DNA of 64,000 bases, from NCBI RefSeq assembly GCF_026914185.1, contig NC_070565.1, forward strand, positions 5,270,001 through 5,334,000, given 5' to 3'. Source of the stretch: Puccinia triticina. Taxonomy: Eukaryota; Basidiomycota; Pucciniomycetes; Pucciniales; Pucciniaceae. The notes under the pieces were generated by a model. The model ran no database searches. It worked only from the letters and a program-made list of their open reading frames with translations, and was not told the origin of the DNA. The first letter of the stretch is position 1. Every line of letters begins with the position of its first letter. The translations under genes were made by a program, and so were the position numbers. Shown one piece after another: positions 1 through 64,000 of the stretch.

Positions 1-198
1 AAGTGCACAAGCATGCTTGATTTTTGTGACTTTGGCCAATGGAGGGGGCTGATACTCGACGCAAACTTCCCAAAGTTGACGGGCGTTGAGAAAGAATTTT
101 AATTTGTTTCGCCATGGAGTATAATTATCGCCTTTGAGAACAGGAATATTGCTGAGACCTTTGTTGTCCATAGCATCCTTGCGATTAAAAACCTCCAT
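1..198 (-). CDS. Ty1/copia gag, N-terminal part, cut by window edge
   Basis: The minus strand is open from an ATG at 198 to the left edge (66 codons). It reads as the N-terminus of a copia-type gag: residues around 18-45 include LKGDNYTPWRNKLKFFL, the DUF4219/UBN2-like start typical of copia polyproteins (ligand 'GxNYxxWR'). No stop or frameshift is seen. The rest of the polyprotein, and so whether the element is intact, lies outside the window. The family assignment is by motif only. Confidence 0.75.
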   Translation of the reverse strand, partial: MEVFNRKDAMDNKGLSNIPVLKGDNYTPWRNKLKFFLNARQLWEVCVEYQPPPLAKVTKIKHACAL

Positions 199-1163
199 TT
201 TACGTGATCAATGATTAAATCTGCCTTCAAAGTTTTCAAGTCGAGATCGTAGTATAAGTCTTGAGACTGTAAATCTGTGAGAATATAGAAAACTGAAGTG
301 TATTTCTTAAATAAGTATAAATAACTTAAAAGAGAAATACATGAAGTTGTTTTAACAATTCTGTTTTAAAGTTAATAGTATGTTTACCTGAAGGCAGAAA
401 GAATCTGCTAATCGATAACACGTAATAGTTTTTGACCTTAGATAAACTGATGACTACAATTGTATTGGTATTGACCAGCGATGTCTGTCAAAAGAAAAGG
501 TTTATCTTAGTTAGTTTTTATTGTTTGTTTCTTATATTGCAAAGACAAAGTGAAAAGTCTTTTACTCGATGATCAATAGTCAGTTCGACAATATCCGAGT
601 AAAAGCTTCTTCAGCTTTGTTTTGATTTTGATTGATTGTTATCAATCAATGAGCTTATTCGAGCGGCTAGACTCAAACTGGTTTGTTTCCAAGAGGAAGA
701 AGTTAATAAGAACTTCTTCTCTTTAGTTTTTAGTTTAGGTTTGATTTAGTAACAAATGACTTACGAAGAAATCGTAGTGCGTTTGCTTAAGCTGTTTGGT
801 GTCTGGGTTGCGATTTCGGAGTTCGTACTGAAAGAGAAGTTGAACTTGTTAGTTCATCTCAATCAGCCGAGTATTGAAATCTTGTTTGTCTATTACTCAC
901 GAGGAGTATAGCGATCTGAGATTGCTAAGGTTTTTTGTAATTGAGAGTGTTCCGTCACTATTCGGCACAACAGCGCAAAGCTTCTTGTGGTGAAGTTCAT
1001 GCGGAAGACCTGTCACGAGTTTGATCATAAGAATAAATGAATATTCAATATGAAGGTTTTTAGTAAGTGTACTCGAGGTACTACTCACAATTGTTACTCC
1101 TCTTAAGAGGGATGACTGGATTCCAACAATCTTGATTTCATGTTTAGATTGCTAGATGACCGT
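199..1163. other. Leader/LTR side of the left-edge copia element; no gene recognised
   Basis: This AT-rich stretch lies upstream of the minus-strand copia gag, so it should contain that element's leader and 5' LTR. I could not fix LTR ends or a primer site because no second copy is present. A 63-codon minus ORF (897-1088) has no recognisable motif. Confidence 0.4.
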
Positions 1164-1662
1164 TGTGGTAGACGGAAAAGTGAAAGATCAAACGTTTTTT
1201 CTCATACATATATTTAATCGTAATACGCCTCAAGATACCATGAAACAGACCTCAGAAATGGATTCTACGGCCAATTTTACCCCTAGTCACCACTGGAAGC
1301 ATCACCTGAACCCCACTGGATTGGAACCTACACTTCTTTGGACACTGGACACCCACCACCCGTTCAACATACCCAGTCACCAGCCTGTCATAAGCCTCAA
1401 GTCAAGGATCACAGCATTATGCTTATACACATCACAGGATACAAACATAAATCTCCCCATCAGACTACAGTCATTACATATTATCAAGTACTCTTCTATT
1501 TCCATATTATGATGTCATCACGCACTGACTCTGCAGCCTCAGACTTCATTTATGCACCCCCTGCATCCACCTGTCAACTCATGCAGTCTACTGTCACTTT
1601 ACGCAGCCTTCATGCGGCCCTACTGCATTCTTCTGACATCATTTATGTACCCTTGACATATT

Positions 1663-1795
1663 AGCACTCTTCACGTAAGCTAAACATCAGCAAGATTGAA
1701 ATAAAGTTTATCCCATTGTGCCAGTCAATTTGGCTGGGAAAGTATGCTGATGTATATCTCTCACATGGTCATAGATTTCTTACGTGAACAGTGCT
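1663..1795. mobile_element. 133-bp MITE, 3-bp TSD ATT
   Basis: This is an insertion in solo LTR A, absent from LTR copies B, C and D. Its ends are inverted repeats (AGCACTCTTCACGTAAG left; AGCACTGTTCACGTAAG as reverse complement on the right). ATT flanks both sides (1660-1662, 1796-1798). Removing the element and one ATT restores a stretch the same length as in copy B. The superfamily is not determined; a 3-bp TSD fits Harbinger- or CACTA-like elements. Confidence 0.8.
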
Positions 1796-2229
1796 ATTAT
1801 GACATCATTTGTATCTACTCCCACCAGCTAAAATCCCTCACACTGTTGTCTAGATTAGTTGAAACCCTAACCCACAAGCCCTCTGGGGCTCCACTTTTGT
1901 CTATATAAGGAGCTCTCTCCTCCCCAGTTGTCAGCTCCTCAGCTCAGTACTCCCCAGTTATTTACATACCACCTTCACACTTACCATCACATCTATACCT
2001 CACCACAACCCTCATATGTGCAAATAACTACTGAACTCACTCTCAACTCTCACATACCTGTCATCGAACAACTTCATCTGGAACTATACCAGACCTATCA
2101 CTTGATTAAAACTTGCCAAGCATAGCTTGGTGGGTCTTGTTGATTGATAGCATAGAAGGGCAGAGTTTGCACCTCCATCATCCCCTTCTCCATTCAGCAA
2201 AAGGGTTTCACAACCACTTTTGAGTCTTA

Positions 2230-2390
2230 GGCCCCGTTTGGCTGCCGCGTTATACGTCATAAATGGTTAAATTTATGACGCCGCGACCCAAAGTTTGCCC
2301 CCGGTTGCCACCAAAACTTTGAAACCCCCGGGGGTTGCGTGTCATAAATTCAACCATTCATGTCGTATAACGCGGCAGCCAAACGGGGCC
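2230..2390. mobile_element. 161-bp PIF/Harbinger MITE, TSD TTA, inside solo LTR A
   Basis: The terminal inverted repeats begin GGCCCCGTTTGGCTGCCGCG and continue for about 35 bp. TTA flanks both sides (2227-2229, 2391-2393), the TWA target typical of PIF/Harbinger. It splits the LTR end between GTCTTA and CA; taking it out restores the canonical CTTACA terminus. The ends match those of the coding Harbinger element at 32426-36771, so this is probably a deletion derivative mobilised by that transposase. Confidence 0.92.
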
Positions 2391-2399
2391 TTACACCGT

Positions 2400-3384
2400 T
2401 ATTTATATATGCTCATGCGCTTGGACTTGCTTAGATATTCACAGACCCCCTCTGTAAACAAAGTCCGATGGATTTCAAGTTTGTATTTAATGGGGAAATT
2501 TATTTGGAGAGGAACGATCATCATGATTGAGCACAGTTTTGGTGGAGAGGATGGAAAGAAGAAGGGCTATCACCCAAGGTAATTTATTCCACAAAATGTT
2601 ACGGAAGCAAGGAATTATAAAGGTTTGAAAATTCCTGCCACCTAAATTTAAAATATATCCCCCGCAAAACGGGTCAATAAGGCACAAGTCCTTCCTGCCG
2701 AGGGCCATTGGAGGCTTGCTTCGCAAGACCAGACGCGTGCAGCAGCGAGGGAATTGGGTTAAGTTCGCTTAGGCATGTGAGCAGAGGGCATGCAAGAGGG
2801 CGGGCGAGGGGCAGCTCTGGAGACACTGGAGACCTCCAATAGCCTGCATATTTCATGTAAGCAGGCTATTGGTTAGGTCGTTTCCAATCTCCAGCCGGTG
2901 GGGGAACTGTCAAATTGACGGCCAAACTTTGGCCGGATTGGCGGCAATGTGTAACCGCTGTGTAGGAGCCCGCAAGCTTTTCAAGTTTGGCTGTACAAGG
3001 AACTTGGCACGTTTGACTTGCAGCAATTTTGACGGCGGGCTGCAACTCTAACTTAACCTAACTTAAAACAAGTCCCCCCTGGTGGGAGGCTTGCCTCCTG
3101 CAGGGAGGGACTTGCCCATAATGTCAAAATTTTGGCTGGGAAAGAAATCACAAATGGCTGGAGGGAAAATATTAAGCCTCAGCCAGCCTCCCCCTCAGGT
3201 CCTATGGACCTGCCCCAGAGCCAAAAGATACTTGTGGACCTCAGCTTTCATTTGGTACAGGTCTCATCTCCTCAATCCAAACCATTTGCACTGTACTCAT
3301 GGTTTTTAAAAAAAAAAAAAACATGAAGAAATGTAAACTAAAGATGTGCAACCATCATGCCTGGTGGATCCTGGATCCGCAAAC
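2400..3384. other. Intergenic repeat-like DNA between two LTR copies; no gene
   Basis: There is no coding sequence that I recognise. Around 2682-3117 the ends form an imperfect inverted repeat (CAAGTCCTTCCTGC at about 2684; its complement near 3100-3116), suggesting a decayed MITE. Similar AACTTAGTTAAGTCCCTCC-type ends recur near 10380-11110, 49462-49590, 50270 and 60350-60415. An A-tract of about 12 bases sits at 3308-3320. Confidence 0.4.
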
Positions 3385-3388
3385 CCGC

Positions 3389-4191
3389 TGTGGTAGACGG
3401 AAAAGTGAAAAATCAAAAGTTTTTTCGCATACATATATTTACTCACAATACGCCTCAAGATACCATCAAACAGACCTCAGAAATGGATTCTACGGCCAAT
3501 TTTACCCCTAGTCACCACTGAAAGCATCACCTGAACCCCGCTGGATTGGAACCTACACTTCTTTGGACACTGGACACCCATCACACGTTCAACATACCCA
3601 GTCACCAGCCTGTCACCAGCCTCAATTCAAGGATCACAGCATTATGCTTATACAAATCACAGGATACAAACATACATCTCCCCATCAGACTGCAGTCATT
3701 ACATATTATCAAGTACTCTTCTATTTCCATATTATGATGTCATCACACACTGACTCTGCAGCCTCAGACTTCATTTATGCACCCCCTGCATCCACCTGTC
3801 AACTCATGCAGTCTACTGTCACTTTACGCAGCCTTCATGTGGCCCTACTGCATTCTTATGACATCATTTATGTACCCCTGACACATTATGACATCATTTG
3901 TATCTACTCCCACCAGCTAAAATCCCTCACGCTGCTGTCTAGATTAGTCAAAACCCTAACCCACAAGCCCTCTGGGGCTCCACTTTTGTCTATATAAGGA
4001 GCTCCCTCCTCCCCAGTTGTCAGCTCCTCAGTTCATTACTCACCAATCACAGTCACCCCAACATTTACAGTTCAGCCTTATATATATACTTAAACAACCT
4101 ACATAACAACCCTTACATTAACAATAACAACAATTTATTCAGTGTCATCAACAAGCTCATCTTGAACCAACCAACCCTATCACTTCATTAA

Positions 4192-4223
<32 letters not shown>

Positions 4224-4313
4224 ATCTGATAGTATAGAAGGGCAGAGTTTGCACCTCCATCATCCCCTTCTCCATTCAGCAAAAGGTTCTCAGGAACACT
4301 TTTGAGTCTTACA
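3389..4313 (+). repeat. 5' LTR (copy B)
   Basis: 925 bp, TGTGGTAG...CTTACA. It contains a 144-codon plus-strand ORF (3563-3997) that is identical in translation in copies C and D; this reflects copy similarity rather than a known gene. Downstream of a TATA box the LTR has the expected R/U5-like region. Confidence 0.93.
3988..4000 (+). promoter_or_regulatory. LTR TATA box
   Basis: CTATATAAGGAGCTC is conserved at the same place in all five LTR copies (about 1901, 3990, 9676, the complement of about 35844-35856, and 55474). It is the likely core promoter of the element. No transcription start could be measured. Confidence 0.6.
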
Positions 4314-4587
4314 AGGGAGTCCCCAACGTGATAGGATAATCTTGTTTGATCGACAACGGATAATCAATTTCAACCATATAACCAGAAATACATCGTCTAC
4401 GGATCTCAACTTCGAGCGGAAAAAGGAATCAAATTCATCAACAAATCTATCAAACTCAACGGCATATTCAGTTATTCTGTTGAACGACTAGTCGACTTTT
4501 AGGAACATCCAAAGGACCGATTACGAACCTCTGAAAAGAAAACTTAACCATCCGAACTGAAAAGAGTATCTCGAAGGAAGCAGCCAG

Positions 4588-4735
4588 TTATAAAACCTCA
4601 AGAAGGGCAAGAGTAAGACCTGAAGAATTTGGATAACTAGGATCCTGTTAGAAGAGAACTCCGGAATTGTTTGAAGAAAACAGCTGTTTATAAAACCTTA
4701 AGAAGGGCAAGTGTAAGACCTGAAGAATTTGGATA
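4588..4735 (+). repeat. Two 48-bp direct repeats in the retrotransposon leader
   Basis: 4588-4635 and 4688-4735 share TTATAAAACCT(C/T)AAGAAGGGCAAG(A/T)GTAAGACCTG... with only a few mismatches, 100 bp apart, between the 5' LTR and gag. Their place in the leader would suit an RNA packaging or regulatory function, but that is inference. Confidence 0.7.
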
Positions 4736-4920
4736 GGCAGAGACTGTTTGAAGAACAATCTCAGAACGGTAAAGTTATTTATATCAATTATTAAAAGAAA
4801 ACCCCCAATTTGCCCTGGTAAAGAGACCAGAGACCAGATATTATTGTTTCTTTTTCAGAGCACAGTAACAGGTAGCAGCAGATATTCATATTACAAAACC
4901 AGGAATCAACACGAACCGGC

Positions 4921-6973
4921 ATGAGTTTACCGTTCAGTCTACCAGATATGGAGAGCGGATTTGCTCCCTCCACCCCGTTTAGAAACAGAACATTGACAGG
5001 AACTTCGGGACTGAATTGGAATTCGGAATCTACAAATCCACCTCCACCACCTAGGAAAGACAAGGGAAAGGGACCAGAGAATCAATTCAGAGAGCAGACT
5101 GAAGAGGACTTATCAGACTCAGATGAAACTCAACCAGAACAAAATACTTCACGAGAAACAATAACACAGTATGGGATCCACAACACTGAAAACATCCAAC
5201 AACCTAGGTTTCAGCCTCAATATCAACGACAACAACAACCAGAAACCCATCAACAAATACCTTATCAACAACCAATTTCATTATTACCAACCTCAGCATG
5301 CCTATCAACAATCAAATTACCCACCAGGATTTATTGATGATGATGAACTATTCTATGATGGAAATCAATTCTTCACCTTCTTACGGAAATACGAACAGGC
5401 AGCAGATTGGTTTGGTTCAACAAAATTTCAAAGAGCCCTTCAGATTGGACAATTCATACGGTCAGAAAAACTCCGTTGTGAACTCGAGGATATGGACGGA
5501 TACGAAGGATGCGACTGGGATACCCTGCGAACTGAAATGATTGAAACCTGGGGTGCATGGGGTGATGAAATGATGTACACCATTGATGATCTTTTTGAGC
5601 TGGCGGAACAACAAGCTCAACAAGGAATTATAAACTATCAGCCTTACAGAAGATATCTTGAAAAATTCACCACAATCCTCAAGTATTTGGTCAAGAACAA
5701 ACACATCAACAAAGAAGACGACCCCGGATTATTATTCTTAAGCGCCTTCTCAACTGGAATTCAACAAAGCATTAAGCGTACTCTAGTCAGCAAAGATCAG
5801 CTTCCAAAATCTAAAGATGGAAATAATAAGGCTCCACTATGGGAACATCTGGTTGACGCTGCGGAAACGGAAATGCGACGGATAGAAGAAGGCTACGAGG
5901 AAGAAAACATCCGGGCTTGGGAACTGGCTTCACTGAAACATAGACTGGAAATAACTTCAACCAGTACCTGCAAATATCCAAAACCATCCAACCAACTAGA
6001 GTTTCCAGAAGGTCCAATAACAGAAAATACGGAACCAGAAATTGATTGTGCGGAACTGCAAATGGATTGTGTGGATGCTGTGATGGATTTTATGGAACCT
6101 GTTGTGGAAGTCACGGAAATGGATTTGAAAAATCACTCTCAGGAATCAGTTCCCAAAACAACAGCTTTAACAATCCAGTTAACAAACCAGAAACCATCAA
6201 TGGCATACTTCATGGATACTGTAATGGAGCTTAAACACACTGTCATTGAGATACTAGAATTTGACTCCAACGGTGTGAATACGGCTATCAGCGTGAATCA
6301 GGAAGAAATCTTGGATCAATCTTTTCAGCAAATCAAAACCTTCAATCATCAGCCACATCAACTCAACAACAACTATAAGTCAAAAATTGAAGATTCCCGT
6401 CTTACAGAAACAACTCAGCAAGCTCCACAATTTCCATGCTCCCCTGAAATCAGTTGGATTGAACATATTTACAAAATTCAAAGCAAGATTTTCAACAAGC
6501 ACCTTTTCAAACCTCACTTGGATCAACATGAAGAATCCTTTAACAAACCCTTACCTCAAGACCCAGGAACCGCAGATATGGCCCCTGAAGCAAAGGAAGA
6601 CAACACAATCATTCTATGCAACCCAGATAATCATCCTACCAATCTCAAGCCAACAAACTCACAAATTTCAGTCAATCTTAATCCCCTTTGTCCACCTGCT
6701 GAAGAAATATTCAAGACTCTGCCGGCCCCAGTTCTGCCGGATATCACCTCAAAACCAACTTTTTCAAGGAATAAATCAAAACCAAAACAAGGATTGGACA
6801 GATACATTAACAAAAAGCTATCTCAACTTCAATCAAATAAGAATCAATCTCTTCATCTATTTTACTTACTCAAGAAACTCATTTTTCAACCAACTCTCAA
6901 GATTCCGCCGGACCGCTTTGGAAAACTCCAGGAAGCATTCAACCACCCAAGGCTCCTTGTTGGAATTGGTTGA
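4921..6973 (+). pseudogene. Retrotransposon gag, frameshifted near its N-terminus
   Basis: An ATG at 4921 opens a proline/glutamine-rich N-terminus (PPPPPRKDKGKGPENQF). Around 5275-5285 the coding frame changes: the first frame ends at 5337, while the frame continuing to the stop at 6973 carries the capsid-like part. That part contains FLRKYEQAADWFG, LRCELEDMDGYEGCDWD and ETWGAW, the helical pattern of Ty3/gypsy retrotransposon gag proteins, followed by a long low-complexity tail. I see no CCHC zinc knuckle. A single-base shift (about +1) would join the two parts; whether it is a mutation or programmed slippage cannot be told from one copy. The total length without the shift would be about 680 residues. 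Confidence 0.75.
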
Positions 6974-9074
6974 GGACAACCTGCTAAGTTGGGGGAGGGG
7001 GTTCTCAATTGCATTTTGGATCCAGATTTTCAATTGAAAAAAAAAAAAAAAGCTTAAAGCTTAACAAATGGTCCGGTCAATACTATGAATCTACTACAAC
7101 GAGGCGGTCAGGAAGCATATACTCTTGGTTTTCATTTTCGACTGGGATGGCTCTCTTTTCCGAACTTGGCTCAGTTTCTATTCACTCGGACACAGCTTTA
7201 CTCAAACTGGATGGGCCATGATTTAAAGTTTTTGGATTACATCACTCTCTACATACTTGGGTACCCGGACCCACAGCAGCTCGGACCTCAAGCATAACAG
7301 ATGAAACAAATAGACTTACCAACGCTACCTGCTCAACAGCAGTGGATCAATCACAAAAGCGCGGCCGCTGGTTGGTATCTGGGTGTTGGCGGCGAGCACG
7401 ACAGGCCCACAAATCAGCGGATCGTTCGAAGGGATCGAGCCAATCAGTACCCAGGAGCAGATATCCGGATCAACCAGGACCCGACATGGTCGGATAAAAA
7501 AATAGAAAACTTACCTTGTTTACCTGATTGACGGTGGACGGATCGACCAGTATCCGAAGCTTGGTGCGGACACAACGAGCACGACGTGCACGACGGCCTC
7601 TCGAATCCGCGGATTGTCTCAAGGAGTCAAGCCAGGCTTGAGCTTAACAGACACACAATGGGGTTATGCGCTGGCGCAATATGGACTGGGCATCAGCGGC
7701 CGGCAATGGAATACGAAAACTATAAGCTATTTGGAAAGACAAACCCGAGAAAAGCCCCGCTGGGGAGGCTCTGTTACGGATCGGTGAGAACAAGGCTAGT
7801 AAAGTACTGGTGGGATGAGGAGCAAGTAAGGAGGGGAGAGGCACTGGGAAGAGGCCTCTTTTATACCTTTCCAGTCCCTCAGAGAACAACTTACATGACA
7901 AGCCCAACACGGAGAGAGGCGACTCCTATTTATGCAGTAGCGGCAGCAAGATCCATCAGTGAAGGCAACTTGGCCTAATCAGTTTCAGATGGAACCAAAG
8001 CTCCTAGCCTGCGAAGACGCTGATATCAAACAACTCGGCCCATGTGTATCGATCAAACAGCCCGCATTACCATCTCTCCCTCCGGAACGATACGTACTCG
8101 AACCCACGGCCAGGTCTTGAGAAGCCGGCTGTTGTAGGAAGCGGAAAGAATGCGGCAATTAGTCTTACCGTCTTAGGGCCGGCCGCTATGAGATCGCCGG
8201 CTGGAAACCAACCTTGCCGGCGAAGGCAGCCCAATCAGAAACCCCGAAGACCTGTCAGATTCGGTGGTGCGAGTGGGGCTGGTAATAAATCTGACGGCTG
8301 CATCAGCCAACGTAACGGCCACTCAGCTGTCGAGGAAGAACACGAACGCACTTACTTCGAAAATGAACCCTGCTCACTAGCAGGGTTCAGTCTAGCTGCA
8401 GGCTTGGATGGTGCGAGACCTCGACGGCGGCGGTTGACCATTGGCGGCGGTGATGTATCCGAGGGAATCGGAAGGTCGGCGAAGTTGTGTATGGGTCTTG
8501 AACCCCAAACCCATACGCCTTGAACTCCTGAATAAGCCATACCCCCGAAGGGGGTACGACCGACACACATACACACTCGAGACCCGAATGCGGGGTCGGG
8601 ATAGCTATTGGACGGGTACGACCAACACTAAGTACCCGGGCCCAAAGCCCGATCAGTCAACCATCAAGAACGGGTACGAGTCCCCGATCACTACTTGACA
8701 CTCGAGGCCCGCGGCCTCGACAGCGCGCACCCTGAGGCGCTGGAGCAGCAGCTGCGGCTGCCACCATAGCACAAGCAGCACCATTGCGCAACTGCGCAAC
8801 TGCGGACTGCGGACTGCGCGCAGCACTTCGAATCCCAGACACCTTAAAAATTTCCCTTCAAGAAAAGTCAGAAAAACGACAAAAGTTGAATTTTTGACCA
8901 AAATTCACCCCACCCAGCCTCTCTGACACAGTACCCAGAAGACATCCAACGGCCAAATTCCCAAGGATTCTTCATGTCACCCAGTAAAAAACTCAAGCCT
9001 CAAGCTTCCAAAATTCAAGATACGGCACTTTTCCGGTGGAATTGTCTGGGGACAGACAATAAGTTGGGGGAGGA
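6974..9074. other. Non-coding 2.1-kb internal segment of the gag-only element, ending in the PPT
   Basis: It begins just after the gag stop with a purine tract (AAGTTGGGGGAGG, about 6985) that is repeated immediately before the 3' LTR (about 9061). Between them is GC-richer DNA (7300-8830), with several open frames on both strands but no recognisable domain. Short motif repeats occur near 8785-8820 (GCGCAACT, GCGGACT). It may be acquired sequence; see findings. Confidence 0.5.
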
Positions 9075-9877
9075 TGTGGTAGACGGAAAAGTGAAAAATC
9101 AAAAGTTTTTTCGCATACATATATTTACTCACAATACGCCTCAAGATACCATCAAACAGACCTCAGAAATGGATTCTACGGCCAATTTTACCCCTAGTCA
9201 CCACTGAAAGCATCACCTGAACCCCGCTGGATTGGAACCTACACTTCTTTGGACACTGGACACCCATCACACGTTCAACATACCCAGTCACCAGCCTGTC
9301 ACCAGCCTCAATTCAAGGATCACAGCATTATGCTTATACAAATCACAGGATACAAACATACATCTCCCCATCAGACTGCAGTCATTACATATTATCAAGT
9401 ACTCTTCTATTTCCATATTATGATGTCATCACACACTGACTCTGCAGCCTCAGACTTCATTTATGCACCCCCTGCATCCACCTGTCAACTCATGCAGTCT
9501 ACTGTCACTTTACGCAGCCTTCATGTGGCCCTACTGCATTCTTATGACATCATTTATGTACCCCTGACACATTATGACATCATTTGTATCTACTCCCACC
9601 AGCTAAAATCCCTCACGCTGTTGTCTAGATTAGTCAAAACCCTAACCCACAAGCCCTCTGGGGCTCCACTTTTGTCTATATAAGGAGCTCCCTCCTCCCC
9701 AGTTGTCAGCTCCTCAGTTCATTACTCACCAATCACAGTCACCCCAACATTTACAGTTCAGCCTTATATATATACTTAAACAACCTACATAACAACCCTT
9801 ACATTAACAATAACAACAATTTATTCAGTGTCATCAACAAGCTCATCTTGAACCAACCAACCCTATCACTTCATTAA

Positions 9878-9909
<32 letters not shown>

Positions 9910-9999
9910 ATCTGATAGTATAGAAGGGCAGAGTTTGCACCTCCATCATCCCCTTCTCCATTCAGCAAAAGGTTCTCAGGAACACTTTTGAGTCTTACA
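9075..9999 (+). repeat. 3' LTR (copy C)
   Basis: 925 bp and nearly identical to the 5' LTR at 3389-4313. It is preceded by the polypurine tract and followed by the target duplication CCGC. Confidence 0.93.
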
Positions 10000-10309
10000 C
10001 CGCAGATCCTACACATGTATGCATTTCATTGCATATAGGAAACTCAATTGTGCATATTATCAGAAAATCCAAAAATGGATCTTCAGAGCAATGTAATATC
10101 CTTCAGGGTTCCTTTGAACTTCAAAACGGATTCCTTCAATCAGTTTTGGAGCTTTTTGCTCAAAATTGTGGGTGAGGGTGTGCATCAGCACTGCCAATGA
10201 AACTGTCTCTTCAGTTTTTATTGTACATATTTTGCTGATTTTTAAATAATTATTTAGTGGTTTTGGGGTTGAATATCCTTCCTTTCCCTGCCAGACTTCA
10301 GACATTAGG

Positions 10310-10487
10310 TGTAAGCCTCTCCTGCGGAGAGCCCTCCAGGCAGGGTCCCCCGGACCCTCCGTTCAAGAGGCTTAGTTAAGCTAGAACTTAACTAAGTCCC
10401 TCTCTTTGTGGAGGGGGGACGCCGTCCCGCAGGGACCCTCCAAAGGCAAACTTAGCTAAGTCCCTCGATCAGAGGCGCGCGAGCGCT

Positions 10488-10520
<33 letters not shown>

Positions 10521-11005
10521 GCCCTACCTCGCAAAAGAGTAGGCAGCAGAAATCCCATTTGGCTGGGGAAAATTTTCAAAATCTTCAACTCTTGATATCT
10601 CGACTCAAGTAAAAGCCATCAAAAATCTGAGCAGACAGATTTGTCCGCCTACATCTGCCCTTTCACTTTCCACCTTCCTGAGGTCGGATCCCTCCAAAAA
10701 CACTCTTGAATCCCAAATGAAACAAAAATGAGTTCATGGGTTTTGGGAGGGCATTGTTCAAACAGGCCTTGGTCAAAGCCATACTTTTGACACCTGTCAA
10801 AACCTAGCAGCTCTTATTTTTTTAAAAAAAAATCAAGCTCATGTGTTACAGGTAAAAGAAAGATACCAGCAGAGAGCCATACTTCTTGGCTATTTCTTGA
10901 AGCAGCTGACTTGGCCCCAGCTGTCCTTGCGTAGCCTCAACGGAGGGACAAGCAAAAAAGGCTGAAAACAGACATCTGCTGCCTACTGTTTTGCGAGGTA
11001 GGGCG

Positions 11006-11037
<32 letters not shown>

Positions 11038-11110
11038 AGATCGAGGGACTTAGCTAAGTTCGCTCCGAAGGAGGGTCTCTGGAGGTCGCTTCGCTCCCCC
11101 GAGGAGGGAA
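10310..11110. repeat. Fold-back repeat element with long inverted arms
   Basis: The left arm (about 10445-10552) and right arm (about 10976-11070) are inverted copies: CGAAGCGACCCTCCGAAGG, GAGGGACTTA, CCCTACCTCGCAAAA and AGTAGGCAGCAGA occur on the left and their complements on the right. The weaker outer parts also match (CTTAACTAAGTCCCTC). The roughly 420 bp between the arms have no coding potential that I recognise. No target duplication could be fixed because the outer ends are blurred. Confidence 0.6.
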
Positions 11111-11161
11111 TTAGAATAAGTTCGGCTGCAACTGCTGTATATACATAAATATGTACATACT

Positions 11162-11289
11162 GGAGGACTTCCCGTCGCAATCTGGGAGCAATCTGAGAGC
11201 CTCCCAGAGTCTCAAAGCCTAAATTTCCCTGCGAAATTTGGCTCAGATCTGGGTGTGGAAGGGGTTCCCAGATTGACGGGAAGTCCTCC
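11162..11289. mobile_element. 128-bp MITE, GGAGGACTTCCC ends, TSD ACT
   Basis: The ends are inverted repeats (GGAGGACTTCCCGTC, with the complement on the right), flanked by ACT on both sides. A second copy of exactly the same length lies at 44312-44439, flanked by AAT. Its interior contains GAGACTCTGGGAGGC (on the complement), shared by both copies. Confidence 0.85.
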
Positions 11290-11866
11290 ACTCTTAGACA
11301 AAACCCTGATTGTGAAATCAATCTGGTACCTAAGAACATTCGGAATGTCAATTCAGAACTACTTTCAACCTGGTCCAAGTCTCACCGTTCCCGAGCCATC
11401 AATCCTTAGCAGACACCAACAGCCCCAGAGTGCCCAGTTATCAGACATCCTGAGAGACGAGCGATCGAGGACCGCCGAGAGAAGGCATGAAATCAATTTC
11501 CACAATCCACTAATCACACATTTACCACCACAAGGCTACAAGCAGGTGAGCCTGCCCGATCCCACTTGTCCAGTGATGACTGTACTCTCTCCTGCATACA
11601 TGAATCCCTAATCTAATCCCATCAACCCTTCATCTTCTAAACCCTTGTCCGTAGACTCAGTCTGCTCTAACAACAACGACCGACCAAGAAACTCAAGCCA
11701 AGCATCCAGCCACCTCTGATTCACCCTCAATGTCTGCCAGAATCCTCGAAAAAGCTGAATCCCTCCATCTGAGGTCTGATTTGTATCAAAATTTTCGCTT
11801 GTACCTTCAAGACGCAGGCGGCACGTAACCTGTTTCCCTAGATTCTACACCCGCTCGCTGTTCAAC

Positions 11867-14434
11867 ATGTTGCTGATATTGTTGTGCTATTGCTCCCATT
11901 CTACAGATGACATCGCTTCTGAGTATTTGAACATGCTGGATGACCTTGTTTCCGAGCTCAAGCCAGATGCACTGAAGCATGAACTCTTAATCGAATTTGC
12001 TCACGGTAAATCGTTGGCCCCTCCATTGGAAAGAGCTTTTCGACTACTTGAAATTTGTGATCGTAAAACTCTTCAGGAGAAATTTATTCAGCTGGCTTTC
12101 ATCAGACGTTACCCAAATTTCTACCTGAAGAAAGAACTCAATCTAGATGAAAGAGCTCAATATCTCGAAGTTCCCGTGAGCACAGGCATTAATAAGTTGA
12201 AGGCCAAATACACCAATAATGTCTTGGAGTTGGATGTCATCGCGAAAGGCTTCACATCAAAGTATCTTGGACACGACAAAATTGTCGCCCCAACCTTGAA
12301 AACTCTGATCAATTACGTTAAGTTATGGGAATCCGAGATCTACTTGGCGCCCTACACGTGCTTGATTGGTCCCACCATGATTGGAAAGAGTCGCTTGCTG
12401 CAGAAAATAGCCGAGGAAGTCTGTGTGCTGTATATCTGCCTCCGTCCCGAGGGTTCCACTGGCGAACCCAAAAGATCGCTTCTCGCAACCAACATGTTAC
12501 CCGAGTCGTCCGCTGATTACGAAGTTTACTATGTCCGAGTCATTGCAGCACTCTTACTTGTCACTGTCCGGTTTTTCCAGTCCAAGCAAAGCAAAGACTC
12601 CAAAGAGAAATATGAAGAGTGGAACAAGCACCAAACTACAGCACATTTTCGCAGAGACGTTCTGGTAGAGTTAGAAAACTCTGAGCAAATCACCTCCAAG
12701 ACAACTGCTGCCCAGCATCTCGTAACGGCAGTTAACGCAGTCCAAGCGGTTTTCTCGAAAGTTCCTGGCCTAAAGGTATTACTGGCGATTGACGAGGCCA
12801 GTTCCATGCTTCAAACACCAACGGAACCAAAGGGCAATGTCACCTCGTGGTTTCGCCTCTTTCGCCGTGCTTTGAGCACAATCCAAGAAGGCGCCGGTAT
12901 ATTCGCCATCCTAGTCGACACGACCTCTCGTGTATCCAATTTCTTGCCAATAGACCGAGAGGACCGAAGCTCACGGGCCCTTGGCCCTCGTGGAAAACCG
13001 CGCAAATTATTTGCTCCTATCTACATGATACGGACCTTTGACCTGTTGGCCCCCCCTCGTTCACCATTAAGTTGGGACCAGTTATTCTCATCGGACCGGC
13101 TCTGTAAATATGGCGTTCCTTTTTTTGATATATACCTTGCCGATTCGCTTGAACTAGGCCGTGCGATTTCCTACGATGCTGCTATTCCCTCAATAGTTCA
13201 TTTTGCTTTAAAGAAACTTCTCTGCTCCGAAGACATCACGGACACAATCACGTTGACTGCGGCCCGGGCACTTGCGTTACTCGGCCCAACTGTCGGAGTT
13301 CCTCTTCATGGCCAGGCACATCTCAATGTAGAACTTACGGCATCACATGCGGCGCACGTTGGTTACCTTGATCCAACCCGGGAATATCAACACAGCTTCT
13401 ACCCGTCGCAACCAATTTATGCGCTAGCTGCCAACAACCATCTGCATCAGTATGAGACTCTCCTTGTATCGTGTATCAAATCTCTGACGTCTATACTATG
13501 CCAAGGCAACATTGGTACAGGGGATGCTGGCGAATGTGCCAGCAGAATCATTCTGCTGTGTGCCATGAATAAAACACTGGCTGACATGGATAGCGATCGA
13601 ACAACCAAAGCAACCACCCAGTCAAACAAGCGGGCAAAAACGGTCGACCGGCGGAACACAAACAATCACCCCACTGTGCACGCAGACAGTCGATCGCCTT
13701 GGAAGCCAGTTCCAGTGGAAAAGTTCTTGGAAACTCTGACTGGCCTACCAGCAAATGATCTGCTGCTTGGCTCTATCAACGATACTCACAAGAAGAAACT
13801 ACTTGGACAAGGCATGATGTTCTGGAACCATTTCCACTTTGCCCTGTCGACGCCAACTGTTGAATCATTGATGAAATGCATCGAAAGAGGGGCGGCTATC
13901 CAATGCCACTCTCAACAACCCGGAATCGACCATGTCTTACCGATCTACTTAAAAGATGAAACTGTCGAGATGGACCAAACGCAGATGACCTTTTGCGGGA
14001 TTCAAGTCAAAAATCGTGAAAATGACAGCACCGTGTCCACTTCTGCTCAAGAAATGACGCATAAAAAAACGATGATCAACACAAATACCAAGAATCCCTA
14101 TCTTGTGCTACACTTTAGTTTGAGACACAAAGGCCCGCCGAAAAAAAGCAGCAGCAATGTCAAGACACCCCAAAACTGCAGCGGCAATGTAAAGACACCC
14201 CAAGACTATCAGCTCACAAAGACCGGAACGCGAGGAAAGCAAAAGAATCGAGACCCTCAACAGGCATCCTTAGTCTTCTACGGATTAGATTCCTTCCCTT
14301 TTCTCAGTGCCCAAGTGAAAAACGCATTGCAAGAACTAGTAAATGTTCGCACCGATCTTGTATCTCGGCACGCAGAGGATATTGATGGCCAATGTTATGC
14401 CAAGGACTTGATGCTGTGCGCTGAACAGAGCTGA
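11867..14434 (+). CDS. P-loop NTPase of unknown function, 855 residues
   Basis: An uninterrupted frame. A Walker A motif GPTMIGKSR lies at about residues 167-175 and a Walker B-like VLLAIDEASSML near 303-314, followed by an arginine-bearing stretch (LVDTTSRVSNFLP, about 345-358) as in AAA/STAND-type ATPases. The C-terminal half (for example ALLGPTVGVPLHG) has no domain I know. I recall similar P-loop proteins in expanded fungal families including crinkler-type effectors, but no N-terminal secretion or crinkler motif is visible, so that link is weak. The start is uncertain: an ATG at 11730 opens a short frame that could be joined through a short GT-AG intron (for example 11767-11840), giving a slightly longer N-terminus. 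It has no transposon domain and no stops, and its upstream flank is repeat-derived. Confidence 0.7.
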   Translation: MLLILLCYCSHSTDDIASEYLNMLDDLVSELKPDALKHELLIEFAHGKSLAPPLERAFRLLEICDRKTLQEKFIQLAFIRRYPNFYLKKELNLDERAQYLEVPVSTGINKLKAKYTNNVLELDVIAKGFTSKYLGHDKIVAPTLKTLINYVKLWESEIYLAPYTCLIGPTMIGKSRLLQKIAEEVCVLYICLRPEGSTGEPKRSLLATNMLPESSADYEVYYVRVIAALLLVTVRFFQSKQSKDSKEKYEEWNKHQTTAHFRRDVLVELENSEQITSKTTAAQHLVTAVNAVQAVFSKVPGLKVLLAIDEASSMLQTPTEPKGNVTSWFRLFRRALSTIQEGAGIFAILVDTTSRVSNFLPIDREDRSSRALGPRGKPRKLFAPIYMIRTFDLLAPPRSPLSWDQLFSSDRLCKYGVPFFDIYLADSLELGRAISYDAAIPSIVHFALKKLLCSEDITDTITLTAARALALLGPTVGVPLHGQAHLNVELTASHAAHVGYLDPTREYQHSFYPSQPIYALAANNHLHQYETLLVSCIKSLTSILCQGNIGTGDAGECASRIILLCAMNKTLADMDSDRTTKATTQSNKRAKTVDRRNTNNHPTVHADSRSPWKPVPVEKFLETLTGLPANDLLLGSINDTHKKKLLGQGMMFWNHFHFALSTPTVESLMKCIERGAAIQCHSQQPGIDHVLPIYLKDETVEMDQTQMTFCGIQVKNRENDSTVSTSAQEMTHKKTMINTNTKNPYLVLHFSLRHKGPPKKSSSNVKTPQNCSGNVKTPQDYQLTKTGTRGKQKNRDPQQASLVFYGLDSFPFLSAQVKNALQELVNVRTDLVSRHAEDIDGQCYAKDLMLCAEQS

Positions 14435-14688
14435 ACTTAATTTGTAGAGAGTTTTTCCATTTGTCTCCTATGCTCTCATATCCTCGACGCGACTCTTCAT
14501 GTTTTACTCATTTTGAATGTGCTCACTGTAGTTTCATTTTTACCCTCTTTGGTCGCACTTTAATATCTCAGAATTTATCTAGAAATTGTGATGGTGTGGC
14601 TCTGTTGATGACTTTTGATGAAATCCAGTTGGGTATGATCCAGTAATGATTATTGGCTGCTCAGAGATCAAATATCTGAACGGGGTCC
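14435..14688. other. 3' flank of the NTPase gene; no gene
   Basis: This is the probable 3' untranslated region and spacer up to the target duplication GGTCC (14684-14688) of the next element. Confidence 0.4.
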
Positions 14689-15046
14689 TGTAAGGACTCC
14701 AGTTGGGAGTCCTTCGCTGATTGTTGAGAGGGGCACGAAGGGGAACGCAAGAGCCTCGAGAGGCAGATTCTAGATCACGGGTCTGTATTACCAGGGCATC
14801 AAGTGAGGGCTAGCCGGGAGAGATGTGAAGGGCAAGATCTCTCAGTATATACAACTCAGGGAATCAGAAGAGAAGGGAGAGAGAAGAAGAAAAAGGAGAA
14901 AGCTTACCTAGCCAGGAGAGATGTGAAGGGCAAGATCTCTACCGGCTAGAACGTGGAAGGGAGTGTAGACTAAGTATCAGGCAGATTATCTAATCTAGTG
15001 ATAGCTATGTGACATATTTGTGAGACCCCAAAGGAGGGGGCTTACA
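14689..15046 (-). repeat. 3' LTR of the outer element
   Basis: It matches 22822-23177 along its length, including CCAGTTGGGAGTCCTT and CTAGAACGTGGAAGGGAGTG. Inside the LTR the motif GGAGAGATGTGAAGGGCAAG occurs twice, about 110 bp apart, in both copies. Confidence 0.9.
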
Positions 15047-15308
15047 GTCTCCCCTCCTATAAGAAAAAGGGAAGGAAAAAAGGTAATAGGGGGAAAAGGA
15101 AAGAAAGTGGCCTGATGAAACAATCCCGTTAGTTGAAGCCATTTGCCATCTTTTTGGTTAATCTTTCCTGGTCCTTTACCACTTCGTCAACCCACCTCGC
15201 CAAAACTGCACCCTTAATTCCATCAGAAACGCCGCTGCTGTTGGTTGTCCGTAGGTCTATATTACCCAGGGACCAACAATGCTCAGGGGCTGGCCGCTCA
15301 ATTGATTT
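15047..15308 (-). other. 3' internal part of the outer element
   Basis: It holds the polypurine tract next to the left LTR. A minus-strand open frame enters from the copia insertion point at 15308 and ends near 15129, with the charged tail VDEVVKDQERLTKKMANGF. It could be the C-terminus of the outer element's protein, cut off from 21184-22065 by the copia insertion. This is inference. Confidence 0.45.
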
Positions 15309-15641
15309 TGATAAGCGAGACAGAAGCTGAGAGCAGCGAGCACGATGCCGGGCGAGTGTCAAAGATGTGTGGAAGGATGAGAATCATTGCACATGGGAGA
15401 AAGGAGAAAGAAACAGACAAATGAGAAAGAGAAACAAATGACAGTACCTGAGAGCAGCGAGCACGATGCCGGGCGAGTGTTGAAGATGTGTGGAAGGATG
15501 AGGAGAAAGTCCTTCCACGCCCGCTGCCTCAGGTATACAAAGGAACTTGTGACATGAGGAAACCAAGCTGTGACATGTGTAAAGCATACATAAACAGAAA
15601 AAGAGAACAAAGAGAAATCACCATAGACGACTAGCTCAACA
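15309..15641 (-). repeat. 3' LTR of the copia element
   Basis: It matches the right LTR. Both contain an internal duplication of the motif GAGAGCAGCGAGCACGATGC, about 130 bp apart. Confidence 0.93.
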
Positions 15642-15796
15642 CCCCCCCTTGCTGTAGACATGGAACAGAAGAAAAAGAAAGAAAAGAAAATAGAAGGAGA
15701 AAGGAAAAGGATGGGATAAGAGAGAAAGGAAAAGAAAGGAAAGTGATGGACGGAGAATTAGAAGGAATATGGGGAACTGAGGTGAATAAAGAGATG

Positions 15797-18700
15797 TTAA
15801 ACAATGCCAAACATTGCCCGATGTTTTTCAAGTGCGACCCTTGGGAGCGGTTTTGTTAGCATATCCGCTAACATGTCTTTTGTTGAGACATGAAGAAGTG
15901 AGATATCGCCGTCCTGTACGCACTCGCGGATGAAGTGTTATCGCGCGTGAATATGTTTGGTTCGCGCGTGGTGAGCGGGGTTCTTTGCAAGAGCTTCAGC
16001 GCCTTCATTATCGACGTGTAGGGGGATGGCTGTGTCTGGGCAAAGACGCAGTTTGGTGAGTAGGTGTTGGAGCCAGAGGCCCTCCTTGCAAGAGTCGGAG
16101 AGGGCCTTATACTTGGCCTCTGTGCTGGACAGAGAAACTGTTGCTTGCTTGCGTGATTTCCAGGAAATAGCGCCGTCGCCTATGCGGTAAGTGTACGCCG
16201 ATGTGGAGTGTCGATCATCTCGGTCCTCTGCCCAGTCTGAGTCCGAGTAGCCTGCCAGGACCAGTTTGCCTCCAAGTCGCAGACGCAAATCTTTCGTTGT
16301 GACCAGGTAGTTGAGAATCCTGAGGCCGGCAAACCAGTGAGCGTCCGAGGGATCCCGTAGGTATTGAGAGAGACGATTGACCGCAAACAAGATGTCCGGT
16401 CTTGTGCATTGAGAAACACAGAGAAGTGATCCGATTAGCTGAGGGTACGGTCCAGGGGAGGGCGGGTCGGAAGGGGAGCAATGTTTGAGATTCTTGAAGT
16501 TAACATCCGTGGGAGTAGAGACAGATACATGTTTGCCGTCGAGGAATCTATTGCAGACTTCAGCAATATAATGAGCTTGGTTTAGATAGATGAGTTTGTT
16601 TGGGATGTCTCGGGATATCTTCAGAGAAAGAAAGTGACTAAGCTCCTCATCAGCCCCAATCTTGAACCGCTTGCCTACCGCTGAGATGACTGAATCGACA
16701 AAAATCGATTTGCCAACAATGGCTAGGTCGTCAACATGGGTTGTTAGAGCCCCTACGAGTTTGCCTGAGTTCAGCTTGAAGTACAAAGTAGGGTCGTATT
16801 TCGAGTTGGTGAGGCCGAGGTCGAGAAGAGCCTTGTGGAGTTCGATGTTCCACTGGCGAGGAGACTGCTTTAAACCGTATAGGGAACGGTTGACCTCGCA
16901 GACCCAGTCAGGGTGCTGGGGATCCTCAAAACCTGGTGGTTGTTCCATGAAAACCGGCTTGTCGAGGTGCCCATTGAGAAAGGCAGTTTTAAAGTCCACC
17001 TGACGGCCCTTCCAGCCTCGAGTGGCCAGTAACAAGAAGATTAGTCAAAGTGTTTCCAGCCTCAGGGTTGGCGAGAAAACTTCGTCATAGTCGAGGCCCT
17101 GTATTTGAGAATAGCCCATGGCCACCAGACGGGCCTTGAGCTTTTGGATGGTGTGATCAGGGCGGCGTTTAACTTTAAAAACCCACTTTGATTTGATTAT
17201 TCGCCTCTTCTCCGGTCGAGGAACAAGCTTCCACGTTTGCATCCCAAGAAGAGAGGCAAATTCTTCCTCCGCCGCCTTAAGCCACCGATGCTTGTTTGGT
17301 GACTTTAACAGTTGTCGCCAAGTCTTCGGGGTGTCGACATTGGAGTCAGTCAATGCGTTTTTGGCCCAGTTGCCGTAGCGGTTGGGGGCCTTGCGTTCTC
17401 TCCCTGACCAACAACGAGGGGGTGTAGCAGGCTTTGGTGAAGGTGGTGCGGCGGGCGGGGTAGCAAGTCTTGTAGGGGGGGTAGGAGACCTAGGTGGCGG
17501 AGTGGGGGATTTCGGCGGCGGAGTGGGGGATTTTGGCGGCGGAGTGGGGGAATTCGGCGGCGGAGTGGGGGACTTGCGGGAGCGAGGGGGCGTTGGGGAA
17601 AGGGGAGGAAGGGAAATTATTGATAAGTCAGGAGTGCTGCTGGTTGAGTCGGAATCTGAGCAGATTGGTGTCGGATCCCGCGGAGCATTCCCGGGAGCGT
17701 GGATTGACGCTGTGAGTCTTCGATCAAATCGTGGTTGCAGAGGGATGTTGAGGAGTGGCAGGTCCGGAGTAGACGGCCTGTTAAGAGTAGAAGGGGGCTC
17801 CGTTGTTCCACGGTTGGGGTTATCCTTGATCGGATGATGACTGGAAGGGGAGTTTTCAAGTTGAATTGAGGCAGGGGTTGATGGACCTGTCGGGGCAGGC
17901 AATGGCGGGTTTTCTGGCTGGGGTGGTGCGGGTGTTGACGGAGAGGTATGTGGCCATTCAATTTCTACGGGGACTTGGACTGGTGAGGATGTGAGTTTTG
18001 CGCCGTACAGGAATGAGAAGTCATCGAAGATTGTGTCCCAAGACTTTACGAGGGACCTAGACTCCAGGTCCCAAACTCGGTATCCATTCCCGTCCAAGAG
18101 ATACGAGAGTAGAACAGCCGCCCGCCCCTTTTTATCCAACTTCTTACGGTTTGCTTCTGGGACTTTGTACCAGACCAAACATCCGAACGGGTGCAAGTTT
18201 TTGAGATCAACCGGAGGTACATTGAGAATCGACGTCGGTGGCTTGAAACCCAGAGGTGTGTAGCATGGGAAGGAATTGAACGCAAAGAGAGCACGTCGGA
18301 GAGCGTCCGCCCAAAAAGACTTAGGCAAACGAGCGCTTAGGAGAGACGATCTTACTAAGTTGCTTATCGTCCTGTTTGTCCGCTCAGCTACACCGTTAAG
18401 TTCAGGGGAGTGAGGAGGACCTGGTTTGTGATGGATACCGGCTTGAGAGAGGTATGACAAGAACTCATTGGATATATACTCGCCACCGTTGTCCGTCCTC
18501 AGGGCGAGTATTTTATAATTGCCACTCTTTTCAAAGAACGCACGAAAGACCTTGAAACACGCGAAGGAGTCGCTTTTAGATTTCATTGGATAGACAGTAA
18601 GAAACTTAGAGCAGTCGTCTACAAAAGTAATGAAGTATTTATATCCCTCCCTCGAAAGGACCTCATAAGAGCCCACATCTGAGTGTATCAGTTGACCCGG

Positions 18701-20338
18701 AGACGTTGACCGGTGGGATGACCAAGACTTGAACGATTTCCTTGGCATTTTTGATTGGACACACGTAGGACATCGTTGGACATTGATTTCATTCATCACT
18801 GTCGGGGTAATGTGATGTAGTTTTAGCAGGAGCTTGAGTGGTTTCAACCCAATATGGGAGAAACGAAGGTGATACACCATGAGGGAGTTCTCAGAGGGCA
18901 TAGGGATCAGATGAGTGGAAAAGTTAGAGCTCACAGGTGCCGAGGGCAGGTAGTAGAGGTTTCCACGCCTGTAGCCCCTCCCGGAAAGCTCTCCGTTGAT
19001 CTTGGTGGTTGAGGTGGTGAAGAAGTCGCATGAAGACTTCGTGAAGACAACGGTTAGGCCTTTGTCGCATAACGCTGCTACCGATAGGAGAGGCTCATGT
19101 AGAGCCGGAACGACTAGTGTTTTAACTGACTTGTCGCCAGTGAGAGGGAGCTTCGCAAGACCTTGGTGAGTGGCCTCTACGACTGAGAAGTTGGCATGAC
19201 GGACGGGTGTGCGGTCGTTTCGGAGACTGGTGAGAGCAGTGGCATCCGGGGTCATGGAAAGAGAACGCCCTGAGTCGATATTCGCGTCCCCGGAGCTCGG
19301 CGAATCAAAGTTAGCAGAGAGGGCTGCGACCGCGTTGCCTGCTGTCACTTCAAGTTCTGAACCAGAGAAGTCGGACTCCTCCCCCTCTTCGTATGGGTGA
19401 GGGGACTGACCGAGAGTGGCCGCGGAGGTTCTTCCGGCGCGAGCAGCAGGTTTGGCGGTGAGGTTCTGCTTCTCCTGTTGAGTCGCCTCCCACCGGGCTT
19501 TTTGAGCCGCCTTATGCTCCGAGATGAGCTTGCGGGTGTTGTTGCAGGCGTTGAGGTCGTGGGAGTCAGTATTGCACAGAGGGCATCGACGAGTCTTCTT
19601 AGAGGTATCGCCTCGCGGCCCTTTTGAAGAGTTGGACGGAGTGTTTGGTTTGGAGGAAGCTCTCGTGGATGACACAGAGATGACGTCCCCTTGGGATTCG
19701 CGTCGAATGGCTTTGTTCTTCAACGCAGAGACGATCGTCTCAGTCTTAACCCCTTCCTGGTTCATCAGTGCCGAGACACAGTGGATCCAGTCGGGAGGAA
19801 TCGAGCCGAGTAGAGCAGCATTATGGACGTCATCCGGAGTGAGGGGCTTCTGGGAAGTGACGAGTGAGTTCAATCGCTCATGGAATATAGCCAGGGATTC
19901 AATGTGCAAGTTTATATCGTTCCCTTCCATCTTGGCATTTAGAAGCTTGCGAATCCAGTATACTCGACCCCCAGTCGAAGAGTCTTGATGGGCTCGAGAC
20001 AGATCGTCCCAAATCTTCGCTGCATTGTCCTCATCTGCGAGATGTCGCAAGTTAGCCTCATCGACGATCTGAACCAGAACAGCGCATACGAGGTTGTTGT
20101 CTTCGTCCCAGTTGGCTGGTCGGAGATGGGCGGCCACCGTGGTCAAGACATGATTGACTTTAGCCGTTTTGAGTACCCGAAGAACAACTTTCCGCCAGTT
20201 AAGATAGTTCGAATCCAAACCTGGGGCTTTAAGAATTGGAAGCCGAGCTGTAGAGATTTTTGGATTGGAAACTGACGCCTGAGAGGCGAGGTTGACGTTG
20301 GCGTGAGAAGATGGGTCCTCCTTGTTGTCGTTCAACAT
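15797..20338 (-). pseudogene. Copia gag-pol polyprotein with two in-frame stops
   Basis: One reading frame runs from the ATG at 20338 to a TAA at 15797-15799, broken only by TGA at 17045-17047 and TAA at 15938-15940. Domain order: gag with NYLNWRKVVLRVLK; zinc knuckle CPLCNTDSHDLNAC (CX2CX4HX4C); protease-like IDSG; GAG-pre-integrase with the integrase zinc site; integrase core with HSDVGSY, RTDNGGEY and NGVAERTN (DDE); a long proline-rich linker (SPTPPPKSPTPPP repeats); RT beginning WVFKVKRR with the HVDD box (THVDDLAIVG); RNase H (SDSDWAED, SLSSTEAKYKAL). This is complete copia order (integrase before RT). The first stop falls early in RT, the second in the last 50 residues. The element is therefore recently active but probably dead now. 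Confidence 0.95.
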
Positions 20339-20451
20339 CGAGATTGAGGAGGAGTGAAAGATTGATCCTTATGTAGTCCACTGGAGAGAAACACTCGATA
20401 CACCAATTTTTAACGTGCCTAGTGATGCTGTTGGTAGCTGTAGGCTAGCTG

Positions 20452-20463
20452 GCGCTCATAACC
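20452..20463 (-). promoter_or_regulatory. Primer binding site, initiator tRNA-Met anticodon arm
   Basis: Directly after the 5' LTR the coding strand reads GGTTATGAGCGC. Its complement, GCGCTCATAACC, has the form of an initiator-methionine anticodon arm around CAU. Priming by a half-tRNA of this kind is known for copia-type elements. I could not compare it with this genome's own tRNA. Confidence 0.65.
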
Positions 20464-20808
20464 TGATAAGCAAGACAGAAGCTGAGAGCAGCGAGCACGA
20501 TGCCGGGCGAGTGTCGAAGATGTGTGGAAGGATGAGAATCATTGCACATGGGAGAAAGGAGAAAGAAACAGACAAATGAGAAAGAGAAACAAAGAAAGAA
20601 ACAAATGACAGTACCTGAGAGCAGCGAGCACGATGCCGGGCGAGTGTCGAAGATGTGTGGAAGGATGAGGAGAAAGTCCTTCCACGCCCGCTGCCTCAGG
20701 TATACAAAGGAACTTGTGACATGAGGAAACCAAGCTGTGACATGTGTAAAGCATACATAAACAGAAAAAGAGAACAAAGAGAAATCACCATAGACGACTA
20801 GCTCAACA
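20464..20808 (-). repeat. 5' LTR of the copia element
   Basis: 345 bp. It is the same as 15309-15641 apart from a 12-bp AAAGAAAGAAAC-type insertion near 20590 and scattered substitutions. Confidence 0.93.
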
Positions 20809-20813
20809 GATTT

Positions 20814-21183
20814 TTTTTGTTGCATGTTGGCAGGTGGCGGTAGTCAAGAGGTAACTTCACCAGAAAGATGTCGAGAGGAGGAAAATGTTTTTCAGGGGGC
20901 GGGGGTCTTGTTGGTCAGGAAAGTCATGTAGTGTCCGTCCACAATCCAGAAGAAAGAGGAAAAAAATAGGAGTTGCACAAGATTAGGAGGGAGGGAAGGG
21001 TTCCGCAGGTCAAGAAGAGATCAGGTCTTGAGGTCATGAAGGGCGCTCTGGCGCGTTGGGTGACAGCTTGGGGCCCGTCTGGAGGCTTTTTGGGTTGATC
21101 GAAGGGCCCGGAAGGAGAGGGGGCTCAAGTTGCAGGGGGGCGTCCCAGGGCCTGTAGGGTGTCGTTGAGGTCATTTTTTTGCT
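20814..21183. other. Internal non-coding part of the outer LTR element
   Basis: It lies between the copia insertion and the 293-residue ORF. There is nothing recognisable in it; G-rich on the plus strand. Confidence 0.4.
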
Positions 21184-22065
21184 TCAAGCGGTCAGAGGGT
21201 GGGGTCTTGAGATGGGCAGTGACAGAAGATGGGAGTCAGTGCTGTGAGTGGATCGAGAGGCTTGGCGGCGTCTATCAACCAGCCAGTGCAGTTGAACCTG
21301 TCTGGCTGCGTCTTTGTTGCCAACTGGCGGCCCTGGGGGGCGATCAAACTGCTTGAAAGGCGAGGGTGCCCGTAGGGAGATGTAGAAACCACCAGGACGA
21401 TCATTTGTCATTGATTGGTCAAAGAGAGTCTCATAGAGATGGGAAAGGAACAGGGACCATCGTCCAGATCCCGGCGCTCTGTCCTGTTGAGCCATGAAAG
21501 AAAATAGGAGGGGGGGGCAATTGGTTGGTTGGTCCAGTCCAAGTAAGGTGAGAGCAACAATGGCGATGTCTGAAGCAGTCCAAGAATTGCAGCGTGCATT
21601 GAGGGTTTCCTGATTGCCTGGGGAGGAGGCCCAAGTTCTGTAGAATGAGGGATGGGACGAGAGCCCGTTGAGATGATTGTCCAGGAAGTGAGGCAGGTGG
21701 TAAATGTGATCAAACAATTGATCCAGTCTGCATAGGGCAATAAAATTGGAGGCCGGCGTCAACCGTTCGCCCGTTTGTTTGTCTACATTTGTCGGAGCCA
21801 TGCAAGAGGGAGAAGGCGGTCGTCCGTTGGCAGGTCCTATTAGAGCAAGAGAGAAAACAGAGGCGGCCAGGTGATCACCAATTGTCCCAGTTGGGGTACA
21901 CAAAGGAGAAAGGTTGGGGTAGTATGTCAGTACGGCCGTTCCACAAAGGCAGATCGATTTGGGTTCAATGTCGGCCTGTCTGGCAATGCAGAGAGTTGAG
22001 GAAAGAATGGACAAAAACATCCAGCTTGTTTGGTTTTGACTCAATCTAGTTGGAGTTGGGGTCAT
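21184..22065 (-). CDS. Unknown 293-residue protein of the outer LTR element
   Basis: An uninterrupted minus-strand frame with an ATG at 22065. I do not recognise it. It has no zinc knuckle, protease, RT or integrase motifs. It has a tryptophan- and histidine-containing middle (LFDHIYHLPHFLDNHLN, ASDIAIVALTLLGLDQP) and an arginine-rich C-terminus. Its place downstream of the 5' LTR would fit a gag-like structural protein, but no gag signature is visible. It may have continued into 15132-15308 before the copia insertion. Confidence 0.45.
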   Translation of the reverse strand: MTPTPTRLSQNQTSWMFLSILSSTLCIARQADIEPKSICLCGTAVLTYYPNLSPLCTPTGTIGDHLAASVFSLALIGPANGRPPSPSCMAPTNVDKQTGERLTPASNFIALCRLDQLFDHIYHLPHFLDNHLNGLSSHPSFYRTWASSPGNQETLNARCNSWTASDIAIVALTLLGLDQPTNCPPLLFSFMAQQDRAPGSGRWSLFLSHLYETLFDQSMTNDRPGGFYISLRAPSPFKQFDRPPGPPVGNKDAARQVQLHWLVDRRRQASRSTHSTDSHLLSLPISRPHPLTA

Positions 22066-22821
22066 CCACTTGACGGCACAACGAGTTGGAAAAAAAGAAA
22101 ATCTAGATTGATTCAGTGTTCAATATCCTGGTGCTCCTGCAGCCAGCGACATCAAGAGATAAAAGATGATCCAGTATGGACCTGATTACTGGTAGTTGGA
22201 CCTATGATTGCAGGGTCTTAAGAATGCTGATGAGAAAGACAGGGTCTGAGGACAACGGGCATGTTGAGATACATATATGCTTATATTCATTACATTGTAT
22301 GCTTCAACCAAACACGGCCAATCTTGTATTTAGTCTACACTAGATTGGCGCCTGGAGTTTGATCCTTAGTGAATCAGAACAACATTTTCTCACTCCCAAA
22401 GTGTCACTTGCCTGTCAGCAGTGAACTTTGGTTTTTGTCCCTTGTCCCTTGCAACAGGGCACAATGCCAGGCGAGTGAGAGAGAGGTGTGGAAGGATGAG
22501 GAAAGAGTCCTTCCACGCCTGCTGCCTCAGGTATACAAGATGGCTTGTGACATGAGATATACAGGCTGTGACATGTGTAAAGCAGATGATAGCGGAAGCG
22601 GAAAAACAGAGAGAAGGAAACCTAGATGACTAACTCAACAAATGCAATGTCCAGATGATTCAGATTTTTTGATTCCAAGATTGGCCCGTTTGACAGCGCA
22701 GATAACTTGAGTGGAAAGAGGGTGTTGGCCTGATTTTTGGCGCAGACAAGTCAAGCTTGATTTGTTTCAACCGCGATCAATTGCGGGGAGAGAGGGGGTT
22801 TGTGGATCTAGAAAAAAAAAT
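22066..22821. other. Leader of the outer LTR element, with an embedded LTR fragment
   Basis: This is the leader between the right LTR and the ORF. The only recognised content is the copia-LTR-like fragment at 22461-22640, annotated separately. No primer site matching a common tRNA end was found next to the right LTR. Confidence 0.45.
22461..22640 (-). repeat. Diverged copia LTR fragment
   Basis: This stretch resembles the right-hand part of the copia LTRs at 15309 and 20464: CAATGCC(A/G)GGCGAGTG, TCCTTCCACGCC, CTGCCTCAGGTATACAA, GCTGTGACATGTGTAAAGC and the terminal CTCAACA. It is more diverged than those two are from each other, so it is an older solo LTR or relic. Its left end is unclear. 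Confidence 0.75.
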
Positions 22822-23177
22822 TGTAAGGACTCCAGTTGGGAGTCCTTTGCTGATTGTCGAGAGGGGCATGAAGGGGAACGCAAGAGCCTCGAGAGGCAGA
22901 TTCTAGATCACGGGTCTGTATTACCGGGGAATCAAGTGAGGGCTAGCCGGGAGAGATGTGAAGGGCAAGATCTCTCAGTATATACGACTCAGGGAATCAG
23001 AAGAGAAGGGAGAGAGAAGAAGGAAAAGGAGAAAGCTTACCTAGCCAGGAGAGATGTGAAGGGCAAGATCTCTACCAGCTAGAACGTGGAAGGGAGTGTA
23101 GACTAAGTATCAGGCAGATTATCTAATCTAGTGATCTATGTGACATCTTTGTGAGACCCCAAAGGAGGGGGCTTGCA
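22822..23177 (-). repeat. 5' LTR of the outer element
   Basis: Pair of 14689-15046. The outer flank carries the target duplication GGTCC at 23178-23182. Confidence 0.9.
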
Positions 23178-23182
23178 GGTCC

Positions 23183-24222
23183 TGATCTTGTATATACCTC
23201 AAAATATCAAGCTTCCTTCCTGATACCTTTATTCATTCCACATGACCAACCGGCTTCTTGACAACTCAACATTCATCAATTTCCTTCATTTATAATCATA
23301 GTAGAGGTATGCAAAGTCTCCCTGCAACTCTAGACACTGATCTTCATTGATTTCCGGTATTGACTTCTGAGAAAATGTTTCATCTCAGAAATCTGATACC
23401 GGCTGTTATAGAGCTCTACTGATATTCAACAATTGCAATAGTTGTCAAATTTCATAGCCACCTGGTCGCTCAGACTCCAGAGCCTCTGGTTTCAAATTAA
23501 ATTTTTGCCCAAAATAGGGGAGCTTCAGAAGGTTTAATCAAGTGGATTCTCAAATCTCATCTGTATTTGACTCAGAATTTTTCACATCATCAAAACCAGC
23601 GGCATGTTCTCACCCAACCAATGTGTGGTAATGACGACTGAGAAGCTACCTGCAACTGAAAGGTTAAAGTTCCAAGGTAAAACAGTCAGAGCATTCACAT
23701 TTGTTTGCTAAGTTTTCGGGTTAAATAAGCCCGGGTTCTTTGACACTGTTTGATACTTGAAGAATACAAATTGATTTTGAACCAATTTCTGCCAAATTTA
23801 ATATGGGAATTGGCATGACATAAATATTCTCAAAGTATTCATCCGGAAGCTGGCTGATCCTCTGAAGTTGCTATATTTTACAAGAACTTTTTATAATTTG
23901 ATGTTATGTTTGTTTTGAATGAAGAAAATCTGCAATGCAAAATATTCCCTGTCACTTGGCTAAGTATATATTTGAGCATAAGGATAGGTAAATTATTGGC
24001 AAAAATTGTGTGCATTGAAGCTCAATTCCACAAATCTGATCATGACAAACCCAACACAAAACGTCAGCAGAGGGTATTCATGTGTTGGAATTGAGTAAAA
24101 TATTATACCAAAACAACTTGAAATAATGTTAAACCTGAGTTGGGAATAAAGTGAACAAAGAGTTAAAGTTAACATTGAACTCACATCAGACCTACTTCAA
24201 TATAAAATTACGGCTTGGCATC
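23183..24222. other. Intergenic DNA; right part is a truncated CACTA end
   Basis: From about 23720 to 24222 the sequence follows 39660-40143, the right end of the CACTA element at 37690-40181. Shared stretches include TTTGACACTGT(G/T)TGATACT, CATGTGTTGGAATTGAGT, GAACAAAGAGTT and AACTCACATCAGACC. It stops at a junction with copia pol, before the CACTA terminus. The left part (23183-23719) has no recognised feature. Confidence 0.6.
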
Positions 24223-24933
24223 AGTGTTACAACCCGGCCAGACATCACGTTTGCTGTTAGCTCTCTCTCTCAATTCCTCAACAATCCAGGGACCAGTCAC
24301 TGGAACAACGGGGCTCAAGTCTTTTTTTATCTAAAAGGAACCAGGGACGTGGTACTGCGACTTTTAAAGCCAGCAACTGCGTTGGATGATCTAGTCGGAT
24401 ATGCGGATGCCGATTGGGTGTCTTGTCCTGAGTCCCGCCGCTCAGTGTCAGGGAACCTGATTCTGCTCAACGGCAATGTAATCTCGTGGAAATCAAAGAA
24501 ACAACCCACACTTTCTCTCTCGTCGACGGAAGCAGAATACAAATCAAAGAAACAACCCACACTTTCTCTCTCGTCGACGGAAGCAGAATACAAATCAAAG
24601 AAACAACCCACACTTTCTCTCTCGTCGACGGAAGCAGAATACAAATCAATTGGCGACATCACAAAAGAAATCATGTGGATCAAGACACTTCTTAAGAAGA
24701 TTTTCAACATCAAGATTCCAGGTCCAACAAAAATTTTTGAAGACAATCAGGGGGCCATAGCGCTGGCCAATGACTTCTTGAATCACTCCAACTACAAGAC
24801 CAAACATATGTCTCTATGTCATCACTTCATCAGAAGGGAAATCAAGCTAGAATCAATTGTCCTTCAATACGTGGCCTCAAATCAAATGCTGGCCGACTTT
24901 CTGACCAAGGTGGTAGGGAAAACTTCAATCTGA
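24223..24933 (+). pseudogene. 3' end of a copia pol (end of RT and RNase H), truncated
   Basis: An open frame with the copia signatures VTTRPDITFAVSSLSQFL, GYADADWVSCPESRRS, SLSSTEAEY, FEDNQGAIALA and the C-terminal MLADFLTKVV, ending in a stop at 24931-24933. Everything upstream (gag, integrase, most of RT) is missing and replaced by a CACTA fragment. The RNase H motif is present three times in tandem (24490-24642), which should destroy the fold. It is a different copia lineage from the element at 15309-20808. Confidence 0.9.
24490..24642 (+). repeat. 51-bp unit in triplicate within copia RNase H
   Basis: Three identical in-frame units of 51 bp (17 residues: KSKKQPTLSLSSTEAEY), head to tail. 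The unit carries the conserved SSTEAEY motif, normally present once. Confidence 0.95.
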
Positions 24934-24995
24934 TGGGCTTTGTTGGCTTTTCAGCTTCTGTGCTCATCACCTAAGCGGCTTTGAGCATGGGGGTG

Positions 24996-25888
24996 TGTCA
25001 GAATCCCAGCAGAACACCTGTGCTCTATGGTCTGTGTTCTTCCTCGCAGTCCAGTGCTCCTGTGCTCCGCACCCACGCAGTCAGACTCTGAACAAATGTT
25101 GCCCCTGGGCGCACCTCCCTGTGTTCCTCATCCCGCTTGGAACCACCAACTCCAAACACACTCAATGACGGACAGTAAAACAATCACCAGCATCACTGTA
25201 GTCGTTGTTGCGGGATCACTTGTCTCAGGAATCAAGAGTAGTGGTGACTACCCCCATCTTCTTTTTCCTTCCTTTGTCCTGTTCTCTTTTCTTCCCAGTA
25301 TTTTTCTCTCCGCTGACATCTTCTTTCATCAGTCTCTGTTTCCCGTTGTTTTTGTTTCTGTCTGTTTCTTTCTTAATCCTTGTTGTCCTTGTGCTCTATC
25401 CGATCCTCTAGGTACATTTCATCATATCTCTTTTCTCTTGTTCTTTCTTTCCTTGTCTCATGCTGAAATTTCACCTCTAGTTTTGTCTCATTTTCTCCCG
25501 GTGAGCTACTTTTTGCGGAAGTTGTTGGACAGGGAGCGTTCTTGGAAGATCTTCAACTTGGAGCTACTGGAAATTGTGTCGGCCTGCCAGGAGTGGTGGG
25601 TGAAAGAAAAGTGACTGAAGATCGAGGATGAGAGAAGACAAGGGCTGAAGAAGTCAAGAGCACAAGATGCTCAGGGACTCAGAACAAAAGATCAGAAGTC
25701 TCCAAAGGAGCAGGTCTGTCTGATATGGGCCCGGAACTGAGTGAGTGTGTATTTCATGAGGGAACAGAAGAAATACACTGTGGCAAGGGGCCTAGAGAGG
25801 GGGCCTAGTTGGCTATGGAACACTCTGGAAAGGAAAAGAACAACAACAGAAATAACCCCTCTTCTGGGCATGGGGCAGAATTCTAACA
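24996..25888 (+). repeat. 3' LTR of the truncated copia element
   Basis: Follows a purine tract (GAGCATGGGGGTG) after the pol stop. It starts TGTCAGAATCCC and plausibly ends GCAGAATTCTAACA, giving the inverted termini TGTNAGAAT; length 893 bp. Gypsy coding sequence resumes directly afterwards. No second LTR is available, so the right end is inferred from the inverted terminus and the start of gypsy homology. The CT-rich middle (25250-25500) is typical of a promoter region. Confidence 0.7.
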
Positions 25889-28756
25889 GTGGGCTTGCTT
25901 GGTTGATGGGCACTGAAAATCCGGTCACAATGTATTTGGATCATTCTAACCTTTTGTATTTTAAGACTGCTAAGTATTTATCTCCAAAGCAGGCTTTGTG
26001 GGCTCTGTTTTTGGATGACTTTAATCTGCTTATATATCACATTCATGGTTGCAGAAATCCTGCGGACGGCCCGAGCCGCCGGGACGACTTCTGCGAAGGG
26101 AGGATTGTAACGGGCGACACAAGTTTGATTACTAAGCGCATGGTTTGGTGTGATGCTATGAGTAATGGGACGGCAGGGTCGCCACTCACGTCTCGTGACC
26201 TATTTTTCCAGCGGCCTACGTCGAGCTTGTCTTACTTTGAGTGGTTTTATACTCCTAGAGAATTGGCTAACAGGGTCATTACGTTAACTGACGGTATCTA
26301 TTGGCATAATAACGGGGTGGGTGAATTTTACAAAGTGTTTTTTACAAGGTACAAGGCCCTGTAAAAAATTTCTTTGTAAAAGTAAACTTCAAGGGGGGGT
26401 ATGTGTAATTTTACAATGTGTTGGCTAGATTCCCACCTTGTAATGTAAAAGCAACCCTGTAAAATTATACCTGAAGTCTTCCATGTGGAATTTTACTTGG
26501 TGTTTTTTTCACAAATTGCCACCTTGTAAAAAAAATACCTTGCAAAATTGCATATTTGCAGCAAAAACCTGAATTTTACAAAGCAAATTTTGAGGAAGCA
26601 GTACACCATGCAAAATATATGTTGTAAAAATCAATAAAAATGACTCCCAGGTTCAAATTTACAAGGTGTTGTGGAAATCTTACAGGGTGTTTATACTCCT
26701 TTTTCATTTGGAAAATTGACTTCCCCCAACTGCACATTGTCCAATATGCACTCCTGCTGAAATTATTGAAGGTGCAGTAGCAATAAGAGAATTCAATCCA
26801 CTGGCAAAAACTTTGACCAAGGGTTATATGGTGATTCATGACTCCCAGAAACTTCATAATTCCAGCCGAAGTTCATAATTTCCAAGTGCAGTTGGTAGTA
26901 GTGGGTTTTCCAAAAAAAAAACAAGTCAAAACTGGCTTGTAAATTTCACACAGCAACTTTTAAATTTGAGCTTGGTAACCACTTTTATTGATTTTTACAA
27001 GGTAGATTTTGTGCAGCGTACCAAAAACACCTTGTAAAATTTACACAACACCTTGTAATTTCAAACCTGGTTGGCATTGTTATTGATTTTTACAAGGTAT
27101 GTTTTGCATGGTGTACTGCTTCCTCAACATTTGCTTTGTAAAATTCAGGTTTTTGCTGCAAATATGCAATTTTGCAAGGTACTTTTTTTACAAGGTGGCA
27201 ATTTGTAAAAAAACATCAAGTAAAATTCCACATGGAAGACTTCAGGTATAATTTTACAAGGTTGCTTTTACATTACAAGTTTGGAATCTAGCCAACACAT
27301 TGTAAAATTACACATACCCTCCCTTAACGTGTACTTTTACAAAGAAATTTTTTACAGGGCCTTGTACCTTGTAAAATTCAATATCCCCCATAATAACAGG
27401 GTTTTTGTTCCCCATTCTTTGCAGACTAGGATTTTGGCCATGTATCATGACTCGCCGGCGGTGGGACACCCTGGCATTGCAAGGACTTTATCCACTCTGA
27501 CAAGGAACTTTTCTTGGCCGGGGGTACGATCGGCAGTTATCAAATATGTTACGAGTTGTGACTCATGCCAGCGAGTTAAGGCGAGGTGTAGAGCACCGGA
27601 TGGTAAATTGGTTTCTACAGTGGCGAATCCGAAGCCTTGGAGTGTGATAGGGATGGACATGATTGTTAAGCTTCCTTTGTCCGGTGGTTTTGATTCAATA
27701 TTGGTGGTGGTGGACTTGCTCATTAAATTGACCCACTTTATTCCATGTAAGGAAGCCTTGTCTTTGGCCATTCTGGCGGGCTTATTTAAAAAGTATATTT
27801 TCCTTTTGCATGGTGATCTTCCTGATAAAATTGTGTCTGATAGAGGTAGTACCTTTGCTAGCAAATTTTGGAAGGAATTGATGAAAACTCTCAGCATTAG
27901 ATTGGCGCTTTCCACCGCTTATCACCCGCAGACAGATGGACAGACGGAGCGGATGAACCTGGTTGTTGAAGATTATATTTGTCATTTGTGTTCTTATTAT
28001 CAAGATAACTGGGACAAGTTTTTAGACATGGCAGAGTTCTCAATAAATAATACTGATTTGGCGAGTTTAAAAATTTATCCTTTCTTCTTTTCTTACAGTT
28101 TTCATCCCCGTTTTAACATTATGACTGAGAATACCGGCCGGGAAGGATTAGAAATTTTTTTGGTGTATTTGCAAATAACACAGGAGACTGCGATTGAGTG
28201 CTTGCAACAAGCGCAGATAAAGCAGGCAGAATATTACAATAAGGGTAAGAGAGATGCGCCGGTATACTTACAGGGAGAGATGGTTTTGTTGCTAAGAAAA
28301 TTTATTCAGTCCTGAAGAATTAATTCTAAACTGGATTACAGATATATTGGTCCGTTTAAGGTAGTGAAAATGATAGGCCCTAACGCGGTAGAATTGGATC
28401 TAGCTTCCAATTATCCAAAACTCCACCCTGTGTTTAATGTATCACTGCTAACACAATATGTTTCCCCCACTTCTGTTGAAGGTTGGTTATCAAACTTAGG
28501 TATTAAAGAGAGGTATCATACCAATGATCAAATTGTTGACTGGGCGCGCATCAAGTTGGTTCTGGATGTCAGGAGCGCTTCCAAAGGTAAATTTGATTAT
28601 TTAATTGTGTGGCATAATTCTATGCCAGGGGAGGACACATGGGTTTCTCAAAATCATATCCCAGTGTCGGCTAACAAATTCTTAGAAGATTTCTGGCGAT
28701 TGTTGGAGTTGAAAAAAAAGAAGACTAACAAGAAGAATAAAGGTAACAATTCTTGA
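25889..28756 (+). pseudogene. Ty3/gypsy chromovirus pol fragment (RNase H end, integrase, chromodomain)
   Basis: The frame starts inside RNase H (MYLDHSNLLYF). A zinc-binding HHCC follows after the MITE (HPGIARTLSTLTRNFSWPG, CDSCQR), then the integrase core with MDMIVKLPL, IVSDRGSTF and TDGQTERMN (DDE), and a chromodomain-like C-terminus (KFDYLIVWHNSMPGEDTWV). It is broken by a 1,075-bp MULE-type insertion at 26314-27388 and an in-frame TGA at 28313-28315; RT, protease and gag are missing upstream, where a copia LTR abuts. It is a dead fragment. Confidence 0.92.
26314..27388. mobile_element. 1,075-bp MULE-type MITE with long inverted repeats, TSD CATAATAAC
   Basis: Ends GGGGTGGGTGAATTTTAC and, as complement on the right, GGGGGATATTGAATTTTAC begin inverted repeats of more than 300 bp rich in TTTTACAAGG motifs. 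The 9-bp repeat CATAATAAC flanks it (26305-26313, 27389-27397). It splits the gypsy pol so that the downstream frame resumes at HNNRVFVPHSL. It has no transposase. Its ends match the termini of the 14.8-kb MULE at 29332-44142. Confidence 0.92.
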
Positions 28757-29321
28757 GAGTAGTAGGCAAGGCTTATTTTGTAACAAACACTTTGAAGATT
28801 ATGGGTTTAATTATTAGATGCTTACCTGATTATGGTTTTATCCTTAGTCTGACTAACAGGATGATCGGCGGAAGTATCTCTTTATTATCCTTGATTGATT
28901 TCGATTGTGCATGATTGATGATGTATCCTTAAATTAATTCTTGACGTCATCAGAGTGTTTCGCGATTCCTGTCTTTGTGTTACTCTCTCTCTCTGAAGAA
29001 CTTTGTTCCCTCTTTCCTCTCTTCTTCATCGGAATATTTCTTTATCTATCATTTCCTCAGAAATCAAGATCCATTATCAACTATCAACATAACTTTATTA
29101 CATAATTGAGTTATCCTATTAAGCTTCTATTGCACATTGCATAGAACTTAAATCTTGTTACTATCCAAGCAACCGGCGAGTTATCCTCTTGGATTTAACT
29201 TCATAGCCCATATATAGTGAATTGGGTAGTAGCCTGATCCTCACAATATTGAGATGAATTCACCATAGTTTCAGGAATTATGTCCAGATTGGCACTCCAG
29301 AGCCTCCATACATGCATTATA
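28757..29321. other. 3' flank of the gypsy fragment; no gene
   Basis: AT-rich DNA that may include the gypsy 3' LTR, but without a second copy no LTR ends can be set. A CT-microsatellite lies near 28984-29000. Confidence 0.4.
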
Positions 29322-29331
29322 TACATACAAT

Positions 29332-29590
29332 GGGGGTATTGAATTTTACAAGGTGTGTTTTACAAGGTACAAGGCCTTGTAACCAAACCCCTTGTAAATT
29401 TACACATAAGGGTAGCAAAGTGTAATTTTACAAGCTGGTTCCCAAATTCTTGTCCTTGTGAAGAACCCCTTTCAAATCATGCCTTTCAAAAAAACACGAC
29501 AGCCCTCAGATGTGGAGTTTCACAAGGCTAGAACTTACAAGGTCCAACATTGTAAATGAAATACCTTGTCAAATTCAGTATGACCAGTAT
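29332..29590 (+). repeat. Left terminal inverted repeat of the MULE
   Basis: TTTTACAAGG-rich; matches the complement of about 43890-44142 and the arms of the MITE at 26314-27388. The inner limit is approximate. Confidence 0.78.
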
Positions 29591-30609
29591 GAATGTTGAA
29601 ATTTACAAGGCATGTCTCCCGGAGCCAAAAGTCATTGCAAATGTCACTTGGAAAACTGCATCTCAGTGGCCATATCCCACTTTCTTAAATCCACAGAATT
29701 CTAGACCTGTAGATCTAAGTTTTGGGGTGTTTTTTTTCTCACAAAATGGGGCAAAAAATGCCCCTTTATCTCACTTGGCACGTTGAATATCCCCAAAGGC
29801 CCGAAGGCCCTATGGATGACCCTCCAGCTGTGCCAGAGCAACGAGCAAAAGAGGGCCGGTTGGTAAGCTAGCCAGGGAGGGCCTAACCAAGCAGTTAGGG
29901 GCCTCCCAGGGAGGGGGCGGACAAAACCGAATCCCCTGCGGATCAATCCATCCATCACCTACTCCTTATATACTCACTTGACCTTACTCACCACCCGCCA
30001 CCTCACACCACCGCCACGCCACACTTCTCTCACGATACCGCCCCAATTGCCCAACCACGCCCACGCCACACCTTGCTCTATGTTACCGTCACCGCCCCGG
30101 TGGCTCCTGACCCAGCCCAGTCTTGATTATGTACTCCATTGGGCTGGTTGCACCTGGTTGCGCCAAACTCATCATTTCGCTCCTCTGATGCTACCAACAC
30201 CGCCAAGGCGACAACACCACCAGCTTCACTTCATGCCAGGGTGGTCGTTCAACCCAACACCTACATACTTTACCGAGGCAAAGCCCTGAGGATGTCCAGC
30301 CAAAACCAACCCAGTAAGGCTAAATCCTGAGACACAGCCTCAATGACCCAACAACCCAACGCGCTCCGCTCTTCTGGCATGTTGAAACTAATTAAAAAAA
30401 ACCTACTGTTTCTTTCCTCAGGCTGCTCTTCTTACCCCTCGGAGCTGATCTTGGGGATGTGCCCCGGCCCCGGCTGCTACTGAGTGCCAGCTCGATGGGC
30501 GAGCCAATCATCAAAGTGCGCGCACATGTATATATCTCTGTCGTGGTTTGGGGAGCTTGTATGAGGTGCATACCCACACTTATTGTTTACGCAGAACCTC
30601 CAAGCTACG
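29591..30609. other. MULE interior upstream of PEX11; no gene recognised
   Basis: 29790-29960 is GC-rich, 29980-30110 is made of CACC-rich short repeats. This should include the PEX11 promoter if the gene is expressed. A possible extra first exon for PEX11 could start at the ATG near 30497 and splice to the acceptor before 30595 (TTTACGCAG), but this is unproven. Confidence 0.4.
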
Positions 30610-31617
30610 ATGGACCATCTGGTCCGGCTGCTCTCGACTACCTCCGAGGCCGATAAGTCGTTCATGCTCGTCCAGTATTTGGCTATCATCCTCCGAACAC
30701 TCGCCACTCGCTCGAACAGCGGCTCGTCCAACAAGGCCCTTGTGCTCCGCCTGGCTGCCCTGAGTAAACTCTTATCCGACGCACGAACAACGTTGAGCTT
30801 CTTACTTTTTCGGATCACGTTTGGCATATTCAAAGCTGACTTGTGGGATTTTGGTGGTATGATTTCGTGAAATTCGTGGTCCTTGGGCAAGATTAGTTAT
30901 TGACTGTGGGATTTGATCTCAATCGTCCAGTGGCTCCGCTCGCTAAATGCTTTACCACCATCAGGCTCGAAGCCAGTGCAAATCGAGCGACTACAAGTGA
31001 TCTCGATGCTAATATACTACCCAGTTGCGTACAGAAGTGTCTTAGTTGGTAGAGAATTGATGGATGGACATAAAACTGACAAGAGACCGATCGGGATGAA
31101 AAAAATTGTTTTGCCCAGGATGAACATCTATACTTCCTGGCCTCCAAGGGTGTCCTGCCGCTCTCGCCCCGACTGATCAACAAGGCGGCATTGTACTCCT
31201 GTCGGGCCTGGGCGGCCTACACGCTCCTGCACTTCTTCCACCTTAGGGAGGAACTCAAGCTGCTGGAGCCCGAGCGGCGCCGACTTCAGGCCCTCCAGGC
31301 TGGCACCGATTTCGACACCCCTCGCAAGCCCAGTCCGGCCGTCGCCGCTTCTCCCCAGGAGATGGAGGGCCGCAGGGCCGCTCTCATCAATGGCTTAATC
31401 GTCAACCTTGCTTACACGCCCCTCACCCTCCACTGGTGCGTCCCCTCCCCTCACATGTGCAAATTCACTTTCTACAGCTCATCTTCTTTTACGTTATTAA
31501 CCTAGGTCCATGCCAAAAGGTCTGTATGGCTCCGAACTGATCACCGGAATCTGGGGCCTCGTGGCTGCGGTCGCGCAACTGAGAGCAGGCTGGAAAGCAT
31601 CCGCTGTCACTCGCTAA
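30610..31617 (+). CDS. PEX11: PEX11-family peroxisome biogenesis protein, multi-exon, possibly degraded
   Basis: PEX11 proteins shape and divide the peroxisome membrane. Here the first exon from the ATG at 30610 encodes HLVRLLSTTSEADKSFMLVQ and LSDARTTL, the N-terminal PEX11 signature. Then follow LWDLISIVQWLRSL and IERLQVISMLIYYP (about 30904-31023), EHLYFLASKGVLPLSP through LTLHW (31119-31435), and MPKGLYGSELITGIWGL to the TAA at 31615-31617 (31506-31617). The last intron (31436-31505) has good GT-AG ends. The second (31024-31118) starts GTTGCG. Between about 30799 and 30903 no GT-AG pair joins the frames, and a TGA lies just before LWDLIS, so this copy may be damaged. Joined length is about 246 residues, normal for the family. 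It lies within the inverted ends of the MULE. Confidence 0.82.
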
Positions 31618-32425
31618 TTCTATCTAAAATTATGCATTGTACACTCTTCCACACAAATTAACCTAGATGTATATTTTTTCCAATACAAAAACAAACTGCA
31701 GAAAAAAAATCAAATTTGCAGTCTAATTTACCCTGTTGATGAATTTTTTTTCAGGGGTGGAATACAAACAAAGTTTCTGGTGCATGGTCTTGTAAAAATC
31801 TGGGAGATAATATGTCAAAAAATATGGTGTTCAAAGTTGGTTTGCATGATTTTATGCATGCATAAATCATAAAATCATAAAAATATTTTGGTGAGGAAAT
31901 TTTGTATTACATAATCAGACAGTCATATCCCCTGCAAAAAAAGATTTTATGATTTTATGATTTATGCATGCATAAAATTATGCAAACCAACTTTGAACAC
32001 CATAAATATGGGATATATCTACTATTCTGGGCTACATTCATCATCAAACTTGACTACACCCAAGTTTACTTGCCTGATGTGGACTTCACCACATGTGAAG
32101 ATCTGCAGAATGTTTTTGTCAAAATAATGCTTTGTAGATAAATTGTGCCAATTTTAAAGTGGTAGACACATCATTTGGGTTGGATCTACAACTTGGCCAA
32201 CAGGACAGAAAGCATATTGCCACCAGTACTTTGGGAATTAGAATGAACATAAGTGAGGTGTGATGCTGAAAGGTTGATTGTGACATTTTGAAGGAGGGAT
32301 CAAGGAAGTTGGAAAAATGGGACCAGGTATCTGCAGCGGCGAAGCCGCCTTGGCCTCTAGTATACTTTATTACAAGGTACTTCAGTCTATTTACAAGGTG
32401 TTTTTTTTTTTTTGCGCTATATTAA
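31618..32425. other. Spacer between PEX11 and the Harbinger element
   Basis: AT-rich DNA with no gene. It contains the 178-bp MITE at 31825-32002 and, near 32370-32400, TTTACAAGGT motifs like those in the MULE ends. Confidence 0.45.
31825..32002. mobile_element. 178-bp Tc1/mariner-type MITE, TSD TA
   Basis: The inverted repeats of about 60 bp begin TGGTGTTCAAAGTTGGTTTG and nearly meet in the middle. TA flanks both sides (31823-31824, 32003-32004). There is no coding sequence. Confidence 0.85.
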
Positions 32426-32650
32426 GGCCCCGTTTGGCTGCCACGTTATACGTCATAAATGGACAAATTTATGACGCGCGACCCCAGGGGGTTATAACGG
32501 TATCCCAAATATGTGTTTGGCAGGGTCGTCATAAGCTCCGGCTTATAACTTGAGATATATCACGATCAAAATTGTATATCCGCCTTGCCTCACGGTCACC
32601 GCTCAGCTTACGGTCAACGCTCAGCTTCAATCACATCAACAACTTTCGCC

Positions 32651-34069
32651 ATGGCTTGGCGAAGAGGAAAAGGAAAGAATTCCCAACAACCTTCTGCTAC
32701 TCCTAGTCGATTGCACCCAAAACATTCTTGTTGTCAAGCATCTGGGACACCAGGAAGACAACCAAGCTCCCAAATATCACCAGCCACTCCACACAAGACT
32801 CAAAGCACCATCCACTATTCATGGAGTCCGAGTCCACCGCGACGTTGTGAGAATTCGAGCCCACCGCCTCCTGATTGTTTGGACTCCCCGCGTGCTGAGA
32901 AGAGCCCACCGCCTCCTGATCGTTCGGACTCCCCGCGTGCTGAGAAGAGCCCACCACCTCCTGATCGTTCGGACTCCCCACGTGCTGAGAAGAGCCCACC
33001 GCCTCCTGATCGTTCAGACTCCCCGCGTGCTGAGAAGAGCCCACCACCTCGAGAAGCTCGCCAGATCGAAAAGCTCCCACCTAATCAACCTGAAGGTGAC
33101 AAATCACAAACACAGACTCAAAGAAAGAACCTCGTTTGGTCCCCAGCAATGGAAAAGAGTGCTCTCGACTTGTATGTGAAAGCCGTCAAGGAGGGTAAAC
33201 GTTGTGATAATGGTTTCAAGACCGAAACCCACCAATGGGCAGCTGCTGAGCTCGGAAAGGAGTTCCCTGAGTATGATTTTACTGGTCAAAAGGTTAAATC
33301 TAAGTTGAACCAAGTATGTACTACTGATCATTCACCTTCTATTCATTGTTGTACCCGTACTGACTCTTTTCTTTGGGGCTGACTGATTTCTTTTGGAAAG
33401 ACATTCAAGAAATGGTATGATGCCTTTCTTGCATGTAAAGAGGCGAGTGGTTTTGGGTGGAATGAAGAACAGTGTATGGTCACTGCATCCAAGGATGTCT
33501 GGAATGCCTTCTTGGTAGTAAGTCATTTGGATTTTTTGATCATCCATTGTTTTGTTTGTTGGCTGATTAAGAATACATAGTCCCATCCATTGGCTAAGCG
33601 TTTCAAAAACACACCTTTCCCAGAATATCACGAGCTATGTGTTATTTTTAGTGGGAATGCCGCAACAGGAAGGTTGCGTCGGGGCACTAACGCCGACGTT
33701 CACGAGGACAATCCCGACGCAGCGAATGGGACTCTACCTCGAACGGGCACTCAGCAGCGTGGTGTGCGTCCCCATCGCTCGCACCGCAGGACCTCTGGTG
33801 ATGCCTTCGAATCATCAATTCAATCCGTAGTTGAGGCTTTTCTTGCTCAAGATAACAACAGACCTGAGGATACTCCAACCCACAGGGCCATCACAAAGTT
33901 CAAAGACAAATTTGCTGCTGGTCTTGAAATGGATGATCTAGTTGCCGGCTACAGTGTTTTGGAGAACGAGGCCAAGGCTATCACCTTCTTAGCTATCCGA
34001 GACAGCCACCGCTGTTCAGCCTGGTTGCATGCTCAGATCCAGAAACGACGCGAACGTGACAACATGTAA
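32651..34069 (+). CDS. Harbinger Myb/SANT-like DNA-binding protein
   Basis: Three exons with clean GT-AG borders: 32651-33313, 33401-33514 and 33581-34069. The ATG at 32651 sits in a good context (GCCATGG). Exon 1 has a low-complexity part with four 15-residue repeats (SPPPPDRSDSPRAEK), then a Myb/SANT-like domain (WSPAMEKSALDLYVKAVKEG ... FTGQKVKSKLNQ), completed by FKKWYDAFLACKEASGFGW in exon 2. Exon 3 has a basic linker and a helical C-terminus ending QKRRERDNM. In Harbinger systems such a protein binds the element ends and helps the transposase into the nucleus. No stops were found, so this gene, unlike its partner, looks intact. Confidence 0.85.
32858..33037 (+). repeat. Four 45-bp tandem repeats in the Myb-like gene
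   Basis: Units at 32858, 32903, 32948 and 32993, each encoding SPPPPDRSDSPRAEK or a close variant, in frame. The first unit is the most diverged. Confidence 0.93.
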
Positions 34070-34175
34070 TTCCACTCGCTCGTATTTGATCAATCTCCAC
34101 TCGCTCGACAAGTCGATTGATCTCCACTCGCTCGACAAGTCAATCGATCTCCACTCGCTTGTGAACTCAATCAAT
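34063..34175 (+). repeat. Tandem CTCCACTCGCTCGACAAGTC repeats downstream of the Myb-like gene
   Basis: About four degenerate units of 27 bp (TCCACTCGCTCG core) directly after the stop codon at 34069. Confidence 0.8.
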
Positions 34176-34324
34176 CAAAATCTTGCTCCTCATCAAAGTC
34201 AATCTCGCCGGGCCTTGTGTACTCTCAATCAGAACCTCGGATACTCAACAGACCCTCACATAAGACCCATGTACTCTGATCAAACCCTTGTATTATTTGT
34301 TTGAAAAGAAGTAACTACAATATT

Positions 34325-35621
34325 CTATGTGCGAGATGCTAAGTAACTACAGTATTGATTCCACATGTCCTGAGCAATCCGATCTCTCCAGGAATTGTTT
34401 GCTGCTCGTTCGCGAGCCCGACTTAGTGGAACCTCTTCCTCATCGTCTTTGTCTGGTGGAGGGTCGTCCTCACCAGTTGGTGCGCGCTCATTTGCATCCA
34501 GTCTAAATTCTACGCCATACCCTCGATCATTGATGATGATGTTGTGTATTACCGCTAACGCAATTACAAGGTCCCTCTGAGTCTTGAGACTGTACTCCAA
34601 AGGATGAACAAGTATAGGGAAGCGTTTCTTCCAGGTCCCAAATGTCCGCTCGACAACATTTCGCATCATCGAATGTCAAAGGTTATAAAGTTCTTCCTTT
34701 GTTTCAGGTCTGAAAACAAATGAATTACAAGCATGTTAGTCATGACTTGTCCATCTCCTTACACGCAGGGTTATACTCACCTCATCCCTGCTTGAGCATT
34801 CTCGCGCAAATGATATCGCACCCCGCGGTATGGAACTAGTGTCCCCCTTGAAAGAGAGTACCCTGCATCGGCGAGATAGAAAGAACGCAAGGGGATCTTA
34901 AAGTCCTCGGCCAAAGCACTTCCGAGGACTTTTGAGTCATGAGCCGATCCCTCCCAACCGACCATCAGATAGGTGAATTTCATGTCGAAGTCGACCACGC
35001 CAAGGACATTCTGAGCTAGACAACCCTTCCGGTTTCGATATGGGCCCGCTAGATGTTCGGGTACGCAGGCGGGAATGTGGCAGCCGTCTAGTGCGCCGAT
35101 ACACCCATCAAAGAATGGTGAAAACTTTGGGTTGTCCAAGATGACTTCGTGCATGAATTTCGGATCAGGGGTGACAATATACTTTGATTTAAGCTGAAGG
35201 AGGAGTCAAATGATATGATGAAACACCCGCAATATCGTTTCTCCACTATGCTGAAACCGATCCTGTGCTTGACGGTTGGTCGCATTCTGCCCAACAATGT
35301 ACAGGAATATGCCGAGTTGTTCGTCCATGCTGAGCATTCTGGAAACAGGCTCACAGTCAATTGAATCCAGCTCAACTGAGCAACCTTTGAAGGTATCAAT
35401 AGACAACCAGAGCATGGCTTGAGCCCGTCGGGCATTCCCACCAAGGATGTGTTTGATGTATGCGGCTCCGCCAAATATGGCATCGTTGTACGGCTCCCTG
35501 TGGTGCAATCTTGACCATTGACGGAGACCGATGTAAGACTCAAAAGTGTTCCTGAGAACCTTTTGCTGAATGGAGAAGGGGATGATGGAGGTGCAAACTC
35601 TGCCCTTCTATACTATCAGAT

Positions 35622-35653
<32 letters not shown>

Positions 35654-36560
35654 TTAATGAAGTGATAGGGTTGGTTGGTTCAAGATGAGCTTGTTGATGA
35701 CACTGAATAAATTGTTGTTATTGTTAATGTAAGGGTTGTTATGTAGGTTGTTTAAGTATATATATAAGGCTGAACTGTAAATGTTGGGGTGACTGTGATT
35801 GGTGAGTAATGAACTGAGGAGCTGACAACTGGGGAGGAGGGAGCTCCTTATATAGACAAAAGTGGAGCCCCAGAGGGCTTGTGGGTTAGGGTTTTGACTA
35901 ATCTAGACAACAGTGTGAGGGATTTTAGCTGGTGGGAGTAGATACAAATGATGTCATAATGTGTCAGGGGTACATAAATGATGTCATAAGAATGCAGTAG
36001 GGCCACATGAAGGCTGCGTAAAGTGACAGTAGACTGCATGAGTTGACAGGTGGATGCAGGGGGTGCATAAATGAAGTCTGAGGCTGCAGAGTCAGTGTGT
36101 GATGACATCATAATATGGAAATAGAAGAGTACTTGATAATATGTAATGACTGCAGTCTGATGGGGAGATGTATGTTTGTATCCTGTGATTTGTATAAGCA
36201 TAATGCTGTGATCCTTGAATTGAGGCTGGTGACAGGCTGGTGACTGGGTATGTTGAACGTGTGATGGGTGTCCAGTGTCCAAAGAAGTGTAGGTTCCAAT
36301 CCAGCGGGGTTCAGGTGATGCTTTCAGTGGTGACTAGGGGTAAAATTGGCCGTAGAATCCATTTCTGAGGTCTGTTTGATGGTATCTTGAGGCGTATTGT
36401 GAGTAAATATATGTATGCGAAAAAACTTTTGATTTTTCACTTTTCCGTCTACCACACCGATGATGGAAACAAGGAAGAGAAGGAACCGACGCTTTCGTTT
36501 CATCGGCTCTTGCTGTCGAAGTCGGGCCATCTGATTGTTTTCAGTTGATTCAATGTCCAT
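34325..36560 (-). pseudogene. Harbinger DDE transposase (HARBI1/DDE_Tnp_4), split by a solo LTR and two stops
   Basis: It starts at the ATG at 36560. The N-terminal exon reaches the LTR at 36457 and resumes at 35531 in the same frame. Catalytic motifs are all present: GALDGCHIPACVPE (first D), FYLADAGYSL (second D), RNVVERTFGTWKKRFPIL (E). There is a GT-AG intron at 34710-34780, and the stop is near 34325. Besides the 925-bp LTR there are in-frame TGA codons at 35206-35208 (after FHHII) and 34676-34678 (in NL-stop-HS, where the family has NLRHS). The protein cannot be made from this copy. Confidence 0.93.
35532..36456 (-). mobile_element. Solo LTR (copy D) inside the Harbinger transposase
   Basis: 925 bp, inverse orientation, flanked by CCGA (35528-35531, 36457-36460). 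Its 144-codon ORF translation is identical to that of copies B and C. It lies within coding sequence; taking it out restores the transposase frame. Confidence 0.95.
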
Positions 36561-37689
36561 TTTGGTGATGATACTGGTTGTTATTGGTATGTATCAATAG
36601 TTGTGTTGGAGGGTCCACTAGTTTATGATGTGCCGCACCAAACAGCTGATTCAGCTGATTGTTATAAATAGGGGAGGTGTAATAAATAAAATTTCCGATG
36701 AAAATTAGGGGACTCGCAATTTATAACGGGGGGCCCATTTATGCCGTATAACGCGGCAGCCAAACGGGGCCTAAATCTTTTATTATTTTTTTGAACATTT
36801 GTGTTATCTCTTTTGTAGGTTAATATTCAAAGCAAGAAAAAATTAAAAGGAGCTGTGTAAAATCAAATCGCAGCACAAGTAAAGTCAAGGAAGGAAAGAA
36901 AAAAAAAGAAAAAAAACTATACCAAACTCTTGGTAATTGTTTGACTGCTACGTCTAGTACTAGTCTGACTGGTTGGGATCACTGAGCGACTTGCATTCGC
37001 TGGGGCTGTTGCTGACTTCTTCGGGCGGCCCCTCTTCTTCGGCAAGACTTCGGGAGCTGCTGGTACCGTCGGTACCTTGGGTTGATCCGGAGAGGGCTCT
37101 GGTTGATCGGGAGCGGGTCTGAGCTTCAAAGTAAGCTTCATGACACCAGGTCGGGGCTTTGATGTTGATGACCCATTGCTATCGAGTGTTGATGGTGCCT
37201 GCGGAGAGCTTTCTTTGAGACGGGCAGGAGGTTGCTGCGATAGGCTTGCTCTGTTCTTCAGTTGGCTTCCTATGAGAGGTTGGGGCTTCGCCGATGTTGG
37301 TTTGACTACTTTTGTTGGACAAAACTTCTTCCGAGGGGGTTCGCTATCTTTTGAAACAATTTTGACTGTTTCAACTTTGGTTGGGTTTGAATTGGGTGGC
37401 CGATCATTTGTTGGGCAGATTTTACTCTGAGAGGGCTTTTTGGGAGGCAGATTGTGAAGAGTGTCCGTTATCTTGACAGGGGAATCGGGCCTGAATGATG
37501 GAAGAGGTGATGGAAGCTTGGAAGACATGTCGGACCGAGCACGCTCATCCTGCGACGAAGCCGAGCTTGTGCAGCTTGAATGGTTGGCGCGTGACTCGTC
37601 CGACTCTGAATCATCTTTATTGCTGCTGCTTTCATCCTTGCTTTGGCTTTCATCCTTGCTTGAATTTCCTTGTTGGTTGCTACTTGAAT

Positions 37690-40181
37690 CACCAGGGGGG
37701 AAAGTGTGGCACTCCCTGGAGAGTGCCAGACCGTATGTTCCTTTGGGAAGACTGTCTGATGTCAAATGTGTGAGCATGTGGGATTTAGGCTTCAAATATG
37801 TTGACCTTATGTTCAACTCATGCTGATCTTTGATCCACTCCATGGTGAACATGTTGGTAATTGAGGTGAGGGTACCCCCACTTGATGCCTGGTACACCCT
37901 GGTATTCTACACTTAGTGGTGTGTTTCATGAATCAATTTGAGACCCCCTCCACTCAATGAATGGGTTGTAAAGTCATTGAGTGGAGATTCCCTCCACTTG
38001 ATGACTGTTGGACAACCATTGATTGGAGGTTGTGTCCACTCAATGACCATATCTAAATTACCAGCCACCAAGTGGAGACATCCTCCACTCAATGACTGGT
38101 TTTTAATGTCATTGAGTGGAGGGATTCTCCACTCAAGGACTGGTGTGTATACTGGCTGTTGAGTGGGGGGGGTTCCTTACTCGGTGACTGGTTCTACTGG
38201 CCATTGAGTGGAGACACCCTCCACTTGATCACAGTTCACTAGGCTGGGAAAATCCCAGAGCAGTGACCAGTACTGCATGTTGGTCATTGAGCCGGGCCTC
38301 TCCCAGCTTTAAGGAATGTATGTACTGTACTCAGCGCGGGGAAAGTCCCAGCTTGATGGACAGTATGTACTGTCCATCCTGCTGCACTTTTCCAAGCTGA
38401 GTGGCCAGTGTAGGCTGCCTACCGCGCTTGGAAAGGCTGACTAGATGACCAGCATTTGCTGGTCATTGGGCCAGGGCTTCTCGCTGGATGACCAGTATCT
38501 ACTGGTCATCGGATTTGAGCTCGGAGAGGCTGCAGATTGATGACCAGGGCATGATGCCTGTCAAGCGCGGCCTCTCTGAACTCGATGACCAGTTTGTGTT
38601 GGCCATCCAGTCGAAGAAGCCCTGGTCCGATGACCAGCACCTATTGGTCATTGTTCTGGGCCTGTCTGAGCTTGGTGAGCAGTCTGTACTGTCCACCAAC
38701 CTCGGAAAAGCCAAGCTGAATGAACAGTATTTAGTGTACTGTTCATTGAGTTGGGGCTTTCCCAGCTCAATGACCAGCAAACAAAGGTCATCAAGCCCGT
38801 GTAAACAAGCAACTCGCCAATGTCCACCCTGATGTTTGGCCGAACATGACGGTGGACATATGTAGCAACAAAAAAAAACACGCTCCCCGGGGACACCCGG
38901 GGATACAGAGCTGATCCCTGTTGCCCCACTGCCACCGTAGTTCACTTGTGCCCAGATTGAAACTCCTGGAACACAAGCTTTTTTGGTGATTTGCAACACA
39001 TATGAACACCATTTTTGCCACTACAAAATGATGATGATTTTGATTGTTCTGGATACAGCAGGTCAAAAGAGCATCATTCTTATCTTACACCTGGTGCTAA
39101 TAATTACCATGTGATAAGAGCAATCAACCCCATTTTGTTGCACAATGGCCACGGACATAATGGTAGGTGTGATGAAGGTATGTTACCTGGAGGAAAAAAT
39201 CACCCAAAACAGTCAGGCAAAAGGTGTGAAGATGATCAATCTACAAGACAAACGGTATGACCCTGCATGCTGAGATGTGTGTGGACATTTCAGAGTTGAC
39301 TTTTCACCTCAGAGTTCAGACCAGCTATTGAAATCTTTCTCCTGCTGGTTCCAGGATCATCAAAATATTGATGCATCTATTGATATCCACCAATCTGCCC
39401 CCTTCCCTCTTGAAGCTTAATAATTTTAACCTCTAGCTGCTGCATTTTATCAGGCAGATGGAGGTCAAGTGAAGGAAAATTGTGCAATGTGTATTCACAT
39501 ACAAAAGGTGCATGGACCCAAATGAACAGCTGACCGCATGGCAAACTTTAGCCTGCATAAGTGGACCATCACTTGGTAAACATGGTTGGTGAAAAGGCCT
39601 CTTTGATTGTTCACATTTCATATTACAGGGAGGGAAGACAGGTTACAGAGGTTTTCCCAGCTTTGACACTGTGTGATACTCAAAAAAGAGAAATTTAATT
39701 TTACATAACTTTCCTTCCAATTGATGAAGGGAACAGGCATGGCAGAAATATCCCACAAGGATTAATCTACCAGTTAGCTGAGTCTTTGTGGTTGCTATAA
39801 TTTACAGCTATTTTTCATTATGTGATTTTATGTGGGTTTTGATTGAAAAAAATCAGCCCTGAAAAATCTTCCTTCTCACTTGGTCAAGGATATCTTTGAG
39901 CATCAGGATAGTTACATTCTTGGCAAAACATGTTGTGAATTGAAGCTCACATCCTGGATTTTGTTTGATATGAACCAAACAGAAAACTTCAACTAAGATA
40001 TTTCCATGTGTTGGAATTGAGTTACAGATCATCCCGCAACCACTTCACCTACAGTTACACATCTGTTGGGAAAAAAATTGAACAAAGAGTTGCGACTCAC
40101 ATCTAACTCACATCAGACCATTTGACTGACAGAATTACGGCCTGGCACTCTCCAGAGAGTGCCACACTTTTCCCCCTGGTG
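37690..40181. mobile_element. 2.5-kb non-autonomous CACTA-type element, TSD AAT, in the MULE transposase
   Basis: The inverted ends are CACCAGGGGGGAAAGTGTGG and CACCAGGGGGAAAAGTGTGG, followed by GCACTC(C/T)CTGGAGAGTGCCAG. AAT flanks both sides (37687-37689, 40182-40184). A 3-bp target and CAC...GTG ends fit CACTA/EnSpm. It has no transposase. Removing it with one AAT restores one continuous coding frame in the host gene. Its interior has a large hairpin array (37918-38790). Its right part is shared with 23720-24222. Confidence 0.9.
37918..38790. repeat. Array of alternating imperfect palindromes
   Basis: About a dozen units of 60-75 bp. Each combines one palindrome around GATGACCAG-N-CTGGTCAT (e.g. 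GACCAGTATCTACTGGTC near 38489) and another around GAGTGGAG-N-CTCCACTC or CTGGGAAA-TCCCAG. The left units keep the GAGTGGAG type, the right ones the CTGGGA/CTCGGA type. Such dense inverted repeats are expected to form hairpins; subterminal repeats are known in CACTA elements as transposase binding sites. Confidence 0.8.
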
Positions 40182-43100
40182 AATGCCCGCCGCTCAGGTC
40201 AGCTACTTCGTTCATTTCAGGAAGAGTACCAAGCTGGATACCGCCGCTTTTAGTAGTGCCGTCGGTTCCAGTACCAACGTTGAACAGCTTCTGATAACCA
40301 AGGAAAGGTAGCCTTCCTCTGGCATTGGGATGGTCTCGAGTGATATTGCTGATGCTTTTGGTGACAAATTCTTCCTCGATCGGCGTCCAAGTCCTTGAAT
40401 ACATCAGCCAACTGGTCATCGGAGCTTTACCACTTATGCTAGCTGCATCTGGGTTGACCAGCCGAGCAATTCCGTTGTTCTGCATGTCATTGTGAAGCCA
40501 AATCCCGGTGGTTCCTGCTCGCCCAGTCCTGAGAACCTTGCACCAGTAGTGCTTTCTGCCGTAAAACCCACGCGAGAACAAAGTGTAGCTGGCCCCATGC
40601 AAATTGAGCTTGAAAGGCCAATTAGTCAATGCAAGAAACTCCTGCTTCTCGCGACCATCAGGCAAAGTTGTAACATCAACAAAAAAATACAGGTGCAGAG
40701 GGGCTTCTCCGTTCTTGAACACCAGCCGCGAAGTTTCATCCATTATGTGGTGGAGCTCATTAGATTCATATACTCTGGCAATCGATGGTTCATCTTCATC
40801 GGATTCATTGGCTATGCGCTTCTTTGACTTCTTATTCTTCCGGAGTTTTTTGGGTTTTGGCTGGGTCTTGGTTGAATTCGGTCCAAGTATTGGGCATTTA
40901 CAGGTCAAGCCCGACTTGCCGGCGAGTCCTGTTGTAGTCCAAAGATTCATGAGTTTCTCGATGTCATAATCAGGTATGTTGTTGGTCATAAACATGGGCT
41001 TGCGGATGTTGATCACTGATATGCTTTGACTCTGATTTCTGACTTGTGGATCAATTGTGTTGCGGTCATTGAGCTCGCAGTTGAACGTTCGATCTTCTTG
41101 GAGTTCAAACAAGCCCTTCAAAGCCTTCGCCGAGTTCCTTTGGGGGTCCAACGCAATCTCCAAGAAGTAGTCGCACGAGGCATATTCGCCCGGCACAAAA
41201 TTGGCCCCGAGTCTCTTGTTTGCAACCATGAATAGTTTGGTCTGACCGTTCGTAAGAGTTGACCGGAGCCGTCCTTTTTCCGTTAGATTGTGAGTCGCCC
41301 AAGCATTGAAGTGCCTGACGAGATTTTCAAAGAGGCTTTGGCCTTTACCTTTGCAATTGCGGAGCCATAGCGGTGAGTACAGAGCAAAGAGTGACTCCAA
41401 TGCCGCCGCTAACCAACATCGGTTCTTGAGGTGATCAACTTGAGAGGCACTGTATGATTGATAGGTGGTGTACTCGTCGCGATATACATTAGGTGACTTC
41501 TTTGGTCGTCCGCCGGTATTTTTGGTCTTCTTGTCACCCAGGAGCGTATCAGTTGTATCCGGTGGTCGACCATCATTCTCAAACTTCCGCTTCCTAGGCT
41601 TGACCCAGCCCATTGATTGGGATACGTCCGCCTGCATTTTCGTCTGAGACCCATACTTGACCGGAACGCCTCGCATAACCGCCTTGTAATCATCTTCTAA
41701 GTAAGACATGAAGGAGTGGAGCTCGATCATCCCAAGAAGGATGCACTTTTTACCCTCACTGAACATTTGAAGCAAAGAGCATTCGGTGAGGATACTGGGC
41801 ACAGACACAGAAAATTACACAGCAATCACTGACCTGATTGAGTAGTACAATCGATGCATACTTTCAATGGCGTTTGTGGTCTCTGGAAGTGGTTTAGTGT
41901 TGTCCTCCGGCGAATCTTCCTCCAGTGGGCGGCGAGATGGGAAAAGCATTGCCTTGATGTCCGACATGGCCCACCAATCTAACCACCGTCTAGCTTTCGG
42001 AAACAATCGCCGTAGCTGATCCATCTGTTCATCATGAGTTGGTCCGTCATCCTTCGCTTCTTCAGTTAGTTCAAGACATCTTCGTTGAAACTCGGACTAT
42101 ATTAAAATAAAATCAGCATGCTTCAGAGACCAGTACTTCCATCACGAGCATCATGGGCAAGAGACTCACCTCTTGATCGGATGAGATAATCGACCGGTTC
42201 CTGCGCACACAAGTAACCTGAGCTCTGAAGTGCTGACGGCATCCTTTCAAAGCCAGGACAGTATTCTGCTCATCAGTCGATCCAAACGCTTCCATATAGG
42301 CGGATACAAACCCATCTCGCTGGGCCTTTGAAAAATCGACTACCTGGCGAGCCAGTATGGCTCGATCGCGGGGGGTATCCAGCCCCTTGACTATCTGTTG
42401 CAGTAAAACCAAGAAGTGGTTGTGGTAGAAGTTTGTCAAAAGTCCTTGAATCCACGATAGAAGTACTGGTATCCATTGTCCAAGCTCCACGCAGAACATC
42501 AAGGTTGTGAGCAAGTATCCATTCTCAAAGAACCGGTACGTGACATCTGATATCAGACCCCCTTGATAGACTTCATTGCACTCATCTCGGGCAAGGATTT
42601 GGCTCGCCATCCATTTTGACTGGAATGAGAAGTATTCGTTGTCTTCAAGATACGAACATGCAACAATTGCCAGACCTCGCCTAGAATTTCAAATTTAATA
42701 CAACCATTAGCCCCAATAGATGATATAAATGAAATTGAAGCATTAAACCAAGAAGAAACACCCACCGGCCCAACTGAAACAGATCAAGGAATACCTTGTC
42801 CCCAACGCCTCCACCCAGCTTATCTGGGGCAATGTTAAGTTCGCGCAAGATGTTTCTTTGGAGATAACGCAGTCAATCGGCATTCACCAGGCTTGGATGA
42901 ATGGTGGTGACACTAGATTCTGTACGGTCAAGAGCCTGTGCGTCACCAATCTGGGAGTAAAAACGGTATGAATTTGATGGAATTGAAGACAAGTTGCAAA
43001 AGATAAATTGCACATACTTTGAGCTTCAAAGCACCGACCGTTGGGTTATTCTTGATCGTTGTTTTGAGCTTATCCTTTGAAAGCTTATCGGGTTTCTTGG

Positions 43101-43889
43101 CTTCTGGCCACGGATGATTTTGGAATCCACGGTGAAGAATTACTGCCCAACCAGTCTCAACGTGTTTGTCTACTCAACATGCGGTCCCGGAGGGTCCCTT
43201 TGGACATTCCAACCATTTCACTTTGCCGGGGCATCGGCCGGCCGATCCAGGGCACTTCGGATTCCTGTGAAATAAAGAGTGCTTCAGATGGCAGAACAAC
43301 CCTTAGGCTTGAGCAGCAATTTGGAGAGACTTACGATTGAAGATACTTCCTAATAGCTCCAGGGGCAGTAAGAGGTGATCCAGCCCATTTACATTCATCT
43401 TGGTCACAGACCATAGCACCAAGGCAGTAGAACCGAAGAACTTTCCAACGTTCATTGGTACATCGTTTGGTACCGGATGTTCTGGTATAGCCAACCGTCC
43501 CAAAGTTTGTGATATTCATATCAGGTGTCTTCAAAAATGTTGTTTGGCGGTTGGGGTATATTGGATAGCCTTGCGAATCAAGAATGCAATCATGGTCTAT
43601 GTATGTCTCAACAGAAGAAAAATTATCAGGGAATTGCCATTTCGCGAATTCCGTGGGTGTGCTGGAATGGTTGTTGTTGTCCTCATTATCCGAGGAGCCT
43701 GTGTCTTCTGAATCTCCCATAGCTTGCAAAATGATGGGTCTCGGAGAAGATGGCAGATTGACTGGTGTGAGAATCCGTGCTTATGTTTCCTCCTTGTGGG
43801 TCCCACATTGTAAATCTATGAATGTGGTGCTTGCTCATGCATATTTGCATTGTGCATATATGCATTTACATGGTTAAGCATGTGATCCA

Positions 43890-44142
43890 TTGTAAAATTG
43901 AATATGGGATAGTGTATTTACAGTTTTGCATAGTGACTCGTGCCACCTTGTAAACAAGGTGGTGCAAATTTGCTTGCTGCTGCGGAGAGGTATCATATTA
44001 CAAGGACTTTTTTACATAGTGTTTTGTCACAAGGAGGAAAATAAACCCAAACCCTTGTAAAATTACACTTTGCTACCCTTATGTGTAATTTTACAAGGGG
44101 TTATTTTGCAAGGCCTTGCACCTTGTAAAATTAACCCACCCC
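43890..44142 (-). repeat. Right terminal inverted repeat of the MULE
   Basis: Complement of the left end at 29332-29590, including the shared TTTGCTACCCTTATGTGTAA stretch and repeated CTTGTAAAA motifs. The outer terminus is ...CCCACCCC, followed by TACATACAAT. Confidence 0.78.
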
Positions 44143-44311
44143 TACATACAATACTGACCAATACTGATCCCACTTGTTTGCCGGATGCTGGAAGCGGAAG
44201 CAAGGAAAGATGGCTATAAGACAAAACATGAAACATGACTGAACAGAACTTCTGGTTCAGAGCCATTTTTGTCTAGGAATGTTGGCTCAGGAACCATGTT
44301 TGGCTAGGAAT

Positions 44312-44439
44312 GGAGGGCTTCCCATCAATCTGGGAACCCCTTCCAGACCCAGATCTGAGCCAAATTTTGCAGGGAAATTTAGGCTTTGAGACTCTGGGAG
44401 GCTCTCAGATTGCTCCCAGATTGCGACGGTAAGTCCTCC
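44312..44439. mobile_element. 128-bp MITE, second copy of the GGAGGACTTCCC family, TSD AAT
   Basis: Same length and sequence as 11162-11289 but in opposite orientation, with a few substitutions. Flanked by AAT (44309-44311, 44440-44442). Confidence 0.87.
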
Positions 44440-44982
44440 AATGTCGGCTCAGAGCCATGGTCGTGGATTCACCGGCATTTCACAACAAAAAAATTTGCTG
44501 TTTTTGTCGGTCTAGCGCCTCCATACATTCTCACGATCTGCTGTCTCAGTCTCCCTTTCCTGCAACAGTTTCCTCCTGGTGATTGCGCAATGTAACAAGT
44601 GTCCACCGATATTTCGCTAAATAACAAGACATTCGACTGGATTTTCTTATTTTTTCACAGATTATGAGTTAATTGACTATTTATATGAACACGAAAAATG
44701 TTAACTGTCTTTTTTGATTGTACATGCAATGACTAAACATATGCTATAGGTAGATGTGATGATTTATCTGGGCCTCAGGGAAATCACGGAGACTCGATGG
44801 TACTAGTTTCACTGCCTCGTCTTTCGATTTTTTGTTCGCCCTTTTCTTCGATCGATGAGCTCGATGAGTCGACCGTCTTTTTCTTTCCAAGTAGCTTCAA
44901 CTTGCGCAGAAAAACGAGGGAAAGCAAAGTTGCTGTCGTATGAAGTTTTTTTGTTTGGTTTTTAGTTCAGGTTCATTCAAAA
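44440..44982. other. Spacer downstream of the MFS gene; no gene
   Basis: It contains only the expected 3' flank of the minus-strand transporter gene. Confidence 0.4.
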
Positions 44983-47889
44983 TCAAGAGAGGTCAGATTT
45001 TCTTTCCCTAGCCCTGAAATTCCGAAGGAGAATCGCCCGGAAGCATCGGAACACACCCAAACATAAAGCGCCAAAACAGAGCCAGAAGCCTGCCCTTAAA
45101 CCTTCCAAAAAAGCTCCAGGACTTGCCACGGTCTATCGGATGACAATGAAGGATACAAATATCAATTTCATGCTCTCACAAGAATTTGAGGATACCATGA
45201 GGAAGTACTCACCAGATCATCTCTGACAATCATCCCTTCTTCTCGCGCTCTGGATCTTGTGACTTGAACCTTTTGAAAAGATAAATTCCAAATGACCAGT
45301 AAGTGGATGATACTAGATAAAAGAAACAGATGGGACGTACTTGTAGCAAAGTGGCTAGACTCAATCCAATGGCATTTCCCATTTCTGTTTTTTTTTTTCG
45401 GAAACGAATCAAAAGAAGTTATCAAGAGATAAAGGAAATTTTAGCATCCTCCTGGCTCCGGACCAAATGAACCCATCAGGTGAAGAGAATCAGAGGAAAT
45501 GGGATGCTCACGTGCAAAAGTGTGGAAGACTCCACCCGTGACGGCTTGTTCCGATTGGCTCGAGATCTGACTGCCGTACATTGTCCCTGTGGCAAACTGG
45601 AATTGGCAGTTGAGACGAAAGAAAAAGACATTGATCAACAATCCGTAATCAGGTTGACGGGTAAATAAGCTTGAGGCAGATAGGAGGATTCGAGATTGAC
45701 TGACTACAAAGTCAGGTCCGACAACAGATAGAGCAACCGAGGCAAAGTTGTAGGTCCAATAACTGGCCGAGGTGTCCATCAGCGCCGACAGCAAACAGCT
45801 TGTGGCAGTGCCGATACAGCCCAAGACCATCAAGAGCTGGGCCGGGATGATGTGGGACAAGAAGCCGAAGGCGATGTTTAACAACAGTCCCAGCACAAGC
45901 CTATGTGAATGTCCAACATAACGAGATTTGTCAGCAAATTATCCCCTTCTGAGAATTTGCTGTCCATTCAAGAACTTGGTCAAGGTGATCTCGGGGGCTA
46001 ATTACATTGGAATAAATCGGATTACGGATTGCGTTAAGTCTAATCCCAAAAAATCTTGGAGGCTGTTTTCATAACCAGAACGAGATGTTTGATGGAGCAG
46101 CAAGTCAGTTTCCAGGTTGCGAAGGTTTGGACAAAAAGCCAAAATGTCCCGATACAAAGCCAAAGAAAAGGAACGTAACTATTGATGGAAGAAGAAGTTT
46201 TGGATTACGAAGCCGAACCAAAGCAAGCAAACGACCGAGAGTACGATGGAGAACTGGTGATGATCTCGTCTGAACAAGTCGAGTTTCAAGATAGGTTCGG
46301 TAGGCTTGTTCCAACCATCGCCAGCTTTGAGGGACTCAGTCATGCGGTCTTCGAGGACCTTCTGCCAGAAAACGAAGCTTGCTAGGATTATCACTGCGCA
46401 GATGAACGGCAGCAGCACGACTACTCTGGTCCACCCTTCCCGAGAGCTGATTCCAAGCGCGAAGGTGAGTAAGCTCAGGCCCGTGATGATCAGGATTCCT
46501 CCTAACCAATCGATACTTCCTTCTTTATTTACCCTCTGCTTGTCCTTTGGGATGATCAGAGTGGCGGATACACATACACCTATCGCCGAGGCAGCGCAGA
46601 GATAGAAGAACTAGATGCGATTTCCACGATAGAGCCCCAAAACCGGACATGGTTAGCCTGTTATCTAATTTTTCTGCTCTGTTCATCGTCTAGACTGAGA
46701 TTTTTTTGCAAGTAAGGAGCTTACGGATCTCCAACCAGGACCAGTCCCTTGGGTGATGAACCCGCCGACGAGTAGGCCGAAGGTGCCTCCCAATGGCGCA
46801 CCGGCGCTAAGACAGGCAAAGCCGACACGCTTGAGGGTGGATTCGGGCTCGAGGTGGTTTCCCAGGACGCCGATGAGCGAGGGTGCAGTGGCTGCAGCCC
46901 CAAGTCCTTGGAATACTCGTAGGACTGAGAGCTGGACATGGGTACGCGAAAGCGCACAGCCGAGAGAAGCCAAGGCGTAAAAACTCGTACCCAGTTGAAT
47001 GAAGCGTTTGTGACCGTACTATTTGAGATTGCGCATTCATCGTGAAGAAAAGGCAAAATATCTTCAACGTTGTATCTCGGTTTGGTCACCAACTGATAGA
47101 GCAAAGTGCGATGAGAAGCCCGGTGAATTGGACTCCTGGAGGGGAAGACGATGGTTGTTCGATTTGGGAGTTGAAATGCCCGAAGGAGGAAGAAGACGCA
47201 GAAGGAATTTTTCAAAGGATAGTAATCATAAGGGACTGACCACATCAGCTAGCCTCCCGAACAACAGCAAACAGCTACCGAAGCCAAGCGGGAATCCACT
47301 CGAGATCCATTGCAAATCACTCGCTTCAATATCTATTCATTCCAGAGGAAAAACAAGAAGATTCTTCTGAGCTGTCCTTTCTCGGCACCCAGATAGTCAT
47401 GAGCCAGTCGATACGTTACCTAGTTCTCGCTGGATGCTCGGGATCAAGAGGTTCAATGACAATGAGGTAGCATTCTGATACAAGGATTAAACAAGATCGT
47501 GGGTGAGGTTAGTTATCTAGCTGGATTTCAATCTATAATAATCCCAATCACTCAAAATTTGAAGGGAAATTTAGATAGCCAATTCGACTAACGCTAACGA
47601 CGAAAGCAGTCACACAGATGATGATTATAGCCAGTGCCCTGGCCACAGAGATTGGCTGTGGCTCTTCCTTGGGCACGCTAGGAATAGCTGACTTGTGCGG
47701 CGGAGAGAAGAAGTGGAAGATCGGGTTGAAGGTCGAGATGAGCGAGCTCTTCGGCTTCCTTGTCTTGCGCCCGTCAATCTGGACCGGGCTGATGGACTGG
47801 GTCACGTAAAGCTTCAAAGAATTTGGTGAGGAATGGCGAATCAGAATCGACTTGAGCGGTTTCTTGGTTGTTATCTCGCTAGCAGACAT
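44983..47889 (-). CDS. MFS transporter, DHA2-type (14 TM) drug:proton antiporter
   Basis: A multi-exon gene from the ATG at 47889 to a TGA at 44983-44985, all introns short. Pieces in order: cytosolic N-terminus and TM1 (ARALAIIIICVTAFVV); SLSLNLLIPSIQREL; DLQWISSGFPLGFGSCLLLF-GRLADV and YGHK (MFS motif A, GxLaDxxGxk); LSVLRVFQGLGAAATAPSLI; CLSAGAPLGGTFGLLVGGF (motif C of drug antiporters) ending GPGWR; FFYLCAASAIGVCVSATLII; SIDWLGGILIITGLSLLTFA; LGLDLTQSVIRFIPM; LVLGLLLNIAFGFLSHIIPA; GTMYGSQISSQSEQAVTGG; MGNAIGLSLATLLQ; SPGAFLEGLRAGFWLCFGAL. The protein would sit in the plasma or vacuolar membrane and export small molecules. Frames match across most junctions; borders around 46080-46200 and 47560-47600 are less certain. 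No stops lie within exons, so the gene looks functional. Confidence 0.9.
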
Positions 47890-50800
47890 GTTAATGTGTT
47901 TAGCTTTTTAATTATATTTCTTATTTAATGTGGGGAAGGATGTGGGAAGGCAAGTTTGCCTCTTGAAGCGATGTTAGCCCTGCCTTGCTTTTTGATCAAT
48001 GCGTGTTTTGTTTTTGTTGGGTGGGATGTCACTGATAAGGAGACGGAGAGAAAGGAGCACGTTCAACTAGGTTTATGCTGGTAGGACCTGAAGACTTGGG
48101 CCAATGGGCGCGGAGGGTGGTTCTGATTTCCGAGGGGTTTGGCTCTCAGTTAATCAACAACTATTTTCTATTGAATGCTGGATCACGAGATGCGTCAGTA
48201 GGGGTCGCCTGATAAGCAGCGGCTCTTGGTTTTCTGCGGGCGGTTATAGACGTGGAGTGTGGTTCGTTGGGGGGTCTTCCGAGAACGCCACGGCGGCCTG
48301 TTCGCTGGTGGGTTTAAGAGCTCGGCCAGGGGGAGGGATGGCCAGCCCATCAGCAGCGGCTCGAGTCAGGCTCCGGCCCAGCCGAATGCCCAGCAGCAGG
48401 CTGCTGATCGCGATCGGCAGGGAACGATGGCAAGAGAGAACGTGATGACTGAATTCGCCCAAAAGAAACTTGGGAAGCGCGATGTGCCAGGCCAGACAGC
48501 CGGGCTCTGCCTCGGCCGATGAGAAGGGCTATCAAGCAAACCAAGACGATGGATCGGCTGAACCATCCAGTCTGAGTCTAGCTATTCTTGGTCCTCCATG
48601 CCTTTCAGTTTGGGATGTGTTGCTTTGGGAGCCTTCAGCTTCCAGGAAAAGTTCCCCGTCCGGCTCTGTCTGACCGGAAAAAGAGAACAGGTTTCGTCGA
48701 TGGGCTAGAGCCAACCTTGAAAATAGCGGTGCTGTTCTGCTGGCTGGTCGGTGGCAGTCCACCAACACAATCAAGCCTGTGTCGTCCCTGACTGAGGCCA
48801 CAGCTAATGCCGGAGAAGGTGGATAAATATTTCTTGCAGCCAAGGGTTTGAAGTTCGATCTTCTTCTGGAGGGCAATCGATTCATCTCCCCTTCACAGAT
48901 AGTATGCACTGGACTTTAGCGCCCTCCGGAATTCAGCGGACTGGATGCCCGAGAACGGCGAGGTGGCCTCCTACCGATTGCCTTCATCGCCTTCCTCGCC
49001 CAGCATTGATATTCACAATCACAATTAGGTTAGGGAACAGCTATTTTTATGTGCAGTGTGTCGTCGAGTCTTGCTCTTCCTTTCCATCCCGTGCCACGTT
49101 TGTTAGGCAAGTCAACCCAGTTTATCACGCACATCGCTAAGCCGTAAAATGTGTTTGGCTCATCTAGTATGGCGTTGTTCTACAACCCTAATCGAATGGC
49201 ACTCCCATCATGAAATATGTGGTTGCAATCGAACTTTGAAGCTTTTCGGATGTGGATGCCGATGGCTCAAATCATCGCATTGACCTGTTTGTGCATACAA
49301 CAACTCTCACCAGAAAACTGCTTTTTGTCTAACCTCATAAGCTGCTGGGAGAGGTGATTGATCATCAACACGACGGGTGCACTTTGACGTCCGAAGTGCA
49401 GCGCGTAGACACATTTAGCGCCCCAATCGAGGAGAACACATTAATATAACTCAGGCCATGCCCCTTGCTAACTTAACTAAGTCCTCCCTGCTGCCGCGGA
49501 GTGGTACAACTCTGATCACATTGCGCCAACGGGAACCTGCGAGGCAGTGTCCTCCATCAAATCAAAGAGAGGAACTTAGTTAATTTAGTGCCCCTTGGTT
49601 GGGAGGACTCGCCCAAAGGAGGAACTTGAATGACGAAATTTTTGACTGAGTCCTCGAGTTTCAGTCTTGATTTCTTCATTTTACAGATTTGTACTACTTT
49701 TTGACTGTCAACTCTGCGGTTTATCTCATTCCTAACTTTGGACTCTACTAACAGTTCACGCAACAATCCCCATCATGACTAATGCGCATAAGAGATGTGT
49801 TTACTTGAAATTTCTGTCTTTCGAAGTGAGCATAAATCCGTTGCTATCTCAGTGTTGCAACCACCTTGCAGCTAAAGCTTGGGTAGGCTTGGGCGGTCCA
49901 CAGGTGGGGTTCCTCTCAGATGTCTTGAGGACACGTCTGCTGTCAGATTCAAGCACCGGAGCCGTCAATCTGGGGGCCTGGCGCTCGTCAATCTGCCTTG
50001 TCGGTCATTGTGCTGTGGTCTCCGGTGCCAGGAGGGTTCGCCGACGGTGATGCTATCCTTTACGAAGCAGAGAACCTGGGCAGGAGCTGCGAGCTTATTT
50101 TAGCTGATCGCGGTACTTATTTGGCTAAGTTCGGCGGAGCTGCCCCTTCGGAATGGGGATTCTCACTGAAAGTTAAACTCAGAGGCTTCGGATCCGATGC
50201 GAGCTCGCAAATTGCGCCCGCCGCTGCCTGCCGTCATGTACTGGTTCCTGGCCAACAGGCAGTAATCGCGAACTTAACACAAGTCCCTCCCGCCAAAGCC
50301 ACTGCAAATCAAAGTCAAAGGCTTCGCCACCACCCGCTAACTTGGAAGAAAGGGACTACCCAAGTTCGCCAAAAGGTGCACCGCATCTCGCCTGCTGGAG
50401 ATCAGATCGGCAGTGCCAATTTAAGTGAGATACATCAGACCCCTCGACGCTTCGACATGCTCATCTTTGTTCTTGAGCAAACAGCTACTTCATTTAGCCC
50501 GTTTCGACTTGGGGAGGCTTACATGCGCTCAGAGCATCATGTCAACTGGGTGGCGCTCAGGTTGTGAATATGAATCCCACTTCAGACTCACTAGCTGGTT
50601 CTCAAAAATCCGGTCTGTTTCTGGACATGGTATGTGTGTACTTACATGCATCTGGCTTATCCCTGACATGGTTGCGGCTACCTAGCTACCTCGATGCCGT
50701 TTCTATCCGGGCAGAGACAGGCTGGGCTTGTAACTTTGTACAAGCATTGCACCATGGAGCTGGCTGAGACGAATCCCCGCCGAGGCGGCTTAACTTGAGT

Positions 50801-51568
50801 TTTCGAAAATTGGATGGTGCATCCTGCAGGTGCATCGCATTCCTTCCCCTGGAAACAAGATCAGAAACCTTAAGTTGTCACCTCCCAGCAGACATCCCAT
50901 ACCATCCCTTGAACACTCTGACACACGTTTTATGTACCATGTCAGCATTCGAATTATCCGAATTGTAGCTTTGTACATACACCTTTGGCAGGTGCTTGCG
51001 AAGTTGCATTTTCCAGTACATAGAACTCAGGATTGACGCTTGATCACAATCAACGAGGGAAGGGAGTCTCCTCCAGCTGGCTCATTGGGACTGCGCTTGG
51101 ACCCATTGGACACAGGGCCATTCTCAACCTGGCTGTATCGGTATGACATATACATACTTCCGCTCTTCCAGCCATTTCTCCCCCTTCAGTTGCACATAAT
51201 TTGAACAGGGTTTCCTATTAACTCTGCGCCTCACTTTTCACGCCCACTCCACTCAACTCCCCTTCCCTTCCCAGTCATTCTTTTCTGGTCAGAAGGCTTG
51301 CCAGCCTGAAAAAAACTCCCCAACAACACACGTCCCGTAACTACCACTTTTCATTTAACCACAATACCACGCTCGCTACTTTTGTAGGTTCTTCTTTACT
51401 ACTCACTTGGGCTCATCATTGACTGACTGACCTCAGGTGTGCATTTGTGGTCGTCCTCTAGGACCAGAAATCGCCAATCTTTAATCACCTCCAACCGAAC
51501 ATTGCAACAGGATTTTCAGCACTTGTGACGTCTATCGATACCTTTTTTATTCCAATCTTCCCGAAAAC
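47890..51568. other. 3.7-kb intergenic region between divergent genes; no gene recognised
   Basis: It holds the upstream regions of the MFS gene (minus) and the single-pass membrane protein gene (plus). 48100-48900 is GC-rich with several overlapping open frames but no domain (one plus frame near 48330-48522 has a Gln/Ala-rich stretch). 49462-49590 has inverted ACTTAACTAAGTCC ends like other decayed MITEs in the window. 49870-50570 has a 189-codon open frame without recognisable features. A pyrimidine-rich stretch (51160-51330) precedes the next gene. Confidence 0.4.
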
Positions 51569-52484
51569 ATGAATTCGACACATCAATACTCCGGCCGCTC
51601 TCCCGAATATAACGCAGGGGCTTATGGTCGTGATGGGGCACCCGCTCAAAACTTTATGTCCTCTCTGGCTCCTGCCCATCGCCAACCAGCACCTCAGCGG
51701 CCCAACATTGCCCCTTCCGAGCGTCCTCTTCCCCCGATGGATCGGCTGTCTCCCTCATCGCATCCGGGTCCTCGAGGCCCTCCAACTTACCCCGCAGAAG
51801 ATCCCTTTGTTTCTCCGTTTGATCCCAAGCTGCCTCCTCCTAAGGCAGCGTTCCTCGAACCCACCTCACCCACCTCGCATAGCTATGAGTCTCATTCATC
51901 GGGTGGATTGATTCACGGTGAATCAGAGAAACCTTCAACCAGACAAGATTTCTACCGTCCCGACACGCAATGGAAAGATCTAGACCGAGCCAAGCAACAA
52001 GGATCTAGGTGAGATTGTGGCTTTTATCCTCCTGGGTGTCAATCGTGCGGCCCTAACCTAGCATTGCTTTTCACAGTAATTGGCTCCAAAAGCAATCTCA
52101 AGCCGGCTCAAAGTTTAAAACCATTACGTGGATTATCGCAGTTTTTGCTTTAGTGATCATTGGCGCCCTTATCGCCAAAATTATCACCAAAAAATCAGAA
52201 CCTGTTACAGCCCCTGCGTCATGTAAGCCCACTCGCTCATTACACAGTGTTGAGTACTACAACCAAAGCGAGGAAAACTAACTTGGTTTTTTTATATTTG
52301 ATTGCTCACAGTGAAATGGGCAAATGGTGCTGATCACGTCCCAACCTTCGGAGCAAACAGTACCACCTCCGCCGCTCCCACTGACACGTCTAAAACAGCA
52401 AAGACCGCCTCCGATTCAACAAGTAGCCCCTCGACATCTGCCAAAACAGCAAGCGCAAAACGGCACCTAGTAGTACTTGATTGA
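51569..52484 (+). CDS. Single-pass membrane protein with proline-rich N-terminus, function unknown
   Basis: Three exons: 51569-52008, 52077-52222 and 52313-52484, with GTGAGA/ACAG and GTAAGC/ACAG borders and matching phases. The product has about 252 residues: a Pro/Ser-rich N-terminal part (for example APQRPNIAPSERPLPP), one transmembrane helix in exon 2 (ITWIIAVFALVIIGALIAKI) preceded by WLQKQSQAGSKFK, and a short Ser/Thr/Ala-rich tail. There is no signal peptide at the N-terminus, so the long part is probably cytosolic (type II or tail-anchored-like). I do not recognise the family; the layout recalls small conserved basidiomycete proteins. There is no sign of damage. Confidence 0.8.
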
Positions 52485-53106
52485 ATTTAACCTTCCTCTC
52501 CAGATCATCCATCTTGAACTGCTCGTAGCTTACGCGGCCATTTGACACTCTCTATTCGGTTTCCTTCGAGTCGATGGTGCGCGCAAATAATATTTATTGT
52601 TCTACAATCACAATTGAGCTCAAACATCATTTCATTAAGAGTGACCGAATGGAAACTTGTCAGCTTAGCAGCTTGTACCTCCTAAATCCTTGCCTCATCA
52701 TTCAAATATTTTTGGGAACATTGTCTTTTCCCTGCCTTTCTTTTTTGTTGCTGTATGGGGCTCTATTTTGGCAAGAAATTTGCTTTGTTGATTTATCAAG
52801 ACTTTCCTTCGAGGTAGGAATTATATTAGGAATTATGTTTAATTTGACTGCCAAATTTACCCTTTGTTTCTTTTTTTTTCTTCTGATCTGTTCCCAGCTG
52901 CCTGTGTTACTTGCTGCGGCAGAAAATCCTTAAACCAAGACTGTCTTTTCTTTACCAGATTATGTAAATGTTGTCTCCCAAACCTGTGGCATTCTAAGAC
53001 TCATGAGTTGCATGATTCATTGTGCAACAGAGCCTGCCATTCCAATCTGTCATCAAAAGAGGGTTATCTTTGCTTTGGATTACATTTTGTATGAATTCTT
53101 ACAATC
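52485..53106. other. 3' flank of the membrane-protein gene; no gene
   Basis: T-rich 3' untranslated region and spacer. A 119-codon open frame at 52574 is hydrophobic only because of T-rich codons and is not supported. Confidence 0.4.
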
Positions 53107-53109
53107 TTA

Positions 53110-53259
53110 GGCCCCATTTAGAGCCAATATAATCTGGGTGATATATGAGTTTTTTTGCCTGACATCCTATGTGACATCTGATCAGGTGCGCCAAAACTTG
53201 ATCAGATGTCACAAAATTCCAGAGTATACCGCACAATTATATTGGCTCCAAATGGGGCC
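53110..53259. mobile_element. 150-bp PIF/Harbinger MITE, second family, TSD TTA
   Basis: Inverted ends GGCCCCATTTAGAGCCAATA and GGCCCCATTTGGAGCCAATA (24 bp, one mismatch), flanked by TTA (53107-53109, 53260-53262). It shares GGCCCC-TTT with the Harbinger element at 32426 but differs afterwards, so it is a sister family. Confidence 0.9.
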
Positions 53260-53853
53260 TTAGCTAACATTCAGTCTCATGTTGATTTTACATAAGCATG
53301 ACTGCAATGAACTGAGTTATTGAACACAATCATTGTGCATTTAGATTGGGTTGTATTCATTAACTCACCAGTCAGCTCCATGCTGATTTTACAATACAAT
53401 TTCTCATCATACACCAAATACTAACAAGATTCACATCCTCCTTATGAAAGAACACCAGCTTCCAATACTAAAATTCCAGTTTCATGGGAATTGGAAAACA
53501 ACACTTGTGGCAGTTTTTCCCCATTTTTGCATCTATTGATAGAACAATGAGGTTATATGGGTGTTTTGTTTGCAGTTTAATTTTGTTTCAAACTTCTACT
53601 CTTGTGATCCCTTCTTTGGCTGATTGACAGTCATTTTCTTGGTAATATTTTCCTCCTAATTCTTATTTCTTGCTTTGTATAATGTTCTAAGTACAAATAT
53701 TCATTATCAGCTGATCTGATTTCTTCTTATCTATTTTATCCACTTGATTTCATCTATCATGACTATTTGAGTCTCTCTAGCTGTTATTTGACACCTTAAG
53801 AATTCAATTAAGTTTTGGTCTTCTTCTCTTCTTGAAATGGTGTTGTCATCTAT
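53260..53853. other. Spacer between a MITE and the CACTA-like element; no gene
   Basis: AT-rich, nothing recognised. Confidence 0.4.
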
Positions 53854-54369
53854 CACCAGGGGAGATCTGTTCCCACTCTCCAGAGAGTGCCATATGTGTT
53901 ATTACTTCTATGAAGGTGTTAGAGGCCTTTGGTGAAGAAATATTGGATACATATGAACAAGACTAAAAGTTAGCTGGAACTCAGTTGGAAATCATCTTGA
54001 AATAAACCATAGCTCTCCCCATTAAATCATCCAGAAATCATCATGAATTCATCCAGAACTCATCTAGAATTCATCCAGAACTCATCTGGAACTCATACAG
54101 AATATAGGCCTTTCTTTGCTCCATGACCAGTGTGTCCTTTTCATGGAGATGTGAAAGGTCCAGCCTGTTATATTGTCCCTCTGATGTACTCACAAATTTC
54201 TGTATTAACACAAAGTTTTTACTTTTCATGTGGCTGTGAAAGGCCCATCCTGTGATATTTTCACTTCAATGCATGCACATACATCAGGGTGACAATTGGC
54301 AAAGCGCAAAAGCGTTCACTTGCATGTGCACATGTGAATTTTGAAAATAAGGATCGCCAAGTGATACCC

Positions 54370-54500
54370 GTTTGGCGGTACCTGGCACCCGTGGGCGGGT
54401 ATCCGAAAATGGCCACGGATACCCTCCGCGGGTGCCGGGTGCGGGTGCGGGTGCGGGTGTAGGAATTGGGTGAAAAAAGTGACAGGTAGCCGGGTACCTG
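54370..54500. repeat. Left subterminal GCGGGT/GGTACC repeats of the hAT element
   Basis: It has GGCGGTACC, several GCGGGT units in tandem (GGTGCGGGTGCGGGTGCGGG) and GGGTACCTG. The right end has counterparts at 59030-59160. These are typical candidates for transposase binding. Confidence 0.8.
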
Positions 54501-54638
54501 TTGGCAACACCCGCCACCTTGGTGATAAACATGCCGCAGCATTGATATCCAGAGCCTGTGGCGTACCCATATCCTTTCCAATCGGATAGATACATGATCT
54601 TGAACACCTAACCAGTACTCCCCCCACCACCTCCTGGA

Positions 54639-57600
54639 ATGGCTCCAACGCCTCAAACTCAAAAGCGTCCTTGGCAAAAATCACCCCCATCCATCACCTT
54701 GTCCAGAACAAACTCCGAGTCAAACACCCGGGAACCTGTCTCAGATGATCCAGAAACCACCATTGTGATTGATGACGATGCCGGCCTCACCCAGTCAGAA
54801 ACCCCTACCACAAGCCAGCCTAATACAACTGGCCCTTGCTGTGGTAGATGGAAAAGTGAAAAATCAAACGTTTTTTCTCATACATATATTTACTCAACCT
54901 AGGCCTCAAGATACCACCAAATAGACCTCATAAATGGATTCCACAGCCAATTTTACCCCCAGTAACCACTGGAAGCGTCACTGGAACCCCGCAGGATTGG
55001 AAGTTACACCCTCTTGGACCTTCATGGACACGGCCAGCCTCAGTCATTAACCTGTCACACCCCTCAAGTAACCTTTCCAGGTATACGCATACTCAGCCCC
55101 AGCCAAACACATACTCTTTTCTATCCCTCTTATCTCCACTGCATATGCAGGGGACCAACCCCATTTCTTTTGTATTTGACATGTCCCCGCCTCATTTATG
55201 CACCCCTTGCAGCTGCATGCAGTCTTCTGACCCCATTTCTGCACTCCTTGCATTAGTCTGACACCACTCATGCACCCCTTGCATGAAGTACCTCTGTATT
55301 TGACATTTCCCCGCTTTGTTTATGTGGTCCTTGCGTCAGTATGACATCATCTTTCATTTCTCACCCCACTTTCTGCCTGTATTTAGTATCTTCTGACACC
55401 ACTTGTACGCAGCCCACCAGCTGAAATCCCTCATCCAGGGTCCCCCTTGTAGCTAAAATCCCTCACATTTGTCTATATAAGGAGCTCTCTCCCCCCCAGT
55501 TGTTTTTCCCTGAGCTCAGTATTCCCCAGTTATTTACATACCAGCCTTCACACTTACCATCACCTTCACCCATCACTACAACCCTTATATTTGCAAATAA
55601 CTACTGAACTCACTCTCAAATCTCACATACCTGTCATTGAACAACTTCATCTGGAACTAGACCAGACCTATCACTTGATTAAAACTTGCCAAGCTTAGCT
55701 TGGTGGGTCTTGTTATCTGATAGTATAGAAGGGCAGAGTTTGCACCTCCATCATCCCCTTCTCCATTCAGCAAAAGGGTTTCACAACCACTTTTGAGTCT
55801 TACATCGCGAACTAACTGACCCGGAGGAACTTAGTAAGTCCCTTCTCATTTTTCTTTTTCATTGAAGATCCTGCTGACATATTTACTCAAATCTTTTCAT
55901 GTAGAATGAGCGCAGAGGAACACTGAAAATAATGGCAGTAAAGCCTATGCTACCTACCACAAACCCGAGATCTCCAATCAATTGGATAAAAGAGGTCGTT
56001 AGATGATCACTTACGCATGCAAGATGTAAGTTCTTCTCTTAGCTTTTGCTTCTGGTTTGCATTTTTACAAATGTTCCTTTGAATTGTTTCTTTTTAGATG
56101 TGAAACCAAAATACATCGACCGACAAACGACTCTTCGTGCAGCAATCTATTGAGGCACACATCCACATGTCTCAACAAACAGCGCGAGGGCGAATTGAGC
56201 CGCAATCTAGCCACTTTTGGAGTCACTGGGACTGGTGATATTGATCCTCAAGAGGTAAGTCCCCTTCTTGGATTCCTAGTTTTTCATTGAACCCAGATTT
56301 ATCAGCTTTTCCTTTTGTACCAGGTACAACAACTCTGTGCAATCTGGTGCGCCAACGCCGCCCAGCCGTTTTCGGCATTAGCAGACAAGTCCCTCAAGGC
56401 GATCCTCCATCCTACAGTTGTCAAGTACATTCCTTCCGATAAAGTTATATTGCGCTCTGTCCATATGCTCTACACAGCTGTTCAACACAGTTACCGGAAA
56501 GAATTAACTGTAAGTAGCTTTTGAATCTTTCCTTCTATCTTGGATTGTGTATTTACTCATACACGACTTTGCTTTGTCCATTTCCTTTCATCATAACCCT
56601 CTCTAGAAACATAAAGGCGCAATGTACATTGGGGCCGACACATGGCAATCACCCAATGGATTTGATATCCTTGGGGTGGTTCTTTATTGTATGGTCAAGC
56701 TCAGCGGCGGTAAATTTGATCTTGAGGCAATGCCTCTTGATTTTGTCCAGCTGGCTCGGAGTCATACTGGCGAGTATCTGGCCGATACCGTACGCACTGT
56801 GGTTGAAAAATTTGGTATTCAAGATAAAGTGAGTCATTCTCACATGTAACCCGAGTTTTTTTGCTGAATTGTTTTAATTCCTGCCAGATTTGTGGAATTG
56901 TCACCGACAACGCCTCAAACAACTCGGTGATGGTTTCTGAAATGAAAAAAATCAAATGGGCGCGATTTAAAGGCGATCAACAGTGGATTTGGTGCTATGC
57001 TCACATCCTCAACCTTATTGTCCAGTCAATCTTGCGACTGTTTGGCACGGCAAAAAAACGTTCAGCAGAAAATGCAGATGAAGGTGATGTAGATTCTTTG
57101 TACTCTTCCGATGAATCGGGTGAAGAAGATGATCCGGAACAACAGATCCGCAGGTGAGTTTTTTCTCCCGCTTTCCTCCTTTGTTTCAACTAAAGTTTAA
57201 ACCCTTCATGAATATGAACCTAGATACAAGGAAGATCTAACCCATTTGGTTGACGAAGAAGAAATTGAGACAGCGGGTGCAGCTTTTCTAGAAGATGTGG
57301 AGCCAGAGCTCACTCTTGAAGACCTCAACGATTTGAGTGACGAGGATGAAGACAGTGATATTTACACAACTGAAATTTGCCGAGAAACTCTGGCTAAGGT
57401 GGTTTTATTTTACCTCAAGCAGCTAAGTTTGCTTTATGATTTGTTTTCTCACTTTTCTCTCCTATTTTCAGTTTCGTGCAATTGCTCGCAAACTTTGCAA
57501 ATCTCCGAATTCAAAGATTCAGTTCGCCGAGCTCTGCAAAGACATGGGATGCGAAAGTCCTCATAGCATCGTTCAAGACGTTTGCACAAGGTGGAACTCA

Positions 57601-58956
57601 ACCTTGGATCAGTCGGTTGGCATCGTTAGATGCAAGAAGGCAATGTAATTATGCTTCCATAGCTCTTGCTTTTCATTCTTGTGAAACTGACATCTTTTTC
57701 TACTGACAGTCTGATATGGCAGAAGGACAAGAAGCACGGGTTGGATCGGAAATATCACATCAATTCCGTCGACATCCAACTAGCCAACCACCTGGTAGAA
57801 ATACTCCAGGTTTTCTATGATCAAACGCTTCAAGTATCGACACGTGGATCGGCTCGGTTGACTCATGTCATCGTATTCATCAATGAGATTACCAAAATGC
57901 TTTCAAATGTAATCAAAGGATCCAACAACAATTACCCGCCAGCACTCCAAAACGCTTGTTGAGTTGGCCTTAAGCTGACCAACAAGTACTATACGCTGAC
58001 CAACTGTTTGCCTCTATTTCAAATCGCCATGGGTGAGTGTCTAATTAAATCAAATTCTTCCATGGATGAACAAAAAACACTGTAATTTATTTTCTTGGGC
58101 TGCTCTAGTACTGCATCCATCATTCAAAATAGAATACTTCAAGATCGCAGGATGGGAGGAGGACTGGATCAACAAGGCTCTGAGACTCACCCAAGATATG
58201 TTCAATACACATTACAAGCCTTTGCCGAAGGTTCCAGTCTCCAGTGACCCACACAAAGCAACAAAGGTAAAATCTCCCATCATCAAACTTTTTCAAGAGT
58301 TACTAAAATTTTATCTACGCAGCCAAGGACTGGAAATATCGCACAATTAGGTGCTTCTCTGGCGGCCCGAGGCAGTTCAACTGATCCGATTGACATGTGG
58401 CTAGCGTCCGGTCTCATTTTAGATGAAGGTTCTCCGATTGATCCACTCAACTGGTGGATCAATCAACTGGTCCACTCAACTGGTGGATCAAGCAAAAAAA
58501 CGCTGGTAATACACACGGTGGGCTTTCGCAGATGGCTCTTGACGTCTTGAGCTGCCCAGGTAATTTTTCCCTCTCCCTCCGATGATTCATTAATGTTACA
58601 TCAGACAGCTGAGATTTCTTATCCAACTTTCATATTATCTAGCGACGTCTGTTGATGTGGAACGTGCATTCTCCTTTGGCCGCCACTATGTAAACCAATC
58701 TTGACACCGTCTCAACTCAGTTTCCATCACTAGGGGTATGTCGGTTGCGTTTTATTCCAAGAATAACCTGATTGAGACAGGGGATCTTAAAAAATGGAAG
58801 GAGGGTCTCAAGGAGGAGCGAAAAAAAAGAGAAAAAGTATCCTGTGAACAGCAAATGGTAACACTTGAGTTCACAGTGTTAGATCTTCTTTTATCTTTTA
58901 TCTTGTTATGTTTCCATTTGATGATGTTTCTGTTTCTATATATAGTATATGACTAA
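54639..58956 (+). pseudogene. hAT transposase with BED finger and RNase H-like core, degraded
   Basis: Exon 1 starts at the ATG at 54639, is interrupted by a solo LTR (54840-55804) and ends at a GTAAGT at 55834. A BED-type finger follows (YACK...CETKIHRP...NLLRHTSTC, about 56005-56180). The core has MYIGADTWQSPNGFDILGVV (first D), GIVTDNASNNSVM (second D), WCYAHILNLIVQSILRL, an acidic insert, and VCTRWNSTLDQ. The C-terminal hAT dimerisation region reads SVDVERAFSFGRHYV and SITRGMSVAFYSKN. Exons are separated by short GT-AG introns. In-frame stops include TAG near 55996, TGA at 57960-57962 (ALQNAC-stop-VGLKL) and TGA at 58702-58704 (NQS-stop-HRLN). A direct repeat (GATCAATCAACTGG type) lies at 58440-58490. 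Confidence 0.9.
54840..55804 (+). mobile_element. Solo LTR (copy E), 965 bp, in the hAT transposase
   Basis: TGTGGTAGATGG...GTCTTACA, the most diverged copy of the LTR family, with TTGC on the left and TCGC on the right as a decayed 4-bp TSD. The hAT reading frame continues on the far side (GPC | ELTDPEEL). Confidence 0.88.
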
Positions 58957-59029
58957 CACATGATAGGTCAAGATGAAAGTAAAAATAGTCTATACTCGTC
59001 TTTAAAGGTTTTTGGATGGAAAATCACAG

Positions 59030-59160
59030 TGAGGTACCCGTGGTACCCGCCCAAAACACCCGCGGATACCCGCCGCAGGTGCCGGGTGCGGGTGCGGGTG
59101 TATGTTTTGGTCAAAAAAAGCAGGGGGTACCCGCACCCGCCGCGGGTACCCGGGTTCACT
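59030..59160. repeat. Right subterminal GGTACCCG/GCGGGT repeats of the hAT element
   Basis: GGTACCCG occurs repeatedly, with GGGTGCGGGTGCGGGTG as on the left side. The GCGGGT run has the same orientation at both ends, unlike the terminal inverted repeat. Confidence 0.8.
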
Positions 59161-59180
59161 TGGCGATCCTTATTTGAAAA

Positions 59181-60134
59181 GCAAAACAAAAGAAAATTCT
59201 CCAGATGCTTTTTGTGAATAGGCCAGGATATCTTTCCAAACTCAATTGACACCACAATATACCAACCTTGACTTAACTCACACTTTCACCCTGTTAAAAC
59301 AGTTTTTGACAATTTTTAAGCAGAATTCATATGAATTGCTGCATCTCAGAGGAAATGGGTTTGACTATTTTTACTGCAACATTTCCACATTCCAACATTC
59401 TAAAACCAATAATACCAAGTTGACTTTCACCTTACTGTTTTACATGAGGGCCAATAATTTTCATTAAACCCATTTTTTCAGAGGAATTGAATTTGAGAAT
59501 TCCTACAAGAAACCCATTTTATCAGAGGGAGTGAATTCAAGAATTCCAATTTTGCTTAGCTATCCTTCAACATCAGCTCATCAGAAGCAATTGGTAAGTT
59601 GGACTTGGGTGTTTCATCATATTTTTTCCTACAGTTGTACTTGGAAAACAAAATAATTCTGCCCAAAATTGTGTTGACTCCCAAATCAATCCTGACTGAA
59701 TTTTGAATCACTTCTCCATCTACTTTACAATCATTTATGGATTGTTTCCCTACACACATCTGACTCATATCAGACCAAACTCATATAATTCAGCTCTGGC
59801 ACTTCCTGGACAGTGGGAACAGATCTCCCCTGGTGTCTGTGGCCAAAAAACAATGAAGGTATACAACCAAGTTTGATGATCATGAAAGGATTCATAATTC
59901 ACTGCTTGAAAGAATTTACTGGAAAGTAGGTTTGATGAGAGTTTGGCAACCTCTGGTACAATACGCTTGTAGTAAGGCCTTGAAAAATAGCCATAATATG
60001 TACAACAAATATATTTCATGATCTTGTGAATTTTTTGTTCCCCAACTGTTCCATTGCCCAGTGAGACATGGCGTGTCTAGAAAGGATTAAAAAATGATAT
60101 TTTCCTGATTCTCTCAGGCCGCGGGGTTGACTTA
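59181..60134. other. Right arm of the CACTA-like element and spacer; no gene
   Basis: 59181-59835 is the right part of the disrupted CACTA-like element. 59836-60134 is unassigned spacer. Confidence 0.5.
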
Positions 60135-60343
60135 GGGACTGTACCATGGGCCTCAATTTTGAAAAATTTCAACTTTTTTTGCCCTGTACACAAAAAGTGA
60201 AAACTAGTGGAGGGTTCAAATGTCGAAATTCTTCACATTTGGGCTCCAGCCTACATTTTGGCCAGGCTCAGTTTGTGTCCCAAGAAATTTTGAGGCAAAT
60301 AAATTTGGAAAATTTCAATTTTCATGCCCTATGGTACAGGCCC
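60135..60343. mobile_element. 209-bp Harbinger-type MITE, TSD TTA
   Basis: Imperfect inverted ends GGG(A/C)CTGTACCAT, continuing into AAAATTTCAA-type stretches, flanked by TTA (60132-60134, 60344-60346). It is upstream of the PalC-like gene. Confidence 0.75.
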
Positions 60344-60605
60344 TTAGCACATCCTTCGGAGGGTGCCTGCGGGTCAGCGCCCCCCTCCAATAGAGGGACA
60401 TAGTTAATTTAGAAGCCACCTGGATGGCAACAAGGACAGACCAACTGATGAAATTTTGGGTTTCAGTCTTGAACAAGTCTCACAAAAAAACCACACGGGT
60501 GGTTTCGATGTGGGGTTCGGAACGAAGCTTACCCCCGCCCGAACCCCCGGGTGCCGGACTTATAGCATCAACTACGCGGCGAAATCCAGATTCGTATTCG
60601 AAACG

Positions 60606-62352
60606 ATGTCATTCCTGTTCGACCTATCGACGCCAACAACGATTAATTTCGAGCCCCTGCTGACTGACCCAACTGGCGAACGGATCGGTCAACTAGCCGG
60701 AGCCAATGCCGCCCGTAGTGCCATGCGAACAGCCTTGAAAGAATGTAAGCAGAACTCTGGAAAACGGGATTGGTTCAAGGCTATCAAGGTATGAGCTTAG
60801 TTTATCAAGACCACTTAGAGGTTTGTCTTGACCAAATCTGCCACCCTGGTTGTTACCAGGTAATTGAAGACTATCTTCCTCACCTTCTGGGTCTCATGGA
60901 TGCAGTCGAAAAAGACATCTTGCTCATGCCGAATGAAATAGGCATGTCACCAGATCTGAAAAGATTAGTATACTCTGTCATTAAAGCTAATAATCACGTG
61001 CCTCACCATGGCTTTCTAATTTTTAGCATTTGGCTGGAGATCAACACTCTCATCCCGCAGAGTTCGTTCACCATCTAGGATCTTATTGCCGTGTTTGTAA
61101 GTCAATGGTTGAGTTTGATCAATTTTAATTTTTATAATAATATATGATTAAGTTCAAACAGATTATCTATCTTGATGCGTCGATTTTTTTGGGGTCCTTA
61201 ACAAGTTATTATGAATTAGCTTCGGTCCTCCTCAACCTTGGCTTCGCTTTATCAAATACCTCGAACTCGCTGGTTAATTCAATGGGCGCTTACGAACTCG
61301 GTACAGACGCTGAGAGACGTGCGGGAGACGGGAAGCTGAGCTCAGCAGCCGACACTCTATGCCGTGCCAGTGGAATATTCGAATTATTGAGTAAAGAAAT
61401 CATCCCCAAATGGGAAAAATACCATCCGGATGGCCTTGCGCATTTGCGCTCAACCCGCCCCCCAGAGCTATCCCGAGAAGCTACTGGTGGATTAGCACAG
61501 TTCGTTAGCAAACCTGAGATATTCTTGCCTTTCGATATTTCTGTACCTGACGACCTTGATTTCTAACTTTTGACGACATTAGGCAGACATTAGCGGATGC
61601 TGAGCGGCTTGCAATTCGGCGTTTGCTGTCAAGGTCTGCGATGGATCGGCATGCCAACCCTGGGGCAGGGCTTCCTAAATCACATCCCTCCCCGGCTCTG
61701 CTGGCAAAGCTCGAATTGAATGTACACCAACTCTATAGCACCGCGAAGGATGCTTTCAAATTGGCTAGTGGCGCAGGCGAGATTTCGAGTTCCTTGCGAA
61801 ACTACGTTAGTGAAGGTCGTCAAGTTGCTCTTGGGCGTGGTTACAAGTGGCTGGCGCTCGAAGCCGGAGAGCAGGCGAGTCAAAACGGGGAAGCAATTGG
61901 CTGGCTTGGCTTGGCACGAAAGGCCATGAAGGCGGTATGCAGTGGTTCAGTCCTTGCGGTGCGGAACGGATCTCTGAAGAATGACTGGGCTCGTAAGAAA
62001 GAGAAAGTAGAACAGGAGTTGGAAGAGATTGATAAATTTTTGAAAGCATATGAGCAACTTAATCGAACTGTTTGTGCTTATCAATCTTCATTCATGTTCT
62101 GCTACTGACTGGTCTGACCATCACTTGTATGAACACTATTAGGTTACCTTTGAATCGATTCCCGCGGAAGCCACGCTGTTGGCTCGTGTTCCCGGGGGTA
62201 GGGCGGCCCTAAGCATGAAAACATACGTGATGCCTTCTCCTCTCCTCAAAGACTTTGGTCTGCATACCAATCCTGGCGTGTTGGATTGGGCAGATAGTGA
62301 TGATGACGATGTACCAAGCTCGTCGAGAGAACCTGATCAAGCGTATTGTTAA
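60606..62352 (+). CDS. palC: BRO1-domain protein, PalC-like pH-response regulator
   Basis: PalC is a BRO1-domain protein that links ESCRT-III to the fungal ambient-pH (Pal/Rim) signalling complex at endosomes or plasma membrane. Six exons fit in phase: 60606-60788, 60860-60941, 61027-61096, 61206-61542, 61587-62069 and 62143-62352, total about 454 residues, normal for PalC. Signatures: SFLFDLSTPTTINFEPLL at the N-terminus, VIEDYLPHLLGLMDAV, FGWRSTLSS, YYELASVLLNLGFALSN, ADTLCRASGIFE, AERLAIRRLL, LPKSHPSPALLAKLELNV, NGEAIGWLGLARKAM and the C-terminal TFESIPAEATLLARVPGGRA. The second intron (60942-61026) would start GC rather than GT. The N-terminal ATG at 60606 is preferred over an upstream in-frame extension because family members begin at this point. 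There are no stops; it looks functional. Confidence 0.82.
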
Positions 62353-62599
62353 CCTCCTCCTGATCTTCAGGCAAGCAAATGCCAGCATGTGCTATTGGCG
62401 ATTGTTGTACTACTAAACAATATGTGATAGTCTTGTCCAAAAAACATAATTTTGGCCTGCACCAACTATGGTCGAATGAAACCAGTGGGCGGTTTTGTTG
62501 GTTTGACTGTAACTGGGATAGAGAAAAGACAAAGCAGTGGGGTATATACATATGTCCTCACAGGGGCTTTTTTTTTGGTAGTGTAGATTTGATTTAACA
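62353..62599. other. 3' flank of the PalC-like gene; no gene
   Basis: Short spacer between the PalC-like gene and the hAT relic. Confidence 0.4.
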
Positions 62600-63480
62600 T
62601 TGCGCAGAATCTGATGTTCCAGGTCATCTTGATCCAAGTCATCCAAGTCTTTGTTGTCGTCATAGTTGCATCCTCCGCCTTCAGTATCTTTCCTTCTTGT
62701 AGCTCCCAAAATGTCACAAAATCCCCTGTACAATCAAATTTAATATATGTGCAAAGCATCAAACCCAATGCACCTTGTCATTGAACTGAGCCCACTTGAA
62801 TTTCTTGATCTCATTTACCATTGTTTGATTGTTTGTGGTGTTGTTGGTTACAATTCCACAAATCTGTTAGAGGAAAAGGAAATGATTCAAAGAAAATATG
62901 AAAAGAGTGACTCTATGGAGCTTACCTTGTGTTGCAACCCAAATTTTTCAACAATTTGACGGACGGTGTTGGCCAAATACTCACCGGTATGTCTTCCTTT
63001 TAACATAACAAAGTCAGGAGGCATTGATTCCAATTAAACATTGCTGGTTCCATCCCAAACCAAGAAGTATATTACTGTTCCTAGATAATCAAACCCATTT
63101 GGCAACTGCCAGGCGTCAAGGCCTAAGTATATGGCGCCTTCATGATTCTAGCAACAGAAAAAAAAACAGAAACTTGTATTAATAATGAACCCGAGAAAAT
63201 GACAAACTTTGAGTGACTCAATGATAGACTCCTGCACCAATTTGTATAGCCTAGCAATGTCATGGGATACTGCCTTTTGTCTCAGCATATTTTTTATCAC
63301 TGCTGGATGCAAAATGTTTTCATGTGCCTCTTTGCCAAGAGCTGAGAAAGGGCGAGCTTTATTGGTGCACCAGATTGCACAGAGCTGGGGGGGCCTGTAA
63401 GATCAGAAATATCAGTCCTTACTGAACTGATCAAGATGAAAAAGAAGGGAAAGGATGAGCTCACCTCTTGCAGATCTATA
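62600..63480 (-). pseudogene. Degenerate hAT transposase fragment
   Basis: On the minus strand the pieces QLCAIWCTNKARPFSALG, IYLGLDAWQLPNGFDYLG, RHTGEYLANTVRQIVEKFG, GIVTNNTTNN and FAHILNLIVQ follow each other, each matching the transposase at 54639-58956 in order. Several stops and frameshifts break it, including TGAs inside the VHWV-stop-CFAHILN and GIL-stop-HFG stretches. No ends or C-terminus remain in the window. Confidence 0.85.
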
Positions 63481-64000
63481 TCCCTGTCAGAATTCTGGCC
63501 TTCTTCTCCGCTCACAGTCTCTTTTCTCTTTTCCATCACTGATATATTAGTGATGCTCAACTCCCCTCACCCTTCCATGTCATCATTTTCCATCACTAGT
63601 GTGTGATGTATCTCCAGTCCATCAATAATATTTGATGTTATAATTCCATTACTAATACTTATTGTAATGTCTCCTCCATTCCATTGACAAGTGTCAAAGT
63701 CTCCTTCCATATGGTAAGTTTACTTTAGCATATTTGTATTGTTTTTCCTTCCATCTCATGTGAGATGTTTTGTCTGTTTTAGTCTCCTAGGCCCCCTTTG
63801 GATCTTGCAATGGGGCTCTCTAGTTGTGACTACATATATTCTGCCCCTACAATTTGAAATAAATTATCAAGTCAGAGATTTTCTTCACTCAAACCACCTC
63901 AAGCCTCCTTGGTCCAATCCAAGTCCCTTCTGGATTGTCCCCTACTTACTTTCTCATTTTCTCATGAGCTGAAAACCTCTCAATCACCAGTTCCAGATAT
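63481..64000. other. Right edge; possible MITE end at 63790
   Basis: AT-rich. At 63790 GGCCCCCTTTGGATCTTGCA begins after CTA, resembling the GGCCCC-TTTGG start of the Harbinger MITEs; the other end would lie beyond the window. Confidence 0.35.

Follow-up and report, generated by a model that had tools for sequence, protein, structure and literature searches.

A Helitron carrying PEX11 within a nest of transposons in the genome of Puccinia triticina

Results and Discussion

The interval from 29332 to 44142 in the window analyzed here (a stretch of 64,000 nucleotides from the Puccinia triticina genome) is best read as a nest of transposons, and not as one gene-carrying MULE; each of its units appears to move, or to have moved, alone. 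The outermost unit is a MULE-like element of ∼5 kb with a 10-bp target site duplication (TSD), and a Helitron, a PIF/Harbinger-type element, and a CACTA-like element each lie inside it at clean sites. The PEX11 gene copy in this interval belongs to the Helitron. Nested transposition together with gene capture by a Helitron would explain the interval, and we assign this reading a probability of about 0.94.

The Outer Element and Its Sister Copies

The genome that was searched comprises 122.8 Mb in 18 contigs, and the window covers bases 5270001-5334000 of contig 8 (C8; other contigs are named likewise, and coordinates given without a contig are those of the window). The initial annotation had described matched inverted ends at 29332 and 44142 with a direct repeat outside both, and these features are borne out. 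The repeat, TACATACAAT, is exact at both flanks (29322-29331 and 44143-44152) and is absent elsewhere in the window on either strand. The terminal inverted repeats are long, about 110 bp: the left one (29332-29440, plus strand) was delimited by comparison of the inverted arms and by the sister copies, and the right one (44050-44142, minus strand) by comparison of the arms. Within them, ungapped arms of 77 nt (29358-29434 and 44054-44130) are 92% complementary, with a local score of 125 versus a maximum of 28 in 300 shuffles; among 295 random window pairs used as a control, the top scores were 121 and 118, followed by 34. A separate 1075-bp MITE (26314-27388) has ends related to those of the outer element and a 9-bp TSD, CATAATAAC, at 26305 and 27389, as had also been proposed.

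Two sister copies of the core, both without PEX11, are present on other contigs: L009 (C16:3428834-3434092), with 5.26 kb between its ends and a 9-bp TSD (ATAAAAGAA), and L011 (C13:2137141-2140943), with 3.8 kb and a 9-bp TSD containing one mismatch. Over 344 bp, the left end of the window element is 98% and 96% identical to L009 and L011, respectively (BLAST). Right-end core pieces and a terminal match are also kept at a third locus, C18:3223099-3225448 (within L013). In the alignment with L009, the window element retains the sister core, broken at three positions (29674/32361, ∼32425/36772, and 37689/40182). The resulting four core pieces are 29332-29674 and 32361-32425, both placed by alignment to L009 and L011; 36775-37689 (minus strand), a C-terminal coding part placed by alignment to L009 and to L011 (up to 37565) and by the open reading frames of L034; and 40185-44142 (minus strand), which contains a transposase-like gene running from right to left.

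The site of the Helitron is uninterrupted in both L009 and L011, where GGCCATA directly adjoins TATA and GGCCATATATA is continuous, and BLAST recovered no Helitron sequence at L009, L010, L011, L013, or L034. The site of the PIF/Harbinger-type element is also uninterrupted in both sisters, and that of the CACTA-like element is uninterrupted in L009; this part of the core is missing from L011. Compared with the sister copies, the junctions uphold the proposal of a single transposon insertion across 29332-44142 with two other transposons inside. The further proposal, that everything between the ends including PEX11 forms one unit, does not survive the uninterrupted site in L009 and L011 and the location of PEX11 inside a separately bounded Helitron. 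Insertion of the element around a resident PEX11 gene was also considered and rejected, as the sister copies show the flanking core pieces to be one element.

Private changes occur at 7 of 2035 sites in the window Helitron and at 7 of 833 sites in the window outer core relative to the two sisters; these numbers are small, and they fit entry of the Helitron into an already existing outer element. Since a single genome is considered, the order of insertions rests on paralogues, and in this genome we found no evidence for the 14.8-kb composite moving as one unit.

The PIF/Harbinger-Type and CACTA-Like Inserts

Two of the three inserts in the outer element are flanked by 3-bp TSDs. The larger of these two (insert 2; 32426-36771) has terminal inverted repeats (GGCCCCGTTTGGC) and the TSD TAA (32423-32425 and 36772-36774). 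Pieces of a DDE_Tnp_4 domain (PF13359), the transposase type of PIF/Harbinger elements, lie within 34325-35205 on the minus strand (E-values of 1.8e-11 and 2.8e-6), and a Myb/SANT-like match (PF12776) occurs in 32549-33382 on the plus strand (E-value of 1.2e-4; 23.4 bits versus a cut-off of 23.6). Assignment to PIF/Harbinger follows from the 3-bp TWA-type TSD and the DDE_Tnp_4 transposase. For this superfamily, 3-bp TSDs and a Myb/SANT protein are described in a published account (PMC12730594). The insert shares the TSD and the DDE_Tnp_4 pieces with PIF/Harbinger elements, has a Myb/SANT-like frame just below the Pfam cut-off, and shows no notable difference.

The 2.5-kb insert 3 (37690-40181) has CAC...GTG inverted ends (CACCAGGGGG...) and the TSD AAT, and it interrupts the gene of the outer element. 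CACTA/EnSpm elements have CAC...GTG ends and a 3-bp TSD, and insert 3 is termed CACTA-like on account of its ends and TSD.

A Non-autonomous Helitron Carrying PEX11

Insert 1 (29675-32360, plus strand; 2.69 kb, with junctions set by the sister copies) is a non-autonomous Helitron of the canonical type, with TC and CTRR ends, insertion between A and T without a TSD, and a 3′ hairpin. It starts with TCCCACTTTC (TC) and ends in CTAG (GGCCTCTAG). At the 3′ end (32336-32360, plus strand), the hairpin GCGGC-GAA-GCCGC is followed by CTTGGCCTCTAG; its GCGGC/GCCGC stem is in the canonical position, 12 nt from the end, and the hairpin is short, with a stability not above that of shuffles (z of -0.73 and -0.39).

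These ends recur throughout the genome. The 5′ 18-mer has 183 copies, 181 of them preceded by A, and the 3′ 25-mer has 284 exact copies, 281 of them followed by T; two 5′ ends and three 3′ ends thus break the A/T insertion rule, and reversed-pattern controls returned 0 matches. The preceding base was A in all 18 of the 5′ ends inspected (6 in PEX11 copies and 12 on contig 1). On contigs 1-4, 56 exact 5′ ends and 89 exact 3′ ends were tested for pairing within 8 kb, which gave 6 same-strand pairs and 1 opposite-strand pair downstream, and 1 same-strand and 2 opposite-strand pairs upstream; these counts are suggestive only. No Rep/helicase (RepHel) gene was seen in the window copy. The genome holds at least 150 matches to Helitron_like_N (PF14214), a possible source of enzyme for this Helitron. 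In a survey of transposable elements in rusts, Helitrons make up 2.6%, or 3.2 Mb, of P. triticina haplotype A (PMC12210899).

By alignment, the Helitron is a mosaic of a 5′ part, a block that matches one site on C8, a block that matches an apparently intact PEX11 together with its introns, and a 3′ part, and it occurs in several copies. The first block (29930-30485, plus strand; Helitron positions 256-811) is 97% identical to C8:339748-340303 (L023). The PEX11 block (30483-31618, plus strand; Helitron positions 809-1944) overlaps it by 3 bases at the junction and is 96% identical, over 1149 columns that include introns, to C8:4499353-4500501 (L022), on the same contig as the window. It begins ∼127 bp before the ATG, ends one base after the stop codon, and contains the introns, so the capture was of DNA instead of a processed transcript. 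The locus at C8:4499353-4500501 is the likely donor, an apparently complete host PEX11: our model for it has four exons and a spliced product of 251 amino acids that covers PF05648 in full (1-222 of 222; 58.7 bits). This exon model is our own prediction, supported by the Pfam coverage, and a PDB search with the donor protein gave no match. A paralogue of PEX11 is present on C3.

Five more PEX11-Helitron copies share the 5′ end of the window copy. Both ends are present in the copies on C18 and C10; the copy at C8:6557107-6568313 is split by other insertions; and two copies match continuously, as far as compared, up to Helitron positions 2035 (C8) and 1660 (C16). A BLAST comparison of core pieces 1, 3, and 4 of the outer element with the five other PEX11-Helitron loci (including 1.5-kb flanks) and the two source sites gave no matches; the only matches to the window's nest at these places were one of 50 bp to insert 2 (L019) and two to an end of insert 3 (L023). 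Since both Helitron ends are present and the five copies lie in different flanks without matches to the outer core, PEX11 travelled by way of the Helitron. A small MITE of ∼180 bp with 67-nt arms (31825-32002, with ends uncertain by a few bases) lies within the window Helitron and is absent from two other copies (L017 and L018).

Fate of the Captured Gene and Alternative Readings

The PEX11-derived coding region (30610-31617, plus strand) corresponds to exons at 30610-30843, 30931-31023, 31119-31435, and 31506-31617 under the donor model. A 13-bp difference from the donor at predicted intron 1 is common to all six Helitron copies, which points to a single capture followed by amplification. With this difference, intron 1 loses its predicted 5′ splice site, and the captured gene is out of frame. 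We infer a passenger pseudogene from the absence of the predicted splice site in every one of the six copies and from private changes that look neutral. The copies might instead be functional extra genes under selection, providing a higher dose of PEX11 or a truncated peroxisomal protein, which we consider improbable. In favor of function, the window, C18, C10, and C16 copies retain an open exon 1 with a match to PEX11, the ∼127 bp upstream of the ATG was captured as well, and pairwise pN/pS between copies and donor is 0.28-0.59. Against it, reading by the donor model meets a stop soon after exon 1 in six of six copies, and in the L019 copy already within exon 1. Private codon changes among the six copies are near neutral as well (29 nonsynonymous and 1 stop, i.e., 30, to 9 synonymous, where about 2.8:1 is expected at random). 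Copy-versus-copy pN/pS ranges from 0.70 to 3.92, so the values below 1 against the donor are taken to reflect constraint on the donor side, the numbers behind the pN/pS values being small.

The origin of the arrangement can be read in two other ways. The outer MULE could have captured PEX11 between its own ends, by transduplication of the Pack-MULE kind, so that gene, transposase, and passengers form one mobile unit. Host gene fragments are known from MULEs (PMC6446971), and PEX11 is indeed enclosed by matched inverted ends that are flanked by a perfect 10-bp TSD; yet it has Helitron boundaries of its own and recurs at five other sites where the outer element is absent, both sister elements that keep the left end have an uninterrupted site, and the gene of the outer element is itself cut by insert 3. 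The separate boundaries and the uninterrupted sister sites led us to reject capture by the outer element, and we regard this reading as very unlikely. Equally slim are the chances that C8:4499353-4500501 is not the donor, and is instead a later host copy derived from a Helitron-borne PEX11 brought from elsewhere. A single genome was examined, and the 13 bp may have been gained by the host gene instead of lost from the Helitron. However, the host gene resembles the Helitron only as far as the two edges of the block, with no Helitron ends at the host locus, it keeps a full open four-exon model, and the PEX11 block in the Helitron adjoins another block that matches a different site.

The Transposase-Like Gene of the Outer Element

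The gene of the outer element runs from right to left on the minus strand, with coding pieces at 43331-43780, 42113-42688 (D-type motifs), 41815-42096 (TTNAIES), and 40135-41814 (a protease-like conserved region, the frame of which continues into insert 3). Relatives of the transposase were found at 12 further loci (L041-L052) among the loci retrieved. The motifs SDVTY, QVVDF, and GC.QHF are invariant in all seven aligned rows, and TTNAIES is largely conserved among the relatives; judged by eye, we take these four motifs to resemble the D/D/C-H/E motifs of MULEs. The coding pieces scanned had no match to the Pfam MULE family (PF10551) or any other transposase family, and of the 186 PF10551 candidates genome-wide, none of the 150 that were scored falls in the window. 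Pfam and PDB searches with the transposase piece and the protease-like region yielded no more than weak hits, to families or chains that are unrelated, and single-sequence structure predictions for two window pieces had pLDDT values of 46 and 33, too low for use.

The TSDs of the outer element (10 bp in the window, 9 bp in L009, and 9 bp with one mismatch in L011) are within the 8-11 bp of MULEs (PMC6446971). MULEs that carry host gene fragments are also on record there. The outer element is like MULEs and Pack-MULEs in its long inverted ends, its 9-10 bp TSDs, and its transposase-like gene beside one end, and differs from them in the lack of a Pfam MULE match and in a cellular gene that the element itself did not capture. 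The TSDs, the long inverted ends, and the motifs recognized by eye fit a MULE, short of proof, and MULE membership of the outer core is putative. The initial annotation had placed a MULE-type transposase reading inward from the right end; the inward transposase-like gene is there, and its MULE type lacks a Pfam match.

Downstream of the transposase, in the same reading direction, lies a conserved region of ∼470 residues (five rows aligned). We presume a likeness to ubiquitin-specific cysteine proteases, on account of NRCW..ALESLFALY, a CxC pair, and HYWCKV...WLHDD. For this region, a PDB profile search found nothing, and the sole Pfam hit was a weak one to AT-hook, in one row. Protease-bearing MULEs occur in plants. 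It is conceivable, although we think it rather doubtful, that the outer element represents an uncatalogued MULE-like lineage with a Pfam-invisible transposase and a protease-like region, a fungal parallel to these plant elements, and that such relatives might mobilise the composite whole. In the open literature searched, nothing was found on a transposon with a ubiquitin carboxyl-terminal hydrolase and a transposase in rust fungi.

Proposed History and Significance

In the history that we propose, rolling-circle copying would have brought genomic DNA with the entire PEX11 gene into a Helitron, and the PEX11-Helitron may then have spread by means of enzymes from autonomous Helitrons. One copy would have landed in the outer element. 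The small MITE is in turn inserted in the Helitron.

Canonical Helitrons (Helitron1 type), including HELPO1 of Pleurotus ostreatus, share with insert 1 the TC start, the CTAG end, the hairpin ∼12 nt from the terminus, TSD-free insertion between A and T, and captured genes (PMC4289320). The window Helitron differs in that a host donor for its captured gene is identified within the same genome and in that no RepHel gene is seen in the window copy. Another case is the histone H3-like gene that a hAT element transduplicated in Pyrenophora tritici-repentis (PMC3538342). Both cases show a cellular gene multiplied by a fungal DNA transposon; the vehicle is a hAT element with inverted ends there and a Helitron here, and the H3-like gene is transcribed, whereas PEX11 here is out of frame by the donor model. 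No related work on PEX11 in a Helitron, or on a gene-capturing Helitron nested in a fungal MULE, was found among the titles and abstract openings of the open literature searched, and that literature held nothing on PEX11 in rust fungi.

Gene capture by Helitrons is already known, and the PEX11-Helitron is a well-documented further example. A single genome displays the likely donor, the capture junctions, the later copies, and an uninterrupted target site, which allows capture and spread to be traced step by step. The nest also indicates that a gene found between matched inverted ends should not be labeled as cargo of the outer element before the inner boundaries have been compared with sister copies.

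A Protease-Like Region in the Outer Element

Downstream of the transposase pieces of the outer MULE-like element, a conserved region of ∼470 residues is encoded on the reverse strand (window 40135-41814), and it is also present at L034:3883-5304, a locus with the core coding region, and in relatives. This region contains Cys- and His-box-like motifs, which we take to resemble those of ubiquitin-specific proteases; database searches with the region gave no support for this likeness.

Related Elements and Their Surroundings

The sister copy of the outer element on contig 13 (L011) lacks the middle of the core, and carries an insert of its own (positions 4402-5442, ∼1 kb). Around the separate MITE (26314-27388), a Ty3/Gypsy-like integrase reading frame, recognised by eye within window 26000-28760, appears to enclose the element, and self-comparison of the window revealed no second copy (e.g., an LTR) of 28701-29331.

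Among other copies of the PEX11-Helitron, the one at C8:6557107-6568313 has been interrupted by two or more subsequent insertions, and a further 3′ end from this Helitron family lies no more than ∼200 bp upstream of the copy's 5′ end. On contig 16 (C16:3576161-3577231 and 3578431-3578533), a partial relic of the PEX11-Helitron and an 83% match to the outer-element end are separated by ∼1.2 kb. At one of the two contig 8 source sites (L023, C8:338248-341803), positions 2223-2354 hold an end related to the CACTA-like insert 3 (75% over 132 columns, 97% over 39), less than 300 bp from the block captured there by the Helitron.

Elsewhere in the genome, four PF10551 matches of the same score occur at C13:5461977-5472644, spaced by exactly 3462 bp and ∼30 kb or less from a contig end; here a MULE transposase gene is arrayed in tandem.
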